From Leucosporidium creatinivorum (Eukaryota > Basidiomycota > Microbotryomycetes > Leucosporidiales > Leucosporidiaceae), in contig BCKL01000009.1 in assembly GCA_001600635.1 (NCBI GenBank), forward strand, positions 248,001 through 312,000: a DNA stretch of 64,000 nucleotides, written 5' to 3'. Under the pieces are notes generated by a model that was not told the origin of the DNA, ran no database searches, and saw only the letters and a program-made list of their open reading frames with translations. This document shows, one piece after another, positions 1 through 64,000 of this stretch (positions are counted from its first letter, which is position 1; each line of letters opens with the position of its first letter). The position numbers and the translations under genes were made by a program.

Positions 1-888
1 GCGAGGCCGAGAAAAGCGAGAGAGTCGAGTGGAGGACGAAGGCGCGCCAGACGTGTGAGGCGCGGAGGCTGAGTGAAGAGTCGGCAGAAGGGTAGCGGGA
101 TGATGAGAAGGTAGCGGTAGAGGGAGGGGAGCAGTAGAGCTTGGTGAATGTCTCGGCGTACGAGCTCGACGCAACCTGGTTCGTCTCCAGCAGACTCGTA
201 TACGTCTCTGCGAACTCGCGAGTTGCGTAGACCCGCCTGCCAAGCTTGAGGTATCTCGTCTCCTTCTCATGCGCCCACACCCTAACGCCGTCCTCCTTCA
301 CTTCGACGATGTCGGGCCAATGCTTCGTCTTGCAATCCTCGAGCGTGCAGTCGAAGCGAGTGGCCGTAGCGCGTTCGACGGAGGAAGGGTGGAGGAGCCA
401 GATGTCGTGGATTTCGGTCTTGCGGATACGAAGGACCCCGCCGCATTGGTAGCAGGCGCGATGGTGGGTTGCGATGGCGGTCCGAGGTGTAGCGAGAGGA
501 CGGAGGGAGGTCTTGGAGAGAGGGGGCTCGTCTTGTGGAAGGAGGTTGAGAGTATGAGCGATGAGGAGGATGGCGTGCCGTTCATTCTTCGTCTGCTCAA
601 CGAGGGAGACGCCTTTCTCTCCGCCGAAGTCGAATGATCCCTGCTCGGATCGAGTGAAGAGGAGCCGAGTGAGCATCCCAAGACTCGAGCTATTGATCCC
701 TCGGCTTCTCGGAGCGAGAGCTTGCCGAGCAGCGAGTTCGAGGAGGGGCTTGTTGGCGACGAGGGAGGTTGAGAGCGAGAGGAGGTCGGGGAGGGTGAGC
801 GAGGGCCAGACTTGCTGTAGTTGAGCGACGATAATGACCAGGGTGACCTCCTGATCGAGTACAGGCTTCAATGAGCTGGCTCTCGAGT
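1..888 (-). mobile_element. KDZ-type DNA transposon, CxC5/CxC6-like cysteine-cluster module (partial, runs off left edge)
   Basis: An open frame runs leftwards from about 888 off the window edge. It begins with a helical segment (LQQVWPSLTLPDLLSLS), then a zinc-ligand-like cluster: CYQC at 454-443 and, about 30 residues on, a CTLEDC pair at 349-332. It continues KHWPDIVEVKEDGVRVWAH, then YLKLGRRVYATREFAETY and a serine-rich SSSYAETFTKLY stretch. This order matches the CxC5 then CxC6 cysteine clusters that precede the transposase domain of fungal KDZ (Kyakuja-Dileera-Zisupton) elements. The transposase itself should lie left of the window and is not seen. No inverted terminal repeat or start codon could be set on the right; the start may be spliced. 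Family assignment is from remembered domain pattern. Whether the element is intact cannot be judged. Confidence 0.6.
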
Positions 889-1306
889 TCTGTTCCGGTG
901 CAGCAGGGTACGCTCAGCTCGGTTCAGCTCGGAGCTAGCGTCGGTCAGATCACTCGCCTGAGCCGTCGAACTATCGTCGTACAGGCTCTGAAGTAGCTCT
1001 GACCCCTCCTCAGAATGTCCTCTACTCCGCTTCCTAGGCTTCACGGGCGTTCGTTCAAGAGCTTCATTCTGCGCGTCCTGCTCCTCTCCAGAGCTGTAGC
1101 GGAGCTCGCGCTTGATGGGCGATCCGAGCTTCTTGCGAGGGGGCTGTTTGAACGGGCTAGGTTAGCGCCCCTCTCACGAGGAAGATCGGCGAACTCACCT
1201 CCAGCTCGACCGGGACTTCGAGTTGAGCAAAGCGCGAGGGAACGTGGGCAGCAGTAGGGAGAGGTACGAGATCGACTGTAGGAGTCTGTGAAGGTGCAGA
1301 AGTCTC
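868..1306 (-). CDS. Hypothetical charged protein, two 3' exons upstream of the KDZ module
   Basis: Two consecutive exons are readable: 1199-1306 (36 codons, phase 0, acceptor preceded by a CTGAC branch site) and 868-1143 (92 codons, ending in TGA). The intron between them begins GTGAGT and contains GCTAAC. The product is rich in charged residues, with a basic nuclear-signal-like run (KPRKRSRG) and an acidic/Ser part. Its last codons overlap the beginning of the KDZ cysteine-cluster frame in another frame, so it is either the N-terminal part of the transposon protein joined by a splice not resolved here, or a separate gene. Upstream exons were not found. Not recognised. Confidence 0.35.
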
Positions 1307-1593
1307 CTGTGGCCGTTGCGAGAAGTCGAGGTGTCAGGAGTAGCGAATGAGCGAAGGGCAAGGGGATGAGCTGCGAAAGGCTCCAGGTCTTTGGAGAACG
1401 AGCAGAGCTCTTATGGCTAGCAGAGGCTGAGGGGTGTCTAATAAAGTACACATCAACGCTCCTGCTTCGGCGGCTCGCTGGATTGCCTATCAAGACGGCG
1501 CTCTCGGCCGAGCACCCAACGCCGAGCAGCACTTCACGAGTCGCAGAGCCTACTCTCGCGCAAGTCTCCAATCGCTCATAATATTACATCTCT

Positions 1594-3973
1594 CTATGTC
1601 TCACCCGTGTTCAGATACCAGCCCTGTAAGAGGAGCGGGGTCAGCTTCGGCTCGTCGACCTTCGGCGCTCGGCTCACGTTGATCCACTCAATCTGATACG
1701 TCGCTTTCTCGCTCGGCGGTCCTCGTGTGAACTGCGAGTTGACGTCGCCAACACTGAAGGCCGCCCAATGGATGGTGCCCGGCGTCGTGGGTACGTGAAT
1801 GTCCCACGTCGACGTTGCCGCCGATTTCTGCGGGTCCAGGCAGTCTCGAGGGTCAGCCATGCTCTTCTTACCCCTCTCGTTCCCGCTCATGATCACCTCC
1901 CGAGATCGGCTGGTCGTAGAGCTCCTTCGAAAACCTCGCCGAATCATCACCGAGCTCGATCAAGACTACTCACCCCGTCGATGAAGACCTGTACGAGTCC
2001 GGGTGCCCAGTACACGGCGTACTGGATCATTATAAGACGTCAGCGTAAGCCAGAGTAAAGAGAAGGCAGCTCCTAGCCTACGTCATGAAAGGCAGCGCTC
2101 GGGTCGTCCTCGTACTCCCTGACTGAGGGGGACCAGGCGGGTCAGGGCACAAGACTAGGTTCAGCAAAGCGAGAAGGCGTACAGCTCATACCAGCGCTCG
2201 TGGTGTTCTGGCAGGTCACCGCCAGTCCAGGTGTAACTCCTCGCACACCGCCTGTCGAGGAGTAGAAACTGCTCCTCATGCCGATGTCTATGCCGGAGTA
2301 GTCGGAACTCGTGTACGTGATCCTGTGAGAGGGCAAGGAATGGTCAACTTCCAGAGCTAGTCAACCTCAGCGAGTCGAGCTCCTCGAGCCTTCCCGGCGC
2401 TGCCAGCCTGCGCCGAAGAAGCTTTGTGACTCACGTCTGGCGGATCCCTGCGACGGGAGTAAGACGCGCACGGGTCACCATGAAGCCATAGCCCACGTCC
2501 GTCGCGGTGGTATAGATCTGGCCGGCTGTCGAGCTCTTCGCGCCGTCGTCCACCTTCGGCACCGAAAGCTGCGAGACTAGGGCGTCAGCTCGGCGAGCTG
2601 AGTCTACAGAGAGCTCAAGACTCACCTGAAGCGCTCCATCGACGACTGCCACGTTGTCGGACTTGTACTCGTACGAGAGAGGGTACTCGGTCTTGACGCT
2701 CCAATCGGCCTATTGAAAGCGAGGCGTGAGTTCGTCGCCAGTAGAGCTGAGCTCTTTGAGAGCCCGTCCTTGGGCTGTAAAAATCCGTCTTATGCTCACC
2801 AGCTGGAATCCCGCTTTGCCGAGGAAGTCCTTGAGCGAAGTGTCGACCGATTTATAGTCTTTGAAGTCGATGTGCAGCTTGGAGGCGGCGGAGGGCGTTT
2901 CCTTAGGCGGTGCGTCGCCCGCTTTGGGCCAGGCGTACGTCTTGGAGGAGCGAGGAAGAAGTGAGTGAGGAGGAGATGTGATAGAAGGGAGATGATGGAG
3001 AGCGAGGAGGCGATCAGCGAACGCCGAGGTAGCTTGTCGAGGGATTCAAACTCACAGGAGTGACGGAAGTGGTAGTGGTTGATGGTGGTGTGGCCTTGGT
3101 AGGGTTGTTGATACCGACGACCGCCGTAAAGATGGGCAGAGTCGCCGTGTCGTAAGAGGCCGTCGTTTTGGTCGCCGCTGGCGGGGCTGCAGGTGGTGGA
3201 GTCGACCCTCCAGCTGCTCCTCCCGAGCCTGCAGCAGGTGATGGACTCGGTGAAGCGCCCGCTGCTGGAGTGCTTGTACCGCCTGCTGCTCCTCCGCCTG
3301 GGCTCGGCGCCGAACCACCTGCCGATCCGCCTGTGCCCGTCCCTGTTGCTCCTCCGCCTGCGCTCGTAGTACCAGTCCCTCCTGCCGCGCCTCCTCCTGT
3401 TGCTGGCGCTGCCGAGTTGTCGGCGGCTGGGCTCAAGGAGGAGTCTGACGCCGAACTCCCGCCGAGCGAACCGGTGCTGTACAAGTAGATGAGGACGACG
3501 ATGACGACGGCTACGCACAACGCGCCCGCTATCCACCAGATCCACGACTTGGACTCTGTAGTCGATTTTGAAGACTTGTGATGCTGTTGTTCGAGGTCTG
3601 TCAGCGTTCGAAGCTCTCGCCCCGCTTCTCCTGCTCCGGCTGCTCTGCTGCTCACCTTGTGGTCGCTCTCGTCGTCTGAAGAGAGCAGTCCCTTCTCTTG
3701 CCTGCTCTCATCCGAGCTGGAGTCGCTCGAGTGCCGTCCCATGGCTCCCGCTGAGTTGCGGTCGAAGTTCAAAGGAGGTCGTTCGCTCCGCTCCCCAGAC
3801 TCCGCGGCCCACCGCATGTATTCACTAGAGAGAAATAAACGAGGTCGAATGCTTTGGTACAGTACGAGACGTCGAAGAGAGCTGACGAGAGCAGAGAGAG
3901 ATGGAGTAGCAAGAACAAGGACTCTCGAAAGAGGGCCGAGATCTCGCGCCGAGTTTGGCTGCAGACGGCTCAT
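1594..3973 (-). CDS. GH16-like membrane-anchored protein, catalytic glutamates apparently absent
   Basis: Exons (descending): 3973-3056, 2940-2800, 2709-2626, 2568-2435, 2322-2192, 2122-2082, 2021-1974, 1827-1594; all phases agree, giving about 575 residues. An acidic/Ser cytosolic head is followed by one membrane helix (SWIWWIAGALCVAVVIVVLI), then a long Gly/Ala/Pro/Ser-rich stalk, so a type II membrane protein. The lumenal domain has the glycoside hydrolase 16 (beta-glucanase/transglycosylase) pattern: LSYEYKSDNVAVVDGALQL, GQIYTTATDVGYGFMVTRAR and AFHDYAVYWAPGLVQVFIDG. The position of the active-site motif ExDxE reads GIDIG (about 2290), so both catalytic glutamates are glycine. It may be a non-catalytic wall-glucan binding protein. 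The true start may be an internal Met (MRWAAESG, about 3815), because a CTAG acceptor-like site lies just before it. Confidence 0.7.
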
Positions 3974-4193
3974 AGTCCGATTCGAAGGTGCTGCAGGTTA
4001 TTCGAGAGCTTATAGATCATTTACAGGATTGTGAGCAAAGCAAGACGCCACTCCTGTGTTGAGAAGACTGGCCGAGACCATCGCCGAGCCAGCCACTTCG
4101 GCGATGCCCTCGTGGTGCTGCTCCCGCTTCATCCAGCTATGTAACCCTTCATATTAGTTTATCAATCTACCACGACCTTCCCATCGCATCCCA

Positions 4194-6771
4194 CTACACC
4201 TCTACAGCCCTCTTCTCCTCCTCCTCCTCAGCGGGAAGCGTTCCCTCAGACGATGAAGCCGTCTCGGCGCTCTCGCCGCCGACGGGCTGCTCCACTCCAA
4301 TGAGCTTGATGGAAAGCCAAGCAAGGGGAGCCGAGACCGCCCAGAAGATGATGTTGATGACAACGGTGTAGAGAGCTGTGGCGAGGGTACGAAGGGGAGG
4401 AAGCGAGGGGTGGTGAGGGAGCGCCGAGCAGGTTTGGAGGGGGGCGAGGCATGCGAGGGAGATGGAGGGACGGGATGGCCACAGGTCAGCTCAGCTGTAG
4501 GAGTGGAAGACGAGTCACAGACACGTACGACTGAACTTGGACGAGTTGATTCCGAAGGAGGCGCACTGGCCCCAAGACTCGATGCCTCGTAGCAGGCCAG
4601 CGAAGCGAGTAAGCTCGGCGGTACCCTCGCCGAGGCTTCCAACAGTCCAGTACAGGAAGTTCTGGAGAACAGCGCCGGCTGTGTTGAGCATAATGTCTTT
4701 TAAAGGCAGGCAGTCAGCGCCGAGCTCAGACTTGGGAGAGCGGGCAGAGCAAGCTCCGAGAGACCGAGAGCGACGGTTGGAGAAGGCGAAGCGGAAGCCC
4801 GTGTGATACTCCGCTCAACTGAATGAGGCGGAGTTGAAACATATCACTCACAGATGCCGAAGCCCTTGCCGAAGCGAGGTGAGCCCTCCCAGTCGAGCTT
4901 GCCGGGCGCATTGACCGTGTAGTCGTGTTGTACGACGAGCGCCCAGATGAGCATTCCGCTGAAGAAGGTGCAGGTGAAGAACGCGCCGTAACGAGCGCGG
5001 TTCTGCGGTCAAGAAGAATCAGCTTCGGCGCGGCTCGGTTCGGCGATGAGAAAGTGCAAGACTTACGCGGAGTGAGATGCGCTGCGAGTCGAGGAAGAAG
5101 CCGAGGATGGTGGTGGCAATGACTCCGCAGATGGCCGACAGGAAGGAGGCGAGAGCACGAGCGCGGACCTGTTGAGCGAGCAGACGTGAGCTCGCCGAGC
5201 ATTGAGCACTAAGAGACGAGAGGGCTAACGGAGAAGTAGAGGGTGAGGAAGGTCGACATGTAGCCCCAGTAGAACCACGATGCGAAGAAGAGGGGGATCA
5301 AAGGAGCGATAGGACGAGTGGTGACGGCCTGAGGGGAGTAGAGGTGAGCGGCGGTCTCTCGGCGACTCGGTGAGAAGGAAAGTACGCACCTTCCCGAGTA
5401 GACGGAACTGCTCCCTGGTCGAGGTAGCGGTATCGACCTTGACCTTCGTTCCATCGTCACGCTGCACCTTCTCGGGGCGAGAGATAAGGAAGGCGAGGGG
5501 GAGGCCGATGCACTGGACGGCCGTGAACGCCAAGTAGGTCTGGTAGCCGATCTTGCCGCCCTTGTTGTTGTGTACATTGGCAGCAAGAAGGACAGCGCCG
5601 CCGATGATTTGACCTGAGGTACAGAGCCGAGGTCAGCGAGTGACGAAGGAGGGCAAAGTTCGGCGATGCTCACCAGAGTTCTTGAAGGCGAGCCAGATGG
5701 CGAGGTACCGTCCACGCTTACGGTGCTCACTGTGAAAGAGTCGGAGATGAGTCACAGGTCTTGAGGTCTCCCGAAGCGGCGACTTGAGAGAAGGAGGCGA
5801 GCCGAAGTGGGTCTCCAGGTTGGTCGCCGAAGGTGTCCCGCTACATGGAAGCGCTCACGAGGCTTGAGGAACAGACTGAAGAGACTCACGGGTACGCCAG
5901 GACCAATGCTCCTTCACTCGCCCAGTACAGTCCAGCACTGGCGCCGCAGAGGACCGCCCCGAGGATCACGAACCACTCAGTGCCGAACCTGCAAGAGCCG
6001 AGAAGCGACGACAAGAGGAAAGGAGGTGGAAGCGAGGAAAGGAGAGAAGAATCAGCGATTGCAATCGGAGCAGAGTTGTGATATCGTGGGAGGAGGGCGG
6101 GAGGAAGGAGGTTCGGAGAAAGGGGAGGGACTTGCCGGTTGTTGCAATACAAGGCCGCGCTGTAGGGCGCCCATCCCAATGTTCCGAGCACGAGTGTCCA
6201 CTTGACGCCCAGCTTGTTGACGATGATGGGAGCGAGTACGCAGCCTGGCAGAGCAAGAAAAGCGAGGAAAGGTCAGCGATGGTTCTTGGCGCCGTTGCGA
6301 GCGTCCCCAGCGGCAAGCTACAACTCACCGACACCCATCAGACCGAATACAATACTGTTTCCAGCACTGTAAGCAAGATCAGATCAGCAGCTGATGAGCA
6401 GGACGAGAAGCTGAGTTCGGCGAAGACGGCGAAGACGGGATCGCGCCGAATTGTCCCGGCAACGACATCCCCGCTGGCTTGATGAGGTACAACTTACTTG
6501 ATAAGGTATGGCTCGAGCTGGCCACCAGCTCCCGTCGCCGAATTGGCGTTCCATAGCCCTGGGGCAACAAGCGAGATGACGCCGACGGCGAGGATCTGAC
6601 GAAAAGGGGGTCAGCGGGTTGATCCATCCAAGTACAGCATGCGCTGCCTTTCTCGGCGCCAGGCTCAAGCCTCGAACTCACCTGCCACAGCGTCGAGCGG
6701 TAGAAGGAGCGCTTTCCTCCGTCGACCTCCTCCGAAGCAGCAGCAGCCGACTGGTCGTTGAACCCGACCAT
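4194..6771 (-). CDS. UNC93-like major facilitator family membrane protein
   Basis: A multi-exon gene starting MVGFNDQSAAAASEE and ending EKRAVEV. About eleven hydrophobic segments can be read across the exons, for example LAVGVISLVAPGLWNANSA, VFGLMGVGCVLAPIIVNKLG, WFVILGAVLCGASAGLYWAS, IPLFFASWFYWGYMSTFLTL and YTVVINIIFWAVSAPLAWL. The SLVAPGLWNA start, the GLYWASEGALVLAYPE block and the FKNSGQIIGGA helix are typical of the UNC-93/DUF895 branch of MFS proteins common in fungi. Substrate unknown; fungal members are usually annotated only as transporters. The tail is acidic (poly-Glu) and cytosolic. Introns are short, with GCTGAC-type branch sites. Length about 500 residues. Confidence 0.82.
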
Positions 6772-8547
6772 ACTCTTAAGCAGAAGTGACGAAGATGTAA
6801 CAAGGAGAAAGCGAGGGAATCGCTTGTTCGACGGCTTTGCACGCGGCAGTGATCACGCCTTTCTGCGAATTCCTCCTCCCCCAGCTCGTTGCCCTCGCTT
6901 TTGCTCGGCCGGAAGCGATGTACCGTGGTCGAGTCAAGACTGGAGGTGCTGTGTGAGCTTCAGGGTGGAGTTGAACGAAGTAATGAGGTCTCTGGAGCTG
7001 TACGAAGGCTCCTGGGCGCGTTGCAAGCTCAGGGAAGGCCTTGCGAATGCAGGCGAGGTAGCGACTAGGTAGCGGCCTGCCGCTCTTGCTGGGGCTCCGA
7101 GATCTTGGTGTGGGTGAAAGAGAAGGAGAGAGAGCGGGGGAGCAGAAGCAGCTGCATGTTGAGAGCGAAGAGACGAGGCGAGGAGACGAACGAGAAGGGA
7201 AGAAGGAGAAGAGAGGAGCCGGCTCGGACGGAAGGAGGAGTTTCATCTCTTCGGCGATCGTGAGCTCGCGAGAGCCTCCCGGAAGCTCTGGGGAAGGCGG
7301 AGGGTGCTGTAGTGGATCCCAGTGACCTTTGGATCCAGCCGCTACAGCCCTGCGAGCCCTGCAGAGCGTAGAGCAGGCGTAGAAGAGGAAGGCGGCTCGT
7401 CGACGACCACATCCTCGACAGCAGCCGCACGACGGCAGGTTACGTAGCGTGATGGGCCGGCGAGAGTGGTATGGTATGAGCGCTAGCATAAGTGCATCAG
7501 AACACATCCGAGGAAGCCTCACCAGGAAATGTCCGAAGCTCGGCGAAGAGAACGTGCCGTCGACTCGAGCTTCTCAGGCGGTATCTCGGGCTTCCATGGC
7601 CGATGTTGCAGAAGGAAGCGACGGGATGAGCGAGAGCTGTATTTGAGCTGGTCAGGAAGGTACCCGAACGTGATGCATCTGAACAGAGCCGAGCACGAAG
7701 CTGCTCGCCATCGCCGAGCAGGAAATTCGGGCCAGTGGCAGCTGGGCTTGTAATAGGGTTACATTAAGTGAACTAGACTCGAATAATTACTGTGCTACAG
7801 AGCAGCAGAAACGCGATCTCAAAGCGAAAATTAAGGGCCTAAGGCGAGAGAAGCGCCACCTCCTCTCTCCCTTCTCCTCTCTCCCTTCTCCCAAATCCTC
7901 GACTTCTCTAGTCGACCGCTCTGTACATCGCCAAAGCACCACTACTCGCCTGTACAACATCACGTCTCCTACGCTAGCCCAGCCTGGCTTCCGAGCAGGC
8001 TTTCACCCAGCTTCAATCTCGTACGCCTCCGCCTCTTTGCGTTCTGCAGCGTCTGCTCTCGCTCCGAGCGGGCCGAGACCTCAAGCTGACCCTGTACGAT
8101 ATCTCAGTGCAGCCAGTGATACCACTAATCCTGCACAGCAGCTAGGCCAAGACGAACGAGCTTCGTTACTCAGCACTCCGGCTGTGGCAGGCGAGGACGA
8201 TTCGAACGTGGGATCAGGTGAGTTCTCGCTCTGTAGTCGTTCAGTGATCTTGCGATCTGGTGTGCAGCCAGACCTACCTGCTAGCAGCTGCTCCCTGCTC
8301 AGCGGCACAGTGGCTGTTAGCGCGGCTCGTGCCATTTGGCCTGGCGCACGGGAGCGACGCTTGTTCGGCGAGGACAGATGATGGGGTCGGCAGGGCTGCT
8401 GAGACTTTGCATAGTCCTAGTAACTCGCGCTGTATTCTGAGAGACGCTACAGCTCGGTTGCAGCATCTCAGCGATATCGCCATCCGCCGCAACCGAAGCG
8501 CGAACGCTAATCTCGCCTTCCTTCGCGCAGAGTACCTCGCCGACATC
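6772..8547. other. Intergenic, divergent promoters of UNC93-like gene and KCS1
   Basis: 1.8 kb between two divergent starts. Open frames here (for example a long leftward frame at 6776-7522) lack a family signal, splice logic or codon bias and are taken as non-coding. A possible 5' UTR intron for KCS1 lies at 8219-8268 (GTGAGT to TGTGCAG). No tRNA-like or repeat structure was noticed apart from the pyrimidine tract listed separately. Confidence 0.5.
7857..7896 (+). promoter_or_regulatory. Pyrimidine-rich tract in the KCS1 promoter/leader
   Basis: A nearly pure C/T stretch with a duplicated CTCTCTCCCTTCTCC unit lies about 650 bp before the KCS1 start. CT blocks close to transcription starts are common in basidiomycete promoters. 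It could be the core promoter of a long 5' leader; no TATA box was seen. Confidence 0.35.
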
Positions 8548-11500
8548 ATGGCGACTGCTCCCATGTCTGTAACACCTGCTCGGTCACTGGCAGTCGACCT
8601 CTCCAACCTCGACATTTCGTCGCCGCCGACCACCTTGTCGCCGCAGTCCCTCATTCCCCCGCTTCCTCCATCGCCAACTCAAGATGCAGCCGACTCCTCG
8701 TCGACCTCGAGTCTGTCGACCTTCACCTCGAACCACTCCAAGTCGACTGCATCCTCGGTGCCAGTCGCGTCGTCCATCAAGTCGCAGCTCGCCTTCGCCC
8801 ACACCAAGTCGCCTGCGCGCCCATCGGCTCAGCCGCAACAGCCGGGAGGAGGAGGGCGCAAGGCCAGCGTCAGTCTCCAGCTCTTCAAGGAGACTGCACG
8901 AGTCGACGACGAGGACAAGCGACCATCCAAATCACGAGCACCGTCGGGGTCAGGTCCTCCGCTCGTCCTCCAGTCCAAGTCCCACAAGGGCAAGGAGCGC
9001 GCACTGCACCAAGGAGAATCGCCTCTGCAGTCGCCAGATCCTACCATCTCGCCCTTCTTCGGCTCGGTCCCCTCTTCAGCCTCCCACCGCCCCACCTCTC
9101 AGCACAACAAGACGCTTTCGCGACACCCTTCCAACTCGCCCAAGATCGTATCCATCTCCCCATCTCCGACCAAGCACCCATACGCTAGCACCACCTCCGT
9201 CTATGCTTCTCCTCCCATCTTCGCTGGGCCCTCTGGCCTTTCGTCGAGCCGCCCAGCAAGCCCTCACCTCGGCAGCCCTCGAACAGTCAGCGGCGCTCTC
9301 GGCAGCCCTGTACCCGACTTCACGCTCCCCAACGCGGCACTCGGGGCAGGCTACACCAGTCCGCTAAGCGTCACCGAGGCGTTGGGTCCTCCGGCGATTC
9401 CTCTACCGCCAGTCGCGACGGCGCCCATCTCGGAGGAAGCGGAGGTCGTAGAGGAGACGCTCGAGGAGGGCGAGACGCCAAGCAGCGAGCTTACGACCCC
9501 TCGAGCCGATGCCTCGGTCGTTAAGCTCGTGTACTCGCCCAAGCCGCCCCTCGACGCCGCCAAGAGCAACTCGCCGAGCGGAGTGCTCGGCGGGGTGGTC
9601 GAGCGTTTGGCTGGGATGGGAGCGGCGATGATGGATGTGATGAGCTCGAGTGGAACGGAGAGCTCGTTGACGAGTAGCGAGGACGACGAGGATTGGAGTG
9701 AGGAGGATGCGGAGGATGGCGACGAGGAGGAGGAGGGCGATGAGCCGCTCGAGGATGAGGAGTATGAGGTCGATGTTGGGCCATTGAAGGAGAAGATTGC
9801 GGCGGGAGGTGGAGGAACGGTCGAGATGAGGACGACGGGCGATGGTGACGAGTGGGGGAGTCGGCTGCTCGGTCAGGATGGAAGGAGCGCAGCGACGGTC
9901 CCTCTCGAGCCCTTCAACCATCAAGTCGGAGGTCACAGCCACATCTTCCGCTTCTCCAAGAAAGCTGTCTGCAAGGTGAGTTGAGGAGCCGTAGTCTCGC
10001 CTTTCTCGGATCTGACTTTGCTACTTTCGCAGCCCCTCGCCTCTCGCGAGAACGAGTTCTACGAAGCCGTCGAGCGCGGTTGCCCTCGCCTCCTCGCTTT
10101 CGTCCCTCAATACCTCGGCGTCCTCAACGTCACCTACCGCCGCCCTGTGCACGGCTCGCGCGACTCTTCGCAGCCCGGCGGCACCTCTCCTCGACCACCC
10201 TCCCTTCCCGAGCGGCGCATCTTCCGCGAGAAGGAGGGCGACGCCGACGAGGACGACGAGATCCCGGAGGTCGTGCTCGATCGGAACCGCCATATCATTC
10301 CCGACAGTATGATCTGGGACTCGGCCAAGGGACTGCGGAGGAGCGGGCGCCGCGAGCGCAAGGCTCGGCGAGGAGGCAACGGCCAAGGATCGACGGACCC
10401 CGAGACGGGCGAGGCAAGCCACAGTGCTAGCGGACTTCTCTCAAGCCCCGACTTTGCACCTTCTTCCTACTCGATCAGCGGCAGCGTCGGCGCCTCCGAA
10501 ACGACCGGCCTCGCTCCCCTTCCCACCTTCCCACCACTCGCTGGCCCACCCCCAACTCCTCACTCTACCCCCGTCGACACTTCCTTCGTCGAATCTCGCC
10601 TCTCTCGCTCAGTCTCCCTCGGCGAGTCGATCTTCCCTCAGAACCTCGCCCGTCGCTTCTCGCCTCAGCGGGCATGCCCTTCGCCCGTCTCGAGCTACGG
10701 CGGCAAGGCAGGAACGGGATCGACGATGGTCAACACGAAGCTGTGCGAGCAGGTGCTTCGCGAGGTATTCAGCTCGCCCAAGATGCGCGAGGGCCGACGC
10801 GGATGGAAGGGAGGAAGGAGGAGAGTCATCTCGGCGACGGGACCTGGGACCGGAAGCGGGACAGCAGAGGGGAGTACGCCCACGATGGGTACGGCGAGCG
10901 ACCTCGAGCGAGAGCAGTCGTCTGCGCGTCGACCTCTCCTTCGGGAGACCCAGTCGGCAGCCGTCCTCGGCTCCCCGATGCGCGACGATACGGGCGACGT
11001 GGCCGACACCGAGTCACCTCGAGGTCCCAGTCGGACTCGTCTGCGTGAGGGAAGCGTAGGCGAGGACAACATGTTTGCCATGGACGACGTCGCCGAGCAT
11101 GAGCCTTCTTCCGACCCTCCCGAGCCGCACACTCCCCTTCGCCGAAGCTTCGACGACGACCAGCGGACTGCCCAGTCGAGCCCCATCCTTCGCATCTCTC
11201 GCGACGACAACAGCGACCCACCTTCCGCCTCGTCTCGACAGCTCAGCGCCACCCACTCCCTCGACCAAGCTCTCGCTCCTCCATCCCCGGTCGTCTCCGA
11301 AGCGCCTTGTCGTCAAGAGCAGTTCATCCTCATGGAGGACCTCACCGGAACCCTCAAGTCGCCTTGCGTACTCGACCTCAAGATGGGCACGCGGCAGTAC
11401 GGCATTCGAGCGACGCCGGAGAAGAAGAAGAGTCAGACCAAGAAGTGCTCGAAGACGACGAGTCATCAACTCGGAGTCAGGATCTGCGGTATGCAGGTGA

Positions 11501-12287
11501 GTTGAGTATCTTCTCTGAACGGAGCGGCATCGCTGACCTCTCCTCGTCCCTGCAGGTCTACAAATCGGTCGAGAACCGCTACGTCTTCCAAGACAAGTAC
11601 TTTGGACGCAAGGTCACCATCGAGGACTTCCCCTCGGTCCTCGCATCCTTCCTCTCCAACGGCGCCGAGGTTCTCACCTACCAAATCCCCGGCATCCTGC
11701 GTCAACTCTACTCGCTCGCCTCCATCGTCAACCGCCTCGACCGATACCGCTTTTACGCCGCGAGCCTCCTCTTCATCTACGACGGTGACGCCGAGGTCCA
11801 ACGCGCCTACCGCGAGTCGCTGCAGCCCATCAACGAGACTCAAAACGCCGACGTCTCCACCTCCCTTCCTCGGTCGAACGGCCACCACTCGTCTCGGCCT
11901 CACCACTCGTCGAAGAAGGCCAAGATCCCTCACGGCGGCCTCACCATCCGTCTCATCGACTTTGCGCACTGCACCACCGGCGACGACTACATCAGCGTCG
12001 ACGAAGCCGCCGAGCAAGGTCTCCAGCCGGGCGACCTCACCCCCGACGGCCGAGTCGTCGCCACCTTCCCTCCTACGCACCCCAACCAGCCCGACTTGGG
12101 ATTCCTCCTCGGGCTCAAAAGCTTGTGCACGGCACTACGGATCATCTGGAAGGAGCAGGGTGGTGGAGAGTTGCATGTCGAGGGAGAGGGAGTCTGGGTC
12201 GAGCTGTGGGGAGCCGAGGGAGGGGAAGAGCAGGGGTTGGGCAAAGGCATCACGCCCGAGTCAGTGTATGACCTCGTCACGGCATAG
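8548..12287 (+). CDS. KCS1: Inositol hexakisphosphate kinase (KCS1)
   Basis: Three exons, 8548-9975, 10033-11496 and 11556-12287, all phase 0, giving 1207 residues. The enzyme phosphorylates InsP6 to pyrophosphorylated InsP7, a signal in phosphate sensing and vesicle traffic. The first 430 residues and a central block are low-complexity Ser/Pro with an acidic Glu/Asp stretch, as in yeast Kcs1. The kinase parts are [17 protein letters not shown] and the spaced [20 protein letters not shown], then the inositol-polyphosphate kinase signature PCVLDLKMG (PxxxDxKxG, substrate binding), LLFIYDG and the metal-binding IRLIDFAH. The start is the ATG with in-frame Ala-rich N terminus; upstream in-frame codons include no ATG. 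Intron 1 opens GTGAGT and intron 2 carries GCTGACC. Confidence 0.93.
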
Positions 12288-12682
12288 TTCGTCTCCTCTT
12301 CTCTAGTCTTTGTGTATTACCCCGCTGTTGCGAAGTTATCCTATAGCATCTGATTCCAGCGAGGGCCGAGAGAGTTCGGCGAAGGTCTCTGAGAGGCGAA
12401 AAGCTACATCTACAATCTGGCCGTTGGGCGGAGAGCTCGAGAATGTGGGATTGAATCTGCAGCGGTACAGCTTGAACGTGATGTTTCGACTTCGACTTCC
12501 CGACCTCCCAGAGACGAGCGAAGAAGCAACCCCCTCCTTCCTCCGATTCACTCGTCTCGCCTCTCGACAGTCGCCGGCACTGGAAGAGCGCTTGGAATCT
12601 ACTCAGCTACACCTACAGCACTCGACGCCAGCTACAGACTGCCCATACTCGCCAGCAGCGCGCCTTTGCGTCGCGCATCAAG
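12288..12682. other. Intergenic between KCS1 and TEL2
   Basis: About 395 bp holding the KCS1 3' end and TEL2 promoter/leader. The open frame crossing it has no recognisable protein and overlaps TEL2 in another frame. Nothing else seen. Confidence 0.5.
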
Positions 12683-15600
12683 ATGGTCACGGCCTCTCCC
12701 CCTCTCTCCACCCTCCTGGCCGAGCCTCTCACCTCTACGAACCAGCTACTATCCCTCATCGTACCACCCCTCGCCCGCCTCGACTTCCTACACGACCAGC
12801 CGGAGCTGCTCACACGGTTTCCAGCGCCAGCAGCAGAAGGCAGCGACGACGCGTCCAAATTCCTCAAACGGCAGCTGGGACTAGTGCAGAAGGCTCTAGT
12901 GGAGCGAGTATGGCCCGACTGGGAAGCAGCGGTCGCGGCGGAGGAGGGCGAAGACGTCGCCAGGGTCGTCTTCGAGAGGTGGTTCATACCGACGTCGTTC
13001 GAGGATCCAAGGCATGCAGAGGTAGCGCTATCGGCGTATGCAGTCCTCTCCTCCCTCCTCTCGTCCCGAGCAACTCCTCCACTGCAGCGCCGGTCGCTCG
13101 AGCTCGTCCTCTCCCTCATCGCCCAACTCGCTTCGGCGTTCAGCCTCAAAGAGGTCTACGTCGCCATACTGGGCCGAACGAAGGAAATGAATGGCCGCCT
13201 CGATGACTCGCAAGCGGCTGAGCGATGGGAGCGAGTCGTTAGAGACCTACTGAGCCTGCCGACGAAGGTTGCCAACGCTTGGGGCGCTCTCGCCGACCGA
13301 GCTGGCGTGTCAGTGGGGCGGCCGAGCGATGGAATACCCGAAGAGCTCGACTGGAGGTGAGCGCCGACTTGAAGCTCACTTGCAGGGCTACGCTGACCCT
13401 CTTAGCTTCCCCAGCGCCTACGAAGCTCGCCTCACTCGCTCCTTCGCCGACCTGCTATGGACAATCACGCCTCTGCCACTCACCGAGGCATCCACGACTA
13501 CCCTCTCCATCCCTCTCAGCGCTCTCGCTTCCTCACCAACATTCCTAGCGACGCTTCTCCCGATGCTCGCCCCTCGGCTCCTCCCTCCGACCTCGTTCCC
13601 TGCACCGACCGACGAGCTCCTGCACCGACGAGCGCACGCTGAAGCTTGGAGAGAGCTCATTTCTGAGCTGTCGGAACGAGACTTGACTCGTCTGTTCCGG
13701 AGAGCCCTCACCACCGTCGACCAGGACCTCCTCCGCCAGCGCGGCGATGGAGCCGCTTCCCTCGCTCAGCGGATCCGAGCTGCCACCTTCCTACTCTCTG
13801 AGCTCTTCGGACCGCTATTGCCGAAAGAAGAGCTCTGGAAGATCGCGCTCTCCGTGGTCCTGGAGGAGGGACAGGCTTGGGACATCGAGCACGGAGGAAT
13901 GGCGAGAGTGCTGTTGAGCTGGGTCGGAACCGACGTGGAGGCTCGCGTTGCATTGATGCACGCTGTGATGGGTGTCTGGGGTCGCTCAGAGGGTATCAAG
14001 AGTGCAGGAGCCGGCAGCCGAGCCTGTGAGTCCGCCCCGAGCTGACCCTCGTCTTGGCTGACCTCGTCTTGCCATAGTCCTCACTACCACCCTCCTCCTC
14101 GTCATCTACTCTCTCCCTCCTCTCCACCCTTCCGCCGTCGCCTTATCTCGCTCGCCCGCCTTCCTCACCGCCATCTCCACCCATCTCTCCCTCATACAGC
14201 CAACCACTCGCCTTCTCGGGATGCTCGTCGCAGAACTCGTCTCGGCCGCAACTGTACCGACGGGCGGCGAGCTGACACCCCTCAGCTTCAGTGACGAGAT
14301 GTGGGAGGGTGATGAGGAGGGGAAGGAGGTGGCGAGGCGTATCCGGGCGGTGGTGCAGGCGAAGCGCGAGGTCGCGGTCGAGGGCTGGCAGCAGACGCTC
14401 AGGTCAAGATGGGAGCCGACACCAAAGGTCCAGCCATCAGCTCCGATTCCTTTGCCTCAACCGGCGGTACCAACTCCCATCCTCTCCCCAGCGCCAGCCT
14501 CGCGGCCTCTCATCTCGGTCATCTCCGACCCCGACGACCTCCAACCCTACCCACTCCCCGCCCCTCCATCCTCGTCCATACTCTCAGCTCTCGCATCAGA
14601 CGACGCCTCGCTCTACTCCACCGCCCTCCCTTCCACCTCGGCCAGCACGACTCGCAAGCGAGGCAAGCTTCGCGCGCCGGTCTACATCCCCGAGCTGGTC
14701 GCTTACCTCAAGGGAACGGATCCGGAGGGCAAGAAGGAGGAGGCTGATGGGGAGGCCGAGAGGATAGAGGTTGGCTTGAACGAGGGAGAGTCACTCGTGA
14801 GGAGGAAGGCCGGCTGGGGAGGCGAGCTTGGTAAGTCGTCTCGATGGTGAGCTTAGGGCTGAGCTAACCCCTTCAACCACAGCCGAGAACTCTGTCGACC
14901 TCGCATTCGCTCTGATGACGCTCCAGGACTCGTACGACGTCGACAACTTCGAGCAGCTCAAGGTCACCATCATGACTGCTCTCGTCGCCGCCGTTCCGAC
15001 CAGAGTCGCTCCGTGCGTTTCCGTTGCCTTCAGAGTGCATAGCGATGACTGATAATAGTTCACTTGCAGAACGCTGATCGAGCAGTACTTCTTTCACAAC
15101 TACTCGGTGGCCCAACGACACACCATCCTCACCGCCCTGGCTCTCGGCGCTCGTGAGCTCTCCGGCCTACCTCTTCCACCCCAGCTCGCCATCAAGGCCT
15201 CCGCTACCTCCCGAGCCGATCTCTTCCCCAGCAAGCGACTCCCGCCAACGCTGCACAACCGTTTCGCCGAAGCGGAAACCTCCCTCGCCCTCCCTGCACC
15301 CGAGCCCGACGCTCTCGATAGCCTCGCCGTGCAGCTTACCGCTACCGCCCTTTCCTCAGCCAAGGAAGGAGCAGAGACGACTATCCCCGAAGCGTCGCGA
15401 GAGAAGCTCCTTACCGTCCGGCGATTCGCCTCGGCCAAGTCGTCCACCGCCGCCTCTTCCACTTCGACGAGCCAGCCCTCCTTCCCTACCCTCGCCGCCG
15501 AGTTCTTCATCCTCCCTCTCATCAATCGCTTCTGGCTCTACCTGCGCGATACGGCAGCAACTCCCACACGCGGTCCCTACTCGAGCGTCGGCGGTGGCTC

Positions 15601-16048
15601 CAACGCCGGAGGATCCACCTCGCTTCTCTCGCCCCTCATCCTCTCCAAGTACCTCTCGACCCTCTCCCTCCTCATCCACGCCGCTCGGCATTCGCACCAC
15701 TTCCTCCTCTCCATCGTCCCCTCGGCTCTGCAACTCGTCCTCGCTCTCCGCTCGACCGTGCTCGAGGAGACCGACTCGAAAGTGCTCGAGACGGAGATGG
15801 AGCTGTTGCTCGTTGTCTTCGATGCGGTAGTAGCACTTGATGGTGGTGAGAGTCTGATGGGGAGGAGTGTGGAAGGTGGGAATGAGCTGGTGGGGCAGGT
15901 GAAGGAATGGGCAGAAGAGACGTTCGAGTTGGAGGAAGCGAGGAACAAGGGAGCTGCGGGGATGGGGAGAGCAGGGAGAGCGAGTGCGGGTGTTTTGTTG
16001 AGGATCGAGGAGGTGCTAGGGAGGTACAGAGGGAAGCTGGGGTGGTGA
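12683..16048 (+). CDS. TEL2: Telomere length regulation protein TEL2 (TTT complex)
   Basis: Five exons, 12683-13356, 13406-14025, 14078-14830, 14883-15012 and 15070-16048; phases agree and give 1051 residues. Tel2 with Tti1 and Tti2 is the co-chaperone that matures PIKK kinases (ATM/Tel1, ATR/Mec1, TOR). The N-terminal part is an all-helical HEAT-like solenoid. The conserved C-terminal family block is clear: APVYIPELVAYLKG, then LVRRKAGWGGEL, ALMTLQDSYDVDNFEQLK, TLIEQYFFHNYSVAQRHTIL and LALGARELSG. A Ser/Pro linker of about 100 residues with predicted disorder precedes it (CK2-site-rich in yeast and human homologues). Introns are 49-57 nt with GCTGACC or GCTAACC branch sites. Confidence 0.9.
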
Positions 16049-16378
16049 TGAAACTGAGTCGAGCTTCGCCACAACCGCCGAGCGCCGAAAGCGACCGAAG
16101 GCGAGCTCACAGGTCCCTGGCTTTCGAGACGGACGAGATGTCGAGGCCCGATATACAAAGCCCTTTCTTTCCATTCATTGCTCTTCATGGACGACCTCGC
16201 ATCACCAAAGCCTCACTGTGCCCAGCGCTCCCTCAACTCCTCCTCCGACACGCCGCTCCGCCTCGCTTGACGTGGGCTCAGACTCGGGACATGTCTCGAG
16301 CTCCCCGTAGATAACAGAGTTGTTGCTGAGGAAGAGTGTGCTGCCTGAGGGCCCCAAAGGTGGCCAGGAGGCAGTCAA

Positions 16379-17166
16379 TCAGCCAGCGAACGCCGAGCGC
16401 CGAGATGTCAAGTTAGTCGACGACATAAAAGCGTCACGCACATGGTGGGAGTCTCGAGCGGCCAGAAGTGTCTGCAGTCGATTTACTAGCTCAGTCAAGG
16501 TCTCGAAAAGGTGTTTGTGAGGCCGACACACCTTTGCTCGCTCCCAAGCTGTGGTGTCGTGCGTGGACCAATCCCTCCAACCGACGAAGAGCTTCCAATC
16601 TACCTCCCCAACGGTTCCACAGGCCTCGAGCATGTTCAATACCGTTAGTTCGACTACGTGGGATGCCTGGCTGTTGCTGCGTTTCGAGAACAGCAGCTGG
16701 AGTAAGCACCGAATCTGGGTCAGCGATGGGGTGGCCCGACCAAGGGTATGAGAAGGGGAGGCTTACAGTCATGACTGGATACACATTGCTGATGTCTAGC
16801 ACCGTTTTGCTCCAGGCTGTGAGCAACCTTCCTTCCTCGCCCGGCTCCAACACTGAGTGGCCGGGGAGGTGGAGCTCCCACCGGTGGATGCTGACGCGCG
16901 TGGATCTTGGCGAGCAGGACCTCATTGCGCTTGAGTAGCACCCTAGCAGTATCACAGCTGTGGCGCTCGAGGCTTGTTGGGCGCAGGGCGTTCTGAGGAG
17001 GAAAGAGAAGTCGCTCCGAATCGCCGAGCCACTGCTGAGCGAGCCTGACGCCCGTCTCGAGCAATGATGTGGCGACGTCTTCGGAGAAGGGTCGTTTGGG
17101 AAGGGGGTACGCCTCTGCTACTGTCTTGGAATCGAAAGCGGCGAAGACCTCTTCGAGAGACACCAT
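16379..17166 (-). CDS. Hypothetical protein, apparent +1 frameshift in first exon
   Basis: The frame opens MVSLEEVFAAFDSKTVAEAY and reads well to VLLKRNEVLLAKIHA. There the protein-like reading moves to the next frame (VSIHRWELHLPGHSVLEPG, then TAWSKTVLDISNVYPVMT), with no GT-AG intron that joins the two. A normal intron follows (GTAAGC to TACTCCAG with GCTGACC, about 16767-16698). The last exon reads LLFSKRSNSQASHVVEL, then VDWKLFVGWRDWSTHDTTAW, and ends in a stop at 16379. No family recognised. The shift may be a base-call error, a young pseudogene or a missed intron. About 235 residues if the frames are continuous. Confidence 0.45.
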
Positions 17167-17575
17167 GGCGCCGAAGCCGCGACCCTTTCAACGATAGGCG
17201 GGGACGACAGCGGCAGCTAGTTGTGAAGCAGAGAAGGAAGCACAAGGATACCGCAGGAATCTCGTCTTCTGCTTCCCCGCGAGGGGCAGGGACTCAGCGG
17301 GGCGAGAGCTAGAGGGGGCGGACGAGTCCGTCGGCGATGGCAGTGCGCGAGCTGTACCTCGCTAAGAGAGCAGGAAGTTGACTTTGAGACCTGTAGGGAA
17401 TGCACCGATCAACTCCAGATAGCAAGCAAGATGTAGTCGAAGCTCAAGCCAACTTCGAGGAGCGAGCCGTTTCGCCTCGCTCCCTCCGCTCATCACCTCG
17501 TCTTCTCAGCTTTCGACTCGCTTCGCTACAGCAGGACGATCGGGAGAAAGCCCGACGCTCTGCGTATCGACCAAC
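17167..17575. other. Intergenic, divergent promoter
   Basis: About 410 bp between the leftward hypothetical gene and the rightward F-box-like gene. No TATA box or repeat noticed; short open frames here show no coding character. Confidence 0.45.
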
Positions 17576-19274
17576 ATGACCACCGTTCTCGTGACTCGGC
17601 TCAAGGGAGCGTTGACGACGCTTTGGACGCAGCTGGACGTGGAGCAGGGCTGCTTGCCGTCACACAGCTGTACGTGGTTGCTCAGCGAGTTGAGGCTGCT
17701 GCAAGGTATCCAAGTGCCCGCTGGCTATGCTTCGGTGAGCTTTACCAGTGTGCAGAAGGGCGCTCGCTTCTCGCTGACCCTTGTGCTCGCTGCAGAGCTC
17801 TCGCCCTTTGATGGAAGCTATCAACATGCTGCAAGCGGTCAACACCTCTCTTACACTCTCGCTCCCCACTTCCAGCGTCCCCGCTCTCTCCTCGTTCTTC
17901 GCTCAAGCTATCGCCCTCCTCGTCGCTCCCCTCCCTCTTTCGAATGATCCCGAGTCCACGCGCGCTACGCTCCCCTCCGAGGTCATCTCCCTCATCCTTC
18001 ACCAGCTTGCCGCCGACGAAACGGCAATCTTTCACCAGCTCGACCCGGAAGAACCGGCACCCAAGAGCGACCTCATTAACTGCTGCCTCGCTTCGAGGAG
18101 CTTCCTACCTCTGGCCCGAGAAGCGCGTTACCACACGCTACACCTCAGGATCCAGGACCAGTTTGAGATGGAGGACGGAGAGCCGAAGGATCACATGGAT
18201 AGCGCAAGGCGTGAATCCGACGTCGCCATCAACTACGGACGACTCGCTCGAACGCTTCGGAGCTCGCCTCACCTTAGCTGCCTAGTTCGCCACGTCAAGC
18301 TTGCGTTCTGCGCCATGGGCCATGGATCCGGTCATGTTGAAGCTCTAGACGTTCTTTTGGTCTTGCTGGAGAATTGCCACGTCCAGCGCATCGAGTTGCT
18401 ATACGCCACTTCCGCGGAGGCGGTACGCTCCCTTCTTATGCTGTGGCAGACTGGGCAGCGGTTCGTCGCCCTTCACCTCGACCTCATTCACCTCGACCGC
18501 GAATGCCAGGACGACTTCACCGCCGGACTTACTCGACTTCTTCGAGAGCAGGACGAACTACTGAAGTCCTTCTCGCTCAACGTCGCCGACCTTCCCGACT
18601 ACCCTTTTCAATTCGAGCTCGAGCACCTCCAACTCAGAAGCAGCTATCTCACCTATACCACTGTGTTTAACTTCGAAGCCTTCACCCAGCACTCTTCCGC
18701 AACCCTTACTCGCCTATCGGTGCCGCTCAACCTGTCCGCCGAGACTTACCTCGCTCCCGCACTTTCACGCTTTCACAAGCTCCAAGCGCTGAGCCTGTCG
18801 TTTGAGCACCAGAAGCTTCCTTCCAAGTCGGAGGATGCCGAAGAGCAGGACCGCTGCAGTGAGATCTTCGGTAACCTCCCGCCAAGCCTGCAGTTGGTCA
18901 CCTTGAAAGGCTACCATGTCGTCCCAACGGTCATTCCTCTGAATCGACTCCCTCACACCCTTCTCGCGCTCGACACCCGCTCCATCCACTTCTCACCCTT
19001 GACCCTCCTCGCTTACGTTGGGTCGCCATCGCTCGAGCTTCGCCGACTTCGATACTTCGACGGACTCGGGTATGTCCAAGACGCCGAATGGAACGATGTG
19101 AGTCGCCCTGGGTTCCTCTCGGTGCTGGACCAGCGGGGGATTGTCGGCGATGGCGGAGAGTCCTGTGCGCTTCGTTGCTCCTTCTACCGCGACGCCTGTT
19201 ACGCTGAACTGACCCCGGTTCGACTCGCAGAGACCGGTACCCATCTTCGCCTCCAGCTATCGTGTGCTTTGTGA
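17576..19274 (+). CDS. F-box-like protein
   Basis: Exon 1 17576-17734 and exon 2 17796-19274 join in phase 0 (GTGAGC to CGCTGCAG with GCTGACC), giving 545 residues. An F-box-like motif, TLPSEVISLILHQLAAD, with a following CCLASRSFLPLAREARYHTL, fits substrate-receptor subunits of SCF ubiquitin ligases. The rest is leucine-rich and repeat-like (LQLRSSYL, LTRLSVPLNLS, LQALSLSFEHQKL), suggesting an LRR-like target-binding domain. An alternative intron at 19098-19230 (GTGAGT to CTCGCAG with CTGACCCC) would replace the last 59 residues with another tail extending past 19274; the sequence alone does not decide. Substrate unknown. Confidence 0.65.
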
Positions 19275-19528
19275 AGCCATGTCGACTGGAGGAAGCTGCT
19301 CGGCGACGTCGAGTCCGGCACCGACAGAGGGAAGCTTGAGACGAGGAGGAGTCGTGTTGATCTGTGCTCAGCGTTCAGTGCTTCTAAGCTTTCAATCATT
19401 GTTTTTCGTCACATCGAGCCGAACAAGAAACCAGGAGAGAGACCGACAGCGAAGCAGAGAGGTGCAAGTCTTCTCGCCGAGCACGGCTCAAGCTGACGTC
19501 TCATGCCCACCCCCCCGCTCCCGGTCAC
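19275..19528. other. Spacer between F-box-like gene and inverted repeat arm
   Basis: About 250 bp without recognisable coding signal, except for the alternative F-box-protein tail described in that entry. It includes a C8-like run near 19510. Homology with the intact ATP-citrate lyase gene begins at about 19529. Confidence 0.4.
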
Positions 19529-20612
19529 CACTTACACCTCTTCTATCACCTCTCATTCGCATCTGCTCACCTACAGTCGCCGTCGTGAGTACTCTTCCCG
19601 CTCGAAGCGACTCGAGAGCCGAAGCTGACTTCGCCGCTTCCTCCTTCTCCTCTTCCTCCTACTTCTCCTGCTTCACCAAAACAACAGTCCTTCGTTGATC
19701 TCCTCCGCTCGTCTGGAGCCTTCACTCGCGAGGAGGCTGACGAGTACATGACCGTGAGTCGTCTCGAGCGAGCTTCTCGGCGAGGGCTTCGGCGCTGACC
19801 CGTCCCTTCCCAATAGATTGGAACCCTCAACGGTCTCTTTGTTCTCGGTCGCTCCATTGGATTCATTGGTGAGTGTTTGCCGTCGTTTGTCGCCGTTGAG
19901 CGCCGTTCAGAGCCCGTCGTCGCCGTCGTTCGGTCGCTGACCTTCGCCGAACCCTCTTTCTCGCTCGTTCTACTAGGTCACCACCTCGACCAGAAGCGCC
20001 TCAAGCAGCCGTTGTATCGACACCCCTCCGACGATATCCACATCGAGGCGTACGTGTACTCTCTTGTGCATTTTCGGCGCCCGTAGAGCTGACCGAGCCT
20101 CCCCGCCGAGCAGCTTCGACATGGCCCGTGTCCTCGTCTCGGAGCGCAAGTAGTCGCAGCAGGGTCGCAAAACTCATCGTTCACCAGGTCTTCTCTAGCT
20201 TTCTCTCTTCTTCGCTCTCTCTCTTTCCGTTCCCTCGTCATTCGTGCCCATGAATTAGATTCCAGTCCTTTCGGTCTCCACACTCGGTCGTCTTTTCGAG
20301 AGTCGCAAAGGGTCAGAGCAGGCGATAGTACAACGAGAGGAGAGCGCTAGCCGATTCTTGTAGTCGAGTACACCGCCATCAGAGCACACCAGCTCGCTGA
20401 GTCTTTCCGCTCGGCGCTTATAGCAAGCTTGCCTCGCTCCGTCGCGACGCCCTGTGAATGCTCATGTACATCGACAGTTGGCTTAGAGCCACGCTTGAGA
20501 TGCTCTCGCACTCCGTAGCTCGCGTTCTTGGCTTACAGAGCGGCGCCTGGTTCCCGAGCCCTCCGCCAAGGCTGCTCCTCGCTTCTCTTCGAATCACTTG
20601 CTCAGTCACAAG
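19529..20612 (+). repeat. Inverted repeat A, left arm (ATP-citrate lyase 3' end copy)
   Basis: 19529-20318 reads as identical, in reverse complement and without indels, to 26657-25868; paired positions sum to 46186. This includes introns. From 20319 to about 20612 the match continues at roughly 85% by eye, with indels, against 25867-25567. The identical core covers the end of one intron, the last exons and a little past the stop of the lyase gene. Confidence 0.9.
19577..20153 (+). pseudogene. ATP-citrate lyase 3' fragment (last exons only)
   Basis: Exons correspond to the extreme C terminus of ATP-citrate lyase: an 8-nt microexon 19577-19584, 19688-19753 ([20 protein letters not shown]), 19817-19868 ([17 protein letters not shown]), the exon after the acceptor at about 19978 ([19 protein letters not shown]) and a short last exon ending SERK with stop TAG at 20151. 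No upstream lyase exons precede it, so it has no start and lacks all catalytic parts. Its splice sites and frame are intact and the DNA matches the live gene exactly. It is either a very young duplicate or is kept identical by gene conversion. It might also be read as part of a transcript from the F-box gene side, but no joint was found. Confidence 0.85.
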
Positions 20613-21041
20613 ATAGCTAAGCGTATACGTAGAAACGCAAGGATCGCGAGCTCACGCCATCGTCTCGTCAACGGCTCCCGCTGTCGCCCGTCAACGTCGC
20701 TCGTATGATATGCTCGGCGCTTGGCTTTTGCACGCCATCTCGCTTGCTCGTGAGCCTGCAGACTCGCCGAGGCTTCGTAGGGCGGCACAGCGAGAGGCAA
20801 ACGACATCCAGACCCTGGCTCTTCGCACGGGAGATCAAAGATGGCCTCGTGCATCATCGTGAGCAGCTGAAGCGCCGAGGGCTCGCCGACTGAGGTCAAG
20901 AGTCTTGTTCGCGAGGCTCCACATCTCTCAGGACGCCCGTTGTTGCACGAAAGAGCGAGTTGCAAACGACTGGGGGGTAAGAAAAAGACTAAAGCTACAC
21001 TAAGACGACGAGGAGGGGACAAGGGGCAGCCCTCGGGGCGC
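20613..21041. other. Intergenic, 3' of the desaturase
   Basis: About 430 bp between the repeat arm and the desaturase stop codon. It presumably contains the desaturase 3' UTR and polyadenylation signals. No coding or repeat signal seen. Confidence 0.45.
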
Positions 21042-23341
21042 TCAAGAGCAGTAGGCCTGGCTCAAACCACCAGTGAGGATGAGCTCATCGGTGCGAGGAG
21101 GGGCGGAAAGGGGTTGTAGAGGAAGCGACATGTGGGCGGGGTCTCCCTTGATCAAGACGGTCTTCCTGACGGCGGTGCTGAGGTCGGACTGCTTGCCGCC
21201 GACTCCAGAAGCGCCCGAGACCTTGAGGTCCTCGATGACTTGCGAGTACTTCTTCATCGCCTCGACTTCGTCTGCATGTGTTCAGAAAGGTCAGCGAGAG
21301 AACGATGAGACTGGGAAAGCTCGGCGAAACTCACAGCCGCCCTCAATGACTCCAACGCGGAGCTGAGCGAGGAGGTTGGTGGCTCCGTTCGAGTGGTCGT
21401 AGTATCTAGAGTCGAGAGAGAAGGTCAGCTCAAGCTCGAGAAGCGAGTCGCGAGGAAGAAGCTCACCCTCCGTAGAAAGCAGTGGTCGCATCCTTGCCGA
21501 GACGGGTCTTGATAAGGGCGCGTCCTCCGGGGTGCTCGTCGATGAAGGTGGAGACGTCGTGGATGAAGCCAGAGATGACGACGAGCTCGCGAGTCTTGCA
21601 CGCCTCTTGGACTGCAGAAAGAAGCGACGAAGGTCAGGTTGGGGCAACTTCAGGAACCGAGCGGGGACCGGCGACTCACATTCATCCCAAGTGAGGACAG
21701 GGAGGTCGTTGGAAGAGGTAGGCCACTTGATATCGTCGGACATCTGAGTGAGAGCCTTGAGCTTCATGGCGAACTGACCCTGCTTGATCTCATTGTCGGC
21801 TGTCGAAAGAGACGTCGTCAGCGAAGGTCCGAGTCGAGCAGCGCCGAAGCAACTCACGGAAGGTCTTGAGCTGCGAGGCGAGTCCGAGGCAGTACATCGA
21901 GAAGATGAACCACTTCGTGGGGTCGTACTGGTACCTGTAGAGTCGCAGAGTGTGAGCAAGCGCGGAGAGCTGCCCTGCTACGGCCGAGCTTACCACTTGA
22001 TGGCGTTGCGGAAATCCTGGGGGAACTCGTGATGCTGTAAGGTAAGAATGAAGGTCAGCGAGCGTTCGACGGGCGATGTCTTTTGCAGCGATGAGGCTCT
22101 TCGGCGCTCGAACCAACGCCGACCGACTCACGAAGTTGTGGTAACCCTCTCCGATGGTGACGAGGGCGGTGATGAAGTGGTCCTTGGGCGTGTGCTTGTC
22201 GTCGAAAGGCGTATGTCCGAGCCAGTGGGCAAGCGAGTTGACGCAGAAGGTCGAGTGGTGGACGAAGGCGAGACGAGCCGCTCCAGCGAAGAAGAAGCCT
22301 CCACGCCAATCACCCCATCCGAGACCAGCGACGACGGTGGGGAAGACGAAACCCATGCCGATGATCAAAGGGAGGTACCAGCGGTGCTGCCACTTGACGA
22401 CCTCGTTGTGGGACAAGTCCGAAACGTCGGCGACTCCGGGCTTGCGGCGGGGCTTGAGAATCATCCATCCGATATGAGCCCACAGGAAACCGCGCTGGGC
22501 CGAGTAAGGGTCGAGATCGGTGTCGGTGTAGCGGTGGTGAGCGCGGTGGCCGCGAGACCACCACTTGATGGACCCCTCGACGGCTCCCGAACCTCCGAGG
22601 GCGAGGAAGTACTGCAGGGGCTTGCTAGCGGTGTACGCCCTATGTGCCCAGAGGCGATGGTAGCCTGCCGTGATCCCTGTGGACGTGTAGGGACGTACAG
22701 GGGTGATTCGGGATGATTTGGGGGAGGGTTTTGGGGAGCGAGAAGGGCTTCGGTCAGCTTCGGCGATGACGTTCCGCCGCGAGAGGGCGAAAAAGAAGAC
22801 CGAAGGGCGGTCGAGTACAGCAAGGATAATGATAGGGAGGCAAGAAATATGTAGGGGAGCAAAAGGACTCACCTAGTCCAGTGTAGAAGTAGTAAGCGAC
22901 GGCCCAAGCGAGGGTCTTCCAGAGCACGGGGGTCGTGAAGGCTCCGTAGATGGCGAGGGCGGGGACGATGGTGAGGGCGAGAGTAGAGATGACCTCGATG
23001 TTCTGAGGAAGAGTGGACAGGGTGATGGGGGGCAGAGGGCGCTCCTTGGCGAGCACCTTGCGGACGTAGTTGTCGTCGGCGTAGCCATCATCCACGGCAG
23101 TAGTCTCTCCTTCTCCATCACTATCATCTCCTCCATCCGAGTCGGATGCCTCAGCCTCTCCGTAGTCTGTGATTTGAGCTCGTCGTCAGTTGCGGGCTCG
23201 TTGGTCGGCGGCGGCGAGGCTCGGAGATGAGCTAGGCTTACCGGGGAAGCGTTGACGGAGGGGTACAGCACTCTTGGTAGCAGTGGTACTAGCCTCGGGA
23301 CCGACAGCGTGCGGCAGCTTGGCCTCGAGGAGGGACGACAT
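21042..23341 (-). CDS. OLE1: Delta-9 fatty acid (stearoyl-CoA) desaturase with C-terminal cytochrome b5 domain
   Basis: A multi-exon gene starting [19 protein letters not shown]. It inserts the first double bond into palmitoyl- and stearoyl-CoA in the ER membrane. The three histidine boxes that bind the di-iron centre are present: [15 protein letters not shown] and, across an exon joint, [14 protein letters not shown]. Hydrophobic pairs flank them ([37 protein letters not shown]). The fused C-terminal cytochrome b5 domain has the heme motif [17 protein letters not shown], as in fungal Ole1. The N terminus is longer and more acidic than in S. cerevisiae ([13 protein letters not shown]). It ends at 21042 with LSQAYCS. 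Flanked by fragments of ATP-citrate lyase on both sides. Length about 530 residues. Confidence 0.93.
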
Positions 23342-24759
23342 TGTGGCGGTTTTGTCGAGCGGTTGGGGCGAAGAGGGGGAAGGGGAAGAGTGTGTGAGAG
23401 TAGGAGCGGAGGGAGTGTGGTAGAGGGGGAAGGGAGAAGCGGAAGGAGGGGTTGACAGAAGTGGAGAGAAGACAAGGAGCGGCGACGGCTTTCTCGCTTC
23501 TCCCCATGCCCTTCCCGATTCTCGCCCCCAACCAGCGCTCCCACTTCTTTACTCGTTCTTTACCCTTCCCCTGCATCCTGCAACTTGGTATGAATGTGAG
23601 AACGTCCCGCCAGAGTTTTCCGAGATTCCCTACTCACCTGCAGAAGCCCCAGCCCAATTTTCGCTCCTCGGGCTCGTCCAGCTTCGGCGAGAGAAATCGC
23701 CGACCGAGATCCTCTCCTACAGCCCTACAACAGCGAGGACATAATCTGTAGTTTAACAAATTCTTCGTCGAAGTACACCGGCGTCTTCCTACACCGATAC
23801 AAGACCGCAAGCGAGCGTCATCGAGCAAGTTCGAGAACGGCCGAAGATGATGTAGCTCTGCAACGGAGAGCGGGGTCGCCTACAGGGCTAGCAGGGTGAT
23901 GTACAGGGTTTGAAGAAGGCGAAGACCCGAAAGCGTTTGCATCCCCAGATGTAGGGAGGTAGCTGCAGCCCGATGCCGACTCGAGGTCGCCGAGCCCCGA
24001 GAGGACTCGCTTGGCCTACAGCGAACAGGTCACGATGGACGCTTCTTGTGCGCCGCTCGATAGACTGTAATCTCTGCATGTACCTGATCCCTGCATCGCC
24101 GAGAAATCACTCCTAAGTCTAGCGATAAGGATTCCCCGCCGAGCTGCAATGCTGCTCAAGGAGCAGCAGTTGGGTCGCTACAACGCCGCCTCGATCTTTC
24201 GCGTGTCCATATGACCCTCAAGAGCTTCACGCGACCATCTGCAGCTTACCTCAAGCTTCCCCTAGCCAACGCCGCGAAGAATGTGGAGACTTGGGCTCGG
24301 CGACGAGCAGCTGGCTGACGCGAGAGCAGAAAAGGACAAGAGCAGACCAAGGTTACGAGTACCTCCTAGCTGAGAAGTGTATCTCCCGCAGCGGCTCGCT
24401 TGTACAACAGCGCGGCTGTCACACAGGCCGAGCTGCAATCGCTCGTCAAGGGCGGCTCACTCAGTCCATGCCGTAGAGTTTTCAGCCAGTCGACTGCTCT
24501 CCATCCGCAATCGAGAAGCTGTGCACTGATGTGACCTGCTTCCCGCGAGCATCTAGCCTCAGTAAAACCGCCCATGTAGCGCTGCAGAACGATTTGAGAT
24601 GAAACGACGAGACAGCTTGGAGGTGTCTGGAGGCAAGCAGTTCGGCGTGAGCCGAAGAAAGAGGGATCCAGACCAGCTTTGGGGTGCATCCCGCGCTTGC
24701 TGGTGCTGTATGAGATGAGAAGGTGAAGAGGAGACGGAGGAAGAAGACGAGAGCTGGCC
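23342..24759. other. Intergenic, desaturase promoter side
   Basis: 1.4 kb between the desaturase start and the lyase 5' fragment. Open frames are short and conflicting on both strands, with no family signal. Purine/pyrimidine-biased tracts near 23370-23460 probably belong to the desaturase leader. Nothing else identified. Confidence 0.45.
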
Positions 24760-25420
24760 GAACTCGCAAAGGGCAGCTCTCGGTCGGTCTTCGCGGGTAG
24801 AGGGAGCAGGGCCAAAGCTGCTTGAGGTTGAGTAGGATGGCAATGCTGCTCAGCCGAGTCTGTAGCTGGGTTGGGTCGGTTGGGGAGCGTGCACGGTTCT
24901 GCTTTGAACGACTTGGGCGAGCGACTGCCTCAACGCTCTCTCTCTCCTTCCCTTCACTTCTCCGCCGCCCCTTCCCCTCCGCTCTTTCTCTCCCTTCTTC
25001 TCCCCCTTCTCCCCCTTTTACACACCTATACTAGACCAACATGGCATCCAAGGTAAGCGCTCGGCGCATCCTATAGCGTTACAACCGAGTCGTTTCGCTG
25101 ATCCCACGTCGCGCTCTCTTTCGCTCATCTTTCGCCGCTTCCTGCTTGCTTCTAACGCTGCCTGCCGCTCTGAAACTGTAGCCCGTGCGCGAGTTCGACG
25201 TAGGTGTCCTTCCCTAGGTCTCTGCAGCTCTTACAAGCGTGTACTGACGCCGTTTCGTCTCTCCCTTTCCCTCACCGCGCGCAGGCCAAGCTCCTCCTGG
25301 CTCACTACCTCTCGGCTGCTCCTCAACACGGCACCAAGTGCACCGTTCGTCCTGGATGGAAGGCTCCCGTCACCAAGGTCGCTCAGGCAAGTCTTATACC
25401 GTTCAACTGTACGCCAGCTG
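24760..25420 (+). repeat. Inverted repeat B, left arm (ATP-citrate lyase promoter and 5' end copy)
   Basis: This segment matches 31345-30690 in reverse complement: promoter with CT-rich leader, start codon, first exons and the first about 30 nt of the next intron. Identity is high but not perfect (substitutions and small indels visible in the promoter; His to Tyr in LLAHYLSAAP). Left of about 24760 and right of about 25420 the similarity fades. Confidence 0.85.
25041..25388 (+). pseudogene. ATP-citrate lyase 5' fragment (first three exons)
   Basis: It begins with ATG at 25041 (MASK, then GTAAGC), followed by the 18-nt exon PVREFD and exon AKLLLAHYLSAAP to [10 protein letters not shown]. The donor after this exon is GC (CAG/GCAAGT), where the intact gene has GT (CAG/GTGAGT). 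Homology to the lyase stops about 30 nt into that intron, and no further lyase exon follows. Translation would give about 44 lyase residues and then unrelated sequence. With its promoter copy it could still be transcribed. Most likely a decayed duplicate end. Confidence 0.85.
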
Positions 25421-25566
25421 GCGCGAGCTGTTCTCGCCGCTCGGGCGCCGTGCTCCTCCGAGTCGCTTTCCGACTTCCTGCGGGAGACGTGTATACCTGG
25501 GTAGACCATAGCGGCAGAGCCCCAGATACTGGTAGAACGCAGGTATTGATCGAGTCGCCTTGTCGC
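25421..25566. other. Unique spacer between repeat arms B and A
   Basis: About 150 bp that join the lyase 5' fragment to the downstream flank of the intact lyase gene. It matches neither arm and probably marks a rearrangement joint. No coding signal. Confidence 0.45.
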
Positions 25567-26657
25567 CTTATTAGCGAGCAAGCAACTCGAGGAGAAGCGA
25601 GGAGCAGTTCTCGGCGGAGGGCTCGGGAACCAGGCGCCGCTCTGTAAGCCAGGATCGCGAGCTACGGAGTGCGAGAGCATCTTGAGCGTCTCTGAGCCGA
25701 CTCTTGACGTACATGCGCATGCACGGGGCCTCACGAATACCTCACAGCGAGGCAAGCTTGCTCTGAGCGCCGAACGGAAAGACTCAGCGAGCTGGTGTGC
25801 CCTGACGGCGGATGCGTACTCGACTACAAGAATCGGCTAGCGCTCTCCTCTCGCTGTACTTTCGCCTCTCTGACCCTTTGCGACTCTCGAAAAGACGACC
25901 GAGTGTGGAGACCGAAAGGACTGGAATCTAATTCATGGGCACGAATGACGAGGGAACGGAAAGAGAGAGAGCGAAGAAGAGAGAAAGCTAGAGAAGACCT
26001 GGTGAACGATGAGTTTTGCGACCCTGCTGCGACTACTTGCGCTCCGAGACGAGGACACGGGCCATGTCGAAGCTGCTCGGCGGGGAGGCTCGGTCAGCTC
26101 TACGGGCGCCGAAAATGCACAAGAGAGTACACGTACGCCTCGATGTGGATATCGTCGGAGGGGTGTCGATACAACGGCTGCTTGAGGCGCTTCTGGTCGA
26201 GGTGGTGACCTAGTAGAACGAGCGAGAAAGAGGGTTCGGCGAAGGTCAGCGACCGAACGACGGCGACGACGGGCTCTGAACGGCGCTCAACGGCGACAAA
26301 CGACGGCAAACACTCACCAATGAATCCAATGGAGCGACCGAGAACAAAGAGACCGTTGAGGGTTCCAATCTATTGGGAAGGGACGGGTCAGCGCCGAAGC
26401 CCTCGCCGAGAAGCTCGCTCGAGACGACTCACGGTCATGTACTCGTCAGCCTCCTCGCGAGTGAAGGCTCCAGACGAGCGGAGGAGATCAACGAAGGACT
26501 GTTGTTTTGGTGAAGCAGGAGAAGTAGGAGGAAGAGGAGAAGGAGGAAGCGGCGAAGTCAGCTTCGGCTCTCGAGTCGCTTCGAGCGGGAAGAGTACTCA
26601 CGACGGCGACTGTAGGTGAGCAGATGCGAATGAGAGGTGATAGAAGAGGTGTAAGTG
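25567..26657 (-). repeat. Inverted repeat A, right arm (3' end of intact ATP-citrate lyase gene)
   Basis: Partner of 19529-20612. 25868-26657 reads as identical to the left arm; 25567-25867, beyond the lyase stop codon, is diverged. The sharp change from identity to about 85% a few hundred bases past the stop suggests a conversion-tract border. Confidence 0.9.
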
Positions 26658-29600
26658 ATGATGAGATGGAAGTAGAATGCGAGGGAGGGAGAACGAGAAG
26701 TCAGCTTTCTGCGCGCTCGCTCGCCGACCCCAAGTGAGACGAAACGCACTGGCTCCATCGACGTTGAGGATGAGGGTGTCCTTCTTGGCCGAAGTGACCT
26801 CCTCGGTGGCGAGGGCGTAGTCGAGGAACTCGGTCGAAGGGAAGTGCTTCTTAACGTAGGCGACGACGAGCGAGACACGAGCATCAGGGTTGGTCTTGGA
26901 CTTGATCTTGTGTCCAATACCGGGGATGAGCTTGTTGGCCTTGCGCATCGAGTCGACGAACTCGCGGGGAGTGAGTCCGAGGTCCTTGGCGCGCGAGAAC
27001 TCGGCGGCGGCTCCATCGAGAGCTCCTCCGAAGCGGGTTCCGATGGTGAGGAGTCCAGAGACGAGCGAGGAGACGAGGTCCTTGCCGGCACGGGTGGTGA
27101 TGACAGTGTTCATGGCTCCCGAGACGGCGGGTCCCTGTAAAAGCGAGTCGAGTTAGCGAGCGGTCGAGGAAAAGCGAGGGTGAAAAACGTACGTGGTCGG
27201 CGGTGAGCATGAGAACCATCTCGAGGAACTTGCCGGCGTAGTCGGGGAGACGACGCTTGAACCAGAGAAGGGAGAGGACTCCTCCGATTCCGATGTCCTC
27301 CTCGAAGACCTTCGAGATGGGCATTCCGGCGTAGAGGAGCTCCTGGCCACGCTCGTCCGAGATGGTGGAGATGAAGGCGGCGGGCTTGCGGACCATGCCG
27401 AGCTCCTGAGCCCACTTGTAGTCGATGGGGATCGAAGGAGGGTTTACCTCGGGCTTGGGGACGATGTCACCCGAAGCGACGAGCTTCTCGTAGGTCGACT
27501 TGAGCACCTCGGGGAGGTCCTCGAAGGTGGGGGGAACGATGAAGCCAGCGGCGCGCATGGCGTTGTTCTTGGCCTCGGCGGTCTCGAGGTCCGAGTTGGC
27601 CATGGATCCGGCGTGACCGAACTGAACGTCGGTGGCGAACATCTTGGCGCAGGTTCCGATGGCCCAAGCGACGATGGGCTTGGTGATCTGTCCCGACTTG
27701 ACGGCATCGATGACGCGGTACTCCTCGATACCACCGACCTCACCGAGGAGGACGAGCATCTTGCAGTTGGGGTCGGCCTCGTAGCGGAGAAGGTGGTCGA
27801 TGAACGAGGTTCCGGGGTAGCGGTCACCTCCGATGGCAACTCCCTCGTAGGTACCGTTGGTGGCTGTGGGAGTGAGAGTATGAGGTTAGCGACGGGAGCT
27901 CATCCGCTGAGGAAAGCTCGAGCCGAGACTCACTAAGCGAGAGGATGTTGTTGAGCTCGTTCGACATTCCTCCAGACTTGGAGACGTAGGCGACGGATCC
28001 GGCGCGGTAGAGCTTGGAGGAGAGGATGTTGTCCATCATTCTGCGAGCGAGTTTCGAGGTCAGCAAAAGTTCTCGGCAAAAGCGAAACAAGTCAAACTCA
28101 CCCTCCGGTGTTTCCGATCCTGAAGCATCCGGGCTTGATACCTCCAACGGTGGCGGGTCCGATGATCATGACGTTCTTGCGCTGAGCAGCCCAGAGGATC
28201 TCGCGAGCGTGGCGCTCGGGAACTCCCTCGGCGATGAGGGCGATGGCCTTGATGCTGGGGAATTCGAGGCACTCGAGGGTCGACTGGTAGACGGAACGCG
28301 ACGAGGCGAAGTTGACGACGACGTCGGCCTCGGGGCACTTGGCGATGGCATCGGCCATGGAAGCGAAGACGGGGAGGAGAGTCTCCTTGGTTCCCCAGTA
28401 GAACTTCTGGACGTGGTGGCCTCCGAAGGGGTAGATCATGGCGGCGACGGAAGGAGTCTTGCGACCGCAGGCGAAGTCGAAGTCGAGCATGCCCTGGATG
28501 GCGCGGGGCTGGAGTCCGTAGACGAGCGAGCGAGTGTGCTCGTCGAAGGGGCGGTACCAAGGGCGACCTCCCTCAGCGGCGACGTTGTCGAACGAGACGA
28601 TGCGGTCCTGGGGGTTCTCGCGCGAAGGAGCGGGAGCATCGGCGGGGAGAGCGGCGGACTTGGCCGAGGGGGAGGGAGGGGAGACGGGGGTGAGGGTGCC
28701 GGTGATGTCCTTAGGGGCCGAGTCGGCGAGGGTAGCGGCAGCCTTGGTGATTCCGAGTCCGAGGGGAACGATGGTGGTGATGTGGGACTCGGGGCCGAAG
28801 CTGAGGGGAGAGAGCGAGAGGTCAGCCTTGCGCTCTAGTTCGACGAAGCGAACGGCTCGACTTACACCTCGATGTGGACACCAAGAGTCTCTCCGAGGAG
28901 ACGCATGGCCTTGAGACCCTCCTGGTAGTTGGGTCCTCCACGACGAACGAAGATGCGGACCTTGTGCTCCTGGAGCTTGTGCTGGTACTCGCGAAGGGCG
29001 GTGATGATTCCCTTGAAGGTGGCGGCGACATTGGTGAAGTTGGCGATACCTCCACCGATGAAGAGGAGCTTGCCCTCGGCGTTGGGGGTGCCGCGGGTCA
29101 TGAGGTCGACTGAGGAAGACGAGGAAAGTCAGCTTCGGCTCTCGCGCGAGGAGGGAGGAATCGAGCGACTCACGGATGGTCTTGGCGTACTCGTAAGTCT
29201 GGCCCTGAGTAGGAGCTCCAGAGTACTCTCCGTAGTTGGCGAGCTCGTGAGCGAATCCGTGAGCGGCGATGGCGTCGCTGCGAGGGAAGGCCGAAAGTCA
29301 GCTCGCGCTCGCTCGGAGGCGAAGGCTCAGAAGCTCACGAGTAGACGACCGAAGCTCCTCCACCAGCAACCATGGTCCAGACACGTCCCTCAGCGTTGAG
29401 GACGGTAAGCTTGAGCGAAGCACCAGTCGACGAATCGAGCTTGGCGATGTACGCCTCCTCCTTGGTGAGGTCACGTCCGAAGCTGTTGGTGGGACGAGTT
29501 AGCTCTTTCTGTCGCTTATTATCGCTTCTGCAGCTACTCACGGAGGGGGCCAGACCATGCCGGGTCCACGGTCAGCAAGGATCTTGCCGGCAACGGGGGT

Positions 29601-31067
29601 GGCAGCCGAGGGGTTGTAGACGGAAGGGTCGCGAGCGATAGCCCACTTGGGGCCGACAATGAACTCGGCGGTCTATCGAGAAGAGAACGTTAGCAATCCG
29701 CTCTCGCAGAGTAAGCGAGATGTAGCTCACCTGGTCGAGCTTGGCGGCCATGTCAAGGTAGAAGATCTCGGTCTTGCCCTCGACCTCAACGGCGACGAGG
29801 GGGTTGATCTCGAGGTAGGCAAAGTGAAGGTCGACGTAGACCGAGTAGAGACGGGCAATGAAGTCGACGAGGGCCTCCTTGACCTCACCACCGGCGACAT
29901 CCTTGAGGAGACCGGCCTTGATGGCCTCGCGGTCGGGAAGCTCGCCTCCGACGGGGACGAGGAGCTGGATAGCCTTGGCGTCGACATCACCGACCTCGAC
30001 TCCTCCCTCGTGGGTGAAGAGGATGACATCTCCCTCGCGGACCGAGTTGATGCAGATGTAGAACTCGGAGTCGGAAGGGTGGGGAAGGAAAGGCTCGACG
30101 ATGAAGGTGTTGAGGGTACCGGTGGTCTTCTCGACCTGTGTAGTGAGGGAGAGCATCTCGTTAGCTACAGAGCGGAGATGGCGGAGCTGATTCTTTTCAC
30201 TTACGAGGACCTGCTTGCCGGCGCGCTCCTCAATCCACTTCCTGCCCTCGGACCACTCCTTGTTCAGGGCACTGCAAATTGATGAGGTACATCGTCAGCG
30301 AATGAGCGTGAACTCGGAACGCGATTCGCGCTATAGAGACGCACAGAAGTCCAGCCTTTCCACGACGCTTGATGAGCTGGTCGGGCTTGACGACGAGCTT
30401 CTCAGTGAAGACCCAGCCGGGGAGCGACGAGTCGGGGGTGAGGGCACCGGTAGCAGGGTCCCAGGAGACCTGAAGAGGTGAGGTTAATCGTTAGTGGACG
30501 AGCTCTGGAGCATGTTGGGGTGCGAAAGGCGGAGGCGCGATCCATCCCCATCTGTAGCTCGTTAATCAGATCCGTCTGGATGGAAATGCACATTGATAGC
30601 CGATCATCCATTAGATGTAGTGCGATCATGCTACATGTACCTCCGTCGCTCTTCGGCGCACAAGTTGCGTTGGGGGTCGCGTTGTCGCGCTGGCGTTGCA
30701 GTGCAGCGGCATAGAACTCACCTGAGCGACCTTGGTGACGGGAGCCTTCCATCCAGGACGAACGGTGCACTTGGTGCCGTGTTGAGGAGCAGCCGAGAGG
30801 TGGTGAGCCAGGAGGAGCTTGGCCTGCGCGCGGTGAGGGAAAGGGAGAGACGAAACGGCGTCAGTACACGCTTGTAAGAGCTGCAGAGACCTAGGGAAGG
30901 ACACCTACGTCGAACTCGCGCACGGGCTACAGTTTCAGAGCGGCAGGCAGCGTTAGAAGCAAGCAGGATGCGGCGAAAGATGAGCGAAAGAGAGCGGGAC
31001 GTGGAATCAGCGAAACGGCTCGGTTGTAACGCTATAGGATGCGCCGAGAGCTTACCTTGGATGCCAT
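26033..31067 (-). CDS. ACL1: ATP-citrate lyase, single-chain (animal-type fused) form
   Basis: A multi-exon gene (about 15 exons), start at 31067 (MASK), stop TAG at 26035-26033, about 1150 residues. It cleaves cytosolic citrate to acetyl-CoA and oxaloacetate. Domain order matches human ACLY: ATP-grasp/succinyl-CoA-synthetase-beta part ([36 protein letters not shown]), citrate-binding and CoA-binding parts ([30 protein letters not shown]), the catalytic phosphohistidine loop in [20 protein letters not shown], and the citrate-synthase-like C terminus ([46 protein letters not shown]). Unusually small exons: 12 nt (MASK), 18 nt (PVREFD) and 8 nt (26602-26609). Basidiomycetes keep one fused gene, while Pezizomycotina have two subunit genes. 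It is the supply step for lipid synthesis and lies beside the desaturase. Confidence 0.95.
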
Positions 31068-31345
31068 GTTGGTCTAGTGTAGGTGTGTATAAGGGAGAAG
31101 GGGGAGCAGAGGGGAGAGAAAGAGCGGAGGGGAAGGGGCGACGGAGAAGTGAAGGGAAGGAGAGAGAGAGCGTTGAGGCAGTCGCTCGCCCAAGTCGTTC
31201 AAAGCAGAACCGTGCACGCTCCCCAACCGAGCTACAGACTCGACCCGAGCAGCATTGTCATCCTACTAGACCTCAAAAAGCTTCGGCCCTGCTCCCTCTA
31301 CCCGCGAAGACCGACCGAGGGCACTTGCCCTTGCAGTCGGCGCGC
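30690..31345 (-). repeat. Inverted repeat B, right arm (promoter and 5' end of intact ATP-citrate lyase)
   Basis: Partner of 24760-25420; contains the working start (31067), the first three exons and the promoter of the intact gene. The CT-rich leader (reverse strand, about 31170-31085) is conserved in both arms. Confidence 0.85.
31085..31175 (-). promoter_or_regulatory. Pyrimidine-rich core promoter/leader of ATP-citrate lyase
   Basis: Read on the gene strand, this is a C/T run (CTCTCTCTCCTTCCCTTCAC, then CGCCCCTTCCCCTCCGC and CTCCCCCTTCTCCCTT) ending about 18 bp before the ATG. The same block sits before the fragment start at 25041. Such CT blocks mark strong promoters in basidiomycetes; no TATA box visible. 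Confidence 0.45.
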
Positions 31346-32037
31346 CAGCTGCCCCCAACCTTTTCGGTGGAGAGGAGAAAGGGAAGGAGGAAGGAGGAGG
31401 GAAGGACAGAGCAAGACGACTTAGATACGCGTCTTTGATTACTTCTTTGACGCGTCCCTACTTCAGCAAGCGAGCTCGGTCGGCGAAGGGGGCGCTCGGC
31501 GATAGATCCTGCGTGTATGCTGTCGCGAAGGGCTTGGGAGGGCGAAGGGAGAGGGCTGGGAGAGTCGTACAAGATGCATAGAGCAGCTGAAAGTAACGTT
31601 CCGACTCTACAGGACGCAAACCACCGAAGCACCGGCCCATCGAGGGTATCCCCGCTCCTCCCACCTGCGAAGCGGAAGGCGTCGGAAGAAGGTGGGTCGT
31701 GAAAGTGCACCAGAGGTCTCTTGAGCTGCCGTGCAGCGTTCTGCAGCATTGCAAAGACTTTCATTGATCTACAACAAGGTCTCGGCGAAGCTGAGGCAGC
31801 TCGGACATGGCAGAGGAGCTCGACAGAAGATGTTCTCCGCGCGAATTGAAGAGGGTGACCTTTACAGGGGTATTACTCCACTCAGCAGGTAGACTTAGTG
31901 AGAATTGGCTGGTCAGTATTGCCAGCCTACGCCGTCCTGTTGGGCCGCTCGGAGAGCTAATTGTAGTGCTCGGCGAAGCTCAACTCGACTGAATCTCGGC
32001 TTGTAGGATGCTGATAAGGATACATGACATCTACCGT
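31346..32037. other. Intergenic between ATP-citrate lyase promoter and endopolyphosphatase 3' end
   Basis: About 690 bp, with open frames but no recognisable protein on either strand. It presumably holds upstream regulatory sequence of the lyase gene. Confidence 0.45.
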
Positions 32038-34553
32038 CTAGGCGTCACTCTTTGAACTAACAAACATCCTCTTCCTATAATCCTTCCACTCACTCCCACC
32101 CTTCGCAATCCTCCTCGCCAACTTCAACCACCTCCCGAGCGTCAAATCCTCCATCTCATACGGCGTCAAATCCTCCTCCCTCAGCCTCTTGACCACCTCC
32201 TCAACGCCCATCCCACCTCTCACAGCCTCTCTCACCACCTCCGACCACATCCCCAACTCCCCCTCCTCAGCCTCCATTCCCATCAACCTCTCCGCCACCT
32301 CCTCCGCCGTCCTCGTCGTATACTCCACCACCCACTCGGGTCTCGGTCGTTCCCCACCTTCCTTCAATCGAGCAGCAGAGCCATACCCCTCGTGGGCGTT
32401 GAACTCGTCGAGGCGGAGGAAGTATTGGGTGAAGGAGAGGGGGGTGAGGAAAGAGTTGGTGCGGGAGGGGGAGTGTGAGGAGGAGTAGCGAGGGAGTGGT
32501 GGGTAGGAGGGGCGCTTCTTCTTTTTGCGGAGGGGCGTGAGGGGTTCGAAGGGAGAGGAGGGGGAGGTCGGGGCGAGGAGGGATGTGAGAGAGTCGGAGA
32601 GGGAGGAGGGGAGGTGGTGCTCGAGGAAGGAGGTGAGCTGGGATAGTGCTGATGAATCCTTGTCGTCCTCTTCCTCCACGTCTTCGTCCTCGTCGTCCGC
32701 CTCCCACACCGACGCGGTCGTCTCGTTCCCTGCCCTTGCCATCTCCAAACTCGGCGGCTGCCTCCACTTGCCCTCGATCGTCGTGTTGTACTCCCAGATC
32801 CTGAACGCCGGCAGATAGGTCGGGATGACGCTCGGGTTGATGTGCACGACGTTGAAATCCCGCTCTTTGGCCTTCTTCTCGGACGGCAGGTTTCCGTACT
32901 GCTTGAACAGGTTCTCCATGAGGACGGAGGAAGATCCGAATGTTGAGAAGGGAGGGTAGGAGTCGGAGAAGTCGAGTAAAGCGTCGTCAAGGGAGAGGGA
33001 GTCGGCCGAGGAGAGGAGGTGCTTCTTGCCTTTACGCTTGCCCTTCTTAGGCATGACATCGTCGGATTGGATGAAGGAGAAGTGATCGACGTTCATGTGG
33101 CCGAAGAGATGTCTGCGAAAGAGCGAGGAGATCAGCCTCTGAGTCGACTTCGGCGCTCGACTCGGAACTCACCCAACGATCGTATCGTGGAACGACAGCA
33201 CGAGCTCGCCATACCGCGAGTAGCATCCCTCGTACCAGGTGGCTTGAGTAGCCGGCACATGCCCCGTCATCCACACCTGCATCCCCCTCGCCCTCGCCAA
33301 CAGCAGCTGCTGTTCGAGCCACAGCAGTTCCTCCGTCCCCGGATCATCGTCCTTCTTGAATGAGCTCCCGTCCCTGGCAAATGAGGGACATCCATCCACC
33401 GCTTTGTTGTTCTGGAAGAAGTACAACGTGTTGAGCGAGACGAGGAGGAGTTGGCTGGGGACGGCTTCGACTGAGTAGTAGCCGCCTCGGGCGAAAGAGT
33501 GCAGGTGGACCTCGGGGATGAAGTGCTTCCAGACGGAGAGGAGCTCGTTAGTGATCTTGGAAGGACCGGCGAACATGATATTGTGAGGCTGCGAACGCAA
33601 GCTCCGTCAGCTCGAGAGCAGCATCGCCGAGGGCTCCGAACTCACGAAGATGTCGTTGTTGCCTATGCTGGTGACGATAGGGACCTTGCCGAAAGTCTTG
33701 CGCATCCTACTGGCGATGTAGCGGTTCAATCGAAGGATCTCGGGGAGGGAGCGAGGGTATCGAGTGTCGATGTCTGCGAAGGGAGAGGAGGGTCAATCTC
33801 GGCGACGAGCAGGCGTGGAAGGGCATGAGGAGCTCACCATGACGAGCGTTATCTCCTGTCCAGACCACAAAGTCGACTTTGCCCTTGAAGTGCTCCTCTA
33901 GCCAGTCGAAAGTGGCATTGATGAGGGTGAGCGGGGCGTCGCAGTCGCTGTGGGAGAATCGCAGAGTTAGCAGGTTGCGCCGAAGCAGCGTGTAGACTGT
34001 TAGCTTCCTGAGCTCTCTCCATGCTTCCTCGCCCTCCTACGCCCTCCCATCGCCCTCCAGCACTCAGCTTGCACAACAAAGCTGCTTCGGCGAGCGCTCG
34101 GAGCTCATCTGCGGCGCTGAAGCCTCCTCGTTGAGCTCCGAGGCAGTCCAGTCAGCAGTAACAGGCCGCACTCCGCTTGTGCAAACGCTTCCAAGCCCTA
34201 CATCCCGATCTCCCTCGCCGTCATCGCGCACGTGCAGGCAGCACCCAGCGCTGCAGCCTTCCAGACAGCTGTATCGAAGCATGAAGCACCACTCACCTGA
34301 CCGAAGTCCCCCAATATCCTGCTCTCTCGTCCGATGGATCATCCTTCCCTCCTCCGTGGCAAGCAGAGCTCTCGCTCGAGTTGAAGCGATAGAAAGTGTC
34401 CGGGTGGAGATCCGTCAAGTGGATGAAGCGGCCCTGTAGCTGAGTCGTTGCTGTACTAAGCTCCTGCTCGACGATTTGGGGGCTCAGAGTCGACGCTGTG
34501 ACGAGTGAGACGAGCACTGAGAGCGCTGAGAAGGCGGAGGTGGTGGGGCGCAT
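32038..34553 (-). CDS. PPN1: Vacuolar endopolyphosphatase (PPN1 family)
   Basis: A multi-exon gene; the start at 34553 gives a signal peptide or membrane anchor ([20 protein letters not shown]). The calcineurin-like metallophosphoesterase motifs follow in order: [36 protein letters not shown] and the last pair GHMNVDHF. This set, with [16 protein letters not shown] and a Lys/Arg- and Ser/Pro-rich C-terminal extension ([26 protein letters not shown]), is typical of fungal Ppn1, which cuts long polyphosphate chains in the vacuole. An acidic insertion ([13 protein letters not shown]) lies in the tail. Length about 660 residues. Confidence 0.88.
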
Positions 34554-34862
34554 CTCGTCGTATACAGCGCACGGACGGGTCCTCAGTCCGCTAGTGCTGA
34601 GCTGTAGAAATGTATCCGAGGAGCGAAAACCGTGTCGTGTCGAGTCGTGTGATGAGGTGAGATTCGAGCGGAGGGCAAGCAGTCGGCAGAGCTGAGAGCG
34701 TACTTGACCAGGGTCGCAAGCAGCCGACTTGAGCTTTGTAGGTCGATGCACAGCCAGACTAAGCTCAACAGCACTGCTGCAGTATCAGAAGGGACTTGAG
34801 CCGACTTCGCATCTCCGTTTTGCCCTACAAACCCCGAAAGCTCGGCGCCGAGAACGGGAGAG

Positions 34863-36225
34863 TCACTCGTTGCTGGCAGCCCATGCAGCTACCCCAAGAG
34901 CACCCCTCGACCAATAAGATGCCCGACTTATGAACTGTCCCGTCGGTAGCACCCTCACGCCTCGCCTCCTACCCAGCTCACACAGCTGCCGCTCCTCCTC
35001 CTCAGCTCGGGGCAAGTTCGGCGGCGCGAATGGCACGGTGGGGCCGAATGGCAAGCATCGAGTGTAGCACAATGTCTCCAGACGAGGGAAGAGTCCGTTG
35101 GAGAGTGGGTCGGTGAAGACGGTGTGATTTGCGACGGTGTGTCGAAAGTCGAGTTTAACGAGAGTCGGAGGAAGAAGGGCGAAGAGAAGCTCGCAGTCGG
35201 TGTCGCGGAGAGAAGTGTTGATATATAGGCGAAGGGTTGTGAGGGAATGAGGGAATAGTGGGAGGAAATGATGGAAGTCCTGGTCGACTGGACTGCGTCG
35301 CCCGAAGTGCCGATCCGTCAAGCTGAGCGCTTGCAAGGCCGTGAAGGGTGTGAGGTCGAGCCGCTGAGAAGATGTAGGGTTGCGAGTGTAGGAGAGGTCC
35401 AGATTTTTGAGTGTCGCCGTGGACTGAAGCGCGAGGTGGGCGAATGAGGGGGCATTGGTCGAGAGCTTTCGGAGCTGCCAAGCTGGTGGGTCGGTCGCGA
35501 TGGCGAGGTGACCGTCAACGCCCCTCATGTTGAGCTCCTCGATGTCGGTTTGTACGTCGAAGAAGGTCGCCAGCGCCCGTCTCACTCCCTTCTCGCCGCG
35601 GACCGTCTCGGCCTTGTCCACCTTGCCCACAGACAAGACCTTGAGCTTCCTCCTGGATGAGTTCAGCGCTGCAACGATTCCTCCGAGCTCCATTCCCAAT
35701 CCGCCCGAGAAGCTCACGTGCACCGCGTCGAGGTGCGGGCAGAGCTGGAGCACTTGAGCCAGCTCGGGGAGCTGGACGTTGGAAGGCTGTCGGAAGTCGC
35801 GACTGCAGACCTTGAGCTGTCGGACGTAGCCACCCAGATGAGGGTGAACTATGAGTGTGTGAATGATGGAGAACGAGGGGTGTAGGTTGCTGGCTGCCGC
35901 CTGATCGCCGAGGTTGGCGCTGGGAAATGGAGGCGGCCGGTCATATCCGGTGTCCAGGTGTAGCGTAATCATTCGGTAGAGAGGATCTCGAGCGACAGCG
36001 AGGAGCGCGTTTGAGACTCTGCAGAGGTGTGCAAGTTGGCGCTGGGCGCCCACAGCACCGTCGACGTGACCGTCTCTCAGCGAGGCGTCCACGAGGTCGA
36101 GGATGACGGAGAGGATCTCGGTGGGAAGGTTGTTGAGGTTGTTGGGCGACGAGCTGCTGTAGCATAGCGATTAGCGCGGGTAGGAGCGGAGAGCAGCGGA
36201 GAACGCACCTGGGAGGCGAAGACAT
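34863..36225 (-). CDS. F-box protein with leucine-rich-repeat-like region
   Basis: Exon 1 is only MSSPP plus two bases (36225-36209). After an intron (GTGCGT to TGCTACAG with GCTAATC), exon 2 reads SSSPNNLNNLPTEILSVIL then LVDASLRDGHVDGA, an F-box start, and QLAHLCRVSNALLAVARDPL. The rest has LRR-like spacing (LKNLDLSYTRNP, LQALSLTDRHFG, LTTLRLYINTSLRD, LVKLDFRHTVANH). Probable SCF ubiquitin-ligase adaptor; target unknown. A region downstream of the F-box carries FSIIHTLIVHPHLGGYVRQL. Length about 440 residues. Similar in layout, but not in sequence, to the F-box-like gene at 17.6 kb. Confidence 0.72.
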
Positions 36226-36873
36226 GGTGTAGAACAGCGAGCAAGGCTGAGACGGGCTTCCAAAGCAGCTTGATATTCCTGTACCGAGTTGTAGGTACCC
36301 CGAGAGCGGCGGGAGCGGGTCGAAGCGAGACGAAAGATGGGGAGAGAGGCAAGCTGGGAGAGGCGAGACTCGAGCTGCCTGAGCTTGGAAAAAAGGTGTC
36401 GAGCTGTAGGGCTAAGGACGACCAGGCAGATTCAATTGTATCTCTACATCCTTTCGCTGCTCTGTGGTGTCCCAGGAAGCGTCTGCTCTCGTGCAGACCT
36501 TCGCCGAACTCGAGTCCGAGCTTCGCGACAGTTTGTCGCTGCTTGAAGCAATTGGTCGGTGCCGAGTCTGCTACAATCAGCGACGAGGAAGCTAATGGAC
36601 TCTCTGCTGACCGGGCAGCTGTGCAGGAGCCCAGCAGACTTGCTTTCCCTGCGGTCACGTGCTCGGCGCGTCGCTGCAGACCAGTGAATGAGCTACATAA
36701 GCTGGGAGGAGTCTGCCCGACGGTCCAAACTTGCTCCGAGTACCCTCAGCACACCTACAGACTCAAAATACATCTTCGCCAGCCGCTAGCTCCCTTCGGC
36801 TTTCAAGCTGTGCTCTTTCTCTTCCTGCCAATCTCCTCGACTACACTTCAGCAGAGCGCACCTTTCGCCTGCC
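36226..36873. other. Intergenic, divergent promoters of F-box gene and chitin synthase
   Basis: About 650 bp with no coding signal. Open frames across it overlap the chitin synthase start in a different frame. No repeat or TATA-like element noted with confidence. Confidence 0.45.
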
Positions 36874-39800
36874 ATGGTCTATCAGCCTACACGAGGCGCT
36901 GGAGACCCCTACGATGACTCGGGCTACACCTCACCACCTCCGCGCTCAGCTTATGACCGTGACGCCGGGATTCGCTCCGTCAATCTCGCACCTGCAGCAG
37001 AGGACGACCGCCCGCCTTCGTTCCATTCACATCATGATGGCTACACGCCCGCGCCTGCTGGAGAACACTACTCCTACGCCGCTCCGCCGCTCAGAACGGG
37101 CTTCAGTCAACAAGCACCTCAATTCAACCTCAGCAACGACGACAATGACTACAGGGACGTGAGGTTGGAGCAGCCATACCAAGCTCAAGCCGAAGCAGAT
37201 TTGGAGCTGCATCTCGGCACGGCTTACATGGACAACGGCGGTCGGAGCTCAGTCGTCTACCGCGACTCGGACCGCCAGGTTCGCGCTGGTGGAGCAGGCG
37301 TCTACACCGAGATGGGAGGCGACGAGGAGGACGAGGATGACGGTGTGGACAAGTTTGAGGATTCGTTCGAGGGCCCTGGCGACTGGGACGAGAAACGCGC
37401 GCCGACCGAAGAAGATGGACTCGCTTCTCCTGCTATCTCGTTCATCGGCGGCTTCGGTGCACCTCCTACGGTGAGTAGAGAGCTTATCAAATCTTCCGCT
37501 TTCCACGCCGCTGGCTGACCCCTCATCTCGACCCCAGACCGCCATCCTTCGGCGCAACCTTACCAACCGAAGGGTCAAGCTCACGGCCGGCAACCTCATT
37601 CTCGACTGCGCTGTCCCGACTCGTCTTCTCGGATTCCTCCCCCGCAAGAGCGAGGACGAATTCAAGCTCACTCGCTACACGGCCATCACCTGCGGCGTGA
37701 GTTCGGCCGTCCTCCCCCGTCGCTGCTGCTTCGTCGACGAGATGCTGACTCGCTACATCACAGCCCGAGGACTTCAACAAGAAGAACTACATCCTTCGAC
37801 ATACCATCTCGCATCGCCAGACCGAGCTCCTCATCGTCGTCACTCTTTACAACGAGAACGAGACTCTCTTCTGCCGCACCATGCACGGCATCATGAAGAA
37901 CATTGCACAGCTATGCAAGAGGAAGAAGTCGCAGACCTGGGGAGACTATGGATGGAAAAGTAAGTCGAGCAAGTCGAGTCGTCGGCGAAGAAGCTGACCC
38001 TCTCTCCTCCTTGCAGAGATCGTCGTCTGCATTGTCGCTGATGGTCGCAAGGCCATCCACCCGCGTGTGCTCGACTGGTGAAGCATTTCGCTGCCTGTGC
38101 GCCCTCCGCTCGTTGCTGACGTTGCCATCTCACAGTCTCGCCGCGCTCGGCGTCTATCAAGAAGGCCTCGCGACCAACAAGATCGACGACAACGACGTCC
38201 AGGCTCATCTCTACGAGTACACTACTCAAATGAGCATCACCGCCGACCTCAAGTTCCAGTCGATGGAGAAGGGCATCACGCCCATTCAGACGATGTTCTT
38301 GCTCAAGGAGAAGAAGTGGGTGATCTCTCGCCGAGCCGCTTGCCTCGTGCTGACCTTCGCTCATCGTCACAGCGCCAAGAAGCTCAACTCTCACCGCTGG
38401 GCTCTCGAGGCTCTCGCCCCTCAGCTCGACCCGAATGTCGTGTAAGCCGTCCCTCCCATTCTCCCTAGCGCCGAAGCTGACCCTCGCCGTTCGCAGCATG
38501 CTCATCGACGCCGGCACGAAGCCTGGCGACAAGTCGCTCTACCATCTTTGGAAGGCCTTCGACCAAGACAGCAACGTTGGTGGAGCGGCAGGCGAGATCA
38601 GCGTGATGAAGGGCAAGATGTGGACCGGCCTCCTCAACCCGCTCGTCGCGGCTCAGAACTTCGAGTACAAGATCTCCAGTGAGCTTGATGCCTCCTCCTC
38701 CTCCTCAGTCTCACTAACCCTGATCGAACAGACATCCTCGACAAGCCCCTCGAGTCCATCTGCGGCTACATCGGAGTCCTCCCTGGCGCATTCTCGGCGT
38801 ATCGTTGGCGCGCTCTGCAGAATGATGAGCTCGGCTTCGGTCCCCTCGCCTCGTACTTCAAGGGGGAGCATTTGGCTGGATACGACGCCGACGTCTTCAC
38901 TAGCAACATGTACCTCGCCGTACGTGTCGAGGCCGTCTGAGAGCCGAAGCCGAGCTGACCCTCTTCAAATCGCAGGAGGACCGCATCCTCTGCTGGGAAA
39001 TCGTCGCCAAGCGAGGGGAGTCTTGGGTACTCAAGTACATCAAGGTGAGCCTCCGCGCTCATCTCATCACTGCCCGCCCGCCGCTGACCGCTTCCCTTCT
39101 CGATAGTCCGCCCAAGGAGAGACCGACGTCCCCGACACCATCGCCGAGTTCATCTCGCAGCGTCGTCGTTGGCTCAATGGATCCTTCTTCGCCTCAACCT
39201 ATGCCCTCACCCATACGATGCAGATCTTCGGAAGCGCCCATTCGAAGAGGAAGAAGATCGTCCTCCTCCTTCAGGCCGTCTACAACGCGACGACTCTGCT
39301 GTTCGCCTGGCTCGGTCTCGGAAATTACTACATCTTCCTCATGGTGCGTGTTTCGGCTCCAGTAGTCGGCTCCTTCGACCTAAAAGCAAGAGGCTGACCG
39401 CTTCCGCCTCCTCCGTCCGCGCTTACTTAGGTCCTCACCACGTCGCTCGAGGATCCCACCTTCAAGCTCAAGCACATCGACATCGCCAACACTGTCGTCC
39501 AGTCAGTCTACATGGGCACCATCATAGCCAGCTTCCTCGTCTCCATGGGCAACCGTCCGAAGGCGAACCGCTGGAAGTACATGGTCATCATGTGCGCTCT
39601 GCTCCTTCCTTCACTCCCTAATTCAGCTGATCCGGACTACCTACAGGATCCTTCTCGCCCTCACTACCGCCTACATGGTGAGCTTGACTCGGTCGCTCTC
39701 GGCGATCACGTTCTGACGCCTCTCTCGCAGATTGGAGCCGCCATCTTCTGTGTCTTTCGAGCCGCGCAAGCCATGGGCGAGTCGGCCATCTTCGCCCAGA

Positions 39801-40775
39801 TCATCATCTCCCTTTTGTCGACTTACGGGGCTTACGTCGTCGCCTCCATCCTCCACTGCGATCCCTGGCACCTCGTCACCTGTTTCGCTCAATACCTCCT
39901 CTTCGCTCCCATCTACGTCAATCTTCTCACGACATTTGCATTTTCGAATCTGCACGACTTCAGCTGGGGCACCAAAGAGCAGACGACGGCGGAAATCGAC
40001 CTCGGAGTGACCAAGAAGGTCGGCAAGGATACGGTCGACATGACCCTCCCCGCCGACCAGACCGATATCGACGCGGCCTACGACCTCTCCCTCCACTCGC
40101 TCAAGACTCGACCGATGATTGTCCCGCCGGCTCAGTCGCAGAAGGCGAAGGAGGAGGCTATTGCAGACAAGTACGCCAGCACTCGCACTAATGTCCTGCT
40201 TCTTTGGGTACTCTCGAACGTATGTAGCAGACTCTGGACGCTCGAGTCTACCTAGCTCACCTCCTCACTGCCGCAGGCCCTCTTGGTCACGACCATCCTC
40301 AAAGGCGATTACGCCAACACCTTCTCCAACGGCGGAGGTAACGGCCGTACCCAAATCTGTACGATCCTGCTCATCTACTCATGGCCGGACCTTCACTGAC
40401 CCTCGCTGTACCCTCCAGACCTCCTCATCGTCCTCGTCTTTGTCGCCCTCAGTGAGTTTCGCACTTCCCTTCTCCTCGGCGCAGAGCTGTCGGGCTTCTG
40501 GCTGACTCGTTCTACCTCCAGTGTCCCTCGTCCGCTTCATCGGCTCCACCGCCTACGTTATCGACCGCCTCATCCGCGTCCTCGGCGGCAAGTTCGTCTC
40601 GCACTTCGGCACTCGCAAGATTCCCACCGCCAAGGGCGCCACCAGCGGCCGTGTCGTCGGTCGAGGTGTTGGTCGTCAACAAGGAAGCGAGAGCGAGTCG
40701 GAGAAGGAGAAGAGGGAGATCGAGGAGGAGGAGGAAGTACAGCTGTCGGCGGGGGAGGAGAGGTCGAGGAGGTAG
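36874..40775 (+). CDS. Chitin synthase (division 1, class I-III type)
   Basis: Sixteen exons with consistent phases, 995 residues: 36874-37470, 37538-37696, 37764-37959, 38017-38077, 38136-38315, 38373-38441, 38497-38678, 38732-38919, 38976-39044, 39107-39343, 39431-39591, 39647-39677, 39731-40219, 40277-40358, 40419-40451, 40522-40775. It polymerises UDP-GlcNAc to chitin at the plasma membrane. After an acidic Tyr/Asp-rich head come the N-terminal domain ([20 protein letters not shown]) and the family-2 glycosyltransferase motifs: [62 protein letters not shown] and the catalytic QRRRWLNGS. Six to seven C-terminal membrane helices follow. The tail is strongly acidic/basic and cytosolic. Exon 12 is only 31 nt and exon 15 only 33 nt. 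Confidence 0.93.
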
Positions 40776-41202
40776 ACGACTGGTCTCGTCGCTTCTCAAG
40801 GGCAGTACTATTTGTTACATAATCTCGCACGCAGGATGCTATTCTTTCGCTTTCGCTTTCCTCCCCCTCGTTTTACCTGTCCCTTATTCTTAGTCGGCGT
40901 CGACCGCCCCTCGGAATGAATCAAAGCAAGTCTTCGCTGTGCGCTCGATTCTGACTAGCAAGCGATGCGAAGAGCTCTGTGCTTTTGATCTGTCTAGCTT
41001 GCAGCTATCTCAACTCCGTCCTATACCGTGAGCGCCCGTCGCCCAGCCCTCGCCCTCTCGGCGCCGACCTATCCCGTCGCGAAGGCCGCCTCGCCAGCTC
41101 GTACTGTTCTGAACCACCGAGCTCTGCTTCATCTCTGAATGGTGATATGCTGTGGAGCGGAAGCGGAAGGTCAGGTGCGGGTCCTCGCGGGATCGAAGCT
41201 CG
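40776..41202. other. Intergenic, convergent 3' ends
   Basis: About 430 bp between the chitin synthase stop and the stop of the leftward unknown membrane protein. Presumably 3' UTRs; nothing else seen. Confidence 0.45.
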
Positions 41203-42709
41203 TCAACCGCACCTAATTCCTCGGCGGAGCTGTCCCAGAGCGAGCAAGAGCTGCTGATGCCTCCGTTCGTGTATATCGGGCTTCCTACAGTCTATCCGCA
41301 GTGTCGAGTAGTCACTGGATGGTCGAAGGGCGTAGTAGGAGACCCAGCCGCCGAGAAGAGTGGAGAGGACGAAGGCGGCGAGCATAAGGAGGGAAAGCCA
41401 GGTCCTGTAGGTGGTTGATCTCAGCATGGGATCGAGAGAAAGATGATGGTACAGCTCACAAATTGTTGGCGGTATCCTCCGAGATCTGGACGGTGAGTAC
41501 CGCGACTTGGCCGTCGATTCTGAGAACGCCGAATCGGTCAGCGAGGCAAAGGCCGAGCTTCAAAGGTAAGCGCACCCGACCGCATGGTTGATCGCTACTC
41601 CATTGACATTCAGTCCCGCCTCAAGGAATCCGGAGGCCATCTCGACGGTGGTCAAGTAGATGGTGCCCGACGTCGGCGAAGTGGTCCCGCTCAGAACGGT
41701 CGCGTTACCCGCTACGTCGTCTCTGTGGGTTGGCAGAGAGGTCAGCGAGGTATCCGAGTGAGATCCACATTCGACTTGCCGTCCCAAGTCATAGCTGGAG
41801 GGCAAAGCACCGGTCAGCGTTGGATTTCGGCGAAGCGTGGCGCGAAGGAGCGACTTACCCATTTTCGATAATGTCGTGATACATGGAAATGTTGTGCTCA
41901 TTACTCGCGGCGAGTACTGTGGCTCCTCGGTCTTCTTGGTCGCCCTGAAACCAGTAGCTGCAGGGAAGGATTAGCCTGAGTCAATGTCGAGGCAGGAGCA
42001 AGCGACCGCACCGAACATGACTGCCACCCACTAGACTCTCCCAGCAAGCTCCCGCGTGGTCTGGGAGACCATATGCCCACCTGTAGACTGTGACAGAGGA
42101 TTAGTGCCGAGCTCGGACCAATGAGCGCCGAGCAAGTATGGTCGCCGAGCGAGCAAAGGCGCCGAGAAAGACGAACGACCGCTTTGATTCCCTGCGAAAC
42201 AGCTGGTCAGCTCGAAGGCACGGTTCTGAAAATCCCTGTAACTCACGATAGCCATTCCCATCGCCTGTAGAGCAACACAGTGTCAGCTCAGTCTCGCCGC
42301 TTCATCTCCGAAAGTTGACTGACCGAGGTTCGCCTGCTGTGGCCCCCCAGCATGCAGTCCCAGACACTCGTTTGCATACCCGAGCGAGCTGCACGTAGGT
42401 CGAGTTAGCTCCGTAGAGCACAGCTTCGTCGCTCCGCTGTCTAGCAGCAGCGCCGGGCGACGTACTTGAGCCAATCCTGCAGCACTCTCTCCTTCCGAAG
42501 CTCTCGGCTCGACTGAGCGGATACCTGTCGTGCAACTCGTCAGCGACTCTTCCGTCTGCGAATGTAGCCCAACTCACAACAACATTGAGCGGCTCAGCTT
42601 GAGCAGTCAGCCAGCTCCCGTTGCCGAGTCGAGGATCGGCGAAGTCTGCTTCGAAAGCTGCTCTCGCCAGCTGTAACGACAGCAGTGGTAGCAGCAGGGC
42701 GAGCAACAT
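41203..42709 (-). CDS. Secreted/type I membrane protein of a conserved basidiomycete family, function unknown
   Basis: A highly split gene of about ten small exons. A signal peptide (MLLALLLPLLSLQLARA) is followed by FEADFADPRLGNGSWL, SLGYANECLGLHAGGPQQ then ANLGDGNGYRNQS, ACWESLVGGSH, YWFQGDQEDRGATVLAAS, ENGYDLGRDDVAGNATVL, a Thr/Ser stretch with GLNVNGVAINHAVG, and DGQVAVLTVQISEDTANN. One C-terminal membrane helix (WLSLLMLAAFVLSTLLGGWV) and a basic tail complete it. One intron has a GC donor (CG/GCAAGT, acceptor CCCACAG, branch CTGACC). The blocks CLGLH, GDGNG, WES-x-GG and NGYDLGRD recall a family of predicted secreted proteins common in red yeasts, from memory; no function is known to me. 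Confidence 0.6.
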
Positions 42710-43024
42710 GCTCGAGACGTCGCCGTGAGAACGCAAACTCGAAGGGACGACCCGTTCGGGCCCCCTTCGTCGCCTCGGAGCTGGGGGACCACAGGAGAGC
42801 AGTTGTTGGCCGGAGAAGGGTGAGCTGTAGCTGAGTAGGAGCGGGAGCAGCGAGCACTCGATGTCTCCAATTGAGCAAGACTGATTCGAGACGTGGTCGA
42901 AGCCGAGCCGAAAGCAACGCCGAGCAGCGCCGTAGCACTCTAGCGCGCCGAATCAAAGACATTAGGGTGTACTGCAGGTAAAGGTAACGAAAGGAGATAT
43001 ACAGGGAGCGGTAGTGCCCGAAGC

Positions 43025-44538
43025 TTAGATCTTGCTCTTGATCCACGAGGTGAGCGAGGCGATCTCGGTCCACTTGTCGTCTCCAGGCTGCTCGGCGAGG
43101 ATGGTCAGCTCTGAGCAGGGAAGAGAAGGCAGAGAAGATCGAGGGAGACTCGCCTCGTTGTGCATCTCGTGCTGTAGTGGGGTGACGATCAGGGTCAGCT
43201 AGCGGTCAGCCTGTAGGGTGAGAGGAGGGAAACTCACGTAGAAGCCTGTAGTGGAAAGCATGGGTCAGCCTTGACACAGAGAGATGCAAGTGACGGTCTG
43301 CTTACCTTCGAAGCTCTTGAAGGTAGCGTCCTTGCCGTCAGCCTTGATCTTGTCGACGAACTCGGCCGAAGCGAGATGGTCGGTGACCTGCGACGAGCAA
43401 CGGTCAGAGAGGGATGCCGGCAAGGCCCTCGCACGCACTCACCTTGTCACCAGTTCCATGCACAACGAGGAGAGGGAGGTTGGCAGGCCAGTTCTTGTAG
43501 TCCTTGGTCATGAGAGCCTCTCCCTGATCGCCGAAGTCGAGGTCAGCGGCGTCGAGCAAGAGCGTGAAAAGAGAGACTCACACCGAGGAGCATATCAGCG
43601 ACACCCTTGAACGTTCCCTTCTGCACGCAGAGAGGGTCCTCAGAGTACGCCTTCTGGATCTCGGGGTCGCGGCAGACGTCCTGCGAAGGGAAGAGGGTCA
43701 GCGCCGAGCCGGTCGATGAAGGTTTAAGGAGCGGATGCACCGCAGGCTTGACCTCGGCGGCAACGTTGAGCTTGGGGAGCAGAGATCCGAGGATCGAGCC
43801 GGCCTTCACGACGAGCAAGGGAGTCTTGACGGCCTTGGTCTGGCGAAGGAGCGGCGATGAAGCGAGCACTCCCCTAATCTTCTCGAGGCCGGGAAGGGCG
43901 GGAGAGCGGGTAGGGAAAGCGAGTGCGAGTCCTCCTCCCATCGAGTGGCCGAAGAGGTAGAGGGGAACGCCGGGGTGGAGGAGAGCCGCCTGCTCGATGG
44001 CCCAGGAAATGTCGCCGAGCTGCTGAGCCCAGGAGGTCACACCTTGCGACTTGGTCCAAGCAGCAGTCTGTCCGAAGCCTGTGCAAGTGTCCGAATCAGT
44101 CTACTGCTCTGCTACAGCGAGCTATGTCCGCGAAAGCCGGGCAGCAGGCTCACCGCGCTGATCCCACGCGAAGACGGCGATGCCCTGCTCGGTGAACTTG
44201 GGAAAGACGCGGTCGTAGCGCCTGATGTGCTCGACGAAGCTGCAGTACGGTAGCGCAAGTCAGCGAGCTATACAAGTCGGCTCGGTCTGTCCGAGCCTGC
44301 TGGGGCGATCAACATCGACGATGACGGCGAACCTACCCGTGTACGAAGACCTGTAGGAGGGCAGAGGGTCTAGTGAGCTGACTGAACAACGCGAGAGCTC
44401 TTACAGCGCTCCGTGCCGCCTGGCTCGAACTGGAGCACTCACGACTTGAGCGACTGGAGCACCTGCAGGCGACCAGCTCTTGGTGAACATTTCGCAGCCA
44501 CCGGGTCCCGTCATCTTGTTCTCGCTAGTGGTTGCCAT
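43025..44538 (-). CDS. YJU3: Monoacylglycerol lipase (serine hydrolase, alpha/beta fold)
   Basis: Start at 44538 (MATTSENKMTGPGGCEMFTK), stop TAA at 43027-43025, about 310 residues in several exons. It releases fatty acid and glycerol from monoacylglycerol on lipid droplets or the ER. It has the oxyanion motif VFVHGF followed by EHIRRYDRVFPKF and VFAWDQRGFGQT, the nucleophile elbow YLFGHSMGGGLAL (Ser), and the acid/His end LLVVHGTGDKVTD and FYHEMHNE. The short C terminus EIASLTSWIKSKI also matches the family. Belongs to the same general lipid theme as the desaturase and citrate lyase, but is 12 kb away. Confidence 0.9.
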
Positions 44539-44829
44539 GCTGTCTTGCTTGGGGTGATGAGGAGAGACGAGCGAGCGGGGGGAAGGAGAGCCTGAAACGG
44601 GCGAGAGGGCGAGTTCCAAGTCTCCGTCGTTCGCGCGGACCTACCTGTAGTGAATGCATTGCTACTGAAGTAGACTATAGCTGAGCATGAGCTGCTACTT
44701 CTTACCAGCTGAGCTAGCATACAGAAAGCCGCCCTCGGCCACCGAGCTCAATAGTCACAGATCTCGGCAATTCCACACCATACAGCTGCTCTACACTATA
44801 AGAGAACCCAAACAGCGACGCTATGCACC

Positions 44830-47146
44830 TCAATCCCTCGCACGCTTGCGCGCAGGATCGTCCTTGCGGTCGTCGAGACCACGCTTCGCGCCCGCCTTGG
44901 CCGTCTCGAGGAAGGCGTCGACTCCGAAGGGATCGAGGGTGTCCTTCTCGAAGGCGACGGGTCTGTAGTGAGGCAAGGGTCAGCGAGAGTTAGCAGGAGA
45001 GTCAAGAGCGAGTCCACGCACCCATCGCGAACCTCGTTGGAATCGGCTCCCTCGAATCCACGACCCGCCACGCCGAGGCCGAACCGATCGTTCTGCATCG
45101 ACTTGCTGATGCCCTCCTCGAGGTTGACATCGTTGCCCTCGTCGTCGATGTTGGCGCCACGGGGCTTGTAGATGGCAGCGGCGGCCGACGAGCCCGAGAA
45201 AAGAGCCTTGTCGTAGAGGGCGTAGGAATCGTCGTCGCCGAAGGAGCCGGAGAGCTGCTCTTGGTTGAAGAGACGAGAGTCGAGCATCGAGTCCTTGGAC
45301 ATGGTGGGCTTGGCGAGACCGAGAGCGATCTTCTCGGAGATGTCGCGACCTTGGGCCCTGCGAAAGCGAAAAGACGAGGTCAGCGTCGATTCGAGCTCGA
45401 GAAGTCAGAGAACACTCACTTGGCCATCTCCTTTGCCCTCCGCTCAGTTCCCATGTTGGCCATCCCCATCTTCCTCTTGTTCTCGGCGTTCCTCTCCTTC
45501 CTGATGATATCGCGCTGCCTCGCCGCCTCCTCATCCTCCTCACTCCGCGCACCCTCATCCTCACTCGCCGCCTCGCTATCCGAATCACTGCCATAGCCCG
45601 CCAACGCACTAGGCATAGCGGCACCCCCAACCTCGCCCGCAGTGACCCTTGAAGGCCCACTTCCACTGGCGATTCCACTCCTCTCCTCCCTCGCGCGCTG
45701 GGCGAGCATCCGCAGGTTCTCCTCCTTGGCCTCCTTCTCCTTTTGCGCAATCTTCTGCTGCATGAGCGAGCGTTGTCGGACCTCCTCGCGAGCGTGTCGG
45801 TCGGCGACGTAGAGAGCCTCCGAGAATTGGGCGAAGCGATCATTGATCTGGATGTCTTGGAGACCACGACCGTCGGCGGCGAGACGCTTGTCGAGGGGAA
45901 TGGTGTATCCCTTGTTGTTCTGTGGACAGCGAGAAGGGTCAGCGAGCGTCGCGGGGGAAGGGGATTCGGCGCACCTTCCAGTTGGAGACGCAGGGAGGGA
46001 TCATCCAGTCCTTCTGCTCCTGGGCAGTGACCTTGCGAGGTGGACTGCGAAGGATGGGAGGAGGAGGAGAGCCGGGGCCCTTGGGAATCTTCTTGCCCTT
46101 GAACTTTGGCGGCTCGAGAGGATCCTCGACGACCTCGACCTGAGAGAGCGGTCAAGTCAGCGCGAGCGAAGAAGGCAGACGTGTCGAGAGCACGTACCAT
46201 CTTGATAATACGCTGCTTGGTTCCATCTCCCGTCGAAGGAGTATACCGCATGTAGGAGACGTCGCCTGCAAGCGCGACACCACCACCCGGGTCAGCGCGT
46301 TCTCCGCTCGGCAAGGTCAAGCTGATCCAACTCACCCTGGGTGTTGGGGACGTTCTTGGGCTGAGCGGCCTTGATCTTGCCGTTCACAAGCTTCTCCAGC
46401 GCCGCCTTAGTACGCTCAGCGGTCGACTGCACTTCCTCCTCCGACGGCCGCTCCATCAGCTGGTCCTTGATGTCGGTACGGTGAGCCATCGGCACGAGGT
46501 CCTTGAATTGCGACTGGACGGTCTTGCCATCACGGTGGCCTTGTTGGGCTGTAGAGTGGTCTCGGTCAGCTTGGCGAGCTGTACAAGCAGCAGCGAAAGA
46601 ACGAACCGATTGCGTCGTAGCGGACGTTGCCGTCACTGTCGACCTGCAGAGCGAGCGTGTTGCCGGAGCTTGACTGTGGGAGGGACAGAACATCAGTAAT
46701 TGTCTAGCTGAGCTCGAATGGGACACTGCATCTCCGCTCGCCGACCTCCCATCGCTCAACGCTAAGCCAGCTGCTCCCTCCGCGCTTCTCCAACGCCTCC
46801 ACCTGCAGCAGTACAGACATGAAGGAGATGTGAAGCTCACCTTGTTCTTCCGTCCCATCTCCAACGGGTACTGAGCGACATGGCACTCGGGGTAAGCTCC
46901 TCCATCTCCAAAGTCCTGTACCGTCTTTGGCCGCCAGGAGCGGCGCTGGCCGTAAGGAGGAATAGCCTGAGGGGCAGTAAGCGCCAACGAAGAGGTCGAC
47001 TGCTGGATTGTACTCGTCTCCTCGTCCTCGTCGACTGGGACAGTGTGGCGAGGCGCTGGCAGGCTGTGAGACAAGAGAGGCGCTTGTCAGCAGAGCTAAA
47101 AAGCTACAGAGCAGGTGAGAGCGTACGAAGAGAGAAGGGCGGCCAT
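44830..47146 (-). CDS. PRP45: Pre-mRNA-processing factor 45 (SNW/SKIP)
   Basis: The first exon is MAALLSS (from 47146); after an intron with GCTGACAAG the next reads LPAPRHTVPVDEDEE. The SNW signature is present: WRPKTVQDFGDGGAYPECHV, AQYPLEMGRK, then APPRK-type KVTAQEQKDWMIPPCVSNWK and NNKGYTIPLDKRLAADGRGL with DIQINDRFAQFSEALYVADR. A charged, Glu/Arg-rich helical tail follows (RQRSLMQQKIAQKEKEAKEE) and the end is DDPARKRARD, basic. The protein is a core subunit of the activated spliceosome (NTC-associated) and a transcription co-factor in animals. Length about 560 residues. Stop at 44832-44830. Confidence 0.92.
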
Positions 47147-47692
47147 TCTGTAGGTCGACTGATCCTGCTGGGGTGGCGAAGAGAAGACGAGGTAACGGCT
47201 GGAATACAAGAACCGACAGCGACGAGAGCGCGAGAAGGCGAGAGAGCGGAGGTTGCCTTCGTAGATGTCGCTCGAGCTGCTCGTAGGTCGCTCAAGCGGG
47301 TTGTGAGTACTTTCAGGTCCTGTGGCATACTCTACAGCCTTTTCTCGCTCTCTCTAGCTTCACGAGCTTGACTCGGCTTCACGAGCTGCTCGGCACTCGC
47401 CACGGCTGTAGCTCGTCGCAGAGGGATCGTCACGTGCTGGCGTTTGAAGAGGGGGGCACGTGCTGCTTTGATCCACTCCCTCTTCGCACGGCGGCCGCTC
47501 TCGTCTCCAGGCTGCTCGTCTACCTGGCTCGGCGCTGCTCGGCCAGGGCTCGGCTCTCTAGCTTCTGCTGCTCCTTGTACTGCGTTCAGCGTTTCATCTA
47601 TCGTGGTACAACAGAACAATCTACATCTAGGGTATCTAATCAGGTGGGTTATATCTTGTGCAGGGGCCCTCTGCGCCCGTCGTCTTCCTCGG

Positions 47693-48535
47693 TCAGTTCT
47701 GACCTCCCTCCTTCTCCAGCAGTTCCACCACAAACTCCCACTCGCCTTGCATGACCTCCCACAGTTCTTCATCCCCCATCTCCATCGCCACAGCATTAGC
47801 CCACAGTCCTCGCAGCACTGCCGCCCTCCTCATCGCCGCCGCGCAGAGCTCGGTCGAGCTGCCTTCGTGGGGGATGGGACTGCAGGCGTCGAGGAAGTGT
47901 TCCAGGGCGGCAGTGGAACGAAGAAGGATCCAGTTGTGTAGCAGTTGGAAGCCGAGTGTTGATGGCAGGGAGAGGTGGATGACGGGGAGCGAGGGAGTGG
48001 GCTCGGCGCTGAAAGGTTCTGCCGCCGCCGAGGTGAGGTTGTGGAAGAGCGGGGAGGCGAGGGCGAGGCTGAGGGAGTGGACGGGCACGAGAGAGCGTTG
48101 TTTTGTGTCGAGGAAGGTGATGGCGAGGAGATGGGTCGGTGGTGGGAGGTGCGAAGGGAGGGAGCAAGGCAGTCGACTCGGCAGGTCGTGGCAGTCGGCC
48201 GGGAGGAGGGGAGTGGTCGAGTTGCAGGCTTCGAGCAGTGATGGACCTGGGATAGACTGGTCAGTGACTGGCTCCGAGATGCTACATGAAACCCGCGGCT
48301 CACCTAGACGATGCAGAGTCGCGTAAAGGTACTCGAGGGGGATCTCGGCGAGCTCTCCTCCGAGCTGAAGATTTTGCGCACCATGCTGGAGATGAGCCGA
48401 CTTGGCGAGCGTTCGTGGGAGCTGTACTTTTGTGGATGGAGGTGCCCCCGACTCGCTGGAGATGGAGCTATTGCGAGTAAGACTGTCGAACAACGGAGAC
48501 GGGGAGCGCGAGGGCGAAGGAGACGAGGCATGCAT
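47693..48535 (-). CDS. Clp1-like (clampless1) developmental protein
   Basis: Two exons, 48535-48304 and 48246-47693, joined by a 57-nt intron (GTGAGCC to TATCCCAG with CACTGACC); 261 residues. After a Ser/Pro-rich head (MHASSPSPSRSPSPLFDSL) come ELAEIPLEYLYATLHRLGPS, LPSHLPPPTHLLAITFLDT, LVPVHSLSLALASPLF, LPVIHLSLPSTLGFQLLHNW and a C-terminal helix ELLEKEG. This resembles the fungal Clp1 family, needed for clamp formation in Coprinopsis and for dikaryon proliferation in Ustilago. The assignment rests on remembered motif pattern and is moderate. It could also be described as a BTB-like domain protein. Confidence 0.55.
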   Translation of the reverse strand: MHASSPSPSRSPSPLFDSLTRNSSISSESGAPPSTKVQLPRTLAKSAHLQHGAQNLQLGGELAEIPLEYLYATLHRLGEPRVSCSISEPVTDQSIPGPSLLEACNSTTPLLPADCHDLPSRLPCSLPSHLPPPTHLLAITFLDTKQRSLVPVHSLSLALASPLFHNLTSAAAEPFSAEPTPSLPVIHLSLPSTLGFQLLHNWILLRSTAALEHFLDACSPIPHEGSSTELCAAAMRRAAVLRGLWANAVAMEMGDEELWEVMQGEWEFVVELLEKEGGQN

Positions 48536-49971
48536 GGTTGAGGTGGAACCGAGAGGGAGCTGATGAGGATGAGGACGGACGAAGAACAGCTGTAGACGTG
48601 GTGTGGAAAAGTTCCGGTGCAAAGCCTGTGATCTGCAGCACAAAGAACCAGCGCGATGGGCTCAGATCGCGGGCCACCTACGCTCTTGCGCCGAGCTTGC
48701 AAGCGAAAGATGCCTTCCATGCGCGCTCCTCGCGTAATGGGATCCTTCGGGCCTTACCTACAAGACCAGGCGAGAAGTGTATGATGCTTCTCACTTTCTT
48801 CGACCCCAGCCGCTCGCCTTTGTTCTTTCGCCTCGATCAGCTCCTTCTTCCCTCCGCCCCCAGGTCTCGAAGCTGGCCCTGATGGAGATGAAGTCCAGTT
48901 CCAAAGCTTCCTTGCCTTCTCCGGCGTCACTCTGCAAAAATGTAGCACGGCCAGAGAGCGCTGCAGCAGGCGTGAGCCGCCGTAAAACAAAAGCCGAGCT
49001 CGGTCGACCGCGAGGCAGGTCGGCGCGTCGAAGGTCAATTATCCTCATGGAAGCTTTGTTTGTACCGAGGTAGAGCCGCAGCATGTTCCAGACAATTTGG
49101 AGCCACGTCCTCCTCGCCTGCAGCTTGCTCCGAGGCTGAGAATAGTCGCCCGAGGCAGCGCCGAGCTCTGTCCCCCTCGCTTACGGCCCATAAGCAGCGC
49201 AAAGGTTACGAGGGCAATTTGACGGCCGTTGGTGCTGTACTACAATGTAACATCCCACGGCGCCACCCATTGTCTTCCTGCTGCGATACATCGTCAATGG
49301 GCAGACTGACGTGGTCTTCTCGCTTCGGCGCTTCGGACTTCTTTCAGCTCTGCGGAAGATGGGTGGGCGGGCGGGGTGGGAGGCGGAGGCGACCGGGCTC
49401 TGTATATTTTGCTGACAAAACCGAGCTCTCTTTTGTGCCCGGCGAATGAGCTTCTGACGACGAGGGCAGTGATTGTCCAAGAATTCGGCGATAGAACCGC
49501 TTTCTACCGCTCTCGCCAAAGCCCGTCTGCTCGCTTAGAGCAGGTTCAAAAGCAATATGTGCTGTATTTTGTCCGCTCAGCTTTCTTACGAGCGTGCTTA
49601 GAGGCCTGCAAGCTCTACAATCAGCTCGTTCGGATGCGAAAGCGATGGAAAGGGGGAAGCGAGAGAGCGTCGCTTTCTGTGCCGCTCTGTGAGCTGAGCG
49701 CAACCGTACAGCGGTAGCAGAGCTTTGGAGGCGTAGCTCTTACTTGCAAGCGAATCTGTAGTCGACTCACAATTCGCAGCGACCGAGAAGAGCCGAATGA
49801 GGCCTCCCGCTCTTTCCCAGCCCATCACCTCGACGTCCACCCGACTCGCCCGAGCAGTACCAGATGGCAGCAGTAACACTTACCGACAAGGACCAGCTGC
49901 ACCAACGCGTAAGGCCCTGCTGAGCAGCAACACCAAAGGCGCCATTCTCTTCGCTCGCGCAACAAGTCGCC
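48536..49971. other. Intergenic between Clp1-like gene and permease gene
   Basis: 1.4 kb with several short open frames on both strands, none with family signal or consistent splicing. An alternative upstream ATG for the permease lies at 49864. It probably contains divergent promoters. Nothing else seen. Confidence 0.45.
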
Positions 49972-52477
49972 ATGGACCAGGTTCTACGAGATTCTCGTGC
50001 CGCTACCAATACACAGGTAACGTACACTAGATTCTTTCTTGCACTTGCACGCCAAGATCCTCCCTCTTTACTCACGGGAGCGGTCTTGTCGTGTTTGTGA
50101 TAAGCCAGCGGGTGCTGTACCGAACGACCGGAAGCCTCTCTCGAGAGGTGAAAGGGACTAGTAGGGAGGCTGAGATTATACCGTTTTGAACCTGCTCCAC
50201 GATAATGCGTGCGAAGGGATTGGCTTTCCTTCTCTGCTTCCCAGCGCCGAGCGGGATAACCTGACCTGTCGATGTGCAGGGCGCCAAGACTGCAGGTCTA
50301 CTCGACGAGGAGAAGCTCCAGGACGATGCTGCCTATCAGCAGGCGGAGCGTCGTCTCATCTGGAAGATTGACTTGCTCCTCATGCCGTTAGTTTCATGCT
50401 CGGCGAGCGTTCCCCCTCACCTCGCTAATCTTGTCATCCCCTAGCATCCTCACAACTTCCTTCGGCGTTCAGTACTGGGACAAGGCGATTTTGAACAGTG
50501 CCTCTATCTTCGGCATCATCAAGGACCTCGGTCTCTCGACAACTTCGCCCGAGGGCGTCGTCTCGACTCTGCGATACTCGACCGCCAACTCGGCGTTCTA
50601 CTGGGGGTGAGTTCAAAGCTACGGCAGAGGTCGCGCTTTTGCTGACCCATCCTCGGCCTGCAGATACATCAGTGAGCACAGAAGCCAACAAAGCTCGCCG
50701 CCTTTCGCTGACCTCGGCTTTCTCCTCCAGTCGCCGTCCTCCCCTTCGCCATTCTCCTTCAACGCTTCCCCATCGCCAAGGCCCTCTCGCTCATCATCTT
50801 CCTCTGGGGAATCACCGTCATTCTCACCGTCGTCGTCAAGGACTACAAGGGATTGATCGTCCAGCGAGTCTTCCTCGGTCTGCTGGAGTCGTGCGTGTCT
50901 CCCGGCTTTGTGCTGGTGACGGGCATGTGGTACAAGAAGGTGAGCCCCAACCCATCCTGACTCTCTGAGGCGAGCCGAGCCCACAGGCCATGATGGCGCG
51001 AGCTGGTCGAAGCGGACCGAGGCGAGGCGGCTGGGACAAGAGGGAATTTTTGAGGAGTATAGCGACTGACTGGCGTCCCTTCTCTTTCAGTCCGAACAAG
51101 CTACTCGCCTCGGTATCTGGTACAGCGCCACGGGCATCTTCTCGATGCTCTCGGGGCTCGTCAACTTCGGCTTGGGCCACGCCGGCGGTTCGCTCCATCC
51201 GTGGAAGTACATGTACGTTTCACCGTCGCCATCAACATCTTTTCCGACCGCTCTCTTCCCATTAATTTTCTCCCGCTTTGCCACTCACGACGTCGCTGAC
51301 CCTTTCCCGTCTCAACAGGTACCTCTTCGCCGGCGCCTTCACCATCCTTTGGGCTTTCGTCATCCTCTTCTTCATCCCCGACTCACCTCAGACTTCGCAC
51401 CGCTGGTTCAACGAGGAGGAGCGCGCCATCCTCGCTCGTCGGTCGAGGGAGAGCATGATCGGCGCCGTGGGGCCAACCAGGTTCAAGTGGAGCCATGCAC
51501 GCGAGGCGGCTACGGATGTCAAGATCTATATCTTCTTCCGTGAGTGTCTCTCCTCTCCCCCTCCCTCCTCAACATGAGCTGCAAGAGACGACGGCGGCGC
51601 TCGAGGTTCGGCCGATTAACAACGGCGGAGAGAGCGCCTAATACCAAAGCCGAAGGAGCGGGCGAGCAGCTAAGAGATTCGAGCTGACCATTCGCTTTGC
51701 AGTGATGGGCGCCGCAATCTACGTATGTAACGGTGGAGTCACAGCTTTCGGAGCGCGCATCGTCTCCTCCTTCGGTGAGCCTCAAAACCTCGATCTCCCT
51801 GCGCCGAGCTAACCGAGTCTGTTGCAGGCTACTCTTCCCTCACTACCATCGCCATCGTCATTCCCGGAGGAGCCTTCACCTGCGTCAGCATCTACCTTTT
51901 CTCGTGGAACGCCGACAAATACAAGAACATCACCACCTATCTCATCCCAATCTCGTGTATCCCCGTCGTCATCGGCTCGCTGGTCATCTGGCTGGCTTCT
52001 TGGCAACACCGGGGCGTTCCCCTCTTCGGCTACTTCCTGCTCCCCACCTTCGGCGCCCCCTACGTCCTTGTCCTGGCATCCTCCGCCGTCAACGTCGCAG
52101 GATCGACCAAGAAGGCCATCGCCGCCGGCGCCATCTTTGTGGGCTACAACGTCGGAAAGTGAGTCTTTCACTCTCCTCGCGACGTTGGCGAGCGAGCTGA
52201 CCCTCCGCCCCCTCGCAGCATCGTCGCCCCCTACCTCGTTTTCACTCCCGAGAAGGCTATTCACTACCGCACCACCTGGATCTCCATCATCATCTGCATG
52301 GTCATCACCTCGGTCCTCTCCCTCCTCCTCCGCTTCATCCTCAGCCGCGAGAACAGGCGCCGAGACGCTCTCCAGGGCAGCGGCGAGTCGAACGAGGCCA
52401 TCAACGTTGTCGAGCAGAGGCAGGAAGAGTTGGATCTCACGGATGGGGAGAACAAGGCCTTCCGGTACAGTCTGTAG
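49972..52477 (+). CDS. Allantoate-permease-family (DAL5-like) major facilitator transporter
   Basis: The first exon is 49972-50016 (MDQVLRDSRAATNTQ), joined in phase 0 to 50280 (GAKTAGLLDEEKLQDDAAYQ). It has the anion:cation symporter (Dal5) pattern: WKIDLLLMPILTTSFGVQYW, DKAILNSASIFGIIKDLGL, RVFLGLLESCVSPGFVLVTG then MWYKKSEQATRLGIWYSATG, FIPDSPQTSHRWFNEEERAI, and IAAGAIFVGYNVGNIVAPYL. Twelve membrane helices are expected and most are readable. Family members import carboxylates such as allantoate, nicotinate, pantothenate or biotin precursors; the substrate here is not fixed by sequence. The C terminus is acidic. Stop at 52475-52477. Several introns, most with CTGACC branch sites. About 540 residues. 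Confidence 0.88.
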
Positions 52478-53134
52478 ACGTCTACAGTGGCTAGACAGGT
52501 GAGCTTTGACATTCCGGCGATTGGTTGGGCGAGAGCTGACCCTCTTTTTCCCTCAGATCTCCGGCTGGCGGCTTCAACTCCGCTTAGAATGTTAGTAAAG
52601 TCCTGGAAGATCATGATTGGAGTTCCTCGGCAGTGTAAACGGTCTGCTGCCTCGCTGGTTTTCGTTTCTCGGCGAATGCTCGACCCAGCTCAAGCGAGAG
52701 CTCGCTGCGGAGGCAGAGCGAACGACAAGCTCGACGGGCTCGAAAAGCTTTGCAAGTATGGCCTCGAGCTAAAATCTTTGCTTCAGTACAGCTCAAAGTT
52801 GCGAGTGACCTCTCGGCGGAGCAAGCGAGCGAGACGCGTTTCAAGGGGGTTCGGCGAGAGATCAGCGATGTGTCCGCGCAGCTTGACGGCTCGAGTCGTA
52901 CAAAGCTGTGGCTTACTACTCTTCATTCGCCATCACTCAAAAAAGTGTCAGCAGGCAAGATTCTGAAACCGCTTCCTTTGTTCTGCTCTTGCCCCTCGCT
53001 GCTCTCCTTGATCTTCGTTCTCGGTGGAGGTGAGCACTTGTCCGATCGTCTGTAGCGTCTTCAGAGCTGATTTTAATGCTCCACAGCTCCCTCTCGACCT
53101 CAGCTCGGCCGGCGCTGCTGCTCGACACCTCGAG
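52478..53134. other. Intergenic between permease and RNase III-like gene
   Basis: About 660 bp. A long frame here starting near 52487 continues the permease 3' end in another frame and shows no domain. Presumably 3' UTR, then promoter. A possible 3' UTR intron (GTGAGC at about 52499 to TCAG near 52557) can be seen. Confidence 0.4.
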
Positions 53135-55307
53135 ATGTCCAGCTCGCTCGTCAAGCGGCTGCAAGGTCAGCTACTGGACGCGACAAATGCCTTCTCGGCT
53201 CGCTACACCTTCGATGGACTACGGAAGTCGCTTGTGCAGCAGTCTCGGATCTGGCAGCCTCGGATCCTCGCGGCGCTCCCCTACCGCCTCGTTCGCCAGG
53301 CCAAGCTCAACTTTGCGGCCGATCCGCTCGAGCAATGTCGTTGGGCGCTCCGACAGCCTGTACCGACCGAGCTGCCTTGCTTGGGCAACCCGCTGCTGGA
53401 GGCGCAGGTATTCAGGCAGCCGAGCTCGCCGCCGAAGAAGGGAGACAATTCGAAGGTGCTCAAGGGTGAGTTGTGAAGCCTCACAGGCTACCATCCCCTG
53501 AACTTACCTCTCAACTTGCAGAGCGCCTCTCCCTCTACCGGCAAGCCTTCCATCACGAGCGTCTCGAGTTCGTCGGCGACCGAGTGCTCGGCTTGGTCGC
53601 CGCTACTTCCTGCCATCTCCTCGCGCCCATGCGGCCTCTTCCGACGCCGGACTCGATTCCGAGCTTAGCATGGGAGCAAGCTACGTTCAATGATCTCAGC
53701 TCCAACGCCCTCGCAGCACGATTCGCTCGGCGATTCGACTTCGGCGCTCGCTGTCAAGACCCTCACATGGCCGACAAACACCTCGCCGACCGCTGGGAGG
53801 CCTAACTCTCTGCTCTGTTCTTCGCTCGAGGGTGGCAAGGCCTTTTGGTGTTCCTCGCCCCGCTCCTTCGCGAGCGAGTCGGAATCCTGCATGGCTCGAC
53901 TGGAACCGTTCCGTCGGCTACATCACAAAAGCTCGGCCGAGTGGAAGGTGAGCCACCCCATCCACTTTTTTCTGAGCTGGTGCTAACTTCGGTCAATTAC
54001 AACAGCACTGGAACCGCAGAACGATCCCGCGCGCCGGCGCTCGGCGTCTACAGTGTCGCCTCCTCCGCTAGCACCAACCACATCTCCAAACGAGCCATCC
54101 TCTAGTACCTCTCAGACTCTCTCTACCACACCACACGTACCGCTTACCTCTTCTACAACCTCCTCAGCTTTGCCTACCTCCGCCGTCACCACCACCGAAT
54201 CACCGAGAGCTGATATTGTTGCGTTTGGTCAGTCATTGTACGCGTACTCGAGCCGGACGGCTGACGTTTGCCCAAGTAGAGCCTCTGCGTTACACGACTC
54301 GAACTGCAGCGCGCACACTCTTCGCTCGCGACTTCCACAAGCGAGGCGCCCGCCTTAGGTCAACGAGGACCACCCTGCGCCTCTTCATACCAGGCCGACA
54401 GACATTATATGCGTCAAAAAACAGTGGCAGTAATCCTGAGGGTGCAACGCCATTCCTCACCATTCTTAATGAGGCCATCGCCCGAGGGCTGGTGGTCGTT
54501 GAAAAGTGAGTGGCTTGCTTCGGTCGCCTGTCGGCGTTGAGGCTCTTCGCTCATACCTAGATCCTGCCTTGCAGATCTGACACCAACAAGGCCGAGACTC
54601 AATCTCTGAATCCGGACGAAGCCTTTGGGACATCTGCCCCGTCCGCTTAGGCTTCCCCCTCCGATCCACCGAGTCTCCGCGACGACGCCGTCCTCTCGGC
54701 GCTCAACACCCCGCACATCGTCGACTTACCGCAAGCTTCCGCCCACCCCGCTACGATTGAAGCACTCCTGGGTCCTTCCCCTTCTCCACCTCCAATCTCG
54801 CCTCCCACCGACGAAGCCGTTCTCTCGACGCTCACTGTTTCTCCCGTGGAGGGCCCCTCGCCCACTCCTCCGTCTCAAGGACCGATCTCCAACGCCACCG
54901 AATCGGTCGCAGCGGCTTCCGCCCCTTCACTAGCCTCCTCCACCGCGCCCGATCCTCACTCCCTCGCCGACGACTCCATCCTCTCGGCGCTCACCTCTCC
55001 GCCGCATGACGACTCGCCGCTCTCGTTCTCTCCGCCCGCTCTTCAACAGCCCACTCCATCCGCCACCACCACCTCTTCCCGTTCTTCATCGCTCAAGAAT
55101 CCCATCCTCCAAGCTCTTCTGCAGAAGGCCCTTCTCGCCGAAGCCGAAGCGGACGAGATCATCAGTTCCGACCTCGAGGCGGCCACGAGGCATGGCGAGA
55201 TCGTGCGGTTCATCGAGGAGGCGGTGAGGAAGGACGAGGCGGAGGAGGGGAGGAAGCAGAAGAGCTGGGCGGACGATGAGGGTGAGAAGAAGAAGGGAAG
55301 GAAGTGA
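53135..55307 (+). CDS. RNase III-domain protein with two in-frame stop codons (possible pseudogene or readthrough gene)
   Basis: Five exons join with consistent phases: 53135-53465, 53522-53947, 54006-54227, 54280-54505, 54575-55307; 646 codons in all. Exon 2 has the RNase III signature HHERLEFVGDRVLGLVAAT and the second motif LADRWEA followed by LSALFFARGWQGLLVFLA. Between them, where family members have a Tyr (EAY), the codon is TAA (53803-53805). Exon 5 has a second stop, TAG at 54648-54650, after GTSAPSA; strongly codon-biased reading continues to TGA at 55305-55307. The tail is Ser/Pro-rich with repeated DDAVLSAL-type motifs and ends in a charged helix (DEGEKKKGRK). The acidic residues of both RNase III motifs are kept. 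It may be a mitochondrial mL44-like or processing RNase. Whether the stops are real, bypassed or base-call errors is open. Confidence 0.55.
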
Positions 55308-55689
55308 GCGAAAAAAGGGTCGGCGAAGGAGGATAGAGCGATAGACACCGTTAGACGATATACCCTACATCTTGATACCCGCCATGCCACTCTCCATTTG
55401 TCAGCATCAGCTCGAGACGAAGCCAAGCGAGCTGCGCCGAAGAAAAGCGAGCCACGACCAGAACGAATCGACGGCACTTCGGCGATCACGGCTCTCGCTG
55501 CCTTCCTCTCCGTGTCAAGTTCTCTCCTCTCGCCAGCTCCTCTCGAGTATGTGTGCGAAGGCCAGCGCCGATCCTCGTTCCAGAGTGAAAAAGGGCGACC
55601 GGTATAACCTTCCTCCCAACGATCCCGCTCACTACACAAATGCAACACGACAGAACACCCAAAGAGCCTTTCCTGGTGGGGAGAGACGC
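55308..55689. other. Intergenic, convergent 3' ends
   Basis: About 380 bp between the RNase III-like gene and the eL36 stop. An open rightward frame (55372-55722) overlaps eL36 exons and has no protein-like features. Nothing else seen. Confidence 0.45.
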
Positions 55690-56573
55690 TTAGGCGGCGT
55701 GACGCCTCTGCTCAGCTGTTGATGGGAAAGATGGGTTAGCGAGTGCTCGGCAGGGAGTAGGGAAGCGATGGGCCGTACCGATGACACCGGTGAGCTCGTC
55801 AACCTTGCGCTTAGCGCGACGGAGTGTGCCGAGCTGTGAGAGGGAAGGAGAGAGTCAGCTTGTCGCCCTCCGACCGACTTGAAGTGCTCCCTCTCGTCGC
55901 CGGGCTCCAGCGCCGAGGTGTCCCAACGCCACGAACAGCACGCCCGCGCGCGGAATAGCTGGCCCGCATCACGCCTGGCATCCCTCGCCCGCTCCATCGT
56001 CTCCCATCTCGTCGGTCCTCGGTCCTCGTACTGAGCGCCTCAACTTACGCGCTTCTTCGTCAGCTTGCGGGCCTTCTTGTCCTAAAGAGCGGCGGAAACG
56101 AGAGGGTGAGCGAGCTGGTACGTTTGAAAGAGTAGCTAGCCCATACGCTGCAGCGCAGGGCAAGCGAGAAGCGCGACGCACCTTGGAGTTACGGATGAGC
56201 TCCATAACGCGACGCTCGTAAGGGGCGAATCCAGCGACCTGATCATCACGAACAACAGGAAGCGACTGGTCAGCTGCTGCTCCCACGCGAGCATAGGTTC
56301 CCCCTCCGAGCCTGAACGACGAGCGAGCATCCCAACGTACCTCGCGAACGATGTTCTTGACGAACTCGGAGCGGGCCGACTGCTTTCCTTTGCGGTTCGA
56401 GGGCTTAGCACCGACGGCGATGACCGTGGTGGGGTGTCCCTTGTTAGGGCCCCAGGGGAGGTCTGTTGAGAGGACGGAGGGTCAGCGGTCGGTTACAGGG
56501 GTCGTGTAGGGTCCTGGGACGTCGGGAATGGGAGAGAGGAATGTAACGCACTGGAACGGGGAGCGGCGGACAT
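55690..56573 (-). CDS. RPL36: 60S ribosomal protein eL36
   Basis: A small gene split by five introns: MSAAPRS / NLPWGPNKGHPTTVIAVGAK then PSNRKGKQSARSEFVKNIV / VAGFAPYERRVMELIRNSK / DKKARKLTKKR / LGTLRRAKRKVDELTGVI / AEQRRHAA. Start ATG at 56573, stop TAA at 55692-55690, about 100 residues, the usual eL36 length. The segments GHPTT, PYERRVMELI and KKRLGT-RAKRK are family-conserved. The first intron (GTGCGT to CTCAACAG, branch CGCTGACC) follows seven codons, as is common in ribosomal protein genes. Very high intron density for a 300-nt coding region. Confidence 0.95.
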
Positions 56574-56727
56574 TCTGATGTGGTGCAGAAGTAGAGAGGA
56601 GAAGCGTAAGGTCAGCATTTCGCCCTCCAAGCCCAAACCGAACACAATCTCCTGCTGAGGGTCCCCCGGGTACAGCGAGCATAGTCTCGTGCAGCGCATG
56701 TCAACGCGTGGAAGATCCTGCAGCCCA

Positions 56728-57448
56728 TCACTTCGAACGGGCAGCATCTCCCCCTGCGCCTGCGCTGCTGAAGCCTAGTCTCCCCCTGCGCTGGTCCTCC
56801 CTACGCCTTCCCTGACGTCTCCTAGGACCAGCATTTCTGCAGGACATTCCTTCTAAGGCATCTGCATCATCTCCTGCAGCCAGTGCCCGCTGTAGCGCAT
56901 GAGGCGAGCCGTACGAGGCGGGTGTCGACGTTTTCTTTCGAGAGGGCGAGTTTGACGACAGGAAGGGTAGGAGAGAGGTGTAGGATGATAGGATGGGGTT
57001 TGGGGCGGTCGAACGGTGCTCTGTCAAGCAATAGGGCCGTACCTTGAGGCGGGAAAGAACAACACGAGCAAGAGTGGGAAGCCAAGCTGGGCTGGGACTT
57101 TGACCGGGGGGGGCAGCCCTCGCCTCGAAGTCGGGCCAGAGGAGTCGCTCGGCCTGCTGTAGGCCTACAAGGTGGCAGATTGCTGCCAATACGTTTGCGA
57201 GACCTTCGAAATCCCGCTGTCGGTGATGTGTACTTGAGTACAGCCCGTTCTGCCGTCTGGCTGGCTCCACAGCCGAACTCATCGCCGAAGTCCTCGCTGG
57301 GTCGGTCTGTAGCCCTCGTGAGCAAATGCGCTGTCAGCCGCCGACCGATGTGTAATCTGTAAACTACGGCTTGAATCGACTGCAGCGCCATCTCGACCGC
57401 TTCGAGACTCAAGGCAAGCTGCTCGGCGTTGATGCCCTTCCTCGGCAT
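56728..57448 (-). CDS. Hypothetical protein
   Basis: The frame starts MPRKGINAEQLALSLEAVEM then ALQSIQA. After a 65-nt intron (GTAGTT to GGGCTACAG, branch GGCTGACAG) it reads TDPARTSAMSSAVEPARRQN, FEGLANVLAAICHLVGLQQA, and ERLLWPDFEARAAPPGQSP. A further part (LPTLARVVLSRLK) is followed by low-complexity Arg/Gly-rich sequence that may include another intron beginning GTACGG. It ends at 56728 with DAARSK. No family recognised. The short helical N-terminal half could be a small structural domain. Moderate trust that it is a gene, because frame and splicing agree. Confidence 0.4.
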
Positions 57449-57829
57449 GAGGCCAATTTTCGACCCTCTAGAGACGCTGATGCAAGCTCCAAGAGTCGAA
57501 TCTCAGACCATTTCGTTCGTGCGTAGATTGAAGGAGCTATCTCGCCTCTTCTCACTGATCTACGACCTCGAGAGTGCAGGCGAGTGAGCGCCGAGGCCGA
57601 CCCTGTCCAGTCTGAAGGGCGTCGCTGATGCATGCTTCGGTCGAGGAGCGAGTAAACCAGCTGTTATCGCCTCGCACGCATCAACGAAGGGACTGACGGC
57701 CTGCAGCTGATCTGCTGCTGCTCGGCGAGGAGGGGGAGCCGGGTAGGTAGCAAGCTCAGGAGAGGGTATACTCGGGTGCAAAGAGTCCAAATAGCGGAAG
57801 CGAAGAATGCATGGAAGAATCTGCTCGGC

Positions 57830-58206
57830 TGCACGCTCACCGGATGGAATCTAAGCTCGGCGGTTAGGGGCTTCTCGACAACGGCCGCCGACTTCGAACT
57901 TGGCGACCAACCTCTCTTCGGACTTGTCACCTTTGCTAATCACCAAGGTACGCTATAGCAGCCTACACACGACGCCAACAGATCCCCACCACCCCTGCCA
58001 ACACCCTACAACTTCTCCCAACGCTCGAGGAGCACTCGTTGGCAAAAATCGTCGAGTTGGGTCGAGGACGAGCTGGGACGAGACTGGAAGGGCTGTTGGA
58101 GCAGAGGGAGCAGCAGGGGACGATGTACATGTTGCAGGGGGAGATGCTGCAGGATTTCCTGAAGTTGCAGGGACACAGCGGACTCGGCGGGAAATTGAGG
58201 GCTTAG
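57830..58206 (+). CDS. Small protein, 3' exon secure, 5' exon uncertain
   Basis: The last exon begins after a TATAGCAG acceptor at about 57960 and reads AYTRRQQIPTTPANTLQLLP, then TLEEHSLAKIVELGRGRAG, LEGLLEQREQQGTMYMLQ and GEMLQDFLKLQGHSGLGGKL ending RA with TAG at 58204-58206, only 51 bp before the eL6 start. It is clearly codon-biased and amphipathic. Upstream, SSAVRGFSTTAADFELGD in the same strand looks like a mitochondrial presequence, but no start codon or clean intron could be fixed (a GCTAATC branch site precedes the acceptor). Probable small mitochondrial or complex-subunit protein; not recognised. Confidence 0.4.
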
Positions 58207-58257
58207 CGGGCTGACCTCTGTCTCCGCTCCCTCCCTCCATCTCACTACAGTTCAACG

Positions 58258-59096
58258 ATGGCCCGCAACTCTGAGGTCTCGCCTTACGTCGGCAAGCTTT
58301 CGCGCTCGAAGGTCTTCTCCAAGAAGGGCCTCTACAAGCGCGAGCACAAGGCCGCCCCCGCCGCCGCTGAGCCCGCCGCTGCTACCAAGACCGTCAAGGT
58401 CGGCGGCAAGGCCAACGGCGAGTCGCGTGTGGTCCCCACCTCCCGCGCCCCCGCCTACTACCCCTCCGAGGACGTCAAGGCCAAGAAGGCCTCGCGCAAG
58501 AGCATCAAGCCCACCAAGCTCCGCTCGACCATCACCCCCGGAACCGTCCTCATCCTCCTCGCTGGCCGCTTCCGTGGCAAGCGCGTTGTGTTCCTCAACC
58601 AGCTCCCCTCCGGCCTCCTCCTCGTTACCGGCCCTTACAAGGTCAACGGTGTCCCCGTTCGCCGCGTGAACCAGGCCTACGTTATCGCCACCTCGACCAA
58701 GGTTGACATCTCCTCCGTCACCGTGAGTCCTGCGCTACTGTATCATGGTTGATTTGGTGGAAGGAGCGGGCTCGATCGCATGGGAAACGCGGAAGCTCGG
58801 CGATGGCGATGGAGAGCTGACCTTTGCGTTGCCCCGCTCTTTCCCAGGTTGACGCCAAGTTCGACGACGCCTACTTCACCAAGGAGAAGTCCGCCACTCG
58901 CAACGGAACCGAGGCCGAGTTCTTCAAGGGAGACAAGGCCGAGAAGAAGGCCTTCCCCGAGTCCAAGGCCGCCGACCAGAAGGCCCTCGACAAGTCGATC
59001 CTCGCCGCCGTCGCCCAGGTCCCCAACCTCGCCAAGTACCTCGCTGCCACCTTCGGTCTTACCAAGGGACAGCACGCCCACCTCATGAAGTTCTAA
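58258..59096 (+). CDS. RPL6: 60S ribosomal protein eL6
   Basis: Exon 1 58258-58722 and exon 2 58848-59096, phase 0, 237 residues. It starts [20 protein letters not shown] and contains [31 protein letters not shown] then [40 protein letters not shown], and ends HAHLMKF. This is the full eL6 pattern, with the KOW-like core and the Lys/Ala-rich N-terminal extension. Codon use is extremely biased to C/G third positions, as expected for a highly expressed gene. The single intron of 125 nt contains TCGGCGATGG then GAGCTGACC. Confidence 0.96.
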
Positions 59097-59690
59097 GCGG
59101 ATCGTCCATCTCGGCGGTTTCGTTTTCGGCTTTGTGTGAATGGGTTTCGGTTCGGAGGAGGAGAGTTGGATATCTGTGTCTGTGCGCGTGATGGGAGGAA
59201 TGTCTAGAGTGGAGGACGAGCGTTGGGTGCAGGTGGCATCCAGGGAGCGGAGGGCGGTCGGGGAGGTCGAGACGGCGACCGCCGAAACAGGGAAGGTTAC
59301 AACCAAAGCCGACCTTGCTGGATTAGGCCTCGAGCTGCAACATACCAATGTAGTTTCGAGTGTAGGATTTGCGGCCTCGAGCTGGGAGAGTGCGACTCGA
59401 ACTTCGGCGATGAGCTCGAGGTCGTCCGCGAAGGCCGCTGCAAGGTCTCGCCGTAGCGCTGCTAGTCCACACAGCCGTCTCCACACCACAATGTGCACTC
59501 GAATCGATGAACTGCCTCCCTTGCCCATAGCCGCTCCCTGCGCCGAGTCGACCCCCGAAGCAGCACTGCTCCGTAGCCTTCGAGGCTTCAGCCTTGGTCC
59601 GTCGCTCGCAGCTATTGCCGACCGACTTTTGCTCTTTCCTCTCTTTCCCTTCACTTGATCCTCTCGTCAACTCGAGAGCGTCAGGACAAA
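59097..59690. other. Intergenic between eL6 and hypothetical gene
   Basis: About 590 bp. Frames crossing it are not codon-biased. Holds the eL6 3' UTR and a promoter; the last about 50 bp before the ATG at 59691 is C/T-rich. Confidence 0.45.
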
Positions 59691-61623
59691 ATGTCGGCCG
59701 CTAACTTTTCGGCGCCCACGGCTGAACGTCACTACGTCAATCCGCAATCGCTCCGCCGTGTCCGAGCCAACGCTCTCGCGCTCGTACAGGTTCTTTTAAG
59801 TTCGTTCCTTGACTCGACGACCCTCGTCCGTCAGCACGAGCAGACCGCCATAGCTGTTGGCCCCGACGGCCGAAGGACGGGCACGGCGGGTGCAGCTCGG
59901 GACGTTGCGAGCGCTCTTCGAACCCGAGTGAGAACTTTGACTCAGCTGTGTTGACGCAGCTCTACTTGGCGCTGGCATTCGACGATTTGCGCAGGTGGAA
60001 GGCCTTCTCGCCGACGTCCCCGAGCCACAAGCATGCGACCCTGTTTGGATTGATCGCAATCAAGTTACGTGCAACAGGGTTAAAGATGTCATGGGTGCAC
60101 TTTCTAAAGCGGGCAGGAGTCTCAATCTAGTCAGTCTCTTCTGAATCTCTTCCGTCTACTTTCGCCGAGCCTGACCTTACTCCCTTTTGCAGCTGTTCGA
60201 GGCCAATCGTGCGCTCTGCGGTCGAGTGTGGATACCCTGAACGGATTGCTGATACTGTTCACTATCACAGGAAATCAGCTCGCTCAACGCTTCCATGGGA
60301 TTACGTCGACTCACGCTTCGCCGAAATCGCCGACGACCGCGCTCGACTTCACCAAAGTCATCTACAAGGACCTCACGGGGGTGGTAAGTCAGCCAGACTT
60401 CATCAAGTCCGTCGCTGAACTTGAGACCCCCCTGCAGGACTTGGCGCAGAGCGTCGTCCAGCCTCGCCGACCTGCCCGAGAAGTGAGAACTCAGCTCCGA
60501 GAGTTGAGGAGTCGCGCCGAGCAGCTGGTGAGTCTCTCTGGGTCACATCTTCGATGACCTATACTCATGCTCTATGGCATGCAGCCCGAGAATGCTCACC
60601 TCACTCGTCCGACATCGCCAGCTCGGCGTCTCGGCCAACACGAACCCATCTCGGCACCAAGCTCCGCTCACATCATCACCGGCGCCTCAGTGCAGCGCTA
60701 CCGAAGCGTCTTGCAAGCTGTAGTCGAGATCCTCGACGACTTGTTCCTCCATCAGCAGCCTGACATCGCGTTCGAGGAGCAGTCCGAGGTTCGCGCTCGA
60801 CTGACGACCGAGAACTCGTATCAGACCTATAGCTCAAGGGCCGTCGCTGGGCACTTGGAGAAGCAAGTGAGTCTGACGTTCCATTCTGAGACGGCGCTAG
60901 ACGCTGACTTTATTGTGAGTAGGCTCAACGTGTTCTCGACGATGCCAGTTCAACCCAGCTCGAAAACGCCGGCTGGTGCACGGCGAATCAGAGACTTCTT
61001 CACGGTTACTACATGGAAATGGAGAGCTTCTTCGGCGTAGAGGGGAACTTGTGCGCTGTAAGTACAGTCTCATTCAGCCCTCGAACTATCGCCGAGCTGA
61101 CGCTCTCTCTTGTTCCACGCAGCTGTATCTCGCCAACAGTGAGCTCCCAAGCCGCATCGCTTTCCCCCAGATTCTTCAAACCTGATCGTACCTTCTCACC
61201 CTCCCAGTCTTCCTCCTCGTCGCTCGGTTCAACCTTTCGCTGCACAATCCGGGCTCGGCGCTTCACATTACTCAAGTCATCTACTTGGGCATCACTGACG
61301 AGGTGTGTTCTAGTATAGTTCCCACTCAGTGACTTTACGCTGACGACTACGCTCATTCACAGCATCTACAGAGCCCTCTCCAGCCCGAAGGTCGCTCTGC
61401 CTTGCCTTCCGAGCTGACGCCCAACAGAGTGCGCTACGCTATCTCTCTGCGGCTGCTTCGAAGAGATCAGGAGCTTGCTGACCTCTCGCGGCTTTGTCAG
61501 GTTCAGTACAGTCTTGCTCGCTCGGCGGGGCATGAGAGCCGTCGCTTAAACGCCGAGGAAGAACTCGGTCGAGCTCAGCGGGCGTACGGGACCGGGAGCG
61601 TGTATGAGCCCGTTGCTAGGTAG
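59691..61623 (+). CDS. Hypothetical multi-exon protein
   Basis: The start ATG at 59691 gives MSAANFSAPTAERHYVNPQS, LRRVRANALALVQ. Further exons read VEGLLADVPEPQACDPVWID, LDFTKVIYKDLTGV, DLAQSVVQPRRPAREVRTQL, ASVQRYRSVLQAVVEILDDL, YSSRAVAGHLEKQ, LLHGYYMEMESFFGVEGNLC, LYLAN, FLLVARFNLSLHNPGSALHI and a last exon ending GTGSVYEPVAR before TAG at 61621-61623. Not all joints between 59930 and 60300 could be resolved; two frames compete there. The content is mainly helical and charged, with one or two short hydrophobic stretches (GLLILFTITGN; FLLVARFNLSL). No family recognised; could be two genes. Confidence 0.45.
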
Positions 61624-61893
61624 GAAGTGGTGATGGAGAAGCTTTGCTGGTATCTCGAGTCTAGCCGAACAGTCTGAAAAGGCGGGCGAAGGACGTGAGC
61701 TCGGCGAAAGCGAACCCGAGATTCTCTCTCGCTCAGACTCAGGTCAGCTCCATCTTCATGAGAGTATACTCCAATGCACATGCTTCCGTCTGCTCAACAG
61801 TATTGATCTACATCTAGGTCGGTCTCCCTCTTCTCTTCCTTCTCCCTCCATCTCCTCCTGCCGCCTGCTCGGTCGACATTCCGCATCCGAAGC

Positions 61894-63491
61894 TCAAGCC
61901 GAGGTGGTGGGAGGCGTAGCAAGCTTGGTAATCTCCTCTTGTGTGAGTCCATCGAGGCGATGAAGGAGGTACTCGACCTGTTGCGAGCAAACGAGTGAGA
62001 GAGCGAAGACCAAGGTCAGCCGAGCCGCTCGACCTCCCCAGCGAACGAGAAGACAGCAAGAACCCACCTCAACATCCTTGGTCAACGGGATAATGTACTC
62101 CCGGTACAGCCTCACCACTTCCTGTACATCGACCTTACTCTTACTCTCATCCCTCACGACCTCGCCATCAGGGCCCAACTCGGAGCCATACCATCGAGCC
62201 TTCTTCTCGAGACGGAGGAGCAAGGCGGCTTCGACCGCGGGCTTGGTGATGAGCGCTTCGAGGGCGGAGGGGTTCGGAGTGAGGATGTGGGGGACGAAGT
62301 CGTGGGGAGCGGAGAGGAATTTGGATTCGGAGACGAACATGCCTGTTTGTGGAGAAGGGGGGATTGAAGGACGGTTAGGATGGCAGCGAGAGGAACGGGC
62401 GAGGTGGTGAAAAGATGGCCAAGGGAACGAGGTGAATGGGGCGAGCAGGAAGGCGAGACGGGAGGAAGGAGAAGGGAGAGGAGAGGTCAGCTCCTGCGCT
62501 CTACGCTCCGGAAGACATGCTCAAGACTCACCACAATGAATCCTCCTACTAATCGCCTGCAGACACTCGATATCCCTCGTCCCCGCACTCCCATAGTTGC
62601 CATCATCGTTCTCCTTGCCGAGCTTCTCGGTGACGATCTTGGTGATGGTGGGCACGACCGAGTCGATGTAGAAGGAGAGGATCGTGGAGTTGACGTTGAT
62701 GGTGTTGGGGTAGAGGAGAGGGGGGTAGTCGAGAGGTGGGAGGATGGGCGTGGGGAGGAGGTTGGAGGGCGTGAAGGGGTGCTCGTCGGGACTGATTGAT
62801 AGGGGAAGGGAAAGGTCAGCGATGCACGACAGGCCGAGGGATACAGTGAGATATAGCTCACCTGTCGTAGCGACGGATCTTGGCTGTTAAAGTGCAGAGG
62901 GTCAGCCAACGTTACTTCGGCCGAACAAGTCCGCCGACCCTGCTCGGCGGCGCCAACCGAAGCGACTCACCATGACTCGTCTCAGTCTCCCTCAACAGCC
63001 AATCGAGCCAGCTTCCCTCGAAGCCATCGCCCTGGTTGTGCAGGACATCGGCAAAGCCAGAAGGGGTGTACATGCGAGGGTTGTGAGCGAATTGAGCGCG
63101 CTCAATGAGGGCTGAGGTGTAGGGCGTTCGAGCAAGCGTAAATAGGCGAGTAAGGTGAAGGAGGAGGTGTGGAGCGAAGATGTGGCAGAGCAGAAGGAGA
63201 CGAGCGAGCAGCGCGTCGTTAGCGAAGGCTGCGAGGGCGGAATGAGCTTGCGGGCGAGTGAAGGCGTACAGAAAATGATGGTGTCCTCCAGCCTGACGAG
63301 TGTGCGACGAATCTGTAGTAAAGCAAGATCAGCAGTGCTATTGAGGTGCAGAAAGCCGTGCAGACGAGGCTAACGTTGTCTAGGTTGAGCGGATCGCTCT
63401 CCGGATTGGCGGCAGAGGTCATGAAGCTGTAGGGTGAGTAGCTGATTAGCTACAGATGAGCTGTACGACGCTACAGCGCGACTTACTTCAT
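61894..63491 (-). CDS. ARO7: Chorismate mutase (AroQ type)
   Basis: The first exon is two codons (ATG AA at 63491); after an intron with GCTAATC it reads [17 protein letters not shown], then [10 protein letters not shown]-like and [20 protein letters not shown]. Later exons carry [116 protein letters not shown] and [11 protein letters not shown]. These are the eukaryotic allosteric chorismate mutase landmarks (the Arg/Lys active-site residues, the GS-loop, ISRRIH and the C-terminal [15 protein letters not shown]). The enzyme converts chorismate to prephenate for Phe and Tyr synthesis. About 285 residues, usual length. An internal in-frame ATG at 63422 is an alternative start. Confidence 0.92.
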
Positions 63492-63616
63492 CTTTGCGAA
63501 ACGACTCCGAAACGGTCAAGGCCAACCCTCGTCGCTTCTCGCCGTTTCTAAGTCCTCGCCCAGGCGGGCGCTCTCTTCCTCTTTCCCCCCTTCTCTTCTC
63601 TCTACTTCTTTACAAA
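63492..63616. promoter_or_regulatory. Short bidirectional promoter between chorismate mutase and mitochondrial-protein gene
   Basis: The two start codons are only 125 bp apart and point away from each other. A C/T-rich block (TCTTCCTCTTTCCCCCCTTC and on) runs to within a few bases of the rightward ATG, whose context ACAAAATG is favourable. Confidence 0.5.
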
Positions 63617-64000
63617 ATGCTGTCCCGTGTAGCTCGCGGCGCTTTCCGCAAGGCCACCGTACGTCCCCCTCCCTATCGCCCTACAACACGTCCTTTTCCC
63701 GCGATTCCAACGAGCGGAAAGGCCAGGAGGAACCAATCGGGCTTGCTCGATTCTTGGGCTGCTGTAGCTCTACCAGCGGCTGGAGGCAGCGTGGCATGAG
63801 GAGCTCGTGCAGGGGAGCGGGCTCGGCTTGCTTTCGTGCAGCTTGGAGCTCGGGCGGAGCAACAAGAGCAGCCGAGCTGAGCGGGCCAGCGAGTGGCCTG
63901 GCAGCCTCGCTCTCAGCGCTGGCGGTTCGTAGCTGGGAGCTACGGACTGCTCGCTGTAGATTTGGCTAAAAGCTGATTGCGCTACAGCTTTCTTGGGCCT
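63617..64000 (+). CDS. First exon of a nuclear gene for a probable mitochondrial protein (partial)
   Basis: Exon 1 is 63617-63658 and encodes MLSRVARGAFRKAT, an Arg-rich amphipathic mitochondrial presequence without acidic residues. A GTACGT donor follows and no acceptor is certain before the window ends, so the first intron is at least 340 nt, long for this genome. The pyrimidine-rich promoter and clean ATG context suggest high expression, as for a respiratory-chain or ATP-synthase subunit, but identity cannot be told from the presequence. Confidence 0.6.

Follow-up and report, generated by a model that had tools for sequence, protein, structure and literature searches.

Introduction

Gene conversion between adjacent inverted paralogues has been described for Caenorhabditis (PMC3966223), and the emerin region is cited among the human inversions that arise between inverted repeats (PMC3961182). 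In Ogataea polymorpha, mating type is switched by inverting the interval between inverted repeats (PMC4238957), and in Drosophila, staggered-break inversions leave inverted duplications of whole genes or of gene fragments at their breakpoints (PMC5080602). Here, a locus of Leucosporidium creatinivorum is considered in which an intact ATP-citrate lyase gene lies beside inverted copies of its own two ends; the window, the whole stretch of DNA analysed, comprises 64,000 nucleotides of contig C9. The genome is rich in introns and totals 27.7 Mb in 63 contigs; its size, the short introns, and the one-piece lyase would fit a basidiomycete-type fungus. A literature search of titles and abstract openings found no description of this lyase locus. 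What the present analysis adds is the conversion-like patchwork of the copies.

The ATP-citrate lyase gene

The lyase gene (Table 1) is a script gene model to which exon 2 was added by hand; all 18 introns start with GT and end with AG, and the stop codon lies at 26035-26033. Against the PDB, the 1150-aa model matched human ATP-citrate synthase chains (E = 0), with chain 9r90_A aligned to residues 62-1135 as one stretch, and a single protein covers both the synthetase and the citrate-synthase-like parts of human ACLY, as in the single-chain eukaryotic enzyme. The coding sequence of the present gene is intact, and the gene presumably works. The model includes an 8-nt micro-exon (window 26602-26609), which is identical in fragment A. 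Of 10 unspliced window frames, Pfam recognised two, one as a lyase exon and the other as an inositol polyphosphate kinase.

A search of the same genome with PF00285 (citrate-synthase family) gave eight scoring stretches; contig C7 has four of them, contig C21 three, and the remaining one lies at the lyase gene on C9. The C7 and C21 stretches are probably citrate synthases, and if they are taken as such, a second lyase gene was not seen by this search. Likewise, tblastn over 200 kb detected no trace of the middle part of another lyase; it gave only the gene, A, B, and four weak matches (E 0.56 to 5.9). Related loci numbered 12 in records titled archaea or bacteria (best-segment identity 53-61%), which are useless for fungal synteny, and none in viral contigs. 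One of these records, a contig titled Thermoplasmatales archaeon MAG (locus L037), holds a stretch resembling the lyase, with 61% identity to the query.

Layout of the fragments

Table 1. Features of the lyase locus and inverted pairs used for comparison. Positions are those of the window unless preceded by C9, which marks positions on the contig.
Feature	Position	Strand or orientation	Description
Intact single-chain ATP-citrate lyase	26033..31067	-	19 exons, 1150 aa; gene model
A	19525..20603	+	copy of lyase 3' end: last five exons, stop, ~450 bp downstream
A'	25576..26661	-	intact lyase 3' end and downstream DNA; partner of A
B	24769..25418	+	copy of lyase 5' end: exons 1-3 with ATG 25041, preceded by 272 bp and followed by the first part of intron 3
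B'	30689..31332	-	intact lyase 5' end and upstream DNA; partner of B
Spacer	25419..25575	.	157 bp, separates B from A'
Fatty-acid desaturase with C-terminal cytochrome b5 domain	21042..23341	-	script model; 3' end past ~21190 uncertain
A/A' pair	19525-20603 vs 26661-25576	inverted	1089 columns, 95.96% identity, E = 0; self-BLAST
B/B' pair	24769-25418 vs 31332-30689	inverted	655 columns, 93.13% identity, E = 0; self-BLAST
Similar pair	C9 171018-173314/181212-183500	inverted	L015-L016
Similar pair	C9 184299-185395/204887-205955	inverted	L016/L018
Similar pair	C9 328593-329836/331434-332665	inverted	L030-L031

Self-BLAST of the window listed two repeat pairs, both inverted, which correspond to the repeats of ~0.65 kb (B/B') and ~1.1 kb (A/A') that an earlier note had described from the sequence alone. 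On the + strand the order is A (lyase 3' end, +), desaturase (-), B (lyase 5' end, +), the spacer, and the intact lyase as A'M'B' (-), M' being its middle; the order given in the earlier note therefore agrees with self-BLAST and the gene models. The gap between the arms is 5271 bp for B/B' and 4973 bp for A/A'. Searches of the whole genome (27.7 Mb) with A' and with B' each returned two places, both at the lyase locus; these counts are lower bounds, and a longer whole-locus query listed only the desaturase paralogue and missed these arms, so further diverged arm copies may exist.

The five lyase exons carried by A are identical to those of the gene. B encodes MASK...KVAQ with one residue change, H to Y; its third intron starts with GC where the B' counterpart starts with GT, and past exon 3 its frame runs on for some distance before reaching a stop. 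B points at the 3' end of the intact lyase across the spacer. The desaturase model matched the Pfam families FA_desaturase and Cyt-b5, and its unspliced frame had no Pfam match. This desaturase has a diverged paralogue on the contig, ~105 kb further left (C9 163537-165859), with 74-79% DNA identity over the two longest matched stretches.

Whether homology extends past the arms was tested with 1000 shuffles per comparison. Neither intron 3 of B' nor the sequence on the right of A showed significant similarity to the spacer, the observed score being reached in 80/1000 shuffles for the former (with a stretch that starts at 25387, to the right of the B core) and in 224/1000 for the latter. The sequence left of B gave 787/1000, and four cross-comparisons of other flanks gave 82-578 of 1000. 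Left of A, near 19525, a weak resemblance was reached by 19/1000 shuffles. An Rfam search of the window gave no match.

Patchy identity between the arms

The differences between the arms, which amount to 44/1089 columns in A/A' and 45/655 in B/B', are unevenly placed. The longest exact A/A' run covers 790 nt (19529-20318), its first base being the start given in the earlier note; a 794-nt match reported at 100% by the repeat finder contains one mismatch near its left end. The homologous flank next to this run has 30 mismatches in 282 columns. When the difference columns were permuted, a run of this length was reached in 0/10,000 permutations (largest permuted run 321), a test that assumes independent columns, such that conserved exons alone may yield long runs. 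About 550 nt of the identical run are noncoding, and the probability of zero differences in these positions at the rate of the flank is near 10^-27 (computed with 555 positions, one edge mismatch included). The B/B' pair has a core with 13/503 differing columns and edges with 22/119 (promoter side) and 10/33 (intron side), gap columns counted, and its longest run of 166 was reached in 6/10,000 permutations (3/2000 in a second run). A thus shows the identical tract with noncoding DNA and diverged flanks that marks gene-converted inverted paralogues, and B shows it more weakly. The permutation result, the diverged flank, and the noncoding identity together are what would be expected if gene conversion had later homogenised the copies left by an old duplication. 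This patchy identity suggests sequence exchange between the arms, with conversion the probable cause of the identical patches.

As background, similar pairs were collected in 200 kb of the 27.7 Mb, all on one contig; 36 were found, of which the 21 with an aligned length >= 599 were tested and the 15 of <= 360 dropped. All five inverted pairs less than 20 kb apart, namely the two of the lyase locus and three others, had an excess of identical runs (122-790 nt; 0-3 of 2000 permutations), so patchy identity is not peculiar to the lyase locus. Among direct pairs less than 20 kb apart, one of three had an excess (run 88, 0/2000) and the other two gave 68/2000 and 179/2000. The 13 pairs more than 20 kb apart had runs of 17-56, three of them at 0-1 of 2000 (runs 41-56) and five at 25-32 of 2000. 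The comparison pairs are unannotated, and their excess runs could stem from exon conservation; local gene conversion is possibly common in this genome. In the three other inverted pairs (Table 1), identical runs span 122-155 bp and other 100-column blocks fall to 53-65% (end blocks excluded). The contig also carries a dispersed local family of similar stretches in both orientations over ~110 kb (window ~16526-19061 and C9 near 154, 174, 186, 206, and 234 kb), and the window ORF at 17781-19274 (+) had no Pfam match.

Origin of the interleaved order

A lost ancestral tandem copy, named in the earlier note as the simplest origin, would not alone yield the order A, B, A', B', and at least one inversion would also be needed. 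With the desaturase included, this order would require a partial direct duplication and one inversion duplicating one end, in either order. A single staggered-break inversion was also tried and rejected, as it would put A beside B, and the two are 4.2 kb apart with the desaturase between them; the inverted duplicates do not adjoin at each breakpoint of one segment, and a second event is required. Circular DNA and template switching were among the origins considered.

Predicted products of exchange

Self-BLAST places homologous inverted repeats around the interval, the arrangement on which inverted-repeat-mediated inversion acts; inversion at the lyase locus itself is hypothetical. The earlier note had proposed that B/B' exchange would yield an intact lyase on the other strand with a full promoter, and that each orientation would keep the gene and change its neighbours. 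An in-silico exchange at 25200 in the B core placed the lyase on the other strand with all 1150 residues identical, and head-to-head with the desaturase at 1.7 kb (1700 bp) between the start codons; coding integrity and a new neighbour are thus borne out for this one isomer, but a full promoter is not, as B matches B' over no more than 272 bp ahead of the ATG. If the exchange fell farther along the gene, beyond the changed codon of B, it would carry the H-to-Y change, and since intron 3 of B has a GC donor where B' has GT, an exchange that keeps the GT donor must fall upstream of it. An A/A' exchange within the identical run would flip the desaturase and B and leave the lyase unchanged. By the same reasoning, either orientation would leave a spare lyase 5' end pointing at the gene's 3' end.

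Interpretation

The reading that we consider reasonably probable is one working lyase with two old inverted end copies, kept similar by gene conversion, with a flip possible. A local duplication and at least one rearrangement would have left the two inverted partial copies, and gene conversion between the inverted arms would keep them similar to the lyase gene, with a conversion tract that may be recent in A/A' and older and less complete in B/B'. A crossover in such exchanges would invert the 5-kb interval with an intact lyase in both products, and inversion would then be an occasional by-product without a dedicated function. Against this reading, work cited in the Caenorhabditis review has conversion likelier between same-orientation paralogues (PMC3966223), and a human study cited in the same review saw no proximity effect once controlled (PMC3966223). 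A recent re-duplication of the A stretch, or reads of A' assembled into A, would also give the same identity.

The re-duplication would make the locus the product of two separate duplications, an old one seen in the diverged flank and a recent inverse re-copy of ~790 bp of the 3' end. The sharp end of A identity near 19525, with its weak resemblance further left (19/1000 shuffles), agrees with such a history, but the recent copy must land exactly beside the older co-linear homologous flank (20319-20603), where conversion needs one step, and we hold this history to be very improbable. The misassembly of reads belongs to a wider possibility of artefact, in which the fragments are wrongly placed or a consensus collapse accounts for the 790-nt identity: short reads have difficulty with inverted copies ~5 kb from each other that are identical over this length, and beyond the window the 200-kb stretch of the contig contains four single N letters. 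The window itself is without N, and the columns that differ in both pairs (45/655 and 44/1089) indicate that the copies are distinct sequences, which leaves an artefact quite improbable.

A further possibility is that the locus has flipped repeatedly, by B/B' or A/A' crossovers, with both orientations segregating among strains. The arms, of 0.65 and 1.1 kb, are separated by 5271 and 4973 bp, their identical patches suggest exchange, and the protein is kept in the in-silico B/B' product; in human, of 22 inversions predicted between inverted repeats of 1.6-24 kb, 17 could be validated, many of them apparently recurrent (PMC3961182). The arms here are shorter than in the human cases, a crossover is not required for conversion, the assembly holds one orientation, and no further arm copy was found (lower-bound counts), and we consider recurrent inversion unlikely. 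A flip could in addition serve as a regulatory switch, moving the lyase from its present upstream region to a position head-to-head with the desaturase and changing the co-expression of two lipid-synthesis genes. The 1.7 kb between the two start codons of the in-silico isomer would suit such a switch, and O. polymorpha offers an example of switching by inversion (PMC4238957), but patchy inverted paralogues elsewhere nearby make a special role unneeded, and the switch is scarcely credible. Little better can be said for a self-preserving flip locus in core metabolism, a highly improbable case in which the interleaved end fragments would allow the lyase to change strands undamaged, alternating between a separate gene and one half of a divergent pair with the desaturase, and the spare 5' end could make antisense RNA in either orientation.

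We take the locus for an unexceptional local inverted duplication that is probably subject to gene conversion and could flip without harm. It would show in compact form how partial inverted copies next to a gene can in nature be kept similar to it and yet be harmless, the latter because the fragments hold both gene ends. It also carries a caution, in that identity between arms suggests exchange and does not demonstrate inversion. Both orientations among strains, if found, would test the effects of position and divergent pairing on the expression of lipid-synthesis genes.

Comparison with known systems

The hsp16 modules of C. elegans resemble the lyase locus in their adjacent inverted copies with highly similar tracts (PMC3966223), and for other C. 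elegans genes the same review reports conversion tracts that extend into introns (PMC3966223). The partners at the lyase locus differ in being an intact gene and two partial end copies, which are interleaved. The human inverted-repeat inversions share with it the inverted arms around an invertible interval (PMC3961182), but both orientations are observed there (PMC3961182), whereas the lyase locus is seen in one assembly and has shorter arms. In Ogataea (Hansenula) polymorpha, inverted repeats likewise flank a chromosomal interval in a fungus (PMC4238957); the mating-type inversion is observed, is induced by nutrient limitation, and alters expression, with repeats of >2 kb (PMC4238957), whereas the lyase locus is known from the sequence of one assembly. 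The interleaved lyase order finally resembles the product of the Drosophila staggered-break inversions, with their inverted duplicates of genes or gene fragments (PMC5080602), but with A and B 4.2 kb apart and the desaturase between them, one such event would be insufficient.
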